A stretch of DNA of 64,000 nt, from positions 1-64,000 of the forward strand of contig NZ_JAMYXM010000002.1 of assembly GCF_024158145.1 (NCBI RefSeq). Reading direction: 5' to 3'. Shown here piece by piece: positions 1-64,000 of the stretch. The DNA comes from Notoacmeibacter sp. MSK16QG-6 (lineage in GTDB: Bacteria; Pseudomonadota; Alphaproteobacteria; Rhizobiales; Rhizobiaceae). Below the pieces are notes generated by a model. The model did not search any database. It worked only from the letters and a program-made list of their open reading frames with translations, and was not told the DNA's origin. The translations under genes were made by a program, and so were the position numbers. Position 1 is the first letter of the stretch; every line of letters starts with the position of its first letter.

Positions 1-83
1 GAACATAAGACCCAGCGCCCCTTCTGGCAAGACCCTAAAACCAGGTTCTCAACAAACCCGGCAGCCCCGCCAGCGATGGGCGG

Positions 84-113
84 CTTATACGCACCACCAC
101 ACAAAACCGTCAA
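84..113 (-). promoter_or_regulatory. Strong sigma70-type promoter reading off the left edge
   Basis: On the minus strand a TTGACG hexamer (108-113) and a TATAAG hexamer (84-89) are separated by 18 bases; each is one base from consensus. Just upstream on the minus strand (about 118-133) lies an A/T-rich tract that resembles an UP element. Transcription would start near base 77 and leave the window to the left. Bases 1-83 contain no convincing ORF and would be an untranslated leader. Such a promoter would suit a stable-RNA operon, but the transcribed unit lies outside the window, so that part is inference. Confidence 0.55.
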
Positions 114-226
114 CACCAAAAATGAAGTTTTTTGCCGTTACCCCGAATTTTTATAAATCGCTGGATTTTCGGCACTTTTCCATACGAAACTTCATCGAAT
201 GGCCGAACGAGGAGCGGCCGTTCCTC

Positions 227-694
227 TCATCCCGCCTGTCTGATGCGGCGCATCGCATCGCGCGTGATAAGCACGTGAAACGGCATGACGGCCGCAAGAT
301 AGGCTCGACCGAGCCAATTATGCGGGCGCACCCAGGTCGACATGATGATATCAGAACTTTGCCGATACAATGTGATGCGAAAATCCAGATGCTTGTCATC
401 GAAGCCGAGAACAATTTCGTTCTCGTTTTCATATCTCACCGGAAACATGCCGAACCGGTCCGCCTTAGCGCTCTCTTCGGGTTCCGTCTTAAGCCCAAGC
501 GGACCGACAAGCATATTGCGTAAACGAAGCAATCCCTTCGCCCAAACAGGCATATCGAGCCCGACCGACGCGGCCGTTCGTGCATCGAGCGGCGAAGATA
601 CACGATAACCGTCCAGAAAATCGTCCGCGGATACGCGCGAGCAAATGTGGGCACCTTTGGGAAGACTGGCCCGGACAATTCGGCTGTGTGACAT
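227..694 (-). CDS. DUF2867 domain-containing protein
   Basis: A protein of about 155 residues that I recognise as DUF2867, a domain also found at the C-terminus of some short-chain-dehydrogenase-like proteins; its biochemical role is unknown. Visible family features are the DGY segment near the N-terminus, the [13 protein letters not shown] segment in the middle, the [18 protein letters not shown] stretch and a C-terminal VMPFHVLI segment followed by basic residues. I chose the ATG at 694 (MSHSRIV) because the 21 residues encoded upstream look non-coding and match nothing in the family. It is a single gene between tRNA-Leu and the left-edge promoter. No signal peptide or membrane helix is evident, so it is probably cytoplasmic. 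Confidence 0.82.
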
Positions 695-813
695 GGCTAT
701 CAACCAACGATAGACAAGAATGCCGCCATGATGCGCACACGCGATGGTTCGCCGCAAGAGACGGCGACAACGTACCGGCGACTAAGTCTGTCAGTCGGTG
801 ATGAGAAGAAATT

Positions 814-898
814 TGGTGCGGTCGAGAAGACTCGAACTTCCACGGGTTGCCCCACAGCGACCTCAACGCTGCGCGTCTACCAATTCCGCCACGACCGC
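814..898 (-). tRNA. tRNA-Leu(GAG)
   Basis: Read on the minus strand, this folds as a class II tRNA. The 7-bp acceptor stem begins GCGGTCG at 898 and closes at 818-824. The D arm contains GGTAGACGC, the anticodon stem is CAGCG/CGCTG with loop TTGAGGT, there is a long variable arm, and the T arm contains GTTCGAGTC. The anticodon GAG (complement of 862-864) reads CUC and CUU leucine codons. The 3' CCA is encoded in the DNA (814-816 on the plus strand read TGG). It lies between the DUF2867 gene and the divergently oriented lipB. Confidence 0.96.
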
Positions 899-1036
899 AC
901 TTGCCCGACCAACCCTTGCGGCCCGGCAGGCGGCGATGTAGCAAACTCATATCATGCACACAAGCCTGTCCGACGCGCTTTTTCGCCAGGGTCGTCTCGT
1001 GATGTTCACTGCTGCCCGACCGAGCCGGAACCGTTG

Positions 1037-1780
1037 ATGAAACGCGACGAGATTACAATCGATTTCCGACCCCAAAGTCCCGCCGACCCGATACTCTGGC
1101 GGGTTCAGCCAGGTCTGACCGAGTACGCTTTCGCCGTTGAGAGAATGGAAGGACTGGCGACAAAGATTGCGAATGGCATGGCGCGCGAAGAAATTTGGCT
1201 GGTCGAACACCCGCCTCTTTTCACTGCCGGCACCAGCGCAAAGTCGGACGATCTGATCTGGAAGAATCGTTTTCCCGTCCACTCGACGCGGCGCGGAGGC
1301 CAGTACACCTATCATGGGCCGGGGCAACGCGTCGCCTATGTGATGCTGGACCTGAAGCGGCGTCGAACGGACGTTCGCGCCTTCATTGCAGCACTCGAAC
1401 AATGGATCATCGACACTCTTGCCGAATTCGGATTGCGAGGCGAACGGCGCGATGACCGCGTCGGCGTCTGGATCGTCCGTCCCGATAAACCGCCAACCGT
1501 GAATGGTTCGCCAGCCGAAGATAAGATCGCGGCGATCGGTATCCGCCTGCGGCAATGGGTCTCGTTTCATGGCATCGCCATCAATGTGGAGCCCGACCTC
1601 TCGCACTATGACGGAATCACGCCCTGCGGCATCAGTGAACATGGTGTCACCAGCCTGGTCGATCTTGGCCTGCCGGTAACGATGGACGATCTCGACCAAG
1701 CGCTGAAAGGCACATGCCGTGAACTGTTCGGGCCGCTCGAAAGCACTGCCCCCTGCCCCGATGAACTAGCTGCTTGCTGA
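1037..1780 (+). CDS. lipB: Octanoyltransferase LipB
   Basis: Transfers the octanoyl group from acyl carrier protein to the lipoyl domains of 2-oxoacid dehydrogenases and the glycine cleavage H protein, the first step of lipoate synthesis before LipA. The 247-residue product carries the family signature [12 protein letters not shown], the lysine in DKIAAIGIR and the acyl-accepting cysteine in [13 protein letters not shown], which form the known Cys/Lys catalytic pair. I start at ATG 1037 ([10 protein letters not shown]); the open frame continues upstream through the tRNA region but is not protein-like there. Its stop codon overlaps the ATG of the next gene by one base (TGATG), so the two are probably translationally coupled. 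Confidence 0.95.
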
Positions 1781-2244
1781 TGAAGACACCTACCATCTGG
1801 GTCGACGCGGATGCCTGCCCTGTTCGATCCGAAATAGAAAAAGTGGCCGAACGCTATGGGCTGAGCGTCGTTTATGTCGCCGCGTCGGGCCTTCGCCCAT
1901 CGCGTTATGACCTCGCATCGATCAAACTGGTCGGAGGCGGGTTTGACGAAGCCGACGATTACATCGCCGAGAACATCGCGGCCAACGATCTGTGCATCAC
2001 GGCGGACATGCCCCTGGCAGCCCGCTGCGTAGAACGGAAAGCTCTGGCGCTGACGCCCAAGGGTCGGCTGCTCGATCAGGCCAATGTCGGCGGCGCGCTC
2101 GCAGCCCGTAATCTCAGTCAGCACCTCCGCGAGGCGAACCAGAGCCAGACCTATAATGCGCCGTTCGGCAAAGCCGACCGGTCGCAATTTCTGCAGGTGA
2201 TGGATCGCGCGATCCGGCAGCTTCAATCGACATCGCAAAGCTAG
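1780..2244 (+). CDS. YaiI/YqxD (DUF188) family protein
   Basis: A cytoplasmic protein of 154 residues from the UPF0178/DUF188 family, a PIN-like fold of unproven nuclease function. Family hallmarks are the N-terminal IWVDADACPV with its acidic residues, the VGGGFDEADDYI block, the DLCITADMPLA block and the LTPKGRLLDQANV block near the middle. The ATG at 1780 overlaps the lipB stop codon; a TTG six bases earlier is possible but less likely. The lipB overlap implies co-transcription, but no functional link to lipoylation is known. Function stays open; the family assignment is firm. Confidence 0.9.
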   Translation: MKTPTIWVDADACPVRSEIEKVAERYGLSVVYVAASGLRPSRYDLASIKLVGGGFDEADDYIAENIAANDLCITADMPLAARCVERKALALTPKGRLLDQANVGGALAARNLSQHLREANQSQTYNAPFGKADRSQFLQVMDRAIRQLQSTSQS

Positions 2245-2377
2245 AGTCCGGGAAATTTGCGCTCAAACGGCAAAAAATCCCGGTAATCTAGCGTTTTCCG
2301 TGTATAAGCCGTGAACATTGACGGAACGTGCTCGCATGAAACGAATCGGAATGCGAGACTTGAGTGATTCGGGGATC

Positions 2378-4465
2378 ATGTCAGAACGGAAAGCGGCAAT
2401 GGAAGGCGCGAAGGATCTTTTCAGCGGCGGCTCCGCAAACACTTCGCAACGCCGGTCGACAATCGCCGCGCCGAAGCAGGATAACGCGCCACCAAAGCAG
2501 ACGACAACGCCCCACGTGCAGCCTGATGGCGTTGAGAGCTATTCTGCAGCCGATATCGACGTTTTGGAGGGTCTTGAACCGGTGCGGCGGCGCCCCGGCA
2601 TGTATATTGGCGGCACTGACGCCAAGGCGCTGCATCACCTGTTTGCAGAAGTCATCGACAATTGCATGGACGAAGCCGTGGCCGGCCATGCCAGTTGGAT
2701 CGAGGTCGAGCTGGAATCGTCCGGCCATCTCAACGTGACAGACAATGGACGCGGCATTCCGGTCGATCCACACCCGAAATTTCCGGACAAGAGCGCTCTC
2801 GAAGTGATCATGACGACGCTTCACGCTGGCGGGAAATTCGACAGCAAGGTCTACGAGACCTCCGGCGGCCTGCACGGTGTCGGTATCAGCGTGGTCAATG
2901 CGCTATCCGACGATCTGACCGTAGAGATCGCGCGCGGGCGGCGCCTTTATCGCCAGCATTATGCCAAGGGCCTGCCGCAGGGTCGCATCGAAGACCTTGG
3001 GCCGGTTCAGAACCGGCGCGGCACGAAACAACGCTTCCACCCCGATCCGGAGATTTTCGGCAAAAGCGCGCGGTTCGATCCGGATCGCCTGTATCGCATG
3101 GCGCGCTCGAAGGCCTATCTGTTTGGCGGCGTGGAAATTCGATGGAAGTGCGCCCCTGAACTTCTGAATGAAAAAAGTCTCGCAAGCCCTAGTGACACAT
3201 TCCATTTTCCGAACGGTCTGAAGGATTATCTCGCAGCGTCCATCGGTAAGGACCGGCAGATTACGACCGAGATTTTCGCTGGCCTGAGCGAGAAGAAAAG
3301 TGGGCATGGTCGTGTCGAATGGGCCGTTACCTGGCACGGTGGCGACGGTTTCCTGCATTCGTACTGCAACACGGTTCCGACGGCAGAAGGCGGTACGCAT
3401 GAAGCCGGCATGCGTGCGGCGCTGTCGAAAGGGCTTCGCGCCTATGCGGAATTGACCGGCAACAAGCGGGCCGCCATCGTGACCAATGACGATGTCATGC
3501 TGAGCGCGGCTGGCATGTTGTCCGTTTTCATCCGAGAACCGGAATTCGTCGGCCAGACAAAGGACCGGCTTTCGACAATCGAGGCCAGCCGGATCGTTGA
3601 AAATGCTGTGCGCGATGCCTTCGACCATTGGCTCACCGCGTCGCCGGCCCAGGCGGACCGCCTTCTGGAATGGGTGATCGACCGCGCTGAAGAACGCCTC
3701 CGGCGAAAAAAAGAGCGCGAAGTCAGTCGCAAGAGCGCCGTGCGAAAACTTCGCCTACCTGGGAAACTTGCCGATTGCTCGCAAAATGCGGCGGCGGGCG
3801 CCGAACTCTTTATCGTGGAGGGCGACAGCGCGGGCGGCTCGGCCAAGCAGGCGCGTAACCGAACCAATCAGGCCATCCTGCCGCTTAGGGGCAAAATTCT
3901 GAATGTCGCTTCCGCCGGGCGAGACAAGACGACCAACAGCCAGCTCATCCAGGATCTCATTCTGGCGCTCGGCTGCGGCACGGGCGCGAAATACAGAGAT
4001 GACGATCTGCGCTATGAACGGGTCATTATCATGACCGATGCCGATGTCGACGGTGCGCATATTGCGTCACTCCTGATCACGTTTTTCTATCAGGAGATGC
4101 CGGATCTTATCCGCAACGGCCATCTCTATCTTGCTGTTCCTCCCCTCTATCGTATGAGCCAAGGCAGCAAAACGTTCTATGCGCGCGATGATGCACACCG
4201 GGCCGAGTTGATGGAGACCGTGTTCAAGGGACGTGGCAAAGTCGAAATCGGCCGGTTCAAGGGATTGGGCGAAATGATGCCCAATCAGCTCAAGGAAACG
4301 ACTATGAACCCGGCGACGCGTACGCTTCTTCGTGTCGGAATCGAATCGGAAGCCGACGAGACTCGGACAACAGTCGATGCGCTGATGGGCACGAAACCCG
4401 AAGCTCGGTTCCGCTTCATTCAAGATAACGCGGCCTTCGCTTCGGAAGACATGCTGGACGTTTGA
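2378..4465 (+). CDS. parE: DNA topoisomerase IV subunit B
   Basis: ATPase subunit of topoisomerase IV, which with ParC decatenates daughter chromosomes. The GHKL ATPase domain is evident: the VLEGLEPVRRRPGMYIG block, EVIDNCMDEAVAG (catalytic Glu and Mg-binding Asn), DNGRGIPV and GGLHGVGISVVNALS. The TOPRIM domain follows with EGDSAGGSAKQARNR and MTDADVDGAHI, and the protein ends in a gyrase-B C-terminal block (GRFKGLGEMMPNQL). The N-terminus is uncertain. In-frame starts are TTG 2318, ATG 2336, ATG 2378 and ATG 2399, and the first 60-80 residues are a low-complexity Thr/Gln/Pro-rich extension before the ATPase fold. I chose 2378 for a purine-rich stretch upstream. Single gene; parC is not in the window. 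Confidence 0.94.
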   Translation: MSERKAAMEGAKDLFSGGSANTSQRRSTIAAPKQDNAPPKQTTTPHVQPDGVESYSAADIDVLEGLEPVRRRPGMYIGGTDAKALHHLFAEVIDNCMDEAVAGHASWIEVELESSGHLNVTDNGRGIPVDPHPKFPDKSALEVIMTTLHAGGKFDSKVYETSGGLHGVGISVVNALSDDLTVEIARGRRLYRQHYAKGLPQGRIEDLGPVQNRRGTKQRFHPDPEIFGKSARFDPDRLYRMARSKAYLFGGVEIRWKCAPELLNEKSLASPSDTFHFPNGLKDYLAASIGKDRQITTEIFAGLSEKKSGHGRVEWAVTWHGGDGFLHSYCNTVPTAEGGTHEAGMRAALSKGLRAYAELTGNKRAAIVTNDDVMLSAAGMLSVFIREPEFVGQTKDRLSTIEASRIVENAVRDAFDHWLTASPAQADRLLEWVIDRAEERLRRKKEREVSRKSAVRKLRLPGKLADCSQNAAAGAELFIVEGDSAGGSAKQARNRTNQAILPLRGKILNVASAGRDKTTNSQLIQDLILALGCGTGAKYRDDDLRYERVIIMTDADVDGAHIASLLITFFYQEMPDLIRNGHLYLAVPPLYRMSQGSKTFYARDDAHRAELMETVFKGRGKVEIGRFKGLGEMMPNQLKETTMNPATRTLLRVGIESEADETRTTVDALMGTKPEARFRFIQDNAAFASEDMLDV

Positions 4466-4507
4466 ACGCAACCGAAAATCTAGGCGTAATGTCCTACTTC
4501 GGACTGC

Positions 4508-5329
4508 CTATTCGGCTTCGCAAGATGGAGCCTTGAGCGGCTCGAGTTCTACGAGTTTCTGTCGAACGATGAACTCGCCGTAGTCCATTCGAAAGTCGCG
4601 CGTTACGCCGTTATCGTAAAGGTCGAAGGAGAGCCGGAACACTGGTTCGTCCTCGCCGTCAGACGGCGAGGCGACATCGTAATAGGACATGGAAACCGGC
4701 CAGTAGCTCCCCTCCGCCAACTCGCCCAACGTCTGCGAAATGCTTTCCTCGTTCGCCTGAAGCGGCTCTCCGATCACGATATTGGTCAGCAGAACCTTGT
4801 CGCCATCCTCAGTGCCATCGAAAACGGAAGCAGCGTAAATGCGCTCGCCAGCTTTTGCGCGAGCCAGAAGATCCTTCATATGCTCGACCGGAAAAAGGGC
4901 ATCGGAGAGTTCCAGATTTTTGCGGTCCGGTAGTGACAACGCCACCTTCAGTAAGCCATCGGCAGCGCCGTGCTGCGCCTCGCCCTTCACCTCCTTTTCA
5001 AGCTTGTTGTCCGTGAAGGACTGCGTGGCAAAGGAAAAATTGGACTTTGCAGTATCCTCGAATGTGGTGACGCGCTGATCGATCAATTGCCGACCGGCTT
5101 CGCTACGAAAGGAAGCAACGGAACGAAATCGAACAGCATAGCCTTTACAATCGTTACCGAGGAACTCGTACACCATACGGCCATCGACGCCGGTAATCCC
5201 TGATCGCTCGCTCGCTTCTAGAAGTTCCATATCGTACACGGCCCGGTGAGAAACCAGCTCTCCCGCATTCGCCAGGGCAGAAACAGTCCATCCCGCAAGG
5301 GCGATAGCGAAGATACGGCAGAGAATCAT
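4508..5329 (-). CDS. eipB: Cell envelope integrity protein EipB (DUF1849)
   Basis: A periplasmic protein of 273 residues with an N-terminal signal peptide (hydrophobic residues 5-20, probable cleavage after ALANA). It matches EipB/DUF1849, which in Brucella forms a spiral beta-structure and is needed for envelope integrity. Seen here are SHRAVYDMEL near the mature N-terminus and GRMVYEFLGNDCKGY. There are two cysteines outside the signal peptide, at about residues 61 and 270, matching the conserved disulfide of the family. The gene lies opposite to both neighbours, and its start is within a few bases of the region ahead of the divergent RidA-like gene, so the two probably share a promoter region. 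Function is inferred from the family. Confidence 0.88.
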   Translation of the reverse strand: MILCRIFAIALAGWTVSALANAGELVSHRAVYDMELLEASERSGITGVDGRMVYEFLGNDCKGYAVRFRSVASFRSEAGRQLIDQRVTTFEDTAKSNFSFATQSFTDNKLEKEVKGEAQHGAADGLLKVALSLPDRKNLELSDALFPVEHMKDLLARAKAGERIYAASVFDGTEDGDKVLLTNIVIGEPLQANEESISQTLGELAEGSYWPVSMSYYDVASPSDGEDEPVFRLSFDLYDNGVTRDFRMDYGEFIVRQKLVELEPLKAPSCEAE

Positions 5330-5396
5330 GGGCGGCAGTCCTTTTCCATCCTATAGCTCGCCCTATGCTCGCTTTGAACCGGAATTGAGGAACTCT

Positions 5397-5873
5397 ATGA
5401 CCAACTCGATTGAAGAACGCCTTGCGCAGGCCGGAATAGAATTGCCAGTGCCCGGCGCGCCAGTCGCCAATTATCTGGCGGCCGTACGCGCCGGCGATAC
5501 ACTCTATATATCCGGGCAGTTGCCGCTTCAGGATGGGAAGGTTGCGGAGACGGGCCTGTTGACCGGTGACGGCGATGTCGAGCGCGGCCAGCGCGCCGCA
5601 CGCCAGTGTGCTGTCAACATCCTGGCGCAGGCGAAAGCAGCGCTTGACGGGTTCGACGCCATCGAACGTCTCATAAAGATCGGCGTGTTTGTCGCCTCGT
5701 CACCTGAGTTTGCGAGCCAACATCTCGTTGCCAACGGCGCATCGGATTTTTTAGTCGAAATTCTGGGTGAAACCATTGGCAAACACGCGCGGGCAGCAGT
5801 CGGCATGTCCGCCCTACCCCTTGATGCTTCCGTTGAGATCGAAGCGATATTTGCGCTCAAGAGTGACTGCTGA
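5397..5873 (+). CDS. RidA/YjgF family protein
   Basis: A product of 158 residues in the RidA (YjgF/YER057c/UK114) superfamily, small trimeric proteins of which some deaminate reactive enamine/imine intermediates. Visible landmarks are the YISGQLPLQDGKV strand, the QCAVNILAQAKAAL helix, the LIKIGVFVASSPEF segment and the conserved ARAAVGMSALPLDASVEIEAI block with the substrate-binding arginine position kept. I start at ATG 5397, preceded by a TGAGGA Shine-Dalgarno; upstream codons are not protein-like. It is longer than archetypal RidA (about 128 residues) and belongs to an alphaproteobacterial subgroup, so deaminase activity is not assured. It is followed after 3 bases by the GDPD gene. Confidence 0.9.
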   Translation: MTNSIEERLAQAGIELPVPGAPVANYLAAVRAGDTLYISGQLPLQDGKVAETGLLTGDGDVERGQRAARQCAVNILAQAKAALDGFDAIERLIKIGVFVASSPEFASQHLVANGASDFLVEILGETIGKHARAAVGMSALPLDASVEIEAIFALKSDC

Positions 5874-5876
5874 TCT

Positions 5877-6584
5877 GTGGTTGGCGATGTCGCATTTCTG
5901 ACAGAGCGTCCCATCGCACATCGCGGCCTCCACAATGCAAAGGAGGGGCGGCCCGAAAACACGCTCGCTGCGGCAGAAGCGGCTTTAGATGCCAATTACG
6001 CAATCGAATGCGATGTGCGGCTTTCCGGCGATGAAAAAGTCATGGTTTTTCATGACAAGGGTCTGGACCGGTTGACCGGCCAATCGGGCCAATTCGCTGA
6101 TCTGTCGAAAGATCGGCTGCAAGAACTAAAAGTACTCGGTTCAAACGAGGGCGTCGCGAGCCTCGCCCGGCTGCTGTCGCTTATTAATGGCAGAATGCCG
6201 CTCGTCATTGAATTGAAAAGCGATGGCGAAGGGGCGGACCGGCTCGCGCCGGCTATTGTCGAAGTCCTACGCAATGCTCCAGGCAATATCGCCTTGATGA
6301 GTTTCTCGCATGACCAATTGCGCCAATTGCGTCAGCTCCTACCGGACCGGCCCACAGGTCTGGTAGCGACCGGGCAAACGACGCAAGACCTCGCCCGCCA
6401 TTGCCAGATGATCGACGCGGTCGACTTCGTTTCGTTCAATGTGGACGAGTTGGATAATCCGTTCTGCGCCGAAGTGCGCGAACGCAACCTGCCGCTCGTC
6501 TGCTGGACGGTCCGTTCAGCCGATCAGGCGCGAAGAGCATATCGCTATTGCGATCAAATCACTTTTGAAGGCTTCCGCCCCTGA
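5877..6584 (+). CDS. Glycerophosphodiester phosphodiesterase family protein
   Basis: A TIM-barrel phosphodiesterase of 235 residues that probably releases glycerol-3-phosphate from phospholipid headgroup diesters. The active-site motifs are present: AHRGLHNAKEGRPENT (catalytic His and first metal Glu), ECDVRLSGDEKVMVFHD (acidic metal ligands and second catalytic His) and IELKSDG. There is no signal peptide, which suggests a cytoplasmic UgpQ-like enzyme. The start is the GTG at 5877, 3 bases after the preceding stop, indicating an operon with the RidA-like gene. The next gene starts about 30 bases downstream. Confidence 0.9.
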   Translation: MVGDVAFLTERPIAHRGLHNAKEGRPENTLAAAEAALDANYAIECDVRLSGDEKVMVFHDKGLDRLTGQSGQFADLSKDRLQELKVLGSNEGVASLARLLSLINGRMPLVIELKSDGEGADRLAPAIVEVLRNAPGNIALMSFSHDQLRQLRQLLPDRPTGLVATGQTTQDLARHCQMIDAVDFVSFNVDELDNPFCAEVRERNLPLVCWTVRSADQARRAYRYCDQITFEGFRP

Positions 6585-6615
6585 CGTGAAGCGGTCCTGG
6601 CCCCATATTTCTCGC

Positions 6616-7845
6616 ATGATCGACAGCTCAACGAACACACAACACGAAGCCGAGACGTCAACGCTCCGGCTCGTCGAAGGTATGGGAGCCTTCACGCTAG
6701 CGGAATGGGAAAGCTTGGGCGGTACAAAACGCGGCAACAGCGATTATAACCCCTTTTCCTCATATGCGTTTCTGTCCTCCTTGGAAGATAGCGGCTGTGT
6801 CGATGGCGATACCGGCTGGCTTCCGCGTCACGTTCGGCTCGAAGCCGGTGATGGTGTTTTGCTCGGCGCGGTGCCCACTTATGTAAAAGGCCATAGCCAG
6901 GGCGAATATGTCTTCGATCATGGATGGGCCGACGCGCTGGAACGCGCCGGCGGGCGCTATTATCCCAAGCTTCAGAGCTGCTACCCCTTCACACCCGCCA
7001 CGGGCCCTCGCCTGCTGGTCGGCCACGAAGCTGCCGAAACGAAAAGCCTTCTTGCACAAGGTTTGCGGTCAGCCTGCGATCAGATCGGCATCTCATCGGC
7101 TCATGTCACATTTCTTCAAACCGACGACCGGATTGCATTGGCAGAAGCCGGCTTTTTGGAGCGACAGGACATCCAGTTTCATTTTCCCAATCGCGCATAC
7201 GAAACCTACGAGGATTTTCTCGGCACTCTCGTTTCGCGAAAACGCAAGGCCTTGCGACGAGAGAGACGCGACGCGCTTGCCAATGGCATTGAAATCGAGT
7301 GGCTGACCGGGCCTGAACTGACCGAAGAGGTTTGGGACGACTTCCATGCCTTCTATATGGATACGGGCAGCCGCAAATGGGGTCGCCCCTATCTGAACAG
7401 GGCATTCTGGTCGCTGATCGGCGAACGGATGGGGAAGGACATTCTGCTCGTGATAGCAAAGCGAGATGGCAGACGAATTGCCGGTGCGATCAACTTTATA
7501 GGCGCCGACACGCTATTCGGCCGGCACTGGGGCTGTATTGAGGACCACCCCTTCCTGCATTTCGAACTGTGCTACCATCAGGCCATCGACTACGCGATCC
7601 AAAATGGCCTGAAGACGGTGGAAGCGGGTGCACAGGGCGAGCACAAGCTGCAGCGCGGTTATATGCCCGTGCTGACCAGATCGGCGCATTATGTGCGGCA
7701 CGAGGGTCTCCGCCGCGCCGTGGCAGAGTTTCTCGAGACCGAACGACAGGACGAGGCATCCATCGCTGCATTGCTCGCCGAGCACTCCCCTTATCGACAT
7801 GATGCAGCGATTGACCGGCTTGGACTCCTTGAGGAAGGCGAGTAA
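6616..7845 (+). CDS. GNAT-like peptidogalycan biosynthesis family protein (COG3146)
   Basis: A cytoplasmic protein of about 409 residues that I recognise as COG3146/DUF482, predicted acyltransferases with a double GNAT-like fold related to FemAB enzymes. Family features are the AEWESLGG block, YNPFSSYAFLSSLEDSG, the VSRKRKALRRERRDA helix and the EDHPFLHFELCYHQAIDYAIQNGLKTVEAGAQGEHK region split across two blocks. The ATG at 6616 opens the recognisable protein; the frame is open upstream but overlaps the GDPD gene in another phase. Substrate is unknown. It is probably co-transcribed with the RidA-like, GDPD and HIT genes. Confidence 0.87.
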   Translation: MIDSSTNTQHEAETSTLRLVEGMGAFTLAEWESLGGTKRGNSDYNPFSSYAFLSSLEDSGCVDGDTGWLPRHVRLEAGDGVLLGAVPTYVKGHSQGEYVFDHGWADALERAGGRYYPKLQSCYPFTPATGPRLLVGHEAAETKSLLAQGLRSACDQIGISSAHVTFLQTDDRIALAEAGFLERQDIQFHFPNRAYETYEDFLGTLVSRKRKALRRERRDALANGIEIEWLTGPELTEEVWDDFHAFYMDTGSRKWGRPYLNRAFWSLIGERMGKDILLVIAKRDGRRIAGAINFIGADTLFGRHWGCIEDHPFLHFELCYHQAIDYAIQNGLKTVEAGAQGEHKLQRGYMPVLTRSAHYVRHEGLRRAVAEFLETERQDEASIAALLAEHSPYRHDAAIDRLGLLEEGE

Positions 7846-7888
7846 CGCCGACAACGCAAACGCCTTGGAACGACCAACGGAGATTGAA

Positions 7889-8329
7889 ATGCTCGAAACC
7901 GCGACGGCCTATGATGACAACAATATCTTCGCCAAAATCCTTCGGGGGGAAATGCCGGCGAACCAAGTGTACGAGGATGAACACTGCATTGTCATTATGG
8001 ATGTCATGCCAAGCGCCGACGGTCATTGCCTGGTCGTCCCGAAATCGCCGTCGCGAAATCTGCTCGACGCCGCTCCGGACGTTCTCGCCCATTTGATCGC
8101 GGTGACGCAAAAAATTGCGCGCGCCGCAAAGCAAGCGTTCGAGGCTGACGGCGTTCGCATATCGCAGTTCAATGAAGCCGCTGCCGGGCAAACGGTCATG
8201 CATCTGCATATTCATATTATACCGGTAAAAGAAGGCGTTGGCCTGCGCCGTCATGCAGAGGAAATGGCGGATGCCGATCTTCTCAAGGAGCATGCAGCCA
8301 AGCTGCGATCGGCTTTAGCAGACAGCTGA
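7889..8329 (+). CDS. HIT family nucleotide-binding protein
   Basis: A histidine-triad protein of 146 residues, of the group that hydrolyses or transfers nucleoside monophosphates from phosphoramidates or dinucleoside polyphosphates. The HIT motif HLHIHIIP lies near residue 108, with the usual NIFAKILRGEMPA N-terminus and DVMPSADGHCLVVPK strand. The start at ATG 7889 has a good ACGGAGA ribosome-binding site 6-12 bases upstream. It is the last gene of the run beginning at 5397 and is followed 20 bases later by a strong hairpin terminator. Confidence 0.93.
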   Translation: MLETATAYDDNNIFAKILRGEMPANQVYEDEHCIVIMDVMPSADGHCLVVPKSPSRNLLDAAPDVLAHLIAVTQKIARAAKQAFEADGVRISQFNEAAAGQTVMHLHIHIIPVKEGVGLRRHAEEMADADLLKEHAAKLRSALADS

Positions 8330-8344
8330 CAACGGCTACTACGG

Positions 8345-8376
8345 AAAAAGCCCGGCAGTGCTGCCGGGCTTTTTGT
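8345..8376. terminator. Bidirectional intrinsic terminator between the HIT gene and clpA
   Basis: A perfect 10-bp stem (AGCCCGGCAG / CTGCCGGGCT, 8349-8370) with a 2-base loop is followed by TTTTTG on the plus strand and preceded by AAAAA. It can therefore terminate both the rightward HIT transcript and the leftward clpS-clpA transcript. Confidence 0.92.
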
Positions 8377-8403
8377 TTTCTTCATGCAATGTTCGAGGGA
8401 CGT

Positions 8404-10767
8404 CTAGGCGTCGGAGTCCGACGCGGTCTCCTCCGCGGGACTGTCGCCGCTATCCTTCTTCGGCTTCACCGGCGCATCGTCGGGAATGCTCTCCAGCGCC
8501 AGCCCCTTCTTGCCATCCGCCTTGTCCTCGACCGAGACCTTGACGGTGCCGCCGTGCTTGAGCTTCCCGAACAGCACTTCCTCGGCCAGCGGCTTCTTGA
8601 TGTGCTCCTGAATGACCCGGCCGAGTGGCCGCGCGCCCATCTTCTGGTCATAGCCCTTGTCGGCGAGCCATTCGATGGCATCCGGCGTCAGTTCGAAGGT
8701 GACGCCGCGCTCGGTCAGTTGCGCTTCCAACTGCATGACGAACTTTTCGACCACGCGATGGATTACCGGCACAGGCAACGGCCCAAACGGGATAATGGCG
8801 TCGAGACGGTTACGGAATTCCGGCGTGAAGAGGCGGTTGATCGCTTCTTCGTCCTCGCCTGTGCGGCGTGACGACCCGAAACCTATTGCCGCCTTGCTCA
8901 TCTCGGATGCACCGGCATTTGTCGTCATGATGAGAACGACATTGCGGAAATCGATCTTCTTGCCGTTGTGATCGGTAAGTGAGCCGTGATCCATGACCTG
9001 CAACAGAATGTTGAACAGGTCGGGGTGCGCCTTCTCGATCTCATCGAGCAACAACACGCAATGCGGATGCTGGTCCACGCCATCGGTCAGCAGACCGCCC
9101 TGGTCGAAGCCGACATAGCCGGGAGGTGCACCGATCAATCGGCTGATCGTGTGCCGCTCCATATATTCGCTCATGTCGAAGCGTAGCAGTTCGACGCCGA
9201 GCGACGATGCCAACTGCTTGGCCACTTCGGTCTTGCCGACGCCTGTTGGGCCGGAGAAGAGGTAAGAGCCGATTGGCTTGTCAGGCTCGCGCAATCCGGC
9301 GCGCGCCAGCTTGATCGAACTCGCCAGCGATTCGATCGCCAGATCCTGCCCGTAAACGACAGTCTTCAGCTCCTTCTCCAGATTTGCCAGAACGGCCTCG
9401 TCGTCAGCCGATACGGTCTTCGGCGGAATACGAGCCATCGTCGCAATTGTCGCTTCGATCTGATCGACATCGATCGTATCGACGCGATCATCCTTGGCGA
9501 GAAGCTTCTGCGCTGCGCCGGACTCATCGATCACATCGATCGCCTTGTCCGGTAGCTTCCGGTCGGTGATGTAGCGGCTGGAAAGCTCGACCGATGCACG
9601 AATGGCGTCATCGGTATAGGCGACCTTATGAAAGTCCTCGAAATAGGGCTTCAGACCGCGCATGATGGCTATGGCGTCATCAAGCGTCGGTTCGACCACA
9701 TCGATTTTCTGAAAGCGGCGAACTAGCGCGCGGTCCTTTTCGAAGAACTGACGATATTCCTTGTAGGTCGTCGAACCGATGCAGCGTATCGCGCCGGATG
9801 ACAGCGCCGGCTTCAGCAAATTGGATGCATCCATAGCTCCGCCGCTGGTCGCGCCAGCGCCGATGACGGTATGAATTTCGTCGATGAACAGAATAGCGCC
9901 TGGAAACTCTTCCAGTTCCTTGACGACCTGCTTGAGACGCTCCTCGAAATCACCCCGGTAGCGCGTACCGGCAAGCAGCGTTCCCATATCCAGCGAAAAC
10001 ACCGTGTCCTCGGCTAGCACCTCCGGCACATCGCCATCGACGATCCGTTTGGCAAGACCTTCCGCAATAGCCGTCTTACCGACCCCGGGATCGCCCACAT
10101 AGAGTGGGTTGTTCTTGGAGCGCCGACAGAGCACCTGAATGGTTCGGTCGATCTCCGCGGTCCGACCGATCAGCGGATCGATTTTTCCGTCTCTCGCCTT
10201 TTCATTGAGATTGACGCAGTAAGCTGTCAGCGCATCCTGGCCTTTCTTATTGGCGCTCTCATCATCGCCATCGGTCTCGGATGCATCCTCGTTTGCGCCT
10301 TTGATGACGCGATTGCCGGTCGCACCGGGTTTTTTGGCAATGCCATGGCTAATGAAGTTGACCGCGTCATAACGCGTCATCTGCTGTTCCTGCAGGAAGT
10401 AAGCGGCGTGGCTCTCACGTTCCGCAAAGATGGCGACCAGCACATTGGCCCCGGACACTTCGTCGCGGCCGGAAGACTGGACGTGAATCACCGCCCTTTG
10501 GATGACGCGTTGGAAACCGGTGGTCGGCTTTGAATCCTCGTCATAGCCGGTCACCAGATTGTCGAGCTCGTTATCGACATATTCGATTACGGTCTTGCGC
10601 AGATCGTCGATATCAACACCGCAGGCCCGCATAACGGCGGCGGCATCCTGATCGTCGATCAAAGCCAGAAGCAGATGTTCGAGCGTTGCATATTCGTGTT
10701 CGCGCTCATTGGCGTAAGTGAGCGCATCGTGAATCGCCTTTTCGAGGCTATCGGAGAATGCCGGCAT
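8404..10767 (-). CDS. clpA: ATP-dependent Clp protease ATP-binding subunit ClpA
   Basis: Hexameric AAA+ unfoldase that delivers substrates, including N-end-rule proteins brought by ClpS, to ClpP. The 787-residue sequence has the Clp N-domain (residues 1-140), then a variable linker. The first AAA+ module has Walker [14 protein letters not shown] near residue 225 and Walker [11 protein letters not shown]. The second has Walker [14 protein letters not shown] and Walker [12 protein letters not shown]. The IGF tripeptide used for docking to ClpP is present in AAIGFGSS. The C-terminus is an acidic, Ser/Asp-rich tail. It starts 8 bases after the clpS stop codon, a conserved pair. A bidirectional terminator lies beyond its stop. 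Confidence 0.97.
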
Positions 10768-10775
10768 CTAATTCC

Positions 10776-11150
10776 TCACTTTTTCTCCATCACGCATTGC
10801 AGCGGATGTTGGTTCTGATGAGCGAAATCCATCACCTGGGTGACCTTGGTTTCGGCCACCTCAAAGGTAAAGACGCCGCACTCGCCCACACCCTGTGTGT
10901 GGACGTGGAGCATCACGCGTGTCGCCATCTCCCGATCCATTTGAAAGAATCGCTCCAGGACATGAATGACGAACTCCATGGGAGTGTAGTCGTCGTTCAG
11001 GAGAAGCACGCGATACAGGCTGGGACGTTTTGTCTTGGGTTTGGTGCGTGTGATGACCGCCGTGCCACGGCCCGCACCATCATTGCCGTGATCGGAGTTG
11101 TCCTCTGGACCCAGATGAAGCGGACTGTCGATGAAAAGCCCTTGCGTCAT
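10776..11150 (-). CDS. clpS: ATP-dependent Clp protease adaptor ClpS
   Basis: Adaptor that binds proteins with bulky hydrophobic N-terminal residues and hands them to ClpA. The core shows [16 protein letters not shown] (the N-degron pocket), the [17 protein letters not shown] helix and the [12 protein letters not shown] strand. A start at ATG 11150 (MTQGLF) gives 124 residues with an unstructured N-terminal tail, the part that engages ClpA; a longer start at 11192 is possible. It is the first gene of the clpS-clpA operon. The 220 bases before it, up to the phasin gene, contain only the phasin terminator and presumably the clpS promoter. Confidence 0.95.
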
Positions 11151-11287
11151 GCCAGATGGTGATCCCTGTCGCTGTTTGCCATGGCAAATCAAATAGGTTC
11201 TCAGAAGACGCAGTTTAAGCCCCCGCTCTCACCATTCAAGCGTCCTAATCGTAAGATGCATCACATTTGCTTTGAGGATTCCGCACA

Positions 11288-11320
11288 AATAAAAGCACCC
11301 GCCAGTTTCCTGACGGGTGC
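11288..11320 (-). terminator. Intrinsic terminator of the phasin gene
   Basis: A hairpin with arms GCACCCG...CAG and CTG...CGGGTGC around a TTTC loop lies at 11295-11320, 50 bases beyond the phasin stop. On the minus strand it is followed by TTTTATTT; on the plus strand a shorter run of T follows, so weak bidirectional action is possible. Confidence 0.85.
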
Positions 11321-11370
11321 CCGATTTTTCATCGCCTGTTTTCAGTCAGGCAAGATATCGATAAAGCGGC

Positions 11371-11700
11371 TTAGCGAGCCTTTGCGACGGCCGTTTCGAC
11401 CGGCTTGACCATCTCTTTGGCGAGGTCCTGATAAAGCGCGCCGAACTTCTTGCTTTCAGCGACGAAGTTTTCATAGGCAGCCTTGGCATATTCGGTCTGC
11501 ACTTCGACAGCGCCTTCAACCGATTTCTGGCCCATGAGCTTCTCGAAGAAGGAAGCGTTCATTTCCATCGACTTCTTGGCGTAGTCTGCCGTTTCAGTAG
11601 CGATCGTCTGCATGGATTTGGAGACGGCCGATACCGTGGCGAGCTGGCTGTCCATGACTTCCTTGGAGGCGGCGTTGAGCTGTTCAATGTTCTGATACAT
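11371..11700 (-). CDS. Phasin family protein
   Basis: A small (109-residue), almost entirely helical protein of the phasin family; phasins coat polyhydroxyalkanoate granules or, in rhizobia, have related cytoplasmic roles. The sequence begins MYQNIEQLNAASKEVMDSQ and is dominated by Ala/Glu/Lys heptad-like helices with a TEYAKAAYENFVAESKKFG segment typical of phasin_2 proteins. The ATG at 11700 has a GAGGA ribosome-binding site 7 bases upstream; the longer frame starting at 11748 covers the promoter leader. Upstream lie two TGC-N3-GCA palindromes around a TTGACA box, suggesting control by the PHA-responsive repressor PhaR. No PHA synthase gene is in the window. Confidence 0.88.
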   Translation of the reverse strand: MYQNIEQLNAASKEVMDSQLATVSAVSKSMQTIATETADYAKKSMEMNASFFEKLMGQKSVEGAVEVQTEYAKAAYENFVAESKKFGALYQDLAKEMVKPVETAVAKAR

Positions 11701-11761
11701 GGTGTTCCTCATATTGTTCCGGCGTGATGAGACAATTCGCGTCCCCAATCACTTGCCAAAC

Positions 11762-11804
11762 AACTTATTGTGCACTGCACAAAATGTCAAGTGCGTCGCA
11801 CAAA
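11762..11804 (-). promoter_or_regulatory. Phasin promoter with two PhaR-type palindromes
   Basis: On the minus strand, from upstream to downstream, there is a GTGCGACGCAC palindrome (11791-11801), a consensus TTGACA -35 box (11785-11790), and a second palindrome TTGTGCAGTGCACAA (11768-11782) filling the spacer. A possible -10 lies near 11762-11768, although its exact position is ambiguous. The two TGC-N3-GCA cores are centred 21 bp apart, two helical turns. PhaR repressors of alphaproteobacteria are known to bind TGC-rich CTGC-N3/4-GCAG-type sites in phasin promoters, so PhaR is the likely ligand (inference). Confidence 0.65.
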
Positions 11805-11974
11805 TTTTACGTTGGGTCAGCGTCCCGATCTGGCACAAGCTTCTCATTTTGACGTTTTGCTTAAACGTTTTCTAAAGGACGCCTCGCCTATCAAAAAAGG
11901 ATGAGAAAGGGTGGCCGATCCCTGTCCCCATCGTGTCGGCCATCGTCCCTACGGTTTGATGTACAGGTGTTGTC

Positions 11975-13357
11975 TTGCGTTTTACGTCCCCCACCCGCCC
12001 CCGATTTCAACGACTGACGATCCTGTCTGGCACGCTCAGCGCCCTGCTCCTTGGTGGAACAGTAGCGGCCGGTGCGGCCGAATATGCGGGCATCGTCATG
12101 GATGCAAAAACAGGACAGACGCTCTATTCGCATCAGGCCGACTCGCTTCGCTATCCCGCGTCGTTGACGAAGATGATGACGCTTTACATCACCTTCGAGG
12201 CGATGAAAGCCGGCAAGATCGGTAAAAACACTCAAATTCCTATGAGCGCGCATTGCTCGCGCAGGCCGCCGACGAAAATTGGTATTCGTCCCGGCGGCTC
12301 AATCAGGGTCGAGCCGGCCATTTTGTCTCTTGTGACGAAAAGCGCCAACGATGTGTCCTGCGCGCTCGGCGAATATTTTGCCGGAAGCGAGGCTCGTTTC
12401 GGAAAGGTGATGACCGCAAAGGCTCGTGGGCTCGGAATGTCGAAGACCGTTTTCCGTAACCCTCACGGGCTGCCGGACAGCAAACAGGTCACGACGGCGA
12501 GAGACATGGCTCGGCTGGGCATCGCCTTGCGTGAGCATTTTCCAGAATACTACGACTACTTCGCCACCCGCAGCTTTTCATACGGCAAGGCGCGCTACGG
12601 CAATCATAACAAATTGCTCGGACACGTCCGCGGTGTGGACGGCATCAAGACCGGCTATACTCGAGCATCGGGCTTCAACCTCGTTTCCAGCGTCAAGGCA
12701 GACGGTCGCTCGATCGTCGCCGTGGTTATGGGCGGACGCACAGGCGCATCTCGCAATGCCCAGATGAAAAAACTGATCGCCGGCTATTTGTCCAAAGCGT
12801 CGCGTCAGGGATCGGGCAATCTTATAGCTCGCGCCGCGCCGGCAGGCGTTCAGTACGGCATGACCATCGCATCGATCGATCCGTCCGATCTGCCGCTGCC
12901 GATGCGCAACCCCGCCTTCCGTCAGCCAGAGGCGATCACCCGATCCAATGCCGTTGTCGCTGTCGCCGCAGCGCCGCAGCTCCCGCCTGCCCCCGTGTCA
13001 GCCTATGCCCCGGTGGCGCCGCGTCCACAGCAGATCGTCGCCTCGCATACACCGCCTGAGCCTGTCGCCAGGATCGATACGATCAAGACGTCGTCCACGG
13101 TGCCTGGCGCCGGACAGTGGGTCGTGCAGGTGGCTTCCGTCGGCAGCCCCCAACAGGCCAACAGTATGATCGCTTCCATGCAACAGAAAGCATCGTCTCT
13201 TCTCGCAAAGCGCCAGGGCTTCACCGTTCCTTTCGTCAAGGACGGCACCGAATATCATCGCGTCCGCTTCGCCGGATTTGATGGAAAGTCTGATGCATGG
13301 TCGGTCTGTAAGGGCCTCAAGCGTCAGAAGATCGCCTGCTACGCGGTGCAGCAGTAA
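11975..13357 (+). CDS. D-alanyl-D-alanine carboxypeptidase (S11) with C-terminal SPOR domain
   Basis: A penicillin-binding protein of the DacA/DacF type that trims the terminal D-Ala from peptidoglycan pentapeptides in the periplasm. A signal peptide spans residues 1-35. The three active-site motifs are seen: SLTK (Ser63, Lys66), SAN (Ser123) and KTG (Lys225). After the catalytic domain comes a Pro/Ala-rich linker (about 290-380) and a C-terminal SPOR domain (from GQWVVQVASVG to the end), which in other proteins binds denuded septal glycan. The start is a TTG at 11975; no in-frame ATG precedes the signal peptide. It is a single gene, divergent from the phasin. Confidence 0.93.
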   Translation: MRFTSPTRPRFQRLTILSGTLSALLLGGTVAAGAAEYAGIVMDAKTGQTLYSHQADSLRYPASLTKMMTLYITFEAMKAGKIGKNTQIPMSAHCSRRPPTKIGIRPGGSIRVEPAILSLVTKSANDVSCALGEYFAGSEARFGKVMTAKARGLGMSKTVFRNPHGLPDSKQVTTARDMARLGIALREHFPEYYDYFATRSFSYGKARYGNHNKLLGHVRGVDGIKTGYTRASGFNLVSSVKADGRSIVAVVMGGRTGASRNAQMKKLIAGYLSKASRQGSGNLIARAAPAGVQYGMTIASIDPSDLPLPMRNPAFRQPEAITRSNAVVAVAAAPQLPPAPVSAYAPVAPRPQQIVASHTPPEPVARIDTIKTSSTVPGAGQWVVQVASVGSPQQANSMIASMQQKASSLLAKRQGFTVPFVKDGTEYHRVRFAGFDGKSDAWSVCKGLKRQKIACYAVQQ

Positions 13358-13423
13358 ATTGGGATCAGAATAGTAAGTCTTCAAAACCTCCCGGTTCGTA
13401 TTTAGTCGAAGGAGATCGCATCA

Positions 13424-13696
13424 ATGAAGATGCAGCATGCACAGAGCAACGTCACCAAAATCACGTCTGAACCCGCCGGCGACGGATCGCTTAAAAATCC
13501 GCATGCTATGCACCCTCTTCGTCGCGCAGCCCGCCATCTTGCCGAGGTCGGCGCGGGTAAGGCCCGCACGCGGGAGATCGTTGGTGTTTTGATGACGCAT
13601 GCCGCGCGCTCGCGACGCATCGCCCTGCCAGCCGCTTCGATAAGGCTTCGCGTTCAGGGGCCGAGAGGACAGGCTGCAATCGGAATACGCGTTTAA
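13424..13696 (+). CDS. Hypothetical basic small protein (90 aa)
   Basis: I do not recognise this product. It has 90 residues, is strongly basic with many Arg and Ala residues, and has no membrane helix or cysteine. A central helix-like stretch (HPLRRAARHLAEVG) is followed by a segment ending IRLRVQGPRG. Its reality is supported by a good GGAGA ribosome-binding site (13411-13415) 8 bases before the ATG, and by a strong intrinsic terminator 30 bases after the stop. It lies 66 bases downstream of the D,D-carboxypeptidase and could be co-transcribed with it. The basic composition would fit a nucleic-acid-binding protein, but that is speculation. Confidence 0.6.
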   Translation: MKMQHAQSNVTKITSEPAGDGSLKNPHAMHPLRRAARHLAEVGAGKARTREIVGVLMTHAARSRRIALPAASIRLRVQGPRGQAAIGIRV

Positions 13697-13725
13697 GCTC
13701 TACTGCCTACTGCGTGAAACTATAG

Positions 13726-13756
13726 AAAGCCCGGCGACAATGCCGGGCTTTTTTTG
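13726..13756. terminator. Intrinsic terminator between the 90-aa ORF and mipZ
   Basis: A perfect stem AAGCCCGGC / GCCGGGCTT (13728-13750) around a 6-base loop is followed by TTTTTTTGT on the plus strand, with GAAA on the other side. It ends the rightward transcript and may also end the leftward mipZ transcript, which stops 11 bases away. Its core is nearly the same as that of the terminator at 8349. Confidence 0.92.
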
Positions 13757-13766
13757 TCTTGGCACG

Positions 13767-14702
13767 TCACGCCAGGAATTCAGGCACAGGAAATTGCAAC
13801 GTCTCCGCCCCACACAGCGCCTGTCGCGCGACCAAACGCTGGCGTCCGTCTTCATCTACAGGAAGGCGGAGCATGCGCACCAGTCGCCCAATCTCGCGGC
13901 AGGCCGCAAGATGCGAGGGGCTGTTACGTTGACAGACATTCAGTTCATAGAGCGCTTCAGCGTCCATGACAGTGAGACCGAGCGGGAAAAGTTCGCGGTA
14001 GACCACTCGCTCCCCTATTCCGTCGGCCAGACGAAATCCCAGTTGCATGGCAAGTTGCCGTAAGCCGCTATCCACCTTGCGCTCATTGCGCGAACTGAAG
14101 GTCGACTGACGGTTGCGCACGACGACCCAATCCAGCATGGCCCCATGCATGCGTCGCCGTTCGCGCCGCGCCTGGCGAACCGTATCGGTGTATTGAGAGG
14201 TATTTTCCAGCCCGCCGCTGACCGGATCGATCCGTCCGAGAACATCGAAATCCACGAAACTGTCGTTCATCGGCGTGATAAGCGTATCAGCCTGGCTGTG
14301 AGCAATATCCGATAGATTCGTAGAAGCGCCTGGCGTATCGACAATGACGATGTCGCAATCGTTTCGCATATCGAGCAGCAACCGGAAAAGGGCGCATCGC
14401 TCTTCATGCGCGACATCGCTGACACGATCACGCCGAACAGGCGCAAGCGTCTCGACGCGAGGATGAGCGATGGATAGCGATTTGATGGCAGCGGTCTGGG
14501 CGCGATAGGCGAAGAACCGCGCCATGGTCTGCTGGCGAATGTCCAGATCGATGATTCCGACCCGTAGGCCCTTGTTCAGAAGATCTGTTGCGATGTGGAG
14601 ACCGAGGGTCGACTTGCCGGAACCGCCCTTCTCATTGCCGCATACCAGCAGATGAGCAGGACCATCCTGCCGGGCCTTCCGCGCGCATCGCCAACCGAAC
14701 AT
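13767..14702 (-). CDS. mipZ: Division-plane positioning ATPase MipZ
   Basis: A ParA/MinD-type ATPase of 311 residues. In Caulobacter, MipZ forms a bipolar gradient with ParB and keeps FtsZ rings at midcell. The deviant Walker A motif GNEKGGSGKSTLGLH lies near the N-terminus, followed by IIDLDIRQQTMARF, and the Walker B-like strand VIVDTPGASTNLSD. The blocks DSFVDFDVLG and DWVVVRNRQSTFSSRN are typical of MipZ rather than of ParA partners of plasmids. I start at ATG 14702, with a GGGAGA ribosome-binding site; a TTG 18 bases earlier overlaps that site. Single gene, without parB nearby. Confidence 0.92.
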   Translation of the reverse strand: MFGWRCARKARQDGPAHLLVCGNEKGGSGKSTLGLHIATDLLNKGLRVGIIDLDIRQQTMARFFAYRAQTAAIKSLSIAHPRVETLAPVRRDRVSDVAHEERCALFRLLLDMRNDCDIVIVDTPGASTNLSDIAHSQADTLITPMNDSFVDFDVLGRIDPVSGGLENTSQYTDTVRQARRERRRMHGAMLDWVVVRNRQSTFSSRNERKVDSGLRQLAMQLGFRLADGIGERVVYRELFPLGLTVMDAEALYELNVCQRNSPSHLAACREIGRLVRMLRLPVDEDGRQRLVARQALCGAETLQFPVPEFLA

Positions 14703-14785
14703 CGTTTCTCCCACTCTCAATAGGTAAACGAACGCTAGAGAAATATGGATAACGAAAAGTTACCTGCCCATGCGCCTTGGATTGG

Positions 14786-15214
14786 TCAGGCCAGCCCGAG
14801 GCTAACGAGTTGTGCCATGAGTTCTGGCGGCACGTCCTCGGCGGCGTCCGCCGACAGATCCGGCGGTGCATCGTCGGCCGGCAAATAACGCCAGCCCTGG
14901 AACACGCGACGTGGCACCGGCCGCACCGGATGAAGCACTGGCTCAAGAACGATTCCGCATCGCTTTAGCCCGTCTGCGCCCGAGAGCGGTCGGAGCTCCA
15001 GGATACGCTGCCTCACCTGAACCGAGCCCTTGATAACCCAGTAAAGCGATCCGCCATCGAGGATTTCGTCAGCGCGCTTCGGCATCATTCGGGTGGAATG
15101 AATTTGCTCGAGTTCAGGACCGCCAGCTCCCTTACCGATGCGGCGGTCAACGCTGCGTTGCAGATCCGCAATGCTGTCGACACCGACACAGAGCTTGATG
15201 AGGTGGAGCGCCAC
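14786..15214 (-). CDS. DUF1489 family protein
   Basis: A conserved alphaproteobacterial protein of 142 residues, recognised as DUF1489 by its N-terminus LHLIKLCVGVDSIADL, the central STRMMPKRADEILDGGSLYWVIKG block, and the RRVFQGWRYLPADDAPPDL segment near the end. It has no known function, no signal peptide and no membrane helix. The start is a GTG at 15214. It lies 83 bases upstream of mipZ on the same strand, so the two might share a transcript, and 34 bases downstream of a hairpin that separates it from a small upstream ORF. Confidence 0.88.
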   Translation of the reverse strand: MALHLIKLCVGVDSIADLQRSVDRRIGKGAGGPELEQIHSTRMMPKRADEILDGGSLYWVIKGSVQVRQRILELRPLSGADGLKRCGIVLEPVLHPVRPVPRRVFQGWRYLPADDAPPDLSADAAEDVPPELMAQLVSLGLA

Positions 15215-15245
15215 TGTAATGGTCCCATCGAACGTCTAAACCGAC

Positions 15246-15273
15246 GGAAAACGCCGGCTCAAAGCCGGCGTTC
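15246..15273 (-). terminator. Hairpin between the 41-aa ORF and DUF1489
   Basis: A perfect 10-bp stem AACGCCGGCT / AGCCGGCGTT with a 3-base loop lies at 15249-15272. Read on the minus strand it is followed by TTCC, so the T-tract is short. It lies 35 bases past the stop of the small ORF at 15307 and is probably its terminator or an attenuator ahead of DUF1489. Confidence 0.6.
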
Positions 15274-15306
15274 TCGAAGATCTGTCATTTGGCAGCAAGG
15301 CTGCGT

Positions 15307-15432
15307 TCAGCTGGCTGCTAGAATCGTCGCTTCCGCGCCACCGACAAGCCACGCAACAAAAACGATCGTCGCGAAAGCTGCCACTGCCCAAGCGGTTACG
15401 CTCCAGCAGCTCTTCTGGACATTTTCATCCAT
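15307..15432 (-). CDS. Possible small single-span membrane protein (41 aa)
   Basis: An open frame of 41 codons encodes a short charged N-terminus (MDENVQKSCWS) followed by a continuous hydrophobic helix (about residues 13-40, Ala/Val/Ile/Phe-rich with one WLVGG break). This resembles a one-pass inner-membrane miniprotein. The start is an ATG at 15432; no strong Shine-Dalgarno motif is seen, only a G-rich stretch about 18 bases upstream. A stable hairpin lies 35 bases after the stop. I do not recognise a family with certainty; small Cys-Trp-containing membrane peptides are common in rhizobia. It could be a non-coding stretch. Confidence 0.5.
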   Translation of the reverse strand: MDENVQKSCWSVTAWAVAAFATIVFVAWLVGGAEATILAAS

Positions 15433-15737
15433 TCAGAAATGAAACCCCGTTTTTTTAAGTTTCCGACCTACGCTTTCCGTCGCGAAAGCGCCCCCGGCCA
15501 GACCATCGATATTATGGTAACGAAATCGTGAACGCAAGTGTCGAGACTTAATTCGGCCACAACTGCGCCGCGCCTCCGCCGAAAAAACCGCGCAAATGCT
15601 TGTTTTTCGCCCGCTACGTCATTTCGTCATAGCTGTTACGTTCCCGTCACATTGCCCGTCCCGATTGTCAACCGCCGAAAGCTTGACCGGGAGGGATCGG
15701 CCATGGTCTGCCTCTTGTCGAGCAGGCAGGAGCTTCA
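15433..15737. other. 305-bp intergenic region
   Basis: This separates the small leftward ORF from the rightward DUF1624 gene and should hold both promoters. On the minus strand a weak promoter-like pair (TTGCGT near 15537, TAATAT near 15511) could serve the 41-aa ORF. A short run of T near 15450 and a GGGAGG near 15690 are the only other marked features. No RNA gene or repeat is apparent. Confidence 0.5.
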
Positions 15738-16760
15738 ATGAATTCGACCCCCATCTCCGAACGCATACCGCGGGTCAACACGATCGATGTCGCCCGAACA
15801 ATCGCGCTGATCGCCATGGCGATTTACCATTTTTCGTGGGACCTGGCGATTTTTGGCTATGCGGAACCGGATCTACCGCAACAGCCTGGGATGATCGTCT
15901 TCGCCCGATGCATCGCCGGAAGCTTCATCTTTCTGGCTGGCGTTTCGCTTTTGATCGCGCACGGCAAGAGCGTCCGGTGGAAAGCGTTCTGGAAAAGGTT
16001 TTTGCAGATCGCCCTGGCGGCTGTCGCCGTGACAATCGCGACTTTCTACGCCTTTCCAAATGCTTATATCTTTTTCGGGATTCTTCATCTCATCGCCGCA
16101 GCTTCGGTTTTCGGACTCGCCTTCCTGAAACTTCATTGGTCCGTTACAGCTGCTGTTGGCGCCTTTTTTCTTGGCCTGCCACAGTTCTTCCGCGCTGAGC
16201 TATTCGAGGCCGGTCCCCTTCTGTGGCTGGGCCTGGCCGAGAAGCCACCGGTCTCGAACGACTATGTGCCTCTTTTTCCGTGGTTCGGCATCTTTCTGTT
16301 TGGCATCGCTTTCGCGCGGATCGGTCGCGAAAGAGGTTGGTTCCGACGCTTGGCGATGACACGCTTCGATAAGGGCTTGCCGCCATGGGCGGCATTTCCC
16401 GGCCGTCATTCGCTGATTATCTACTTGATCCATCAACCCGTGCTTCTCGGCCTCGTCTGGTTGGCGACAATCATTTTTCCACCTGCTGTAACTGTCGAAG
16501 ACGTTCGCGAACCTTGTGAAAGGACCTGTCTCGCTCAAGCTGACGACGCTCGGTTTTGTACGCGCTATTGCAGCTGCATTCTGGGTGCTATGGAGAGGGA
16601 AGGCCTCCTTTACCGTAGCGCGAGGGCTGGCTCGCTCACCGAGCAGCAACTGCGTTTTGTGGATGAGCAACGCGAGCTTTGTGTGAGGGAGGTAAATGCT
16701 GATGGAATGGACACGCCCACCGATCCGCAGCCTCCGCTGGAAGAGGTAAGTCCAAGATGA
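15738..16760 (+). CDS. DUF1624 (HGSNAT-like) membrane protein with cysteine-rich tail
   Basis: An integral membrane protein of 340 residues. Residues 14-250 match DUF1624, related to heparan-alpha-glucosaminide N-acetyltransferase and predicted to move acyl groups across the membrane. The VNTIDVARTIALIAMAIYH start has the candidate catalytic His31, and about seven hydrophobic helices follow. The last 90 residues are hydrophilic and contain six cysteines (260, 264, 274, 278, 280, 315) in a CX3C...CX3CXC pattern, which could bind metal or form disulfides. The ATG at 15738 has a CAGGAGC ribosome-binding site. It overlaps the next gene by 4 bases (ATGA), indicating coupling. Substrate unknown. 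Confidence 0.85.
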   Translation: MNSTPISERIPRVNTIDVARTIALIAMAIYHFSWDLAIFGYAEPDLPQQPGMIVFARCIAGSFIFLAGVSLLIAHGKSVRWKAFWKRFLQIALAAVAVTIATFYAFPNAYIFFGILHLIAAASVFGLAFLKLHWSVTAAVGAFFLGLPQFFRAELFEAGPLLWLGLAEKPPVSNDYVPLFPWFGIFLFGIAFARIGRERGWFRRLAMTRFDKGLPPWAAFPGRHSLIIYLIHQPVLLGLVWLATIIFPPAVTVEDVREPCERTCLAQADDARFCTRYCSCILGAMEREGLLYRSARAGSLTEQQLRFVDEQRELCVREVNADGMDTPTDPQPPLEEVSPR

Positions 16761-17290
16761 GCCGTCGCAAAACACGTCCGCTACAGACCGAAGGTCGTCA
16801 GGAGGATGTTATCGAGGCGAAGGAATCCGGCCCGACCCGGTTTCCCTGGCCGCCAGTCATCGCGCTGATCGCAGGGGTGAGCGCCTATCTGTTAGGACTT
16901 CTGTTCACACCTCTTTCTCTCCTGCCACCCTCCTATGCGCCTGTTCTCAAAGCTTTCGGCTGGCTCTTAATCGGAGGCGGCATCGCACTCGACACTCTGG
17001 CAATGATAACCTTGCGGCGAGGCAAAACGACTGTCTCGCCTATCCACAGTTCGGCCCGTCTCGTGACGAATGGACCCTACGCTATCAGCCGTAATCCGAT
17101 TTATCTTGGGAACACACTGATCCTGATTGGGCTGGGCTTCGCGCTAAATAATTTCTGGTTTCCGCTCTTGGCAGTCATCGCAGCCTACGCGGTTACGAAA
17201 TTACAGATCGTCCCCGAAGAAAAACATCTGGCTGCACGCTTCGGAAAGGGTTGGCGGCAATACAGCAAGCGCGTTTCACGCTGGTTCTAA
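16757..17290 (+). CDS. Isoprenylcysteine carboxyl methyltransferase (ICMT/PEMT)-family membrane protein
   Basis: A membrane protein of 177 residues with about four hydrophobic helices. Its C-terminal half resembles the ICMT/phospholipid-methyltransferase family: the LVTNGPYAISRNPIYLG motif (the conserved PY...RNPxY cofactor region) and a terminal EEKHLAARFGKGWRQYSKRVSRWF-like block with the conserved E..L...FG..Y..Y pattern. Bacterial members methylate diverse or unknown acceptors, so the substrate cannot be named. Its ATG overlaps the DUF1624 stop, so the two form an operon. Confidence 0.85.
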   Translation: MSRRKTRPLQTEGRQEDVIEAKESGPTRFPWPPVIALIAGVSAYLLGLLFTPLSLLPPSYAPVLKAFGWLLIGGGIALDTLAMITLRRGKTTVSPIHSSARLVTNGPYAISRNPIYLGNTLILIGLGFALNNFWFPLLAVIAAYAVTKLQIVPEEKHLAARFGKGWRQYSKRVSRWF

Positions 17291-17327
17291 CGGCTCAGAA
17301 GAAGGAAAGCGCCGATGAAATTGCGCG

Positions 17328-17714
17328 CTAGCCCTTTACGCCCAATTCGGCAAGGCGTTCGACGCAGCCTTCTTCGCTGGCGTTCAACTCCGCAATTGTG
17401 TCTTCGATGTCGCGCCGCTTTTGACGCAGTTCATCCCGCTTTTCTTCGATTTTGGCGATGATCTGTTTTAGCTGCCCGACTTCACCGGGAGGGTCGCGAT
17501 ACATCTGAACGATCTCGCGAATCTCTGCGATCGAGAAACCAAGTCGCTTGCCGCGCAGGATCTGTTTGACAAGATGACGGTCTGCAGGACGGAACAAGCG
17601 TGTACGCCCGCGACGAACAGGCGAAATCAGCCCCTCATCCTCGTAAAAGCGTAATGTCCGTGTCGATATGCCGAATTCTCGGGTCAGTTCGGTGATCGTG
17701 TAGAATTCGCGCAT
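17328..17714 (-). CDS. MerR family transcriptional regulator
   Basis: A DNA-binding protein of 128 residues. The N-terminal winged helix-turn-helix is typical of MerR (YTITELTREFGISTRTLRFYEDEGL, with an Arg-rich wing around RRGRTRLFRPAD). A second region (IAEIREIVQMYRD) follows, and then a long coiled coil (about residues 80-118) for dimerisation. It has one C-terminal cysteine and no metal-binding cysteine set, so an organic or no effector is more likely than a metal. It points toward the ICMT-like gene and away from mgtE's stop; the regulated target is not evident. Promoter space upstream is about 97 bp. Confidence 0.92.
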   Translation of the reverse strand: MREFYTITELTREFGISTRTLRFYEDEGLISPVRRGRTRLFRPADRHLVKQILRGKRLGFSIAEIREIVQMYRDPPGEVGQLKQIIAKIEEKRDELRQKRRDIEDTIAELNASEEGCVERLAELGVKG

Positions 17715-17811
17715 TCACAGGGGTCCGGTATGTCGCTGCATTGGGTCGGCGGAAGGTCAGCCATAGTTACGTAAAAGTCAATTTTCGATCGACAACTTTC
17801 CCCAGCGTCAT

Positions 17812-19215
17812 TCAGAGAAGGGCAAACCACCAGGCCGCAAGGCCGAGAAAGGCGAAAAATCCAACGATATCCGTTACCGTCGTTACGAAGACGCCCGACG
17901 CAATCGCGGGATCGGCGCCGATCTTGTCGAGCACAAGTGGAATGAGAATACCCGCAAGCGCCGCGGCCAGCATGTTAACGACCATCGCCGCGGCAATCAC
18001 CCCGCCAAGAGAGGCATTGTCGAACCAGAGCGAGGCCAGAATACCGATGAGAATGGCAAACATCACACCATTCAAAAGGCCCACCAGCGTTTCGCGCCGA
18101 ATGATCCTTGCCGCATTGTAGATATCGATGTCGCGTGTCGCCAGAGCGCGAACCGCAACGGTCATCGTCTGTGTCGCAGCGTTGCCACCCATCGAAGCAA
18201 CGATTGGCATAAGGATCGCCAGCGCCACCATCTGCTCGATGGTTGCGTCGAACAGGCCAATCACCAGTGACGCCAGCACTGCCGTTCCGAGATTCATCAA
18301 AAGCCAGATGAAGCGTGATCGCGCAATCTCCAGCGTGGTGTCCGATAGTTCCTCGTCGCCAACGCCGCCGAGCGCCTTGATGTCCTCTTCAGCTTCTTCC
18401 TGAATGACGTCGACGACATCGTCGATGGTCAGCACGCCGACAAGCCGGTCGTTCTCATCGACCACTGCGGCCGACAACAGGTCGTACCGCTCGAATAATT
18501 GTGCAGCTTCTTCCTGATCCATTTCGACCGGGATGGCGTGCCGCGTCTCATGCATCACGCTCTCGATCTTTTCGGCCCGCTGGGTGCGCAGAATGCGGTC
18601 CAGATCGACCGCGCCGAGTAGTCGAAAGCCGGGATCGATAACGAAAATCTGGCTGAATGTTTCGGGAAGATCCTTATCCTCACGCATGTAATCGATGGTC
18701 TGGCCCACCGTCCAGAAGGGCGGCACCGCCACGAACTCGGTGGCCATGCGTCGGCCGGCTGTCTCTTCGGGATAATCGAGGGAGCGCCGTAGCCGGACGC
18801 GCTCCGTAAACGGCAACTGCCGGAGGATCTCCTCCTGATCCTCTTCCTCCAGATCCTCCAGAATGTAGACGGCATCGTCGGAATCCAGTTCCTGAACGGC
18901 CAGCGCGATCTGGTCGTTCGGCAATTGATCGACAATTTCCAGTCGAATGGCCTCGTCGACTTCCGTCAGGGCCGCGAAGTCGAAATCGCCCTTCATCAAG
19001 CCGACCAGCGCAAGGCGCTGATCCGGAGACAACGCCTCGATTACATCGCCCAGTTCGGAGCTGTGCAGGCCGGCCAGTTCGTCACGCAGCCAGACGTCAT
19101 CATTGGCAGCTATGGCCGTTTCGATGTTTGTAAGCAGTTCCTGCCGCACCGCGCCGCTCTCGGTGTAGATCGAATCATCCTGCTCTTCCTCAACGACCAG
19201 TTCGTCCTCGGCCAT
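17812..19215 (-). CDS. mgtE: Magnesium transporter MgtE
   Basis: A Mg2+-gated magnesium channel of 467 residues. The order of domains is the classical one. An acidic N-domain has superhelical repeats (about 35-150), with ELGDVIEALSPDQRLALVGLM and LEDLEEEDQEEILRQLP. A pair of CBS domains (about 155-280) includes AVVDENDRLVGVLTIDDVVDVI. A C-terminal membrane domain has five helices, with MPIVASMGGNAATQTMTVAVRALA near the pore. The acidic residues of the N/CBS domains are known to sense cytosolic Mg2+. No M-box-like leader can be recognised upstream. Single gene, divergent from the DUF4864 gene. Confidence 0.96.
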   Translation of the reverse strand: MAEDELVVEEEQDDSIYTESGAVRQELLTNIETAIAANDDVWLRDELAGLHSSELGDVIEALSPDQRLALVGLMKGDFDFAALTEVDEAIRLEIVDQLPNDQIALAVQELDSDDAVYILEDLEEEDQEEILRQLPFTERVRLRRSLDYPEETAGRRMATEFVAVPPFWTVGQTIDYMREDKDLPETFSQIFVIDPGFRLLGAVDLDRILRTQRAEKIESVMHETRHAIPVEMDQEEAAQLFERYDLLSAAVVDENDRLVGVLTIDDVVDVIQEEAEEDIKALGGVGDEELSDTTLEIARSRFIWLLMNLGTAVLASLVIGLFDATIEQMVALAILMPIVASMGGNAATQTMTVAVRALATRDIDIYNAARIIRRETLVGLLNGVMFAILIGILASLWFDNASLGGVIAAAMVVNMLAAALAGILIPLVLDKIGADPAIASGVFVTTVTDIVGFFAFLGLAAWWFALL

Positions 19216-19356
19216 GCAGGACCGTCCCCTCGAATTTTAGTGCGACTTCGCGCCTACCTAGCGGGCTTTTGGAGAAGAGCAAAGGACAGTGCGCCTTCCC
19301 TGCAACTCTTTTCGCTTCCCAAACGTAACGATAGGCAAGAACAGATGGAAACCGCC

Positions 19357-19776
19357 ATGAAACCGTTTGCCTTGCTAATTTTCGCCTTTTCTTTCGTCGT
19401 GCTGGCAGCGGTCAGCGTCTCGGCACAGGAACCGCCGCCATGGCAGCAGACAATCGACGATCAACTGCGATCGTTTCAATCGGGTGACGATGTAGGCGCC
19501 TATGCACACGCCGCACCAAATGTTCGCAGCATGTATCCGACCCTCGAAGGATTCATGGCGATGGTCGAAGGCGGCTACCCCCAAGTGCGGCGCCCCAAAA
19601 GCTGGAAGATGGGGACAGCGACGCCGCTATCGGAAAGCCAGATCGCTCAAGAGGTCATCATCGTTGGACCCGACGGAAAATTATGGAAGGCTCTCTACAT
19701 GCTTCAACGCCAGGCCGATGGCCGTTGGCAAATCAGCGGTGTTTCGCTGCGCGGCATGAAAAGCTTCGGCGTTTGA
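19357..19776 (+). CDS. DUF4864 secreted protein
   Basis: A product of 139 residues with a cleavable signal peptide (MKPFALLIFAFSFVVLAAVS, cleavage after VSAQ). It has a DUF4864 domain: WQQTIDDQLRSFQSGDDVGAYAHA, then SMYPTLEGFMAMVEGGYPQV and a C-terminal GRWQISGVSLR. This cystatin/NTF2-like fold has no known activity. Starts at 19345 and 19357 are both in frame; I prefer 19357 because a signal peptide beginning MK is most natural. It diverges from mgtE, with 140 bases between. Confidence 0.85.
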   Translation: MKPFALLIFAFSFVVLAAVSVSAQEPPPWQQTIDDQLRSFQSGDDVGAYAHAAPNVRSMYPTLEGFMAMVEGGYPQVRRPKSWKMGTATPLSESQIAQEVIIVGPDGKLWKALYMLQRQADGRWQISGVSLRGMKSFGV

Positions 19777-19795
19777 CAGCGTTTTATCCAAGCGC

Positions 19796-20209
19796 TCAGC
19801 TCGCGGACGGTTCCCAAATGAGCGCGCCGATCCAGACTGTGGTTGCCGCGGTAAAGCCGGTAATGATCGTTCCCCAGACTGTATCGACGACCGCAACGAC
19901 GGGGTCGAACCCTTCTACAACCGAATAACTTGTAGCGTCATAGGTTAGATAAGCGAAGAAGCCGAAAAACGCGCCGTTGAGTGCGGCCTGCGTCCATCCG
20001 CCGCCATTAAAGGCCGGCCAGACAGCGAAATAGATCAAACCAATCACATAGACGGCATAAAAGAGCGCAGCGACGGAAAGTTTCGGGCTGTCGCGCATGA
20101 TCGCGCCCATCCGCTCGGCGTAGAAATTCTTGGCGACAAATCCGAGCCAGACGAAATCGATGGTGAAGAAGATGACCAACGCGATCAGATAAAGATAAAC
20201 CGGTCTCAT
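19796..20209 (-). CDS. DUF2177 membrane protein
   Basis: An inner-membrane protein of 137 residues with four predicted helices. Family hallmarks include YLIALVIFFTIDFVWLGFVAKNFY at the N-terminus and GAFFGFFAYLTYDATSYSVV in the middle. It ends in a hydrophobic helix containing DTVWGTIITG. DUF2177 has no assigned function. The ATG at 20209 is used because the longer frame upstream runs into tgt. It lies 56 bases downstream of tgt on the same strand and could be the last gene of the queA-tgt transcript. Confidence 0.88.
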   Translation of the reverse strand: MRPVYLYLIALVIFFTIDFVWLGFVAKNFYAERMGAIMRDSPKLSVAALFYAVYVIGLIYFAVWPAFNGGGWTQAALNGAFFGFFAYLTYDATSYSVVEGFDPVVAVVDTVWGTIITGFTAATTVWIGALIWEPSAS

Positions 20210-20265
20210 ATACGCTCCGCATACTGAAATATCCGGCAGAGGCCGGTTGAGAGAAGATGTGGCGC

Positions 20266-21419
<1,154 letters not shown>

Positions 21420-21423
<4 letters not shown>

Positions 21424-22508
21424 GGATCGTCTTTCCGAAACAGAAGGCTGGAATCGCCATAGGAGTAGAAACGATAGCCAGTTTCGACGGCATGGCGATA
21501 AGCCGCCTGCATGGTCTCAAGCCCGCTAAAGGCGCTAACCAGCATGAAGAGCGTCGAGCGGGGCAGATGAAAATTCGTCATGAGCACATCGATGATGCGA
21601 AACCGGTAGCCGGGCGTGATGAAAATATCGGTCGCGCCAGACCATTCCGCCAGTTCGCCATTTTCATCCGCCGCGCTTTCAAGAAGCCTTAGAGAGGTGG
21701 TGCCGACAGCGACGATCCGGCCGCCTCTTGCCCGAACCGCGTTCAGCGCAATGGCTGTTTGCGCGCTGACGGTGCCCCGCTCGGAATGCATGACGTGCTC
21801 CGCAGTATCGTCCACCTTAACCGGTAAAAACGTCCCGGCCCCGACATGAAGCGTGACGAAATGCCGTTCGATGCCGGCTGCCTCCAGTCGCGCCATGAGA
21901 TCACTCGTAAAGTGCAGGCCGGCTGTCGGCGCAGCAACAGCGCCATCTTCGCGCGCATAGATGGTCTGATAGTCGGACCGATCCTGTTCATCGACCGCTC
22001 GCTTACCGGAAATATAGGGCGGCAGGGGAATCTTGCCGCTGGTATGGAGCGCTTCATCCAGCGCCGCGCCCGCCAGATCGAAAGCCAGGGTTATCTCGCC
22101 GCCATCGCCTTTTGCCTCGACGGTTGCATCCAACGCACCCACAAGACAGGCCGTGTTGACGTGGCCAAACCGAATGCGGTCTCCTGTTCGCAATTTTTTC
22201 GATCCGCGCACAAAGGCTTTCCAGCGACTGCCATCGAGCCGCATATGCAACGTCGCGCTGATTCTTGCAGCCTCGCTCCCCTCACGCTGACGGAGCCCAT
22301 CCAATTGCGCCGGGATCACTTTGGTATCATTGAAAACGAGCGCATCGCCCGGTTGTAGAAGGTCAGGCAGATCGGCGATCCGCCTGTCAGCCATGACCGG
22401 TTCGACATTTGGACGGACAAGCAGCAATCTGGCCGCTTCGCGCGGTTCCACCGGACGCAGCGCGATAGCGCTCTCAGGTAATTCGAAATCGAAGAGATCG
22501 GTTTTCAT
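21420..22508 (-). CDS. queA: S-adenosylmethionine:tRNA ribosyltransferase-isomerase
   Basis: Transfers and rearranges the ribose of S-adenosylmethionine onto preQ1-tRNA to form epoxyqueuosine. The 362-residue protein begins [20 protein letters not shown] and contains [44 protein letters not shown] and VGAGTFLPV, all family markers. It is upstream of and overlaps tgt, in the usual queA-tgt operon. Its start lies 50 bases from the stop of the leftward DUF2207 gene, so the operon could read in from upstream or have its own promoter. Confidence 0.96.
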
Positions 22509-22557
22509 GGCGGGGCATTAGCCGCATGAGGCCGCGTTGGGAAGCACCGAACGCGTC

Positions 22558-24489
22558 TTACCAGCCGCCCCCGCCCCCGCCGCCGCCGCCGCCGCCAGAA
22601 AAACCGCCCCCGCCAGAAAAGCCCGACGAAGATGAAGATGGCGATGGCATGGCGGAGGACACCGCGCTGCTGGTCCGCTCACCGATCTCGCTCATGCTGT
22701 CGATCCAGCGCGATCGATCGCCGGGACCCTGATACCAGCCCGGCGCCCAATAACTGGAAGCCGCGGCGGCACTTGCCGCAAGCCAGGACTGGAAGGTTTT
22801 TGTCCAGGGTTCCTCAAGATCGAGAGCGACCGCATACGGCAACAGCGTTTCGTAATGAGTTGGCGACATGGTCGGCGCGCCGCGAAGGTTCATCCGATCC
22901 GCTTCCGCCAGCTGGATATAGGTTCGAAGACCCTCGATTTCGTCCATTTTCCGACGGCCAAGCGGGGTTGGCGCCCCCATGATCATGACGAAAAGAATGT
23001 TGATCAAAAGAAGCGCGCCCAGCGCAACCAGCGACCAGTCGAGCTTGATATCGGCGATCAGTTCCTTCGCTGCGCCGACAACGCCGGACAGAAAGCCAAA
23101 AACGAAAATTGCCGCGAAGAGAAAGTTGAATATCCGCTTTCCTATGTTCTCGCCACTCGACCGAAAACTACGAGCAACCAGTACGGAGATGATCACTGCT
23201 CCGAAAATAAGAGGCAGACCGATGGGCAGAACATCTGCAGGAAAGCCATTTGTTGCGACTGCGAGAAGGAGGATGACGGCACTAAGGGCCACGCCTAGAA
23301 TGATCCATCCGGCATTGCTGTGGTAATAGGTATTGCGATGCTCCCGAAGCATGGCGCCCTGGAAATCGTCGACCAGTTGCTTGACCGCCTTTCCGTTGGA
23401 CTTTGCCAGCGTCATTCCATCACCGTGCGACACAAGTGTCTTCGCCAAGGCTGCCTCACCCACGGGCAGCGCGGCCTGAGCCTGGCCATAAAGCTTATCC
23501 GTCGGTTGGATTCTCATATCGTCGCGAATATCGACGAGGCGAACCATGCCTTTGACCGCCAGCGAAAGCAGCGCAGCGCTCGTCATGCGGCTGCTTTGCC
23601 CTGAGCGCGCTTCGATATAGGCGACCAGTGCCGGAGAGAGATCGGCCGGCACATTCCAGCGCGGAACGACGACGCCTTTGGCCGGGTCCTTGCCGACACG
23701 TAACCACATGAACAGGTAATAGATGGCAATCAGCGCTGTGCCGACGATGAGGATGATGACACCCAGCCTGTCGCGGATAAACCAGCTTGCAAGCTGGGAG
23801 GACGTCGGCGCGGCAACGATCCCTTTTTCAAAGGCGATTCCCGCTGTCAGCCCCTCACCGGCCCTTAATCGGCCGGTGGTTGTGAAAAGCGCGGTCCGGC
23901 CGCCGTCTGTCTTGCTGAAGCGCGCCGCCTTTCCTCTTTCGCCATAGCTGCCGGTGTAGGCCACCATCCGGTCAATTTGTCCGCCCGGAAGTCTGACGGT
24001 GGCCTGCGCCTGTTCGATGGGGAACGCCCACTCGGTTCCTGTCACGTTCCAGAGCAACTCGTCATGATCTTCGAAAAAGCGGATCTGGCGGTCGGTCCTG
24101 TAGACGATTTCGTATTCCTGCAGGCCATATTCCAGGAAGCGGTCTGGATTTCCGATCTTCAGCCGGGTAGCGCCCGAAACGCGCTCACGCTCATAAGGCT
24201 CGTCGGCACCGTTTCTCTTAACGGACACGACATCGAAGGACACCCTTTGTGATTGACCGTCGGGGCCAGTATGAAATCGTGGAAAATCCCGAAAAATCCC
24301 GCGCTTGATCGTCTGACCTTCGACAGTGACCGCAATGGTTTCGCGTACGGTCAGTTCGCCATCAGCCGCGATAGCAATGTCGCTTTTAAAGCTTCGAATA
24401 CGTTCTTCGGCAAAAGCCTGCTCAGAAACCAGGGCGAGAAGCAGTGAAGCGGCAAAATAGGCGAGACCGGCGCGCATTGCGCTGACCAT
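22558..24489 (-). CDS. DUF2207 membrane protein with glycine-rich C-terminus
   Basis: A membrane-anchored protein of about 643 residues. A signal peptide (to about residue 28) is followed by an extracytoplasmic DUF2207 domain (about 30-220, with ETIAVTVEGQTIKRGIFRDFPR). After it come one membrane helix near 240, a cytoplasmic region, several further helices (about 400-510) and a Ser/Gly-rich tail ending in GGW; the corresponding plus strand is a striking CCG/CCC repeat at 22561-22615. Such proteins are regularly encoded next to LemA, as here, and the pair is thought to act together at the membrane; the function is unknown. Start choices are GTG 24495, ATG 24489 and ATG 24477. Confidence 0.88.
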   Translation of the reverse strand: MVSAMRAGLAYFAASLLLALVSEQAFAEERIRSFKSDIAIAADGELTVRETIAVTVEGQTIKRGIFRDFPRFHTGPDGQSQRVSFDVVSVKRNGADEPYERERVSGATRLKIGNPDRFLEYGLQEYEIVYRTDRQIRFFEDHDELLWNVTGTEWAFPIEQAQATVRLPGGQIDRMVAYTGSYGERGKAARFSKTDGGRTALFTTTGRLRAGEGLTAGIAFEKGIVAAPTSSQLASWFIRDRLGVIILIVGTALIAIYYLFMWLRVGKDPAKGVVVPRWNVPADLSPALVAYIEARSGQSSRMTSAALLSLAVKGMVRLVDIRDDMRIQPTDKLYGQAQAALPVGEAALAKTLVSHGDGMTLAKSNGKAVKQLVDDFQGAMLREHRNTYYHSNAGWIILGVALSAVILLLAVATNGFPADVLPIGLPLIFGAVIISVLVARSFRSSGENIGKRIFNFLFAAIFVFGFLSGVVGAAKELIADIKLDWSLVALGALLLINILFVMIMGAPTPLGRRKMDEIEGLRTYIQLAEADRMNLRGAPTMSPTHYETLLPYAVALDLEEPWTKTFQSWLAASAAAASSYWAPGWYQGPGDRSRWIDSMSEIGERTSSAVSSAMPSPSSSSSGFSGGGGFSGGGGGGGGGGGW

Positions 24490-24499
24490 ATTCACGGCA

Positions 24500-25069
24500 T
24501 CAACCAGTCGGGCCGAAATCGACCTTGGGCACCGACCGGTCCGCAGCCGATTCGATCTCGAAGTAATTCGCCTGATCGAAGCCGAACGGCCTCGCGACCA
24601 GATTCGATGGGAAGCTTTCCACGCGCACGTTCAGATCCCGCGCCGCTCCATTATAATATCGGCGCGACATTTGAATTTCGGATTCGACGTTCTGTAACGA
24701 CGTCTGTAATTCACGGAAATTATCGCTGGCCTTGAGGTCCGGATAGGCTTCCGCGACCGCAAGCAAACGGCCGACAGCGGTGCTGAGCATCGATTCGACT
24801 GCTGCACGTTGCTCGACGTCGTCGGACGGAACGCCAACTGCGCGGTTCCGAAGTTCGGTTACGCGCTCCAGGGTCTCGCGTTCGTGCGTGACATAGCCTT
24901 TAACGGTATCGACCAAGTTGGGAATGAGATCGGCCCGACGCTTGAGCTGGACATCGATGCCGCTCCAGGCCTCCTTGACCATCTGACGCGCTTTCACCAG
25001 CCCATTGTAAATGAGCACGACGTAAACGAGGATTGCCACAATGGCGGCGAGAACGATCAATGTGACCAT
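24500..25069 (-). CDS. lemA: LemA family protein
   Basis: A protein of 189 residues with one N-terminal membrane helix (residues 2-22) and a long helical cytoplasmic or extracytoplasmic domain. The LemA signature YNGLVKARQMVKEAWSGIDVQLKRR, LIPNLVDTVKGY and the YNGAARDLNVRVESFPSN block near the end are clear. The molecular role is not settled. It is the first gene of a pair with the DUF2207 protein, which starts about 10 bases after the lemA stop. Confidence 0.94.
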   Translation of the reverse strand: MVTLIVLAAIVAILVYVVLIYNGLVKARQMVKEAWSGIDVQLKRRADLIPNLVDTVKGYVTHERETLERVTELRNRAVGVPSDDVEQRAAVESMLSTAVGRLLAVAEAYPDLKASDNFRELQTSLQNVESEIQMSRRYYNGAARDLNVRVESFPSNLVARPFGFDQANYFEIESAADRSVPKVDFGPTG

Positions 25070-25159
25070 TTTACAGTCTCCCAGCTCACCCCCGCTTCCA
25101 ACATAGATTAAAGCGCGGAACGAGCAAGATCGTTCACGTCTGAAATGCTCAACAAATTC

Positions 25160-26800
<1,641 letters not shown>

Positions 26801-26975
26801 CTAACCCGTTCATTGCGATTCCGAAAGAGGCCAATGAGCGCTCCACATATCTTTAGCTGGGGATGAAACAATCGCGACGCAGGATAGCGCAGCCGTGCTT
26901 CACCTCGGTCTGGGGTAAAGCGTTCAACTGAGGACGATGAGGAGCCTTGAGCGAATAGCCCTCCTCGGAAGCCAG

Positions 26976-27446
26976 TTAGCCGCCAGACGGGACGGACGGT
27001 TCATCCGGCTGAGGGGTGACAGGCTCAGCAGGTGCGGTCTCGCCGCCTTCCGCCGGCTGACCGGTAACTGCCCCCTCGTCCCCACTCGGAACTTCGCCTT
27101 CCGTCGCGGGCGCGGGTGATTCCTCGGTTTCGCCGGAAAGTCCGCCACCGAGTTGATCGAGCAGGTTACCGCCGTCTTCCGTCGGTCCACTTTGCGGAAT
27201 TTGGTCGAGAATATCTGTCGGACGCTCGCCATAGCGGGCGAAGAGAGACAAGCCGAGCGAGGTCGCGAAGAACAGCGCCGCCAGAATGGCCGTTGTGCGC
27301 GTCAGCGTATTTGCGGTGCCCCGCGCGCTCATGAAGCCCGATCCGCCGCCAATGCCGAGACCACCACCTTCAGACCGCTGGATCAGCACAATCCCGCAAA
27401 GCGCGATGACAATAATGAGATGGATGACGATAAGGACCGTAGCCAT
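26976..27446 (-). CDS. secG: Preprotein translocase subunit SecG
   Basis: Small membrane subunit of the SecYEG translocon. Two hydrophobic helices are visible (about residues 3-22 and 53-72), with the conserved IVLIQRSEGGGLGIGGG loop and the FMSARGTANTLTRTTAILA stretch. The protein is longer than E. coli SecG because of a tail of about 75 residues rich in Pro, Glu, Gly and Ala, a common alphaproteobacterial variation. It lies 87 bases downstream of tpiA and upstream of pyrG, the usual tpiA-secG-pyrG order. Confidence 0.94.
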   Translation of the reverse strand: MATVLIVIHLIIVIALCGIVLIQRSEGGGLGIGGGSGFMSARGTANTLTRTTAILAALFFATSLGLSLFARYGERPTDILDQIPQSGPTEDGGNLLDQLGGGLSGETEESPAPATEGEVPSGDEGAVTGQPAEGGETAPAEPVTPQPDEPSVPSGG

Positions 27447-27533
27447 GATATTCCACTAATGATGTTTGGCGCGGGCCCGCGCCTGCGCGCCGCGCTTCTA
27501 GCGTCAATTTCTTTCCGTTCCAACCCCGGATCG

Positions 27534-28295
27534 TCAGCCGCGATAGGTCTTTGCAATGCCGAGGAAATCGGCGGCTTTCAGACTGGCTCCACCAATCAGG
27601 GCACCGTTTACGTTCTCCACCGCCATCAGTTCGTCCGCGTTGGAAGGCTTTACCGACCCGCCATAAAGGATGCGAACCGTCTTTCCGTTGTCGCCGAGGC
27701 GCTCGATCAGCCGCTCGCGAATGTGAGCATGGGCTTCGGCGACATCGTTTGCCGTTGGCGTCAAACCCGTACCGATAGCCCAAACTGGCTCATAGGCCAC
27801 GACCGAATTTTCAGCATTCGCGCTATCGGGCACCGATCCGGCAATCTGTTGCGCAAGAACATCGAGCGTTTCATTCGCCTTTCGCTGCGCTTCCGTTTCG
27901 CCAATGCAGATAATGGCGACCAGACCGCCGCGCCAGACCGCTTTCGCTTTTTCGGCCACCATCTCGTCGGTTTCTGCGTGATCGGTGCGTCGCTCGGAGT
28001 GCCCGACAATGACATGGGATGCACCGCAATCGGCAATCATTTCAGCGGAGACATCGCCCGTATGCGCGCCGGTCTCGTTCGCGTGGCAATCCTCGCCGCC
28101 GATCGCCAAAGCCGTACCATCGACCGCGCGGACGGCTCGCTCGATCAGTGTAGCGGGCGTGCAGATCAGTCCATCCGCAGCACCTCCCGATGCATCTTCG
28201 AATCCCGCAGCCATCTCTTTCAGCTCGGCCAGATCGGAAGAAAGGCCGTTCATCTTCCAGTTTCCGGCGACAAGCGGGCGGATCGAAGCTGTCAT
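27534..28295 (-). CDS. tpiA: Triose-phosphate isomerase
   Basis: Interconverts dihydroxyacetone phosphate and glyceraldehyde 3-phosphate. The 253-residue sequence shows AGNWKMNG (substrate-binding Asn/Lys), VIVGHSERR (catalytic His), [12 protein letters not shown] (catalytic Glu) and [10 protein letters not shown] (phosphate loop). The start at 28295 is divergent from the PpiD-like gene, with 180 bases between, enough for two promoters. Normal length, no anomalies. Confidence 0.97.
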
Positions 28296-28475
28296 GAGAG
28301 AGGTCCTTTTGCAGATTTCAGGATTTGCGGTGGCTTCTCATTGCGCAAATGAGCCGTACTTGCAATCGCATCTCCAGCGATCATGGCCATGAGGAAGCGA
28401 TCTGACGCCTTGATCCTGAAAGGCCGAGCCCGTAAACCGGCCCTAACATTAAACGACCAGACGAGACGGTTTTCC

Positions 28476-30362
28476 ATGCTTCAAATGCTACGCCAGGCTG
28501 CCGGAACTTGGGTCGCCAAACTGCTGCTGCTGCTTTTGGTCGCCAGTTTCGCCGTCTGGGGAATTTCCGGCCAGGTTTCCAGCGGTTTCGGTAATAAAGT
28601 TGTGGTGGCCGGTGACGCTTCGGCATCGGCGGTCGACTACCGGCTGGCCTATGACCGCCAGCTTCTGGCGCTTTCGCGTCAGTTCGGTCAGCGCCTGACC
28701 CGTGAGCAGGCCCGTTCGCTCGGTCTGGACAATCAGGCTCTTGCCGAACTGGTTTCCGGCACGCTTCTGGATGCACAAGCAAGCGACCTCGGTCTCGGCC
28801 TATCGCGTCAGCGTCTGGCGCAGATTGCCGGGTCCGATCCCACTTTCCGCGGTCCCGACGGTCGCTTCGACCGTGGCACGTTCGATGCTGTCCTGCGCGA
28901 AGTGGGCATGCGGCCGGAAGATTATCTGCGTAGCCAATCGCAGGTCGCCGTTCGGCAACAGATTGTCTCGGCCATTGCCGACGGCACAGGCGTACCCGAC
29001 GCTTTCTTCTCGGCTGTCGCGCTTTATCGCGGCGAACGCCGCAATGCCGACTATCTCATTCTGACACCTGAAGCCCTGCCCTCACCAGCCGCACCGGCAG
29101 ATGACGAACTGGCAAAATGGTACGAACAAAACAGCGATAGCTTCGACGCGCCCGAATATCGGGATGTGTCCCTTCTGGTTCTCGACGCGCAAGCGATCGC
29201 CGATCCCGAAGCGATCAGCGATGACGAGGTCGCGGCCGAATATGAGCGAACGAAGAACCGGTACGGCCAGCCGGAAAAGCGAACGGTAGAACAGATCCTT
29301 TATCCGGACCGGCCAGCGGCCGAAGATGCACTTGCCAAATTGAAGGGCGATGCCGATTTCGACACGCTTCTTTCTGATGCTGGCAGAACCGCCTCCCAGG
29401 CCAGTCTGGGCAGCGTGGCGAAATCCGATATTTCCGACCCTGAAATTGCCGAGGCCGCGTTTGGATTGGACGGCATCGGCACCACCGGCATTGTGGAGGG
29501 CAAATTCGGACCGGCTATTCTGAGAGTTACCGATGTGACCCCTGCATCGGTCAAGCCATTCGAGGAGGTTGCCAGCGAAATTCGCCAAGAGATGGCGCTT
29601 GTTCAGGCCCGCAACGAATTGCTCGACCGTTACGACAGCTATGAGGACGCCCGCGCCGCTGGCGACACCATGAGCGAAGCCGCCGAAAAGATTGGTGTAC
29701 CGGTTCGACGGATCGAAGCCATCGATGCGCAGGGAAACGGCAAAGATGGCAAACCCGTTGCCGATCTGCCCGATGCCGACAAGCTGTTGTCGAGCGTCTT
29801 CGGGGCCGAAGAGGGCTTGGAAAACCCGGCGGAGAATTTGAAAGGCGACGGTTTCGTTTTCTATGAAATCAATACCATTACGCCGACACGGCCGCGTCCT
29901 CTGGATGAAGTCAGTGAAGACGCTCTGGCGGCCTACCAGGCAGAGAAGTCTGGTACTGCGGTAAGCGATCTTGCCAAAGCGCTGCAGCAGCGTCTTCGGG
30001 AGGGCGAGGAACTGTCCGCGATCGCCGAAGAACTCGGCCTGACCGTCCAGCAGGCGAGCGATCTAAAGCGCGAAGGACAGTCAGGCGCGCTCGATGCCAA
30101 CGCCGCGGAAGCGATCTTTGCCGTCCCGGCCAAAGGCACCGGTCAGGTACGGGCCAGCGAGGGCCAGTCCAACATCGTGTTCCGCGTCACAGATGTGTTC
30201 AGGCCTGTCGCGAGCGGCGCCGATTCTGTTCCCTCCAACGATCAGGATGCTTTCGACCGCGCTGTTGCCGACGACCTTCTCCGACAGCTCGTCGACAGAC
30301 TCGAGACGATTTACGCGCCTCAGATTGACCAGGCTGCAGCCCAGCGCGCGCTGAGCTTTTAG
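28476..30362 (+). CDS. PpiD/SurA-type periplasmic peptidyl-prolyl isomerase chaperone
   Basis: A protein of 628 residues anchored by one N-terminal helix (residues 15-32, [18 protein letters not shown]) with the remainder in the periplasm. A SurA-like N-terminal chaperone domain (about 40-190) is followed by a parvulin-like rotamase region around 235-370, marked by [18 protein letters not shown] and [12 protein letters not shown], and a second partial parvulin-like region toward the C-terminus. It resembles PpiD, which helps fold secreted proteins leaving the Sec translocon. I use ATG 28476; an ATG at 28383 would add a basic segment before the membrane helix. It is 8 bases ahead of trpD and probably heads that operon. 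Confidence 0.88.
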
Positions 30363-30370
30363 GATTGACC

Positions 30371-31393
30371 ATGACCGACGCGATGAAGCCTCTGATCGCC
30401 AAATTGGCCGATGGCAAGATTCTCGATCGCCGGGAGGCGAGGCAAGCTTTCTCGATCATGATGGATGGTGAGGCCGACCCGGCGCAGATCGGCGCATTTC
30501 TGATGGCTCTTCGGCTACGCGGAGAAACCGTAGAGGAAATCGAGGGCGCTGTTGGCGCCATGCGCGAACGGATGACCGGCGTTGGTGCTCCCGCCGAGGC
30601 GATCGATATCGTTGGAACCGGCGGAGACAATTCCGGCTCCTACAACGTATCGACGGCTGCCGCATTCATCGTTGCCGGCTGCGGCGTACCAATCGCCAAG
30701 CATGGCAACCGGAACCTGTCCAGCAAATCCGGCGCGGCCGATACCTTGGCCGCTCTCGGCGTCAATATCGAGATCGGCCCGGAGCTGATCGCCAGATGCA
30801 TCGAAAAGGCCGATATCGGTTTCATGTTCGCGCCGAGCCACCACGCTGCCATGCGCCATGTGGGTCCATCCCGCGTTGCGCTGGGAACGCGGACAATCTT
30901 CAACCTCCTTGGCCCGATGTCCAATCCTGCGGGTGTCCAACGCCAGCTCATCGGCGTTTTCTCGCCTGCCTGGCTTGAACCGATGGCGCGTGCCCTGCGC
31001 GAACTCGGCTCGGAAAAGCTCTGGATCGTCCATGGAAGCGGCCTCGATGAAATGACGACCGCCGGCGAGACCGAAATAGTTGTTCTCGATAATGGCGAAA
31101 TTTCCCGGCGCACCGTGACTCCGGAAGATGCGGGCCTGCCACGTGGAAATCTGGCCGATCTGAAGGGCGGGGATGCACCTTATAATGCCGACGCTCTGCG
31201 GCGTGTTCTCGGTGGAGAGAAAAGCGCCTACCGGGACATCGCGATATTCAACAGCGCGGCCGCGTTGATTGTCGCGGGAAAAGCGAGTGACCTGCGGGAA
31301 GGAGCCGAACAGGCAGCCCGTTCCATCGACGAAGGCCACGCCGCGGACCGGCTGACCAAACTGATCGAAATTTCCAATAGCGCTGCGGCTTAG
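30371..31393 (+). CDS. trpD: Anthranilate phosphoribosyltransferase
   Basis: Second step of tryptophan synthesis, joining anthranilate to PRPP. The 340-residue protein contains the PRPP-binding [21 protein letters not shown] region and [21 protein letters not shown], with [20 protein letters not shown] later. I start at ATG 30371, with an AGGA site ahead of it; a TTG six bases upstream is also in frame. It is followed after 2 bases by trpC, and both are part of a run from the PpiD-like gene to lexA. Confidence 0.96.
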
Positions 31394-31395
31394 CG

Positions 31396-32211
31396 ATGAC
31401 CGATATTCTGCGAAAGATCGAAGCGTATAAGCGTGAAGAGATCGCGGCGGCGAAAACCAAAATTCCGCTTGCCGACATGAAGCTCCGCGCGAATGAGGCT
31501 GACCCGGTGCGCGGCTTTACCGACGCGCTGAAGAGGGCCGTACAGGCTGGCCGCCACGGCCTAATTGCGGAAGTGAAGAAGGCCAGCCCTTCCAAGGGGC
31601 TTATACGATCCGATTTCGATCCACCTGCGCTGGCCAAAGCCTATGCGGACGGCGGTGCAAGCTGCCTTTCGGTACTGACTGACGGCCCCTCTTTTCAGGG
31701 TGCGCCGCATTATCTGAGTGAGGCGAGAGCCGCTTGCGCCTTGCCTTCCCTCCGCAAGGATTTCATGTTCGAACCCTACCAGGTTTACGAAGCGCGAAGC
31801 TGGAACGCCGACGCCATTCTTATCATCATGGCGAGCCTGTCCGATGCCGAAGCGATTGCACTGGAAGAGACAGCGCATGATCTCGGCATGACGGCGCTGA
31901 TCGAGGTCCATGATGAGCCGGAGATGGAGCGGGCGCTCAAGAGCCTCTCATCGCCCTTGATCGGCATCAACAATCGTGACCTGAGAACCTTTGAGGTATC
32001 GCTCGAAACGTCAGAGCGACTCGTCGCCATGGCTCCGGACGACCGCCTGGTTGTCGCCGAGAGCGGCATCACGACGGCAGACGACTGCGTTCGCCTCGCC
32101 AAGCACGGCATCAATTGCTTCCTCGTCGGCGAAAGCCTGATGCGCCAGATCGATGTCGCCGCAGCCACCCGCTCCCTGCTCTCTGGCGCGCGGATTGAGG
32201 CGCAAATATGA
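31396..32211 (+). CDS. trpC: Indole-3-glycerol phosphate synthase
   Basis: Closes the indole ring from the ribulose-anthranilate intermediate. The 271-residue TIM barrel has [15 protein letters not shown] (catalytic Lys and substrate site), [16 protein letters not shown], the [24 protein letters not shown] stretch in parts, [13 protein letters not shown] and [11 protein letters not shown]. It is monofunctional, with no fused TrpF. Its stop overlaps the moaC ATG by 4 bases, which couples tryptophan and molybdopterin genes, a known rhizobial arrangement. Confidence 0.97.
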
Positions 32212-32702
32212 GTGACGATGGCGGCAGATTGACCCATCTGGCGGCTTCCGGCGAAGCCCACATGGTTGATGTCGGCCAGAAGAACGAAACCGTCCGCACC
32301 GCAATTGCCAGCGCCACTGTGACCATGGAGCCCCGGACCCTTCAAACGATTCTCGCCGGCGATGCAAAAAAGGGCGACGTCATCGGCACGGCGCGGATTG
32401 CCGGCATTATGGCCGCCAAGCGAACCCACGAACTGATTCCGCTCTGTCATCCGCTCCTGCTCACCAAGGTCACTGTCGAGATCGAGCCGGACGAAACGCT
32501 GCCGGGCCTGCGCATTCAAGCCACCGCAAGCCTTACCGGCAGAACTGGCGTCGAAATGGAAGCGCTTACGGCCGCTTCGGTTACGGCGTTGACGATCTAC
32601 GACATGGCCAAGGCAGTCGATAAGGCCATGTCCATCGGGGATATCGCCCTGATCGAAAAGACCGGCGGAAAATCGGGCGACTGGCGAAGGGCGGCGAATT
32701 AA
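32208..32702 (+). CDS. moaC: Cyclic pyranopterin monophosphate synthase
   Basis: Works after MoaA to form cyclic pyranopterin monophosphate, the first stable molybdopterin precursor. The 164-residue sequence shows the N-terminal [17 protein letters not shown] block, [15 protein letters not shown] (active-site His residues), [22 protein letters not shown] in parts, and the [10 protein letters not shown]-terminus with its conserved Lys. Its start overlaps trpC and its stop is 3 bases before moeA. Confidence 0.97.
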
Positions 32703-32705
32703 GTC

Positions 32706-33929
32706 ATGACCATGCTGGCGGTCGAAGAAGCCCTGTATCGGCTGCTCACCGATGTACGCGCCCTTCCCTCCGAAACGGTGACACTCGAACAGGCCAACGG
32801 CAGAACACTGTTCGCCCCTTTACGGGCACGGCGCACCCAACCGCCTTTCAACGCTTCGGCAATGGACGGATACGCGGTCCGCGCCGGCGACCTCGAATCA
32901 GATGGGGCGCCCTTGCAAGTGATCGGCGAATCCGCTGCCGGACATCCATTTGAGGGCGGCGAGATGGCCGCCAATCAGGCTATCCGCATCTTTACCGGAG
33001 CACCGATGCCTGACGGAGCGGATACCGTGCTCATGCAGGAAAATGCCGAGTTGATCGGCGACAGCGCCATTCGTCCGACCCAGTCTGAAGACAAAGGGCG
33101 GCACGTTCGCCTCGCGGGCAATGATTTCGCTGATGGCGATCTCGTCCTGAACGCCGGCGAACCGCTCGATTTCGGCGCTTTGTCTTTAGCCGCCGCCGCA
33201 TCCTATCCCGAGTTGAATGTTTACCGGCAGCCGAGGGTCGCCATTTTGGCGACCGGCGATGAATTGAAACGCCCCGGCGAAACGCTGGAGCCTGGCCAGA
33301 TTATCGCCTCGAACAGTTTCGGTATTGCGGCACTCGTGGAAGATATGGGCGGCGTACCGCTCGATCTAGGCATCGTGCCAGACGACCCAGCAGCCCTTTC
33401 GGCTGCAATCGAAAAGGCGCGCGCCGAGAATGTAGAGGTCATCGTCACCCTAGGCGGAGCATCGGTCGGCGATCACGATCTTGTTCAGGCCGCCATGATT
33501 GACGCGGGAATGGAGCTGGACTTCTGGAAAATCGCAATGCGTCCTGGCAAACCGCTCATGGTTGGAAGACTTGGCGAAAGCCATGTGCTCGGTCTGCCAG
33601 GCAATCCCGTCTCATCGATGGTCTGCGGTCATCTTTTTCTTCGCCCGCTTCTGGCCCGCCTTCAGGGCCGAAACCACCAAACCGTTCTGCAAGAAGCGAA
33701 ACTTGCGGAGGCCCTGCCGGCGAATGGCGGCCGGCAACATTATATGCGTGCGACAGCGTGGCGGGAGAATGGTGGGTGGAAAGTCAAACCCGCTCATTCC
33801 CAGGATTCGTCGCTCGTCAGCGTTATGGCGGCGTCCAATGCCCTGATCGTACGCCCGCCCCATGCGGACCCGGCCGCTGCCGGAGGCAGCGTTCTTATCG
33901 ACTTATGGCGTCGTTCTTCCGCAGGGTGA
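32706..33929 (+). CDS. moeA: Molybdopterin molybdenumtransferase MoeA
   Basis: Inserts molybdate into adenylylated molybdopterin. The 407-residue protein has MoeA domains in order: N-terminal domain with PPFNASAMDGYAVR, the IFTGAPMPDGADTVLMQEN region, the MoCF-like core with VAILATGDEL and VTLGGASVGDHD, then GKPLMVGRLGESHVLGLPGNPVSSM in two blocks, and a C-terminal domain IV. It directly precedes lexA by 76 bases, a gap that holds a LexA operator. Confidence 0.96.
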   Translation: MTMLAVEEALYRLLTDVRALPSETVTLEQANGRTLFAPLRARRTQPPFNASAMDGYAVRAGDLESDGAPLQVIGESAAGHPFEGGEMAANQAIRIFTGAPMPDGADTVLMQENAELIGDSAIRPTQSEDKGRHVRLAGNDFADGDLVLNAGEPLDFGALSLAAAASYPELNVYRQPRVAILATGDELKRPGETLEPGQIIASNSFGIAALVEDMGGVPLDLGIVPDDPAALSAAIEKARAENVEVIVTLGGASVGDHDLVQAAMIDAGMELDFWKIAMRPGKPLMVGRLGESHVLGLPGNPVSSMVCGHLFLRPLLARLQGRNHQTVLQEAKLAEALPANGGRQHYMRATAWRENGGWKVKPAHSQDSSLVSVMAASNALIVRPPHADPAAAGGSVLIDLWRRSSAG

Positions 33930-33938
33930 CGACTTGCA

Positions 33939-33953
33939 GAACATGATAAGAAC
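33939..33953 (-). promoter_or_regulatory. LexA operator (SOS box) upstream of lexA
   Basis: The sequence GAAC-N7-GAAC, that is GTTC-N7-GTTC on the minus strand, is the direct-repeat LexA box known from alphaproteobacteria. It lies 53 bases before the lexA ATG and 10 bases after the moeA stop, and overlaps a promoter-like TTGCAG (33934-33939) with a TAGTGT hexamer 17 bases downstream. This placement implies autorepression of lexA. Confidence 0.85.
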
Positions 33954-34005
33954 AGATAGTGTCTGTTCATTCTATGTATCGCTTTGATTCTGTGGGGAGC
34001 CGAAG

Positions 34006-34713
34006 ATGTTGACCAAAAAGCAGCGTGAACTTCTTCTCTTTATCGACCAGCGGCTGAAAGAGACCGGCATTCCTCCCTCGTTCGATGAGATGAAGGACGC
34101 TCTCGACCTAGCATCAAAAAGCGGCATTCATCGGCTGATCACTGCTCTTGAAGAGCGCGGTTTCATTCGCCGGCTACCGAATCGAGCCCGCGCGCTGGAG
34201 ATCATCCGACTTCCGAGCGGCGGCGTACCGGGCGGCGGAACAGGCTTCCGACCCTCCGTTATCGAAGGCAGTCTCGGTCGTAAGCAGGAGACGCCGAGCG
34301 CCCGGCCTGCACCCGAAGCAGCCAATGAAGGTGGCGTGAGCGTTCCGGTCATGGGACGGATCGCCGCGGGTGTTCCGATCTCCGCTATTCAGAACCAGAC
34401 CGACAGCATTGCCGTGCCGCCATCGATGATTGCAGGCGGGGTGCATTACGCCCTCGAAGTGCGCGGCGATTCCATGATTGAAGCCGGTATTCTGGATGGC
34501 GATACAGTAATCATCAAGGACGGGACCGTTGCCGACCCCGGCGATATTGTCGTGGCGTTGGTCGATGATGAAGAGGCGACCTTGAAGCGGTTTCGGCGCA
34601 AAGGCGGTTCAATCGCTCTGGAAGCGGCAAATCCTTCTTACGAAACCCGAATCTTCCCTCCAGATCGTGTGAAGGTCCAGGGCAGACTGGTTGGTTTGCT
34701 GCGGAAATACTGA
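34006..34713 (+). CDS. lexA: LexA repressor
   Basis: Represses SOS genes and self-cleaves when RecA filaments form. The 235-residue protein has an N-terminal winged helix-turn-helix ([16 protein letters not shown], then the recognition region around [18 protein letters not shown]). A linker of about 40 residues follows, then the S24 peptidase domain. The cleavage site is Ala121-Gly122 (RIAAGVPI), the catalytic serine is Ser156 ([11 protein letters not shown]) and the lysine is Lys194 ([10 protein letters not shown]). The ATG at 34006 follows a GGGGAG ribosome-binding site. A LexA box precedes it. Confidence 0.97.
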
Positions 34714-34773
34714 GCTGTAATGCTTGCCAGTTCGGAGAGCACCGCATTTACCGGCTAGCGCAAAAACGGTGCT

Positions 34774-37197
34774 TTACTGAGCGATCTTTTCGTTTTTCGT
34801 CTGCTTCTTTCGCGGTTGCCAGTCTGCAAGACCGCGTGCTGGTCTGCTCCATTGACGCGATGCGTGCCAAGGCATGGAAAGGTCGGGAATGGCGTAGCTG
34901 ATACGCCAGCCGCCCTCTTCGGTTCGCCATAAAGCCGCAGATCCCTGCCGAGCCAGTTCCATTCGACTGATAGTCAGACTTTGCGAGGTTGATGAACACG
35001 AGCCGGCCTTTGGCTTTGTCGTATCACCGACGATAATGATCCCCGCTTTTCCGCACCAAGTATAAAGGTCGGCAGCATGGTTCAGCCAGACAATCGGCAA
35101 GCTATTCTCTGTTTCGTAGAGACATTGGCGGTCATCGCAGTGGAAGGATTGCCCCTCCGTTCGAGATCCGAAAGCAGACATCACATTATCGACCTTCACC
35201 GGCTTCGTTAGCCGGTCGGCGTCCAGCGCGCGCATCCATTGATCACCCACAAAATCGGACAATCGCGACCGGTTGGATGCCAATTTTCCGTCCTCGGTCA
35301 GTATCCCAACGGCGCGCCCGTTTTCCAGAACGAAACCGGCCGGTCGTTCGCCGCTGCCAAGCAAGCAAATGCCCACAAGCGCGATTGGTAAGGAAATCCA
35401 ACGCAACCTGGTTTGAAGTACGGCAAACGAACCGAGCGCGACAGCGAGAAGAAAAACTGCCGGGCCAGCGACCAGACCGGCACCGTCCTGCGGCGAAAGA
35501 TCTGAAACGATGGCCGCGATCCACCGCATGGCGTCGATCCCCTGCCCCATGATCCTCAGAAACGGCGCATCGAGCCCGAGCGGCATGAGAAGAAGCGACA
35601 GCACCGCCATCGGCATGACCAATAGAGAGATAATTGGCGCCGCCATCAGATTTGCGATTGGCGCCAGCGGGGCAAGCCTTTGGAAGTGCCAGAGCGCGAA
35701 GATCGTCGTTGCCGCGCCGGCAATCAGCGTTGTCGCCAACACACCAAGCGCGAACCGCCCGACTAGTCTGCCAGGTCCGGAAGACGGTGCTTCGCTTTGC
35801 GCCCTGATGCGTTGCCACTGCCAGCTATTATGCGCGCGATAGGCCGCAATAAGTGCAGCGGTAGCGGCAAAAGACATTTGAAAGCTTGGACCCGCGACCT
35901 CGTGTGGCGCGATCAGCACGACAATGACCATCGCCAGCGCCAGATTGCGCATTGTCAGCGCCGTACGGTCTAGAAGCAGGGCGCACAACATGATGGCGAG
36001 CATGATGAAGCTGCGCTGGGTCGCGATTGCAGCACCGCTGAGCAGCAAATAGAGGGTTGCCGCCATAAGCCCCCCGCTAGCCGCCCACTTACGAATAGGC
36101 CACCGCATGGCTACAACCGGAAACAAGGCCAGTATTAGCCGCGCCGCACCGATAACCGTCCCGGCGGCCAGCGCCATATGCAGTCCGGAAATCGCCAGCA
36201 CATGCGCCAGGCCGCTCGCCCGGAGAGCCTCCCGCTCTTCGTCGGGGATAGCCGCGCCGTAACCAACTGTCAGCGCTGAAGCGATTGCCGCCGTCGGCCC
36301 GTCAAGAACCGAAGCAATTCGCTCATCGATCCGCTCGCGCAGATGACTGACCAGAGCTTTGGTTCGGTCGAAGAAGGATGACGGCGGTCCATCCGTAACC
36401 AACGCCATCTTGCCAAGAGCGAAACCCGTTGCGCCCAAGCCGTCGAACCATGCGCGAAAGGAGAAGTCATAACCGCCGGGACGCACAGGTCCCGATGGCG
36501 GCAAAAGGCGCGCGCGCACCGTAACGATATCTCCGGCGCGGAACGCCTCATTCGAATTGCGGACGGTGATGCGGACACGCTGCGGCGCATAACGCAGTTC
36601 GGGCTTTGCGGTTTTTAGGATTTGGACAACGAACCGCCGTCGCCCATCATCCAGACGTTCGCTCGATTGTACGCGGCCGGTTAATTCGGTCGCGACTGGC
36701 GAGCCAAGCGTTTGATGATCCCGTACCCAGACATGCGCTGCCGAAACAGCGCCACCGCATATGAAAGCGAACAGGATGACTCCAAACACGCCAGCCAACC
36801 GACCCCGATAGGCCATCGCAGCCAGGAGAAACGGCAAGCTGACGATTAATAGTTGGATCGGATGAAAGGTCTCGCGCAGAGCAAAATATGAGAATGCTCC
36901 GCCTGCGAAAACAAGCGCCGTCGCAACAAACAGGCTGCCGCGCTCTGCTTCCTCCCTGAAAAGGCCTTCAACGGTCCGCAGCCAGCCAAGTCGCGGCCGA
37001 ACGCGCTTGATGAAAATCCGCCCCGCCTGCCGCTGCTCGGTGCGGGGCCTTTTAAGCTCCGGAATAGCACCGGTATTTTGCGGACGAAGTGGACGCGAGG
37101 CAGCGGTCCCATCCAGTAACGCACGCTCGTCAATGTCCTGCTCTTGCGTCACTGGCCACACGCCATGTCGATCGATCCACCCCGCCCCGGCTTGCAC
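34774..37197 (-). CDS. comEC: ComEC/Rec2 family DNA-uptake membrane protein
   Basis: A polytopic membrane protein of 807 residues. After an N-terminal soluble stretch (about 1-80) come several helices and an extracytoplasmic DUF4131/OB-like domain (about 150-260). The Competence domain follows with the signature [15 protein letters not shown] and many helices. The C-terminal 170 residues do not show the HxHxDH metallo-beta-lactamase motif of classical ComEC, which is common in rhizobial versions. In competent bacteria ComEC forms the inner-membrane DNA channel; a role here is inferred. The start is a GTG at 37197, 81 bases from divergent gltX. Confidence 0.9.
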
Positions 37198-37278
37198 AGG
37201 CCGCCGCCTATGCTACACGGAGCGGACATGGCCTGGCAAAGGCTGCCACCCACTTATCTCACAAGCGATTCGAGCCTG

Positions 37279-38712
37279 ATGAACGACCGTACTGTCACCC
37301 GCTTTGCGCCCTCGCCAACTGGTTTCCTGCATATTGGCGGTGCGCGCACCGCCCTCTTCAACTGGCTGTTCGCACAAAAGCACGGCGGCAAGATGCTGTT
37401 GCGGATCGAAGACACGGACCGTGCCCGCTCAACCGATGAAGCGACGTCAGCAATATTGGACGGGCTGTCATGGCTGGGACTCGGCTGGGAGGGCGATCCG
37501 GTCTCGCAATATGAGCGAGCGGCGCGGCATCGCGAAGTCGCCGAAGAAATGCTTGCGGCCGGCAAGGCCTATCGTTGTTATGCGACGCCCGAAGAACTCT
37601 CCGAAATGCGCGAGAAAGCCAAGGCCGAGAAGCGCCCACCCCGCTACGACGGGCGCTGGCGCGACCGTGACGCATCCGATGCGCCCGAGGACATGCCTTA
37701 TGCTATCCGCCTGAAGGCTCCCCAGGAAGGGGAAACCGTCGTCCGGGACAAGGTGCAGGGCGATGTGCGCTTTCCGAACAAGGATTTGGACGATTTCATC
37801 ATTCTCCGGTCGGACGGCAATCCCACCTATATGCTCGCCGTTGTCGTCGACGATCACGATATGGGCGTGACCCACATCGTGCGCGGCGACGATCATCTGA
37901 CCAATGCCGCACGCCAGACCCTTATCTATCAGGCCATGGGGTGGGACATCCCGATCATGGCGCACATTCCACTCATCCATGGTCCTGACGGCGCAAAGCT
38001 GTCCAAGCGCCACGGCGCCCTGGGCGTAGAGGCATATCGCGCCATGGGATATCTGCCACAGGCGCTTCGCAACTATCTCGTCAGGCTTGGCTGGAGCCAC
38101 GGAGACGATGAAGTGATAAGCCTGGACCAGATGATCGAGTGGTTCGCATTGGAGGATATCAACAAGGGCGCATCTCGTTTCGACTTCAAAAAACTCGAAG
38201 CCTTGAATGGACAGTATATGCGCGCAGCCGACGCTGAGGCGCTGACCGACACCTTTCTCGACACATTGCAGCATCTGCCAGGTGGCCCTGAACTTGCTGA
38301 ACGGCTGGACGGGCAGAAGACCGCGCAATTGCGCGCGGCGATGCCCGGGCTGAAAGAGCGCGCGAAAACGCTCGTAGAATTGGTGAACGCCGCCGAATTT
38401 ATCGTGGCGGAACGCCCTCTTCCACTCGACGAGAAAGCCAGCCAGCTCCTTAACGAGGATGCCAGAGGGCTGCTCGCGGACCTTCAGCCAAAACTGCAGG
38501 CCGTTTCAGAGTGGAGCCAAGAGCCGCTGGAACAAGCTGTGCGCGATTTTGCAGAACAGAAAGAGCTCAAGCTTGGAAAGGTCGCGCAGCCATTGCGCGC
38601 CGCATTGACGGGTCGTGCAGTCTCTCCCGGCGTTTTCGACGTGATGCTGGTGCTGGGTCGTGAAGAAACGCTTGGCCGGCTTTCCGATCAGGCAGAGGTG
38701 GCCTCTCGCTGA
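37279..38712 (+). CDS. gltX: Glutamyl-tRNA synthetase
   Basis: Charges tRNA-Glu (and in many alphaproteobacteria also tRNA-Gln, corrected by GatCAB). The 477-residue class I enzyme has the HIGH-type motif [19 protein letters not shown] near the N-terminus, the KMSKS-type motif [11 protein letters not shown] in the middle and a helical anticodon-binding C-terminal domain. I start at ATG 37279; the frame is open for 45 codons upstream but these overlap the start region of divergent comEC and are not family-like. Confidence 0.95.
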
Positions 38713-38850
38713 TTGCTGCAGCGCAAGCAGGTGACCTTACGGTTGCTTGGCACGGTGCCCCAAATAGGATAGTCAGAGCCACATCCCTGCCGTGCTGCGC
38801 TGCAACAAGGCAGGTTTTGGGGGAAGTGTTTTAACGCGAGGAAAGAAATT

Positions 38851-40140
38851 ATGAGCGACACCAAGGCGAAACTGGCACTCGGTGGCGAAAGCTACGAGTT
38901 CGATGTTCATTCCGGCACGCTGGGCCCTGATGTCATCGATATTTCTTCTCTGTATGCCTCCACAGGCGCTTTCACATACGATCCCGGCTTCACCTCCACA
39001 GCGAGTTGCGAATCCGACATCACCTTTATCGATGGCGAAAAGGGCGTTCTGCTCCACCGCGGCTATCCGATCGACCAGTTGGCCGAAAAAGGCTCGTTTT
39101 TGGAGACATGCTACCTGCTGCTCTACGGCGAATTGCCGAACAAGAGCCAGATGGACGATTTCGAGCATCGTGTGACCCATCACACTATGGTCCATGAGCA
39201 GATGAACCGCTTTTTCACCGGCTTTCGTCGGGATGCCCATCCGATGGCGATCATGTGTGGTGTCATCGGTGCGATGAGCGCGTTCTATCACGACTCCACC
39301 GACATTTCCGATCCGCGTCAGCGCATGATCGCATCGCTGCGCATGATTGCGAAAATGCCGACGATCGCCGCGATGGCCTATAAATATCATGTCGGCCAGC
39401 CCTTCGTTTACCCGAAGAACGATCTGTCATACTCGGCCAATTTCCTGCGTATGTGCTTCGCTGTCCCGTGCGAAGAATACGCGGTGAACCCGGTCCTTGC
39501 ACGGGCAATGGACCGCATCTTCATCCTGCATGCCGACCATGAGCAGAACGCCTCCACATCGACCGTCCGCCTGGCTGGTTCGTCGGGCGCTAATCCCTTT
39601 GCCTGTATCGCGGCCGGCATTGCCTGCCTCTGGGGCCCGGCGCATGGCGGCGCCAACGAAGCGGCGCTCAATATGCTGTCGGAGATCGGCTCGGTCGATC
39701 AGATTCCTGAATATATCGATCGCGCCAAGGACAAGAACGATCCGTTCCGCCTTATGGGCTTTGGGCACCGCGTCTATAAAAACTACGATCCACGCGCCAA
39801 GATCATGCAGAAGACCTGCCATGAGGTTCTCGGAGAACTCGGCATCACCGACGATCCCCTTCTCGATGTCGCGATGGAGTTGGAGAAGATCGCTCTGACC
39901 GATGAATATTTCGTCGAGAAGAAGCTCTATCCGAACATCGATTTCTATTCGGGCATCACGCTCAAAGCGCTTGGCTTCCCGACCACCATGTTCACCGTTC
40001 TTTTCGCGCTGGCGCGGACTGTCGGCTGGATCGCGCAGTGGAAGGAAATGATTGAGGACCCGCGTCAGAAAATCGGCCGCCCGCGTCAGCTTTATACCGG
40101 CGCGCCGCAGCGCGACTATGTTCCGATGGACAAGCGGTGA
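38851..40140 (+). CDS. gltA: Citrate synthase
   Basis: First enzyme of the TCA cycle, condensing acetyl-CoA with oxaloacetate. The 429-residue type II enzyme (Gram-negative hexameric form) shows the N-terminal beta domain, then [19 protein letters not shown] (catalytic His), [12 protein letters not shown] (second His), [15 protein letters not shown] and [13 protein letters not shown] (catalytic Asp region nearby). The 138-bp region before it holds a TTGCTT-N17-AGGATA promoter-like pair at about 38751-38779. A strong terminator follows the stop. Confidence 0.97.
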
Positions 40141-40174
40141 TCCATTAGACAAATACCAAGAGAAGAGATCTCAA

Positions 40175-40204
40175 GCCGCCGCGTTTTCCGCGGCGGTTTT
40201 TTTA
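40175..40204. terminator. Intrinsic terminator of gltA
   Basis: A GC-rich stem CCGCCGCG / CGCGGCGG (40176-40196) with a 5-base loop is followed by seven T residues. It lies 35 bases after the gltA stop and reaches the lpxB stop codon on the opposite strand, so it mainly serves gltA. Confidence 0.92.
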
Positions 40205-41386
40205 TTGAGCGGAAAGCTGCTCGACGCTCGCGTCCCGCCTCCTGATCAGATCGAGCAGAATGGTCGCGCCGACCTTGCCCGATTCCGTCGACGTTTCCAT
40301 CCGCCTGCGTATCTCGGCAAAGCCGTCTTTCTGTGCCGCGCGGGCCGGCTCACTCTCAAGCAGCCGTGCAATCTCCCGCGCAATGTTGGATGCCCGCCCA
40401 TCGAAGTCGTGAAGTTCTGGGATCACGGGCCGGTCGGCCACCAGATTGGGTAACGATGTCGACCAGACCGGGATATATTGATGTGCCCACCAAGCAATAC
40501 GGTCGATACGATAGGTCGAGACGAAGGGTAGCCCGGCCAGCGCCAGTTCGAGCGTGACGGTACCCGAAGCGGCCAAGGCCACATCGGCACGTTCAAATGC
40601 TTCGTGTCGCACCTCTTCACCACTGACAATGTCGACCTCATAGGGCCAGTCAGCCACGATCTCCCGGATGAGAGGCTCGATTCGCGACACGGTCGGCAGG
40701 ACAAGTTTTGGGCGATACCCCAGTTCCTCGAGGATTTCGACCGCTCTCCGATAACGCGGCAGAAGCACCTTGGCGTCCCGGCTGCGCGAACCTGGAAGGA
40801 GAAGAAGAACCGGATCGGCCGAGACCGGGCGCTCTCGATGAGCTTCAAAGCTATGACGCAGGGCTTCCAGACCCGCCAGTCGATGGCCGACATAGGTAGC
40901 AGATGGACCGTTTAGCCGTTCCAGCGCTTCTGGCTCGAATGGCAGGAGGCAGAGCACATGGTCGACATAGGATCGCATGGCCTTGGCGCGCCAGTGGCGC
41001 CAAGCCCAGACCTGCGGACAGACCAGATCGACGATAGGCAGATTGGGAAGGCGCGCCCGAACGCGTTTCGCGACTCGATGGGTAAAATCGGGATTATCCA
41101 CGATGAGCATCGCATCGGGTTTGAGGCGAACGATTTCCGCCGAAACATTACGGATATGGCCGAGTAGCTTGGGCAGGCTGGTCAGAACCGCCGAGATACC
41201 TTTGATAGAAATATCTTCCGGGTCGATAAGAGAGCGCTGACCCAGCGCGGCGAGATGGTCGCCGCCCGTCCCTATCAATTGAACATCACAGCCGGCGATT
41301 TCCTTCAAATATCTGATGAGGTCGGCTGCCAGAACGTCTCCGGATTCCTCTCCAGCAACCACGGCGATTTTCAGCCCCGCGCTCAT
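40202..41386 (-). CDS. lpxB: Lipid-A-disaccharide synthase
   Basis: Inverting GT19 glycosyltransferase that joins lipid X to UDP-2,3-diacylglucosamine at the cytoplasmic face of the inner membrane. The 394-residue protein starts AGLKIAVVAGEESGDVLAADLI, with MLIVDNPDFTHRVAKRVR, CPQVWAWRHWRAKAM and LLLPGSRSRDAKVLLPRY as family blocks and a final region FVSTYRIDRIAWWAHQYI. Its ATG (41386) overlaps the lpxI stop by 4 bases. It is the last gene of the lipid A cluster. Confidence 0.96.
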   Translation of the reverse strand: MSAGLKIAVVAGEESGDVLAADLIRYLKEIAGCDVQLIGTGGDHLAALGQRSLIDPEDISIKGISAVLTSLPKLLGHIRNVSAEIVRLKPDAMLIVDNPDFTHRVAKRVRARLPNLPIVDLVCPQVWAWRHWRAKAMRSYVDHVLCLLPFEPEALERLNGPSATYVGHRLAGLEALRHSFEAHRERPVSADPVLLLLPGSRSRDAKVLLPRYRRAVEILEELGYRPKLVLPTVSRIEPLIREIVADWPYEVDIVSGEEVRHEAFERADVALAASGTVTLELALAGLPFVSTYRIDRIAWWAHQYIPVWSTSLPNLVADRPVIPELHDFDGRASNIAREIARLLESEPARAAQKDGFAEIRRRMETSTESGKVGATILLDLIRRRDASVEQLSAQ

Positions 41387-42237
41387 TCTTCGCCTCCATC
41401 GATGCCCCAAAGATAGAGATCAGCCGCCTCGGCGGCCTTGAGCGTATCTTCCAGATTGAGGATCAGCGACCGCCCTGCTTCGATAGCGACGCCGGAGAGA
41501 CCTGCGGCCGCAGCCTGTCGGATGGTTTCCGGTCCGATAGCAGGCAAGTCGCTGCGAATGTCCTGCCCAGGCTTTGCGCATTTCACCAGGACACCACGTC
41601 GCGCGCCAGCGATCCGCCCGTGGTCGCGAAGGTCGCGTACGCGCTCCAGCATGCCTTCTGTGCCCTCTATCCCCTCAACGGCTACAGCACGCGTGCCAAA
41701 CACTACCACGGCCTGCCCGATATCGAGGCGGCCGAGTTCCTTTGCAGCGCGATATCCTGCGGCAATAGCGTCATGATCGGCTTTGACAGGAGAAAGCTGG
41801 CCAATCCGCCCCGAAGGCGCGATCAGCTCTGGCATTACCGCTTGTATAGAGACGAGTTCGACGCCCAATCGCTCCAGGGCACGATGGGCCGTCTGCAAGA
41901 GTGCATCGTCACCGGCAACCAGGGCACGGATGGCGCGAGGCAGTACGGGCATCAGCTTCAATGGCAGACGAATAGCCTGCCATCGCGGACGGCGAACGAC
42001 ACCGCCACCCAATACGATTTGCGTCACTTTCTGTTGGTGCAAGACATCCGCCAACGTCCGCAAATCCTCTATCGGCGCGCGGAAAACCGGGACATCGCCG
42101 AAATCGCGGTCGGCTTCACCCTCAATCGCAAGAACGATCACGTCTCGTCCCGCCGCCTGCAGATGCCGCTTCAGAATAAGCGGCAGATCGCCGCTGCCCG
42201 CCAGAACGCCTATCGTGCCTGCATTCTCGTCCGCCAT
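41383..42237 (-). CDS. lpxI: UDP-2,3-diacylglucosamine pyrophosphatase LpxI
   Basis: Hydrolyses UDP-2,3-diacylglucosamine to lipid X; LpxI (formerly DUF1009) replaces LpxH in most alphaproteobacteria. The 284-residue product has the N-terminal IGVLAGSGDLPLILKRHLQAAGRDV in parts, LGGGVVRRPRW, the VFGTRAVAVEGIEGTEGMLERV block in parts, GVLVKCAKPGQDIRSDLPAIGPET in parts, and GVAIEAGRSLIL near the end. It starts one base after the lpxA stop and overlaps lpxB, consistent with sequential steps of one pathway. Confidence 0.95.
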   Translation of the reverse strand: MADENAGTIGVLAGSGDLPLILKRHLQAAGRDVIVLAIEGEADRDFGDVPVFRAPIEDLRTLADVLHQQKVTQIVLGGGVVRRPRWQAIRLPLKLMPVLPRAIRALVAGDDALLQTAHRALERLGVELVSIQAVMPELIAPSGRIGQLSPVKADHDAIAAGYRAAKELGRLDIGQAVVVFGTRAVAVEGIEGTEGMLERVRDLRDHGRIAGARRGVLVKCAKPGQDIRSDLPAIGPETIRQAAAAGLSGVAIEAGRSLILNLEDTLKAAEAADLYLWGIDGGEE

Positions 42238-42238
42238 G

Positions 42239-43075
42239 TCACATCAAAGGCGCGTCGTCTTGGCCATCGGGGGACGAGCTGCTCTCGCGGCGCGGACGCA
42301 TGACAGGCCTTTTGCCGCGCTTTTCCAAAAAGTCGATAATCTCCGCCACGATAGGGTGCGTGCCATATTGCTCACGCGCTCTCTCCAGATTGGCGGCTAT
42401 CGTCCCATGACTGTCGTAGATGATCGCGTAGGCAGAGCGCATCGTGTCGATATCGGAGCGCTTCATGCCGGCGCGGCGCATGCCGATGAGATTGAACCCG
42501 TGAAGAACCGCTGGATCCCTTGCAGCGAGACCAAAGGGGATCACGTCGTGCCCAACAGCAGATGCTCCGCCCACAAAGGCGTGATGACCGATCCGCACAA
42601 ACTGTAGAACGGCGGTAAAGCCGCCAACGCTGGCATGATCGCCGATTTCAACATGGCCGGCCAGCGCACTTGCCCCGCCGACGATGACATGATCGCCGAT
42701 ATGGCAATCATGCGCCACGTGGCACTGCGCGAAGAGGTGACAATGCTCTCCGATCAGTGTCTTACCGGTACTGTTGCTTGAGCCGACGTGAACCGTGGCC
42801 CCTTCACGGACGATCGTTTCCCGCCCTATTTCCAGCGTGGTCTCCTGACCCTCATGCCGAAAGTTCTGTGGCTGGCCGCCGAGAACGGCAAAAGGATGAA
42901 CGATGCAACCTTCGCCAAGAGTCGTTCGGCCGCTTAGACTGACATGGCTGAGAAGTTGCACGCCATCGCCCAGCACCACGTCGCCCTGAACATGACAGAA
43001 TGGGCCGATCTTAACACCGGAGCCAAGTTGAGCTCCATCCTCGACAATGGCGGTGGCATGAATGTCGGTGGTCAT
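42239..43075 (-). CDS. lpxA: UDP-N-acetylglucosamine acyltransferase
   Basis: First committed step of lipid A synthesis, 3-O-acylation of UDP-GlcNAc with hydroxyacyl-ACP. The 278-residue left-handed beta-helix protein shows successive hexapeptide repeats from residue 12 (IVEDGAQLGSGVKIGPFC) on, the catalytic His in CHVAHDCHIGD and a C-terminal helical domain beginning near GFNLIGMRRAG. Its ATG overlaps the fabZ stop by one base (TAATG). Confidence 0.97.
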   Translation of the reverse strand: MTTDIHATAIVEDGAQLGSGVKIGPFCHVQGDVVLGDGVQLLSHVSLSGRTTLGEGCIVHPFAVLGGQPQNFRHEGQETTLEIGRETIVREGATVHVGSSNSTGKTLIGEHCHLFAQCHVAHDCHIGDHVIVGGASALAGHVEIGDHASVGGFTAVLQFVRIGHHAFVGGASAVGHDVIPFGLAARDPAVLHGFNLIGMRRAGMKRSDIDTMRSAYAIIYDSHGTIAANLERAREQYGTHPIVAEIIDFLEKRGKRPVMRPRRESSSSPDGQDDAPLM

Positions 43076-43545
43076 TAGCCAATCGTCTCGGAATCGCCCA
43101 GCATGGCCGAGACGGTCGCCTCGGCAACCTTCTGTCCGGAGACGATGGCAACGCAGGAAAAACGCCAGATGTTACGGCGTTGCTTCTCTTTCTTGACGTG
43201 AAGCTCGAGCACGTCTCCCGGTCCGACGGGCTTGCGAAACTTCGCGTTGTCGATGGTCATGAAATAGACCACGCTCTTGCCGCCGCCTCCGGTATGACGC
43301 GCACAGATCGCACCCGCCGTCTGGGCCATCGCTTCGATGATGAGGACGCCGGGGAATACCGGCTGCCCCGGAAAATGCCCCATGAACTGCGGCTCGTTCG
43401 CGCTGACATTCTTGATGCCGATCGCTTCTTCATCGTCCTTGATGCTGACGATGCGGTCGACCATGAGAAAGGGATAGCGGTGCGGCAGCAGCGCCATCAC
43501 TTCAGTGACGGTAAGGCTTGGTCGGGTATCGTCGATTTCGATCAT
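43075..43545 (-). CDS. fabZ: 3-hydroxyacyl-ACP dehydratase FabZ
   Basis: Dehydrates beta-hydroxyacyl-ACP in fatty acid synthesis and competes with LpxA/LpxD for hydroxyacyl-ACP, which explains its place in the lipid A operon. The 156-residue hot-dog protein contains [15 protein letters not shown] (catalytic His), [19 protein letters not shown] (catalytic Glu) and the [14 protein letters not shown] strand. I start at ATG 43545 (MIEIDDTRP), which overlaps the lpxD stop by 4 bases; the frame runs further up inside lpxD but is not family-like. Confidence 0.96.
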
Positions 43546-44594
43546 GTCTTGTCTTTGCCCTTCTTGCGTTCGCCGGGCCGCGCGAGCCGTTGTATCGCAG
43601 CCGTAAGGCGAAAAAATTGACGTGCCGGCATGGCTGGCGCGCCCGCCCACCGCTCTCCGGCGGGAATGTCGTTCATCACCCCGGCCTTCGCCGCGATCTG
43701 TGCGCGGGAACCGACCTTTAAATGATCCGCAAATCCGACCTGACCACCGATCAAGACGCCATCGCCGATGCTGACCGAGCCGCTAAGACCTGTCTGTGCG
43801 GCAATCGCACAGGCTTGGCCGATCTGCACATTATGCGCCACCTGCACCTGATTATCGATCTTGGTCCCGGCACCGATGACGGTGTCGTCGAGCGCGCCAC
43901 GGTCGACGGTGACATTGGCGCCAAGCTCCACACCGTCCTGAATGATGACCCGTCCGATCTGAGGCACTTTCTGCAGCCCGCGCGGCCCGGGCACATATCC
44001 AAATCCGTCCTGACCGATACGGCTGCCCGCATGAACGATCACGCCGTCGCCGAGATGGGCATATTGAACGGTTACGCCAGTTCCGATGAAGCAACCTCTG
44101 CCGATGGTCACATTCTTCCCGATAACCGCATGAGGTGCGATCACGCTAGCCGCCCCTATGCGAACACCAGCGCCGATCACCGCGAATGGCTCGACCGTCG
44201 CGCCGTCTTCCAATTCGGCAGTTGGGTCGACCGAGGCCTGAGCAGAGACACCTCGCTCACCTGCCACCGGCGAAGGCGTGACCGCTTGCGGATAAAGCCG
44301 GGCAGCAACGGCCGCGAAAGCCGATTGCGGATGATCGTGTGTGAGAACAGCCGTACCCTCCGGCGCTTTATCCTTCAGCTCCGTTGGAAGCAAAACAGCG
44401 GCTGCGCGAACGCCCTCCAACTGCGGGACATAACGCGGTGCGGTGACAAGTGTCAGATGACCTGGACGAGCGGAGGCTAATGACGACAGCCCTTCAACGC
44501 GAAGCGACGCATCGGCGCCGTTGAGATCGAGTTCGGCGCCGGTCAGTTCGGCAATCTCGCTAAGCGTTAGATATGCGTCGGACGAGAAAAACAT
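43542..44594 (-). CDS. lpxD: UDP-3-O-acylglucosamine N-acyltransferase
   Basis: Adds the second hydroxyacyl chain after LpxC deacetylation. The 350-residue protein has the LpxD N-terminal domain (about 1-105, with [14 protein letters not shown]) and then a hexapeptide-repeat beta-helix with the catalytic His in [10 protein letters not shown] and the [12 protein letters not shown]-type loop (here [15 protein letters not shown]). The C-terminal helix ends in a basic tail. It follows bamA after a hairpin, and starts the tightly overlapped lpxD-fabZ-lpxA-lpxI-lpxB group. Confidence 0.96.
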
Positions 44595-44608
44595 ACATCC
44601 CTCAAATC

Positions 44609-44646
44609 AAAGGCCCGCCAACCCAGAAGGATTGCGGCGGGCCTTT
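44609..44646 (-). terminator. Terminator or attenuator between bamA and lpxD
   Basis: An 11-bp perfect stem AAAGGCCCGCC / GGCGGGCCTTT encloses a 16-base loop. On the minus strand the stem runs into TTTGATTTG, a modest T-tract 25 bases past the bamA stop. It could end most bamA transcripts while letting some read into lpxD. Confidence 0.7.
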
Positions 44647-44671
44647 CATATAATTTCAGTGGCGCGAAGGT

Positions 44672-47017
44672 CTAGAACTTCGAGCCGATGCCGAAGCTGA
44701 AACGCTGCACCTCATCCTCGTCCTTCTTGACGAGCGGCTCGGCGTAATTGACCTGCAATGGGCCGAAAGGCGAATCCCACTGAATGCCGACGCCAATGGA
44801 AGCGCGCATTCCATCCGACTCGTTTACGCCGCTGAACGGCGTGCCCTGAACAGTCGCCACATCGGAGAAGACTGCACCACGGAAGCCGAGACCTTCCGGG
44901 ATCACCGGCATCGGGAACGTGACTTCCGCAGACGCATGCGCATAGCTCTGGAAGCCAAGGTGATCGCCCGAATCGATGGGGCCGATCCCGTTATATTCGA
45001 AGCCGCGTATAATCTTGTTGTTGCTGCGGAACAGATCGAAGGTGCGCAGGCCCTCGCCTCCCCACGAGTCAATGTATCCGCCACCGACAGTTCCGACAAA
45101 AGCAAGGTCGTACTCTTCGTTCAGAAGGGCGAAATACTGGCCGCGAGCGGTCAGCTTGTAATAGCTGGCATCGCCGCCGAGGCCGGCAAGTTCGAGCTCG
45201 GTCTGAGCGTAGATGCCTTCGCGAGGCTTCGAAAAACTGTCCAGCGTATTGAAGGTCAGCCCCAGCGACACCGCCGACGTGTGCCAGTCACCCTTCGAGA
45301 TATCGCGGGCGATGAAAGGCGATAGACCGCATGTATTCGCGCCCGTCGACGAATTGGTTATCGAGCAATCGTCCAGATCGTAATTGTCGACCTTATAGGT
45401 GTAGCCGATCTGTGCCGAGAGCGCCTCGGTGATCGGCAGACCGAAACGGACTGTGCCGCCCGTCGTCGCCGTGTCGTAATCGTCAAGCTCTTTCGTCGAA
45501 CGGAACAGGTCGAAGCCAGCCGATATACGCCGTCCAAGGAAATATGGCTCCGTGAACGAGATGCGGTAGTCACGTGAATTCGCGCCGCCGCCGCCAGCCA
45601 GTCGAATGAACTGGCCACGACCCAGAAAGTTGCGCTCCGTCACGGACAATTCGACGCTTGGGCCGGAATTGGCGCCACCGGTGGAATAGCCACCACCGAC
45701 GGTGAATTCACCGGTGCTCTTCTCGACCACATCGACGACCATGACAACCTGATCCGGCTGCGAGCCCTGCGTGGTGGAGATATTGACCGATTCGAAGAAG
45801 TTCAAAGCTTCCAGCCGGCGCTTGCCGCGCTGAACGAGAACCTGGTTGAATGCATCGCCTTCCGCGAGGTCGAATTCGCGGCGGATGACGTAATCGCGCG
45901 TACGGTCGTTGCCGCGAATTTCGATGCGCTCGACATATGTGCGCGGACCCTCGTCAATCGTATAGACGACGGAGATCGTGCGATTGGCGATATCGCGGTC
46001 GCCGCGAGGATTGACCTGAGCGAAGACGTAGCCCTGACCGGCGACGGATTCGGACAGCGCCAGAATGGAATTTTCGACGTCACGGGCAGAATAATAGTCG
46101 CCCTCGTCGGTCTCTACTTCGCGAAGCAGACGGGTGCTATCGACATCGGGAATCGTGGAGTCGATGGACACATTGCCGAAGCGATAACGCTCGCCCTCGG
46201 AAATGGTGAACGTCACGACATACTCGTTTTCAGCGTCGTTCAGAATGCCATCCGACGAGATGATCTGGAAGTCCGCATAACCCCGATTGTAATAGAAATT
46301 GCGAAGCGCGGCTTCGTCGGCACGCAATCTGTTCTCATCGTACACATCGTTGCGGAAAAGGAATGACAGGATATTGGAACGCTTGGTCGAAATCACATCG
46401 CGCAGGCGACGATCCGAATAGGCGTTGTTGCCGACGAATTCGATGCGGGCAATCTTTGTGCGGTCGCCTTCCTGAATGTCGTAGATGATGTTGATGCGGC
46501 CATTGCCGACTTCGCTGACCTGCGGCGTCACCGTCACATCCGAACGGCCGATGCGCGAATACACCTCACGAACGGCTTCCGTATCCTGCTCAAGCGCCGC
46601 CTGGCTGAAGGTGCCGCGCGGCTGCAACTGCACCGCAGCGGCAAGCTGCTCATCCTTGGCCTTCTTGTTGCCGCGGAAGATGACAGCGTTGACTGTCGCA
46701 TATTCGGACACTTCAACAACGAGCGTACCGCCACGCTGCGTTACGCTGACATCGGAGAAAAGCCCGGTCCCGTAAAGCGATTTCACCGCCTCGTCGATGT
46801 CCGCCGGGCCGTAGCTCTGCCCCGGCCGGATACCGGTGTAATTGATGATGGTCTGGTCGTCGACACGCTGATTGCCGCGTACATCTATCCGGCTCGCCGT
46901 CGCAGCAAACGCCGCATTCGCGCTGTAAAGAAAGGCTGCGCCTGTAACCGGACCGACAAGGCCGACAGTCAGCGCCGCAGCCGAAACCGCACGGGTGAAT
47001 TTGGAAGATGCCATCAT
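44672..47017 (-). CDS. bamA: Outer membrane protein assembly factor BamA
   Basis: Central component of the BAM complex that inserts beta-barrels into the outer membrane. The 781-residue precursor has a signal peptide (to about residue 38) and five POTRA domains (about 40-435, beginning ATASRIDVRGNQRVDDQTI). A 16-strand Omp85 barrel follows, starting with STGGANSGPSVELSVTERNFLGRG, with the lock motif region LAFVGTVGGGYIDSWGG and a C-terminal Phe in SFGIGSKF, the usual recognition end of barrel proteins. It lies between rseP and lpxD as in most proteobacteria. The 217 bases upstream hold no recognisable feature. Confidence 0.97.
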   Translation of the reverse strand: MMASSKFTRAVSAAALTVGLVGPVTGAAFLYSANAAFAATASRIDVRGNQRVDDQTIINYTGIRPGQSYGPADIDEAVKSLYGTGLFSDVSVTQRGGTLVVEVSEYATVNAVIFRGNKKAKDEQLAAAVQLQPRGTFSQAALEQDTEAVREVYSRIGRSDVTVTPQVSEVGNGRINIIYDIQEGDRTKIARIEFVGNNAYSDRRLRDVISTKRSNILSFLFRNDVYDENRLRADEAALRNFYYNRGYADFQIISSDGILNDAENEYVVTFTISEGERYRFGNVSIDSTIPDVDSTRLLREVETDEGDYYSARDVENSILALSESVAGQGYVFAQVNPRGDRDIANRTISVVYTIDEGPRTYVERIEIRGNDRTRDYVIRREFDLAEGDAFNQVLVQRGKRRLEALNFFESVNISTTQGSQPDQVVMVVDVVEKSTGEFTVGGGYSTGGANSGPSVELSVTERNFLGRGQFIRLAGGGGANSRDYRISFTEPYFLGRRISAGFDLFRSTKELDDYDTATTGGTVRFGLPITEALSAQIGYTYKVDNYDLDDCSITNSSTGANTCGLSPFIARDISKGDWHTSAVSLGLTFNTLDSFSKPREGIYAQTELELAGLGGDASYYKLTARGQYFALLNEEYDLAFVGTVGGGYIDSWGGEGLRTFDLFRSNNKIIRGFEYNGIGPIDSGDHLGFQSYAHASAEVTFPMPVIPEGLGFRGAVFSDVATVQGTPFSGVNESDGMRASIGVGIQWDSPFGPLQVNYAEPLVKKDEDEVQRFSFGIGSKF

Positions 47018-47234
47018 AGGGCCTGCTTACCTCTGTGTCGTATCGTGCAGGTTGCATGTCCCGCACACGTACCCCAAACCGTATGGCCGGGTTCGGCCCA
47101 CGTAACAAGGTCCGGGGTTAATTCTCGTTTACTAATTCTGCCGTCGTTGCATTCTGGACACGCCCATTCTGCCCGGATGGTAAAGATATCCTAAATATCA
47201 GGAATCGCTCACATCCGCTCCCCCGCGCGGTGGT

Positions 47235-48374
47235 CTAGCAGCCAAAAATGTCGTTGAACAGTACGAATCCCATGAAGATCAGAACCGCGACAAATCCGAC
47301 ACGATAACCGAGTTCCATCAGACGCTCGGAAACAGGCCGACGCATTGCCGCTTCAGCGGCGTAAAACACCAGATGGCCTCCATCGAGCGGAGGAATCGGC
47401 AGAAGATTGAGAAATCCGATGCCGACCGAGAGCAATGCCATCAGCTCAACCAGCCGCTCGAACCCCTGCGAAGCCGCCTGCCCCGCAAGGTCGGCGATTT
47501 TTACAGGACCGCCAAGCTGACATTTGTCTTCACGCCCCATGGCGAAACGGCGCATGAAATTGAACGTCCGCTCCAAGATGGAGCCTGTTTCCTCGATCGA
47601 GCGCGCGAATGCTGCGGGTAGGCTCATTGTCTCGTGGCGAACCGCTTCGCTGTCGCGGCCCATGGAGGTAATGCCGACAATACCCATGCGGAGTGTGTTG
47701 CCGGCGGAATCGGTCCGTTCGATATAGCGCGGAGCGGCGTCCAGCTCGATGTTCCTGCCATCGCGCTCGACGAGGAACCTGATACGGTCTCCGGTGCGGC
47801 CCGAGACGTATTTCTGTATATCGGAAAATTCTGTGATCTGTCTGCCATCGACAGCAACGACTCTGTCTCCGGGCTCGAACCCAGCCTCTGCCGCCGGAGA
47901 TTGCGGGCGCACCTCGTTGACGACCGGTTCGATGACCGTCCGCCCGTAAAGGTTCAGAAATACGGTGAAGACGACGATTGTCAGAATGAAATTGGCGACG
48001 GGTCCGGCAAGAACGGTCAGAAAACGCTTCCAGACCGGCGCCAGATGAAACGCCCGTCGTTTTTCGTCTTCGGCAAGATTGTCAGCCTCGACCGATGGCG
48101 AACTGGTCACATTCATATCGCCGACGAATTTGACGTAACCCCCGAGAGGAATGGCGGACAGTTTCCAGCGTGTGCCGGCGCGATCTGTGAATCCGGCAAT
48201 CTCCGGCCCGAAACCAAGCGAAAAAGCCTTGGCGCCAATCCCGCACCAGCGCCCGACGAGATAATGCCCCATTTCGTGGACGAAGACGACGACCAGAATG
48301 ACGAAGAGGAACGGCACGACCGTTCCGATCAGAAGACCGTCAGCGGAAAAAATTGCGGAGAATAAATCGTTCAC
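47235..48374 (-). CDS. rseP: RIP metalloprotease RseP
   Basis: Site-2 intramembrane zinc protease that cleaves anti-sigma factors and signal-peptide remnants in the inner membrane. The 379-residue protein has HExxH in VVFVHEMGHYLVGR within the first helix, GGYVKFVGDM, one clear PDZ domain (about 125-210, with SPAAEAGFEPGDRVVAVDG) and the third zinc-ligand motif NLLPIPPLDGGHL near the C-terminus. It lies 40 bases downstream of cdsA. No anti-sigma factor gene lies nearby. Confidence 0.96.
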   Translation of the reverse strand: MNDLFSAIFSADGLLIGTVVPFLFVILVVVFVHEMGHYLVGRWCGIGAKAFSLGFGPEIAGFTDRAGTRWKLSAIPLGGYVKFVGDMNVTSSPSVEADNLAEDEKRRAFHLAPVWKRFLTVLAGPVANFILTIVVFTVFLNLYGRTVIEPVVNEVRPQSPAAEAGFEPGDRVVAVDGRQITEFSDIQKYVSGRTGDRIRFLVERDGRNIELDAAPRYIERTDSAGNTLRMGIVGITSMGRDSEAVRHETMSLPAAFARSIEETGSILERTFNFMRRFAMGREDKCQLGGPVKIADLAGQAASQGFERLVELMALLSVGIGFLNLLPIPPLDGGHLVFYAAEAAMRRPVSERLMELGYRVGFVAVLIFMGFVLFNDIFGC

Positions 48375-48414
48375 GTGCCTATCGGCTCCCCGTCAGATCG
48401 TTTGCCGCGCGATC

Positions 48415-49254
48415 TCAGCGCTGCAGCAGCACCGTTTTGCCGAAGACGTCGAAACCGCCAAGCGACAGGCCGATGGCGTAAAGACAAACGGCCGCCACGA
48501 CAAGCCCGTCCACCCGGTCGAGGACCCCGCCATGACCGGGAATGAGATGACCCGAATCCTTCACGCCCGCGCGCCGCTTTGCACCGGATTCGAACAGGTC
48601 ACCGAGCTGCGAGGCAATTGAAAGAAGAAGGGCGATGGGCAGCACTGTCCAGACGAGACCACCTGCATGAATGCTGACCACGATGAAACCGCATAAAGAC
48701 GCAAGCAACGCGCCGCCTATTGCGCCCGACCATGTCTTGCCTGGCGAAATGGCCGGGGCAAGTTTTGGACCGCCGATGGCCTTACCGGTAAAATAAGCGA
48801 AGATGTCTGTTCCCCACACAACGGCGAAGAGAAACAGGATGGCTGCCAGCCCGCCGGCTTCCGACCCGCGGATAGCGATCATGGCCAGGGCTGGCAGAGC
48901 GGAATAAAGAAAGCCGAATGCGAGAGCGTGCGATAGAGCCCCGCCTCGCCGTCCAGTCACAGAAGCGATCACCGCCAGGACAATATAGAACCCGACGATC
49001 ATGGCCAGAGCCGCCGCTCCAGTCAGACCGAAGAGAAGCGCGACGCATGTCAGAACGAGTGTCGCAACCACACAACCCTTCCAGAACACGGACTGGTCTC
49101 GACCGAACATTCCAAGCCATTCATAAAGAATCGCGCCGCTCGTCACGACAGCCAGCATACGGAACGGAAGACCACCGGCCCATGTCAGTCCCAGCGCGAC
49201 CGGTGCAAGGATCAATGCAGACAGAACACGAGTCGCGAAATTGTTCGCCGCCAT
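48415..49254 (-). CDS. cdsA: Phosphatidate cytidylyltransferase
   Basis: Makes CDP-diacylglycerol, precursor of all phospholipids. The 279-residue protein has about eight membrane helices and the signature near the C-terminus: SPGKTWSGAIGG, SQLGDLFESGAKRRAGVKDSG and IPGHGGVLDRVDGLV, with the conserved Asp and Lys metal/substrate residues. It starts 3 bases after the uppS stop and is followed by rseP. Confidence 0.96.
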   Translation of the reverse strand: MAANNFATRVLSALILAPVALGLTWAGGLPFRMLAVVTSGAILYEWLGMFGRDQSVFWKGCVVATLVLTCVALLFGLTGAAALAMIVGFYIVLAVIASVTGRRGGALSHALAFGFLYSALPALAMIAIRGSEAGGLAAILFLFAVVWGTDIFAYFTGKAIGGPKLAPAISPGKTWSGAIGGALLASLCGFIVVSIHAGGLVWTVLPIALLLSIASQLGDLFESGAKRRAGVKDSGHLIPGHGGVLDRVDGLVVAAVCLYAIGLSLGGFDVFGKTVLLQR

Positions 49255-49257
49255 TGG

Positions 49258-49980
49258 TTATCCTGTTGCCGTCCTGACGGCTCCAAGGCCGCCATAGCGA
49301 CGCTCCCGGCAGGAAAACTCCGAAAGCGCGAGGGCAAAATCATCGAAGCTGAAATCCGGCCAGTGCGTGTCGATAAACATCAACTCGGCGTAAGAAAGTT
49401 GCCACATCAGGAAATTGGACAGGCGCGTGTCGCCACCGGTGCGGATCAGCAGATCGAGCGGCGGATCGCCAGCCGTGTCGAGATGCGAGGAGATCAGATC
49501 CTCGGAAATTGCTTCGGCGTCGATATTGCCGGCGGCGACATCTTCGGCCAGCCTCCGCGCCACGCGTGTGATCTCGTCGCGCGAACCGTAATTGAAGGCG
49601 ATATTGAGTCGCAGTCGTCGGTTGTCGGCTGTCAGCGTCTCCGCCTTGCCGATCAGGTGCAGCAGATCGTCAGAGAGGGTCTCGCGATTGCCGATCATTC
49701 TGACCTGCACGCCATTCTCATGCAGCTTCTTCAGATCGCGATCGACGAAATGGCGGAAAAGGCCGAGAAGATCGGAAACTTCCGTTTCGGGACGCGACCA
49801 GTTCTCCGAAGAGAAGGCGTAGACCGTCAGAACCTCGATACCGAGATCGCCCGCAGCGCGCACCGTTCGACGGAGAGCTTCCACGCCAGCGCGGTGCCCA
49901 GCCGAGCGCGGAAGGCCGCGCGCGGCAGCCCAGCGGCCATTGCCGTCCATGATAATCGCCACATGGCGAGCGGCTCCCAT
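49258..49980 (-). CDS. uppS: Undecaprenyl diphosphate synthase
   Basis: Cis-prenyltransferase that extends farnesyl diphosphate to the C55 carrier of peptidoglycan and O-antigen. The 240-residue protein contains [20 protein letters not shown] (catalytic Asp), the [15 protein letters not shown] segment, [26 protein letters not shown] and [20 protein letters not shown] chose ATG 49980; the frame is open upstream to 50058 but that part reaches toward frr. It is followed immediately by cdsA. Confidence 0.96.
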
Positions 49981-50023
49981 CAGCGCGGTACCTCTTCCCT
50001 TGGCCGGTGGACCGGACAGATCG

Positions 50024-50584
50024 TCAGACCTGCATGATCTCCTGCTCTTTTTCCGCAACCAGACCGTCGATCCGACCGATCGTATCGTCGGTCATCTTCT
50101 GCACCTGCTCCGAAAGGGCGCGGCTATCGTCTTGGCCGATATCGCTCGCCTTTTCCGCCTTTTTGACGGCATCCATCCCGTCGCGGCGGACATGGCGAAC
50201 GGCCACTCGCGCCTTTTCCGCATAATCATGTGCGATCTTGACCAGTTCCTTGCGGCGCTGCTCGTTCAATTCCGGCAGCGGAATGCGCAACGTCTGCCCA
50301 TCGACGATAGGATTGAAGCCGAGATTGCTTTCGCGGATCGCTTTATCCACGGTACCGACCATCGATTTGTCCCACACATTCACAGCGATCATGCGCGCTT
50401 CTGGCACGGTCACATTGGCCACCTGGTTCAGCGGCATCTGCGATCCGTAAGCTTCGATCGTGATCGGATCGAGCAGATTGGCCGACGCCCGGCCGGTCCG
50501 CAGCGAAGCCAGGTCGCTCTTGAACGCATTCACCGCGCCATCCATTCGGCGTTGAAAATCGGAAAGGTCGATGGCGTCTGCCAT
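50024..50584 (-). CDS. frr: Ribosome recycling factor
   Basis: Splits post-termination ribosomes with EF-G. The 186-residue two-domain helical protein has [32 protein letters not shown] in parts, the [20 protein letters not shown] hinge region and the REKELVK-type C-terminal pattern (here [28 protein letters not shown] in parts). It lies between pyrH and uppS with about 45-base gaps, the conserved order. Confidence 0.97.
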
Positions 50585-50629
50585 TGGGTGCTCCTGTTTG
50601 TCTCTGCGGGCCAGCCAGCGAATTTCCGC

Positions 50630-51352
50630 TTAGTGTGCCGGCACCAGCGTATGACGTCCTTCGCCCGAAAGGACGCCGGCAAGGCCACCCTCCTGCAACA
50701 GCGAATAGACGATGATCGGTATATGCGAATCGCGCGCGACAGCGACAGCGGCGGTGTCCATGACGCGCAGGCCCCGAGCCAGCACATCTTCATGCGAGAT
50801 CGTGTCGAAACGCTCGGCGTCCGGGTTTTTCTGCGGATCGGCTGCGTAGATGCCGTCGACTTGAGTCGCCTTAAGCAAAACGTCCGCGCCGATTTCTGCC
50901 GCACGTAAGGCTGCCGCCGTATCGGTCGTGAAAAATGGATTGCCGGTTCCGGCCGCGAAAATCACGACACGACCTTCTGATAGATGCGCCATAGCCGAAC
51001 GCTGGGTGAAACTGTCGCAAATCTCTTCCATCGCAAGAGCGGACAGAACAACGCAATCCACGCCAGCCTGGCGAAGCGCGGTGCGAAGCGCCAGCGCGTT
51101 CATGACGGTTGCCAGCATACCCATATGGTCACCCGTGACGCGATCACCGCCCGTATCGGCAATCTGCACGCCGCGGAAAATGTTGCCGCCGCCGATGACG
51201 ATCCCGACGGAAACGCCTTTTTCCCAAACCGACCGCACATCGGCCGCCAGACGGTCGCAGATTTTCTGATCGATGCCGAAAGCCCGGTCGCCCATCAACG
51301 CCTCACCCGATGCTTTGAGGAGAATGCGTTTGTACTGGGGCGCGTCGGCCAT
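50630..51352 (-). CDS. pyrH: UMP kinase
   Basis: Hexameric bacterial UMP kinase of the amino-acid-kinase fold, regulated by GTP and UTP in relatives. The 240-residue product contains RILLKASGEALMGDRAFGID, GIVIGGGNIFRGV, GDHMGMLATVMNALAL, FAAGTGNPFFTTDTAAALRAAEI in parts and LLKATQVDGIYAADP. The ATG at 51352 is the natural start (MADAPQYKR); upstream codons are not conserved. It lies 107 bases downstream of tsf. Confidence 0.97.
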   Translation of the reverse strand: MADAPQYKRILLKASGEALMGDRAFGIDQKICDRLAADVRSVWEKGVSVGIVIGGGNIFRGVQIADTGGDRVTGDHMGMLATVMNALALRTALRQAGVDCVVLSALAMEEICDSFTQRSAMAHLSEGRVVIFAAGTGNPFFTTDTAAALRAAEIGADVLLKATQVDGIYAADPQKNPDAERFDTISHEDVLARGLRVMDTAAVAVARDSHIPIIVYSLLQEGGLAGVLSGEGRHTLVPAH

Positions 51353-51459
51353 GGAAAACAACTCGTCTTTCGGCTTGCGATAAAGTCTCCGCCCGATACA
51401 CGAAGGGCGCGGCGATGTCACGCCACGCCCTCACGCGATTTCAGGTAAATGACAAGCGT

Positions 51460-52377
51460 TTACTTACCGGCAGCCGCTGCGACTTCGGCTGCGAAATCAT
51501 CTTCTTCCTTCTCGATGCCTTCACCGACAAGGAAACGGACGAAACCGGTCAATTCGGCATCGTCACCGAGACCGGCATCCTTGAGCGCCTGCTCCACGGT
51601 GACATCCGGGTTCATCACAAATGCCTGCTTCACCAGCGCCGATTCCTGATAGAATTTCCGCATCCGCCCTTCCACCATCTTTTCGATGATGTTTTCCGGC
51701 TTGCCGGATTCGCGGGCCTGCTCCACGAAGATCGCCTTCTCGCGCTCGGCGACATCGGCCGGAATGTCGTCCGGTGTCAGCGCGACAGGGTTCACCGCAG
51801 CAACATGCATGGCGACCTGACGGGCGAAAGCGGACGCCTTTTCCTTATCGCCGGACGTCTTCAATGCGACGATCACGCCCAGCTTGCCGAGATTGTCGGC
51901 GACGGCATTATGGATGTAATGCGCGACGATCCCTTCCGGCTGCGAAAGCTTCTGCGAACGGCGCAGCGTCATGTTTTCGCCGATCGAGCCCACCGCTTCC
52001 GAAATGGTGTCCTTGACGTTCTTCTCACCGCCCGGATAGGCGGCTCCGGCAACGGCCTCGACCGATCCGTCAGTACCGAGAGCGGTCTGCGCGACATTGC
52101 GGACAATGCTCTGGAAGGCGTCGTTACGTGCGGCGAAATCTGTCTCGCAATTGACTTCGACGACGACGGCGCTGTTGGCGTCTGCAGCGACGCCGACGAG
52201 GCCCTCTGCCGCGGTACGGCCAGCCTTCTTGTCAGCCTTGGCGATACCCTTGGCGCGCAGCCAGTCGACGGCGGCGTCGATGTCGCCGTCATTTTCCTGC
52301 AGCGCCTTCTTGCAGTCCATCATCCCGGCGCCGGTCTTCTCGCGCAGCGCTTTAACGTCAGCAGCTGTAAAGCTCAT
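51460..52377 (-). CDS. tsf: Translation elongation factor Ts
   Basis: Guanine nucleotide exchange factor for EF-Tu. The 305-residue protein opens with the UBA-like domain and signature [34 protein letters not shown]-like text (here [14 protein letters not shown]), and then [15 protein letters not shown], the EF-Tu-contacting TDFxARN core, followed by two dimerisation modules. The ATG at 52377 is preceded by a spacer of 193 bases from rpsB that holds a perfect hairpin. Confidence 0.97.
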
Positions 52378-52465
52378 AATTCTGTTCCCGTAGATGTGAG
52401 TTGTCCGGCGATCCACGCGCCTCCAAAAAGGCACTACGCCGGAAATGAAACCGTTCTGAAACGAA

Positions 52466-52484
52466 GTGGCCGGAGACCGGCCAC
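52466..52484 (-). terminator. Perfect hairpin between rpsB and tsf
   Basis: GTGGCCGG and CCGGCCAC form an 8-bp GC-rich stem around a 3-base loop. On the minus strand it is followed by TTCGTTTC, too interrupted for a classical terminator. An attenuator or RNA-processing role in the rpsB-tsf transcript is possible but unproven. Confidence 0.45.
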
Positions 52485-52570
52485 CCGATGCGTCGCAAGA
52501 AGGGGCGCGTTCATCCGGCCGTTTCAGAGTAGCAGCGGCGGACGTATCGCCCGCCGCGATGATCCTACGA

Positions 52571-53440
52571 TCAGGCGTTGCCCTTCAGCGCATCCGTGTC
52601 GAGCGGTGCACTCTTGCCTGCAGCGTCGCTGTCGAGGCCCGGAGCAGCGGTGCTGACATTTTCAGCGCCCTCGCCGCCGGCAGCCGGCGCTTCCAGCGTT
52701 TCTTCGGCGGCCGGCTCGGCTGATTCGCCGATATCGACGCCCATGGAGCCCTGCTGACGTGCGATACCGTCAATGGCGGCCTTTGCGATCAGATCGGCAA
52801 AGAGCGCAACGGCGCGCGCCGCATCGTCATTGGCCGGAATCGGATAGTCGACCACCGCCGGATCGCAGTTGGAATCGACCAGCGCGACGACCGGAATGCC
52901 AAGACGCTTGGCTTCCTGAATGGCGATGGCTTCCTTATTCGTGTCCACAACGAACATCAGGTCCGGTACCGAGCCCATGTCCTTGATGCCGCCGAGCGCG
53001 CGGTCGAGTTTGTCGCGCTCGCGCTCAAGGTTCAGCCGTTCCTTCTTGGTGTAACCCTGATCGTCGCCTTCCAGCAGATCTTCCAGCTTGCGCAGGCGGT
53101 TGATCGAATTGGAGATCGTCTTCCAGTTCGTCATCATGCCGCCGAGCCAGCGCGAATTGACGTAGTACTGCGCCGAGCGCTTCGCCGCGTCGGCAACCAG
53201 CTCGGACGCCTGGCGCTTGGTGCCGACGAACAGCACGCGACCACCGCCGGCGACCGTGTCCGACACGACCTTCAGCGCCTGATGGAGCAGCGGAACGGTC
53301 TGCGACAGATCGATGATGTGAATATTGTTGCGTGCGCCGAAGATATAAGGCGCCATTTTCGGGTTCCAGCGGTGTGTCTGGTGTCCGAAGTGCGCACCAG
53401 CTTCCAGAAGCTGACGCATGGAGAAGTCAGGCAGAGCCAT
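52571..53440 (-). CDS. rpsB: 30S ribosomal protein S2
   Basis: Small-subunit protein S2. The 289-residue sequence shows the N-terminal [64 protein letters not shown] and [23 protein letters not shown] in parts. It has a C-terminal extension of about 45 residues rich in Glu, Ala and Gly beyond the ribosomal core, usual in rhizobia. The ATG at 53440 follows a GGGAAAGGA site; the frame is open further upstream without conservation. Confidence 0.97.
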
Positions 53441-53757
53441 CTCGTATCCTTTCCCGGTTGAACCTCCGCGAGCCAAAGGCAGGAACCCTGCCACCGGTGG
53501 ACTTGAACGGGATGTCTCCCCGCCAGGCCCGAAGCTCACGTGTGGAATAATTGCGCAGATAAGCGAAAACGTGCTGCAGCGCAACCCTGGTAGTTGAGCC
53601 GACGAAATATTGCGGCGAACCGGTACCCGGCGCCTCCAAATCTATTTTAAAGCAGCTCTGAGTTGTATGTGCTCCATGGTGCGAATAAGTTTCTGAGCGC
53701 CGTGCACAAGGGTCATGGTTGTTGCGTCGCCTTGAACCTCGAGTAGGGAACCGATTG
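53441..53757. promoter_or_regulatory. Divergent promoter region between rpsB and the HWE kinase
   Basis: This 317-bp gap contains no gene. On the minus strand a TTGCGC hexamer (53579-53584) and a TATCTG hexamer (53556-53561), spaced by 17 bases, could be the rpsB-tsf promoter, giving a leader of about 110 bases. The part next to the kinase (53640-53740) is more A/T-rich and ends in a TAGGGAA ribosome-binding site, but no clear rightward promoter pair stands out. Confidence 0.45.
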
Positions 53758-55116
53758 ATGGCGCGTCCTTCCTTCCATACACTCAAGCACTCAAGGTCGC
53801 GCATTCTCGTACTGACTTTGTGCGCAATTTTTGCGGGAATTGGTGCGGCACTGTTTCAAACCGTCGCAGCCGAACGCGCCGCGCGGGAACAGCTTTCGAA
53901 CACGGCCGCGATATTGTCTCAGCTTCGCAATGTTTTGCGCATGGGTCTGGATGCGGAGACTGGTCAACGCGGATTTCTCCTGACCTACGATCTTGGCTAT
54001 CTACAGCCCTACGATCGAGCCAATCGTGAGTGGCTGCCCGCCATTCAGAAACTGAGACTGGCGCTCGGAGACGACCTCACTGTTACGCAATTAGCCGCGA
54101 TCGACCAGATCCAGTCTGCTGCCACCGCGAAACTTGAAGAACTCACGCAGACGGTTTCGCTTGCACGACAGGACCGGCGCGATGATGCGCTCGCTCTTGT
54201 CGAAACCGATGAGGGAAAGCGGCTGATGGATCAATTTCGCAGCAGTGTTGATGCTTTGGAGGAGGAAGAGCAGGCAATTCTGTCTAACGAACTACAGCGG
54301 GTTGCAAGTGTTGAGGCGCGCACACTGCCAATATTACTCGGTTTGACCCTTGCGGTTATCGCGTTGGTCGTCGCGGGCCTACGGTTCGAGCGGCGTATGC
54401 AGGTAGCCGAAATTAAGGCCGATGAGGCCGAAGAATTAAGACAGGCGCGAGAGCGGTCAGATCTCCTTGCTCGCGAACTCAATCACCGGGTCAAGAACCT
54501 TTTCGCCGTCGTGTTGTCGATAGTCTCACTGACTGCAAGAAATGAAAAGGACGCAAAGGAGCTAAGCAGGAAGATCAAAGCAAGAATTCACGCGCTCTCA
54601 CTTGCACATTCGGTCGGCCAGGGACAGTTGGATTTCCATGTCGCGGAGCTAGGAGAAATCCTGCAAGCCACGCTGGAACCTTATCAGAGCAGCGCTAATG
54701 AAATAAGCAGAATTCGATTGCAGGGTCCAAGAGTTGAATTACCTGCCAAAGCGGTCACTCCGATCGGACTGGTCATTCACGAACTCGCGACAAATGCTGT
54801 TAAGTACGGTTCGCTGGCCGATACGAACGGTCACGTCGACATTGACTGGGATGTGACGAATGAACCGAATGGAAGTGAACAGGCCAAGCTTACATGGCGG
54901 GAGCGCAACGCCAAAGTCATAAGTAAGCCTCGCCAAAACGGGTTCGGTTCGACGATGATACGGCAGGCGGCAAATCAATTGGGAGGAGCGATTGATCGCC
55001 GGTGGAAAAAGGACGGGCTAGAGGTCGAGCTGGTTTTTCCGGTCAGATCGAAGGGTGACGAAAAGGTATTGATTAAGTCCAAACAATTACATTCCGATTC
55101 ATCATCGGTCCAATAG
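53758..55116 (+). CDS. HWE-family sensor histidine kinase with CHASE3 domain
   Basis: A membrane sensor kinase of 452 residues. The order is a membrane helix (about 15-36), a periplasmic CHASE3 domain (about 40-188, with GLDAETGQRGFLLT), a second helix (190-209), a short coiled coil and the kinase core. The phosphoacceptor is His243 in ELNHRVKNLFAVVLSIV. The N-box has the HWE-type His341 in HELATNAVKYGSL, the WxE motif is Trp380-Glu382, and a glycine loop GFGSTMI follows. The start at ATG 53758 has a TAGGGAA site. It is 52 bases upstream of a receiver protein, its likely partner. Local GC is lower than in the neighbours. The sensed signal is unknown. Confidence 0.92.
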   Translation: MARPSFHTLKHSRSRILVLTLCAIFAGIGAALFQTVAAERAAREQLSNTAAILSQLRNVLRMGLDAETGQRGFLLTYDLGYLQPYDRANREWLPAIQKLRLALGDDLTVTQLAAIDQIQSAATAKLEELTQTVSLARQDRRDDALALVETDEGKRLMDQFRSSVDALEEEEQAILSNELQRVASVEARTLPILLGLTLAVIALVVAGLRFERRMQVAEIKADEAEELRQARERSDLLARELNHRVKNLFAVVLSIVSLTARNEKDAKELSRKIKARIHALSLAHSVGQGQLDFHVAELGEILQATLEPYQSSANEISRIRLQGPRVELPAKAVTPIGLVIHELATNAVKYGSLADTNGHVDIDWDVTNEPNGSEQAKLTWRERNAKVISKPRQNGFGSTMIRQAANQLGGAIDRRWKKDGLEVELVFPVRSKGDEKVLIKSKQLHSDSSSVQ

Positions 55117-55168
55117 CGGTATTCAGATGTACTCTCGTCGAAACCGCTAGCCAAGGTAACAAACTGTC

Positions 55169-55618
55169 ATGACGTCCACTATTGAATTGCCGGGACTATT
55201 TCATACGCATTTTTCTCCTCTACTATCCTTGTCACAATCAAGGGATTTCGGTGGAAAAGAAAAATTGTCCGGACGGAGCATTTTGCTCGTCGAGGATGAG
55301 TTGATGCTGGCTCTCGACATTGAACTTGAACTTGAGGACGCAGGTGCCAGCGTTATCGGTCCCGTGGACCGTCTCGACCTTGGCATGGCCTTACTCGACG
55401 ACGCTCCAATGATCGATGCTGCGATTCTTGATATTGATCTGCACGGAGTAGAAAGTTTTCCGATAGCGAGCCGGCTGCGCGAGCGGGGTGTGCCGTTCTT
55501 ATTTCACACCGGTCACGGCACACGCTCCGAGTTGAAAGAGCAATTTGGAGACGTAACGGTGTGCAAAAAGCCTGTCCTGAGCGAACAATTGATCGACGCG
55601 GTCGCCAAATTGCTTTGA
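55169..55618 (+). CDS. Single-domain response regulator
   Basis: A receiver domain of about 115 residues (35-149) without any output domain, preceded by 34 residues unlike the family. Key residues are Glu42-Asp43 (VEDE), the phosphorylation site Asp88 (AAILDIDLHG), Thr114 and Lys134 (CKKPV). Receivers of this type often accompany HWE kinases in alphaproteobacteria and act as phosphate sinks or protein-binding switches. The start could be internal, as the N-terminal extension is low in GC (24 of 60 bases over 55201-55260). It is 5 bases from the stop of the opposite DUF2336 gene. Confidence 0.9.
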   Translation: MTSTIELPGLFHTHFSPLLSLSQSRDFGGKEKLSGRSILLVEDELMLALDIELELEDAGASVIGPVDRLDLGMALLDDAPMIDAAILDIDLHGVESFPIASRLRERGVPFLFHTGHGTRSELKEQFGDVTVCKKPVLSEQLIDAVAKLL

Positions 55619-55623
55619 TCGGC

Positions 55624-56766
55624 TCACGCCGCTTTCGTGATCGACAGGGCGTGAGTTTTCGCGTTGCGGCGCAATTCGTCCAGATGCATGGCGCGCAGCA
55701 GGGTCAGAATATCGTCATTGCCCGGCTTCGGCAGGCCAGCGCGCTCAGCTTCCACCGCCTTCATCATCCGATAGCAGACCTCCTGCACGCCCATTGTCGC
55801 CTTGCCGTCTGCCACTTCACGCCAGAGCCGAATGGCATTGACGATGGCATTGGCGCCCGGATCGGACAGGCCGATCTTTTTAAGCAAGGCAAGCAGCGCG
55901 TTGCGCCGGCCTCGCGCCAATATGGCGTCGGTTCGGACCTTATCGTCGGCCAAAAGGTTGCGCAGCACGACCGATAAAAAACCCAGCCGCCCGTGTGCGG
56001 CCAGCCGGATTATGAAATGCTCGGTCAGGTCGCCCCGCAGGCGAAAATGCTCGGCTAGAGCAGGATAGTCGACGGCCGGGGTCTTGCTGACCAGCTCAAC
56101 GGAAGCGCGATGACAGGCTTCACGCAAAACGCGTGTAGAGCGCATCGGTCCCATCAGGCGCTTAAGGAGCGGCGCTTCTGTCAGCACCTCGCCGACCTTG
56201 ACCAGCAGAAGGTGGCGAACATCGCCGGGCAAATCCGTCCGGGCGAACAAGGCCGTCCGTATCGCGCCGCTCTGTCCGAAACGCTCTGCGATTCGGCGAA
56301 GCGAATGCCCGGCCAGCTTCGCCGCAGGATTTTCCACGAGCGACTGGCACGCCTGGCGATCGCCGAGTTCGGCCAGCGCGGCGCAAACGACCGCAGCCAG
56401 CGGCGAACGGCGCGCGATGATCGCCTGTGTCCGCCTGTCCCCGTCTCGCACACGCTCGACGAGATCGGCATCGGAAAGAAGCGGAGACCGCAGTAGAACA
56501 TTGCCGGCGACATCTGGCTGATCTGCAGCAAGGGCGGCGACGATCTGAGGCGGCGCGCCACGAACCGCGCAGAAGACATCGGCCAGCCTCTGGCGCACTT
56601 TCGGGCTGGGATCGTCGAGAAGAAGCGTCAGCGCGGCCTCGGCATTGGCGCGTTCATCGAAATCCAGATCCGACTGCAGCCAGGCGCGGGCAAGAGCGTT
56701 GGCGGCGCTCGACCGCTGATCGACCTTCGCGGTCTCGAGCCATTTGAGAAAATGCTGGACGATCAT
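55624..56766 (-). CDS. DUF2336 family protein
   Basis: A soluble, all-helical protein of 380 residues recognised as DUF2336 by LLLDDPSPKVRQRLADVF, the repeated HEAT-like helical hairpins through about residue 200, and the C-terminal ILARGRRNALLALLKKIGL block. DUF2336 is restricted mostly to alphaproteobacteria and has no settled function. HEAT-like repeats suggest protein binding. It is convergent with the receiver gene, so a link to the kinase pair is not implied by orientation. The ATG at 56766 is followed by recognisable family sequence at once. Confidence 0.87.
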   Translation of the reverse strand: MIVQHFLKWLETAKVDQRSSAANALARAWLQSDLDFDERANAEAALTLLLDDPSPKVRQRLADVFCAVRGAPPQIVAALAADQPDVAGNVLLRSPLLSDADLVERVRDGDRRTQAIIARRSPLAAVVCAALAELGDRQACQSLVENPAAKLAGHSLRRIAERFGQSGAIRTALFARTDLPGDVRHLLLVKVGEVLTEAPLLKRLMGPMRSTRVLREACHRASVELVSKTPAVDYPALAEHFRLRGDLTEHFIIRLAAHGRLGFLSVVLRNLLADDKVRTDAILARGRRNALLALLKKIGLSDPGANAIVNAIRLWREVADGKATMGVQEVCYRMMKAVEAERAGLPKPGNDDILTLLRAMHLDELRRNAKTHALSITKAA

Positions 56767-56863
56767 ACTGATGAACCCGGACGCTGAGAACTTTGACCCA
56801 CCATGGCAGGCAAAAGGTTTACGTTCGGTTCACCATGATCGTCAGCCTGGCGCTAACCATGTT

Positions 56864-57493
56864 TCAGCCGTCCGTGATCGGCCATTTGGGCCGGTGCATC
56901 TCGAAAACCTTATCGGTCGAAAGATAGTCCATATAACCGAGCCGGGCGAGCAGACGCGCCCTCGTCACATCGAACCGCCCATCATGAATGGCCCGTTCGG
57001 CGATATGAACGCCTACGACCTGCCCCGTAACCAGATGGTTGTCGGTCGCCTTCCCATCCAGATCGGTAACATCGCGCACTTCAAGCACCTTGCACTCCAA
57101 AGCGGCGACCGCCTCTGCCACACGCGGGGCCGACACAACTTCGCATTTGGCGCGAGTCAGGCCTGCAATATCGAATTCCGAAACATCACTGGGCGCGGCG
57201 GCAGACGACAGATTCACCGCTTCGGCCAGATCGTGCGAAGCGATGTTGACGACGAACTCGCCGCTCTCTTTGGCGGCGCGCGCGGCGTCCTTCATGCCAA
57301 CGGACGAAAAAGCGACGATGGGCGGCTTCGCTGATATGGCCATGAAGAAGGAATATGGCGCCAGATTATCCCGGCCCGATAAATCGCGTGTCGATATCCA
57401 TCCGATCGGCCGGGGCGAAACCATCGCCTTGAAGGGATCGTGCGGCAGGCCGTGGCCGTCTTCGACGCGGTAAAACACGAAGTCATTCCTCAC
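56864..57493 (-). CDS. Flavin reductase family (FMN-binding split-barrel) protein
   Basis: A protein of 209 residues of the flavin-reductase/FMN-binding split-barrel family. Markers are MVSPRPIGWISTRDLSGRDNLAPYSFF in parts, PPIVAFSSVG, ESGEFVVNIASHDLAEAVN and a central CKVLEVRDV strand that closes the barrel. Members reduce flavins with NAD(P)H or act as oxidoreductases on unknown substrates. Its start overlaps the stop of the nitroreductase-type gene upstream by 11 bases, so both flavoproteins form an operon. No signal peptide. Confidence 0.9.
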   Translation of the reverse strand: MRNDFVFYRVEDGHGLPHDPFKAMVSPRPIGWISTRDLSGRDNLAPYSFFMAISAKPPIVAFSSVGMKDAARAAKESGEFVVNIASHDLAEAVNLSSAAAPSDVSEFDIAGLTRAKCEVVSAPRVAEAVAALECKVLEVRDVTDLDGKATDNHLVTGQVVGVHIAERAIHDGRFDVTRARLLARLGYMDYLSTDKVFEMHRPKWPITDG

Positions 57494-58073
57494 CGTTGGC
57501 GGAAAAGTCGCTGATTAGTCCGGCAATATCCGGTCGCTCCCGATCGGGCACCGTCATATCCGTCTTGCCGATATGAACGAATCCGGCGACGCGCTCACTG
57601 TCGGCGAGGCCGAGAGCCGCGCGGGCCTTCGAATCGTCGGAATACCAGTTGGTGATCCAGTTGCCCCGATAACCAAGCGCTGACGCCGCATGAAGAAGGT
57701 TCATGCAGACCGCACCAGCGCTCAGATACTGTTCCCATTCGGGAATCGGCTTCGGCCCATTGTTCTTCGGCGTGAAAACCACGCCAATCACAAGCGGCGC
57801 GCGCGAAAAACGCTCTTCTTCTTTTTGCCGGGCCGCATCGCTTAGCGGACCGTCACGCTCCTCAAGCCGCCGGGCGATCCGCCGTCCTGCCTTTAGCCGT
57901 TCGTCGCCGCGATAGAGAATAAAGCGAAAAGGCGTCAGCATGCCGTGATCGGGAACCCGTGCGGCAAGCGTCAACATGGTTCGGATCACATCTTCCGGCA
58001 CATCGCCTCCGAGAGAGGCGATAGGAGGGGAGCGCCGCGAAACCAGATGCTCCAGCAATGCGTCATTCGTCAT
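57483..58073 (-). CDS. Nitroreductase family protein (YdjA-like)
   Basis: An FMN-dependent oxidoreductase of 196 residues. The opening LEHLVSRRSPPIASLGGDVP and the ARVPDHGMLTPFRFIL block are typical of the minimal YdjA-type nitroreductases, with LGYRGNWITNWYSDD and VAGFVHIGKTD near the end. The physiological substrate is unknown. I use ATG 58073, with GAAGG upstream; an earlier in-frame ATG near 58112 would add 13 residues. It overlaps the downstream flavin reductase by 11 bases and diverges from the secreted repeat protein. Confidence 0.9.
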   Translation of the reverse strand: MTNDALLEHLVSRRSPPIASLGGDVPEDVIRTMLTLAARVPDHGMLTPFRFILYRGDERLKAGRRIARRLEERDGPLSDAARQKEEERFSRAPLVIGVVFTPKNNGPKPIPEWEQYLSAGAVCMNLLHAASALGYRGNWITNWYSDDSKARAALGLADSERVAGFVHIGKTDMTVPDRERPDIAGLISDFSANGEE

Positions 58074-58150
58074 GAAGGACCTTCGCAATCGATAAAATTC
58101 CACCGGGCTCATCGCATGGCGGTCTTGAAATTGCCACCCGCCCGCGTTTG

Positions 58151-59305
58151 ATGGCTGACATGAAAAGAAAACCGTCTGCTGTCCGACATGCTGGAAGAGC
58201 GCTCGCATTCGCTCTCGTCTGCGCAATGGCTTGCCCTGCGCAGCTTTTCGCGCAGGGTCCACAGGGCGGTCCTGGTAATGGCCCCGGCGGCGGCCCACCT
58301 CCCGGACATATGCCGCCCATTCCGCTACCGCCGCCCGACCGGCAATTGCATCCACCGCCTCGATCCGACGATCCATGGTCCGGCCAGCCGGATGTCAGAC
58401 CGACGCCGCTGGTCCTGCCCGACATGCCGCGCATTCGAATCCGCCGCGGCAAAAGCGCTGGCGCAGGTGGCGATGAAATTCCGCGCGCCCGACCGCAGGG
58501 CGAAGGCGAACTAGTGCTCTCCGCGCGACTGGTCGACAATGGCGACATCATACCGTCAGGCCTGATATTCCGTGTCTTCGAGCCGGAAACAGGCGCCGAG
58601 GGCAAGTTGCCTCTGATCGCGACCGCGACGGGTGGAAAGGCCAGTTTCAAGCTGCCTGCCGGCCCTTATCTCATCCATGCCAGCTTCGGGCGCGCTGGCG
58701 CGACACGCCGAATAAACATCACCCCTGACCGCAAGAGTGCAGAGACCCTCGTTCTTGACGCAGGAGGACTGAAACTGTCGGCGCGCCTGCCCGATGACGG
58801 GCCGATCAGCGACAGCAAGGTCCGCTTCACGGTCTATGAAAAACTGTCGGGCGTTCCTGATGAACAGGGATCGCTCGTGCTGCCGGACGTTAAGCCCGGC
58901 TCTGTCATCCGCCTGCCCGCCGGCGATTATCATATCGTTTCCAATTACGGCAAAGTGAATGCATCGACGGGCGTCGATATCCGCGTCGATGCCGGAAAGC
59001 TGACGGATGCTTCGGTGGAGATCGCGGCGTCTGAAGTCACGCTGAAGCTGGTGCGCAACGCCGGTGGCGAAGCGATTGCCGACACCTCATGGATTATCCA
59101 GTCCGACAGCGGCGAAAAGCTGGCCGAACGCATTGGAGCATTCACCACGCTGGTGTTGGCTGAAGGTGAATACAATATCATTGCGCGCAACCGCGACCAG
59201 TTCTACACGCGGCAAATCAGCGTTTCGGCGGGCCGTCATAACGAGATCGAGGTCGTGGCGAGTCAGGTCAATCAGGCCGATAGCAGCGAGTTTCTGGCAG
59301 AGTAG
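58151..59305 (+). CDS. Secreted protein with Pro/Gly-rich linker and three beta-domain repeats
   Basis: I do not recognise this 384-residue protein as a named family. It has a signal peptide (about residues 5-36, cleavage near FAQG), then a Gly/Pro-rich linker to about 95 and a basic patch (RIRIRRG). Three tandem repeats of about 85 residues follow: 120-204, 206-293 and 295-371. Each repeat starts with an EVTLKL-type strand and contains an L-PAG-Y-I-type motif (LPAGPYLIHAS, LPAGDYHIVSN, LAEGEYNIIAR). This resembles carboxypeptidase-regulatory or PEGA-like beta-sandwich modules, so a role in envelope binding is plausible. ATGs at 58151 and 58160 are both possible starts. It is probably upstream of, and perhaps co-transcribed with, the channel gene 66 bases away. 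Confidence 0.72.
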   Translation: MADMKRKPSAVRHAGRALAFALVCAMACPAQLFAQGPQGGPGNGPGGGPPPGHMPPIPLPPPDRQLHPPPRSDDPWSGQPDVRPTPLVLPDMPRIRIRRGKSAGAGGDEIPRARPQGEGELVLSARLVDNGDIIPSGLIFRVFEPETGAEGKLPLIATATGGKASFKLPAGPYLIHASFGRAGATRRINITPDRKSAETLVLDAGGLKLSARLPDDGPISDSKVRFTVYEKLSGVPDEQGSLVLPDVKPGSVIRLPAGDYHIVSNYGKVNASTGVDIRVDAGKLTDASVEIAASEVTLKLVRNAGGEAIADTSWIIQSDSGEKLAERIGAFTTLVLAEGEYNIIARNRDQFYTRQISVSAGRHNEIEVVASQVNQADSSEFLAE

Positions 59306-59371
59306 TTCGACCAGGACCCCTTCCGCGCTAATTGTTTTTCTGCCCGCAACAATCCCGGCTTCGCTTTCTAC

Positions 59372-60169
59372 ATGACCATTTCGACGACCTCACGCCGGTT
59401 TCGATTTCGCGCACATCTTCACCGTTTGTATAACGGCCAGAGCCATCAGGCGAAGATGTTTCGCTGGGCTCTTCTAGCATTCGATATTGTTACCATCGGC
59501 TATTTCATCGCCACGGCGTTCGGACCGATGACGACCGATCTGATCGTTGTCGATACGCTAATCGGGATCGTCCTGCTGCTCGATTTCCTCGCGCGGCTCA
59601 TCGTTGAACGCCCACTTTGGAAATTTCTGCTGTCTCCGGTTACATGGGCGGACATTATCGTCCTGCTATCGCTGCTTGCGCCGTTGCTGATTGGACCGAA
59701 CTTTGCGTTCTTGCGCGTGTTGCGCGCACTCCGTCTCGTTCGTTCGTTCCGCCTGGCTCACGAGCTTCGCCGGATCACTGGCGATATGCCCGTCAATACG
59801 CGCGTCGTCGTTGCAGCAACCAATCTGGCAGCGTTCATTTTCGTCGTCACAACGCTTGTCTGGGTGCTGGAGCATGAGCGCAATCCGGCGCTCGATAATT
59901 ACTGGGATGCCCTCTACTTCACCATCACAACGCTCACGACGACCGGCTATGGCGATATAGTCCTCTCCGACCGACTCGGCCGGGTCATCACCGTGCTCAT
60001 CATGATTTTCGGTGTAGGTTTCTTCCTGAATCTTCTGCAGGCCATCTACCGGCCCGCCAAGGCCAACGCGCCCTGCCCTGAATGCGGTCTGAGGGTGCAT
60101 GATTACGATGCAAGCCATTGCAAGCACTGCGGCCATGTCATCCGCATCGAGACCGATGGCAGCACCTGA
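59372..60169 (+). CDS. Voltage-gated-type potassium channel with C-terminal zinc ribbon
   Basis: An inner-membrane ion transporter of 265 residues with six helices. The S4-like helix has arginines every third residue (Arg115, 118, 121, 124 in FLRVLRALRLVRSFRL), and the pore has the K+ selectivity filter TTTGYGD (residues 189-195), followed by the last helix. The C-terminal 30 residues hold Cys235, Cys238, Cys250 and Cys253 in a CPxCG...CxxCG pattern, a zinc ribbon. This tail takes the place of the larger RCK or cyclic-nucleotide domains of many channels. Single gene, downstream of the repeat protein. Confidence 0.9.
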   Translation: MTISTTSRRFRFRAHLHRLYNGQSHQAKMFRWALLAFDIVTIGYFIATAFGPMTTDLIVVDTLIGIVLLLDFLARLIVERPLWKFLLSPVTWADIIVLLSLLAPLLIGPNFAFLRVLRALRLVRSFRLAHELRRITGDMPVNTRVVVAATNLAAFIFVVTTLVWVLEHERNPALDNYWDALYFTITTLTTTGYGDIVLSDRLGRVITVLIMIFGVGFFLNLLQAIYRPAKANAPCPECGLRVHDYDASHCKHCGHVIRIETDGST

Positions 60170-60241
60170 ACAAGAAAGGGCGCACCTCTCGGCGCGCCCA
60201 GGAGTTTCAAATCATTTCCGCAGACGCCCTCCGCACGAAGA

Positions 60242-62224
60242 CTACCGGCGGTCGGTCCGATCCGGCGACGCGGCTTCCGCTGACAGTTGCGTGATCGCCT
60301 CATCGACCGACATGGACGTCTGATCGCGCGTTCCCAACCGGCGGATATTGACGGTGCCCTCCTCCGCCTCCCGCTTGCCGCATACAAGAATGGCCGGCAC
60401 CTTCGCCAGACTATGCTCGCGCACCTTGTAGTTGATCTTTTCGTTGCGCAGATCGGTCTCGACCAGAAGACCGGCAGCCCTCAGCTTGGCGGCGACCTCT
60501 TCGGCGTAGCCATCGGCCTCGCTCGTGATCGTCGCCACGACAGCCTGAACCGGGGCGAACCATAGCGGCATATGGCCGGCATAGTTCTCGATCAGAATAC
60601 CCAAGAAGCGTTCCATCGATCCGCAGATCGCGCGATGGATCATCACAGGTTGTTTCTTCTCGCCGTCACTGTCGATGTAGAAGGCGCCGAACCTTTCGGG
60701 AAGGTTGAAATCCACCTGCGTCGTACCGCATTGCCAAGAACGGCCGATTGCATCCTTCAGCACATATTCGAATTTGGGTCCGTAAAAGGCGCCTTCGCCC
60801 GGATTGATCCCTGTCCTGATCCGATCGCTTGATTGCGCGATCCGCTCCAGCACACCCCCCATCACCGCCTCGGCATGATCCCAGCTCGCATCGTCGCCGA
60901 CGCGCTTTTCGGGTCGGGTCGAAAGCAGCACGGTGATCTCATCGAAGCCGAAGTCCTTATAGGTGGAAAGAATGAGATCGTTGATCTTCATGCATTCTTC
61001 GGCCAGTTGTTCTTCAGTGCAGAAGATATGAGCATCGTCCTGGGTGAAGCCGCGTACGCGCATTAGCCCATGCAGCGCGCCGGACGGCTCGTAGCGATGC
61101 ACATTGCCGAATTCGGCCATTCGAATCGGTAGATCGCGATAGGATTTCAGGCCGTGTTTGAAAATCTGCACATGGCCAGGGCAGTTCATGGGCTTGATGG
61201 CAAACACCCGATGATCGGCATTCTCATCTTTAGGATTGGTGAAAGCGTGTGCGCTCTTCACAGCGAACATATTGTCCTGGTACCAGCCCCAGTGGCCGGA
61301 TGTCTCCCATAGCGATTTGTCCAGGATCTGCGGTGCGTTCACCTCCTCATAGCCCTCTGCATCGAGCCGGCGACGCATGTAGGAGATCAGCGACTGGAAC
61401 ATGCGCCAGCCCTTGGAGTGCCAGAAGACCACGCCGGGACCCTCTTCCTGGAAATGGAAGAGATCCATCTCACGCCCAAGACGGCGGTGGTCCCGCTTCT
61501 CAGCTTCCTCCAGCATATGGAGATAGGCGTCGAGCTGCTTCTTGTCGGCCCAGGCCGTGCCGTAAATGCGCGTCAGCATGGGATTGTTGGCATCGCCGCG
61601 CCAATAGGCCCCGGCGACCCGCATCAGCTTGAAGGCGTCACCGATCCGCCCGGTCGAATCCATATGCGGACCGCGACAAAGATCGAACCAGTCGCCCTGA
61701 AAGTAGATCTTGAGGTCCTGATCATCGGGAATCGCGTCGATCAGTTCGATCTTGTAGTCCTCACCCTTGTCGACAAAAACCTCCTTGGCCTTCTGGCGGT
61801 CCCAGACTTCCTTCGTAAACGGGCGATTGCGCGCAATTATTTCGCGCATCTTCTTCTCGATCACCGGAAAGTCTTCCGGCGTAAAGGGCTCTTCACGGGC
61901 AAAGTCGTAATAGAAGCCGTTCTCAATCACCGGACCGATCGTCACCTGTGTGTCGGGCCACAATTCCTGCACGGCTTCCGCCATCACATGGGCGGCGTCA
62001 TGGCGGATAAGTTCCAGCGCACGTGGGTCGTCGCGCGTCACGATTTCGATGGCGCCATCCGACATTGGATCGGCAATGTCTCGCAACTCACCGTCGAGAG
62101 CGATGGCGACCGACTTTTTCGACAGCGATTTGGAGATGGAATCGGCAACGTCCTTGCCGGTCGTTCCGGCAGGAAACTCACGGACGGAGCCATCAGGGAA
62201 GATGAGCGAGATGGAAGAAGCCAT
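60242..62224 (-). CDS. thrS: Threonyl-tRNA synthetase
   Basis: Charges tRNA-Thr and edits Ser-tRNA-Thr. The 660-residue class II enzyme has an N-terminal TGS domain (about 1-65), the editing domain (from [16 protein letters not shown]), the catalytic core with zinc ligands ([26 protein letters not shown] and the His in [13 protein letters not shown]) and a C-terminal anticodon-binding domain. The end has a short Asp/Arg-rich tail. The 72 bases downstream contain a weak GGGCGC/GCGCCC hairpin (60178-60200) that may end the channel gene's or thrS's transcript. Confidence 0.97.
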
Positions 62225-62358
62225 GGAAACGATTCTCCTTTTCCAGTCCCGCCTACGAGCGCGGGTGGCGTGGATGTGGCGGCGAAGATTGACCAGAGGC
62301 CGCCAGCAGATGGCCGCGATCTAACAATCCAGCGAAAGGAAGGAAAGAGCGCAGGTCA

Positions 62359-62625
62359 CTATTTGTCAGGCACTGGATCGTATCCATGTGTGCCGCCGGG
62401 TCGACATTGGAAAACGCGCCTGGCGCCTAACCATCCGCCACGGATCAGACCATGGCGCGCAATTGCCTCATAGGCATATTCGGAACATGTCGGCTGATGC
62501 CGGCATCCCTGCCCGACAAAACCAGAAAGTGTAAGCTGGTAGAGCCGCACCAGCCCAGTGCCGAATACGCGCGCAGGGGTCTTCGGCCAATGGCCCTGAT
62601 AATTACGGCCAGCGTTCGTCGTCAC
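62359..62625 (-). CDS. yidD: Membrane protein insertion efficiency factor YidD
   Basis: A small amphipathic protein of 88 residues that assists YidC-dependent membrane insertion. The family block is clear: FVGQGCRHQPTCSEYAYEAI with two cysteines, then HGLIRGGWLGARRVFQCRPGG with a third cysteine and a C-terminal GYDPVP. Its start overlaps the stop of the scaffold-like gene upstream by 4 bases. The 133 bases to thrS contain no gene. Confidence 0.95.
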   Translation of the reverse strand: MTTNAGRNYQGHWPKTPARVFGTGLVRLYQLTLSGFVGQGCRHQPTCSEYAYEAIARHGLIRGGWLGARRVFQCRPGGTHGYDPVPDK

Positions 62626-63068
62626 GCCGCTTCTTCGGCGCGCTTCTTCTCGATCTGGTCGAGACAGTCGATCACCGCATCGAAGGTCAGCATGGTCGAG
62701 GCGTGGCGCGCTTTGTAATCGCGGACTGGCTGCAGATATTTCAGATCGGCAAAACGACCGTCCGGCGGCGCCCCGTTCTCCTTCAGCATTTTACGCAATG
62801 CCTCACTGGCCAGACGAATTTCCTCGGCCGTGGCGCCGATTACGTTCTGCGCCATGATCGAAGACGACGCCTGACCAAGAGCGCAGGCCTTCACTTCATG
62901 AGCAAAATCGCTGACGACTCCTTCTTCCATCTGCAGATCGACCGTGACCTTCGAACCGCACAGCTTGGAATGCGCCGTCGCGGTTGCATCAGGAGAATCA
63001 AGACGGCCCGTTCGCGAAATATTACCCGCGAAGCCTAGAATTTTCTCATTGTAAACGTCGTCGATCAT
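62622..63068 (-). CDS. NifU N-terminal/IscU-like Fe-S scaffold family protein
   Basis: A cytoplasmic protein of 148 residues with the IscU/NifU-N fold. Conserved elements are NEKILGFAGNISRTGRL, AHSKLCGSKVTVDLQ with Cys37, and VKACALGQASSSIMAQN with Cys62. Classical IscU/SufU carry an Asp after the first Cys (CGD) and a third Cys in a late helix; here those sites read CGS and RHAS (residues 121-124), while another Cys occurs at 135. It may be a specialised or degenerate scaffold. Translationally coupled with yidD. ATG 63068 is chosen over the longer frame that begins at 63140. Confidence 0.87.
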   Translation of the reverse strand: MIDDVYNEKILGFAGNISRTGRLDSPDATATAHSKLCGSKVTVDLQMEEGVVSDFAHEVKACALGQASSSIMAQNVIGATAEEIRLASEALRKMLKENGAPPDGRFADLKYLQPVRDYKARHASTMLTFDAVIDCLDQIEKKRAEEAA

Positions 63069-63245
63069 CAGTGCCTTCCGTTGACCGGCTCTTCTCTCTA
63101 TATAGGGGCCGAAGCCGCAGGCCGGCAAGAAGGCATGCATCGTGGAACAGGCCGGCCGGATCGGGATCGATCAATCCCCGAACGTTAGCTGTTTCGACCG
63201 TTTAACTCGTCGCGCCCTAGAGCGGGACTACGGGAGATACTCATC

Positions 63246-63869
63246 ATGGACGCTATGATCCATAAATTTGTCGAGACGGCGAAAAGCAAAGACCGTCCCA
63301 GCCGCGATGAAGCGGAAGAAGCCGTGCGGACGCTCCTGCGCTATATTGGCGAAGATGAGATGCGCGAAGGTTTGCTCGATACGCCGGCCCGGGTCGTTAA
63401 AGCCTATGATGAGATGTTTGCCGGTTACGATCAGGACCCGGAAAAAATCCTCGGCCGTACATTCGAGGACGTATCGGGTTACAAGGATATCGTGCTGATC
63501 CGTGACATCGCGTTTCACTCGCATTGCGAGCATCACATGGTGCCGATTCATGGCAAGGCGCATATTGCGTACCTGCCCGATGGAAAGGTCCTCGGCCTCT
63601 CCAAGATTGCGCGGCTGGTCGACCTCTTCGCCCATCGGCTGCAGACTCAGGAATCGATGACAGCGCAAATCGCCAACCAGATTCAAACGGTGCTGAAACC
63701 GCTGGGCGTCGCCGTCATGATCGAGGCCGAACACATGTGCATGGTCATGCGCGGCATTCGACGAGAAGGCTCCGATACTGTGACGACGGCATTTACCGGT
63801 ATCTTCTCCGACGAAGTTGCCGAACGCGCACGCTTCTTCGATCTGATCCGGACAGGTAGCGGACGCTGA
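63246..63869 (+). CDS. folE: GTP cyclohydrolase I
   Basis: Opens the pterin pathway: GTP to 7,8-dihydroneopterin triphosphate, needed for folate and, in many bacteria, queuosine. The 207-residue enzyme shows [42 protein letters not shown] in parts (zinc-binding Cys and His residues), [22 protein letters not shown] in parts and the [17 protein letters not shown] (second zinc Cys) block. A GGGAGA ribosome-binding site lies ahead of ATG 63246. It is one base away from hisI and probably co-transcribed with it. Divergent from the scaffold gene. Confidence 0.97.
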
Positions 63870-63870
63870 C

Positions 63871-64000
63871 GTGACGAACGATCTGCCAGGCAGCGATGCA
63901 GTCACCGACTTCGTTTTTTCCTCGCCGCCGGATGATAAAGCCGCGCTCGAAGAAGGATCGACCTTCTCGCCGCGCTTCGACGCCAATGGATTGATTACCG
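63871..64000 (+). CDS. hisI: Phosphoribosyl-AMP cyclohydrolase HisI (5' part)
   Basis: The window ends 43 codons into this frame. It begins at GTG 63871, one base after the folE stop, and reads to FSPRFDANGLIT, which matches the N-terminal LKFDANGLIPA-type motif of HisI, the third enzyme of histidine synthesis. The preceding 30 residues are a variable lead. The catalytic metal-binding motifs lie beyond the edge, so only the N-terminus supports the call. folE-hisI adjacency is common in rhizobia. Confidence 0.8.
   Translation, partial: MTNDLPGSDAVTDFVFSSPPDDKAALEEGSTFSPRFDANGLIT

Follow-up and report, generated by a model that had tools for sequence, protein, structure and literature searches.

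The original work on the PHA sensor-repressor PhaR is reportedly that on Paracoccus. The closest described counterparts of the phasin promoter discussed here are the PhaR (AniA) operators of Sinorhizobium meliloti, which consist of two YGCRNYGCR palindromes around the -35 box (PMC12542648). There, phaP1 and phaP2 each carry two palindromes flanking the -35 box, gel shifts were lost upon removal or mutation of the palindromes, and a single copy, whichever of the two, sufficed for PhaR to bind in gel shifts. The same paper reports that no PhaR binding was detected at the phbC promoter, that the PhaP2 protein also depends on a factor besides PhaR, and that mmgR is a PhaR-controlled small RNA. For phaP1 of Bradyrhizobium diazoefficiens, footprints on either side of the -35 box and a release of PhaR by PHB have been described (PMC6201568); mutation of either box weakened binding (PMC6201568, PMC10888616), and in Bradyrhizobium both boxes are described as important, with PhaR probably acting as a tetramer (PMC10888616). 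In these relatives, PhaR binding, its loss with mutated sites, the release by PHB and the repression have been shown (PMC12542648, PMC6201568, PMC10888616).

In R. eutropha, the sites are palindromic around a single central base, and two sites act cooperatively, with less PhaR being needed where there is more than one site (PMC12849132). The degenerate single-centre palindromes of phaP1 and phaP3 resemble those described below, and two of the phaP1 sites lie beside the -35 and -10 boxes, but the system differs in that each gene has three sites, of which one falls within the coding sequence, and in the activation of phaP3 by PhaR (PMC12849132). Paired PhaR sites that flank a -35 box are therefore already known from S. 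meliloti and Bradyrhizobium, and the window, by which we mean the whole 64-kb stretch of Notoacmeibacter DNA that was analysed, almost certainly holds a further example and not a new switch. A possible rule on the spacing of such pairs is one small testable extension.

Two palindromes at the phasin promoter

The initial annotation had noticed, upstream of a phasin gene, a near-perfect 15-bp palindrome and an 11-bp palindrome, centred 21 bp apart on either side of a TTGACA box (Table 1). This description holds, and the 15-bp palindrome is in fact perfect (7-1-7), as is the 11-bp palindrome (4-3-4, with a three-base centre); their centres lie at 11775 and 11796, which confirms the distance of 21 bp. 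In the minus-strand direction, the distal palindrome is followed by TTGACA, TT, the proximal palindrome and TAAGTT, and the 17-nt spacer between the -35 and -10 boxes (11784-11768) includes all 15 bp of the proximal palindrome, as had been claimed. With a predicted -35 box flanked by sites, one of which occupies the spacer, the arrangement supports the steric geometry that had been proposed. The -10-like hexamer agrees with the consensus in only three of six letters, and as a sigma-70 scan of positions 11300-12000 demanded at least 4/6 per hexamer and 9/12 in total, no promoter was reported by it.

Table 1. Annotated and predicted features around the phasin promoter (positions in the window)
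Feature	Position	Strand	Remarks
clpA-like Clp ATPase gene	8404..10767	-	domains Clp_N, AAA_2, ClpB_D2-small
clpS	10776..11192	-	3' neighbour of the phasin gene, same strand
phasin gene (PF09361)	11371..11712	-	profile match; the ATG at 11700, closely preceded by AGGA, seems a better start than 11712
-10-like TAAGTT	11762..11767	-	17 nt 3' of the -35 box; weak by consensus
proximal PhaR-type operator (predicted), TTGTGCACTGCACAA	11768..11782	.	core TGC 11771-11773, GCA 11777-11779; in the -35/-10 spacer
-35 box TTGACA of the phasin promoter (predicted)	11785..11790	-	sequence and conservation among relatives
distal PhaR-type operator (predicted)	11789..11803	.	perfect palindrome GTGCGTCGCAC at 11791-11801; touches the -35 box
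D-alanyl-D-alanine carboxypeptidase gene with SPOR domain	11975..13357	+	divergent from the phasin gene

The phasin matches the Phasin_2 profile PF09361 with 74.5 bits (cut-off 24.9); the NCBIfam phasin models TIGR01985 (52.2 of 99.7 bits) and TIGR01841 (24.1 of 30.2 bits) were missed, and the gene is therefore filed as a Phasin_2 phasin only. By its size of 109-113 residues, the product may be PhaP2-like, as the S. meliloti phaP2 phasin has 114 residues, to which it is likened by length alone.

The assignment of the TGC-N3-GCA cores to the PhaR site type is supported by a phaR gene, by paired sites elsewhere in the genome and by matches to published sites in relatives. The distal 12-mer TGCGTCGCACAA (plus strand) is identical to one of the two footprinted sites which, like here, flank the -35 box of B. 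diazoefficiens phaP1 (PMC6201568), and the 21-base stretch that includes the proximal palindrome agrees with the S. meliloti phaP1 site TTATTGTGCACTGCACAAATT (PMC12542648) at 20 positions, one position being different. Both published consensuses fit as well: the proximal site has no mismatch to TGCRNYGCASMA and none to the S. meliloti 21-mer consensus, and the distal site has none to TGCRNYGCASMA on the plus strand (two on the minus strand) and two to the S. meliloti 21-mer. To the R. eutropha 17-mer, the proximal site has one and the distal site two mismatches, and three were allowed in the source (PMC12849132). The fit to the consensus, the phaR gene, the location at a predicted phasin promoter and the sites at other PHA genes are what would be expected of a PhaR operator. 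The idea that GTGC-N3-GCAC extends the motif did not stand, since TGCRNYGCASMA, WNWD2NYGCRNYGCRNH2WNW and YTKNTGCRNYGCANMAR already allow this variant, and the extension is thus already in print.

The distances between the two sites are not the same in all of these systems. From the coordinates in the S. meliloti paper, the start-to-start distance is 18 bp for phaP1 and 28 bp for phaP2, as compared to 21 bp here. The B. diazoefficiens 12-mers are 17 nt apart, which corresponds to 29 bp from start to start, whereas in the window the distance is 21 bp and the distal site touches the -35 box.

Predicted PhaR sites in the genome and in the family

A search for phaR in the genome gave one match, with 139 bits to TIGR01848 (cut-off 109.45); the product contains the domains PF07879 and PF05233, the gene adjoins a thiolase gene, and by sequence no solved structure matched this PhaR at E 0.01. 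The genome further has one PhaC_N match and one TIGR01849 PhaZ match, and the promoter of its second phasin gene carries two cores, 19 bp apart.

In 151 genomes of the family, the phasin query matched 106, the best match per genome being taken as the presumed ortholog and 10 weaker second phasin matches being left out. At least one TGCN3GCA core is present within 300 bp upstream in all 106 promoters, with one core in 31, two in 64 and three or more in 11 of them, so that 75 have at least two. In 100 dinucleotide shuffles, a mean of 13.8 genomes (largest 24) had at least one core and a mean of 0.95 (largest 4) at least two, and the backwards-read control gave 7 of the 106. Of the 151 genomes, 134 have a phaR match, including 105 of the 106 with a phasin match; in the remaining one (G031) it was not found, and a congener (G130) has it. 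PhaR control of phasins, so far known from a few model rhizobia, would thereby reach a marine genus, and the numbers suggest that nearly all members of the family with this phasin share it. Notoacmeibacter marinus has a 96% identical phasin, and its promoter carries this pair with the 21-bp distance unchanged. The exact pair is found in the window genome (G000) and in G048, one of two congeners that were searched, which appears to be the same genome as N. marinus and thus is not independent evidence; the other, G141, has one exact core only. One phasin match of the family set (G023:C9 221185-221511) lies within a 1038-codon open frame.

That the palindromes are chance inverted repeats is hardly credible. 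The window contains two GTGCN3GCAC, with a shuffle mean of 1.43 and 38 of 100 shuffles reaching two, which is not above expectation and would agree with chance, and since window counts are no higher than in shuffles, a lone core means nothing. The conservation across the family, however, exceeds the shuffles, and the cores are paired at both phasin genes. In the whole genome, 15 pairs of TGCN3GCA with a gap of 6-18 bp were counted versus 2 in the backwards-read control, and two of these 15 pairs are the promoters of the two Phasin_2 genes. The pairing, not the single core, is thus the meaningful signal. Another regulator that shares the TGC-N3-GCA core, with phaR being present by coincidence, deserves a little more consideration, but is still very unlikely. 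The core is short and frequent on its own, with 31 bare TGCN3GCA in the window and, at up to three mismatches, 928 sites like TTGTGCN3GCACAA in the genome versus 865 in the backwards control; the sole exact match to this longer palindrome in the 3.54-Mb genome is the phasin promoter site. A coincidental phaR is difficult to reconcile with its presence in nearly every genome whose phasin promoter carries the sites, and both 12-mers match published PhaR sites. A scan also flags the 15-bp palindrome followed by TAAGTTGTTT as an intrinsic terminator on the minus strand, one of two terminator-like sites in 11300-12000, where shuffles average 0.7. The palindrome is placed between a -35 and a -10 box and does not follow a gene, the upstream neighbour being divergent; the stem has six pairs, and the core is kept in 100 of 106 relatives together with a -35-like TTG before it, which makes this interpretation highly implausible.

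We are therefore confident that the two palindromes are PhaR operators of the phasin gene, and that PhaR represses this gene until PHB granules relieve the repression, as judged from sequence and from the analogy to the relatives. While no polyhydroxybutyrate is stored, both sites would be occupied by PhaR dimers, probably linked into a tetramer; the sites face almost the same side of the helix and enclose the -35 box, and RNA polymerase would be kept off. Once PHB granules form, they would soak up PhaR and thereby empty the sites, and the phasin would then be made and could coat the granules. Binding and repression by the PhaR of this organism, the bridging by a tetramer, and the transcription start, which the -10 box would place near 11755, are what we infer in this scheme. 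The pair is not obligatory, as 31 of the 106 promoters have one exact core and a single copy sufficed in S. meliloti.

Spacing of paired sites

In the family set, 76 neighbouring cores are at most 60 bp apart, and of these distances 37 are 19-23 bp and 38 are 28-32 bp, with one at 17 bp and none at 24-27 bp. These favoured values correspond roughly to two and to three turns of the helix. In 100 of the 106 promoters, a TTG(A/C/T) starts 9-13 bases before a core, which thereby fills the promoter spacer, and in 82 of these 100 the sequence at this place is TTGAC plus any base; five promoters had two such anchored candidates, from which one was picked by rule. Relative to the anchored core, an exact partner is found about three turns upstream (-32..-28) in 37, about two turns downstream (+19..+22) in 31, and about two turns upstream (-23..-21) in 4 of the 100 promoters. 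Altogether, 71 have an exact partner in a favoured range, one of them in both -32..-28 and +19..+22, and the shared ancestry of the genera weakens any probability that one might attach to these counts; Rayleigh statistics, which assume independent genera, were therefore set aside as evidence. No exact partner occurs at -27..-24, -20..-12, 12..18 or 23..27 in the 100 anchored promoters; outlying exact cores are one at +28..+33 and single ones at -52, +39 and +41. If one mismatch is allowed, the favoured ranges, three in number, contain a partner in 93 of the 100 promoters, and the four gaps hold 2, 1, 7 and 1 partners, with other 5-bp windows averaging 2.8. The compact form, in which the partner precedes the anchored core by two turns, is thus limited to four anchored promoters, and its 21-bp version is seen in this genus in both cases (G000 and G048), the distance being 23 bp in G003 and G009. 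At PhaP1-type loci (best 30 from 113 genomes), a pair is 18-20 bp apart in 28 of 30. Five loci that were flagged as truncated were rechecked, and three of them (L187, L145 and L152) were corrected.

Part of the gap in the spacings is accounted for by sites keeping clear of the -35 and -10 boxes; by our reading, a site would have room at -27..-24 and at +23..+27 despite these boxes. We tentatively propose, while leaning slightly towards doubt, a helical rule for this type of phasin promoter in the family. According to it, one site nearly always lies in the spacer and the partner two turns downstream, three turns upstream or, as in this genus, two turns upstream with the -35 box in between. The two would have to face almost the same side of the DNA, since a single PhaR tetramer would need to span them, and the partner may have switched sides in evolution with its phase being kept. 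Our confidence is lowered by the single copy that sufficed for binding in S. meliloti, which argues against an obligatory bridge. If true, the rule would turn the “two boxes” into a testable model of a PhaR tetramer holding the promoter, and it would be useful in tuning bioplastic production strains.

A statement of such a rule was not found in the open-access literature searched or in the excerpts considered of the four papers cited here; the terms “cooperativ” and “spacing” are absent from the text of PMC12542648, as are “helix” and “spacing” from the available text of PMC10888616. In a class-wide test, PF09361 was found in 171 of 289 genomes, and one high-scoring locus each was taken from 90 of them; two (L286 and L287) were dropped because of contig ends, and the 88 remaining loci may be a mixture of both phasin types. 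At least one core is present within 600 bp upstream of the domain in 84 of the 88, as compared to 6 of 88 in the backwards control and an average of 13.0 in base shuffles. A pair 12-45 bp apart occurs in only 15 of the 88, with spacings scattered from 16 to 41 bp, and the spacing rule is therefore not shown outside the family.

Sites at other PHA genes and a three-core stretch

The expectation of similar sites at other PHA genes was borne out in part: the second phasin gene has an exact pair and phaZ a pair with one degenerate core, but no exact core precedes phaC or phaR. Upstream of phaZ (L199 1405-1432), one exact and one 5-of-6 core are 19 bp apart, the same core spacing as at the second phasin gene. 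The 300 bp upstream of phaC contain two degenerate 5-of-6 matches and no exact core, which agrees with S. meliloti, in which PhaR binding to the phbC promoter was looked for and not detected. Upstream of phaR, three GCACAA half-sites lie at -107, -87 and -61; they belong to three direct GCACAAT repeats (L001 1370-1422), 20 and 26 bp apart, which are half-sites of the PhaR palindrome and stand where full palindromes are absent. In the family, an exact core is present, after correction, in 18 of 30 phaR promoters, taken as the best 30 from 134 genomes, and autoregulatory sites thus vary.

Elsewhere in the genome, a stretch with three TGCN3GCA cores, two of them 17 bp apart, was observed (G000:C7 1145155-1145236; L045 1445-1526). 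It lies where a dxs-like gene and a small gene on the opposite strand converge, between their 3' ends (names from translations). Of the congeners, G141 (L291) has two cores by this small gene, and G048 (L292) has no core there. Rfam gave one match there, which was below threshold. By analogy to mmgR of S. meliloti, a small RNA that is missing from the annotation and controlled by PhaR might be transcribed from a promoter in this stretch.
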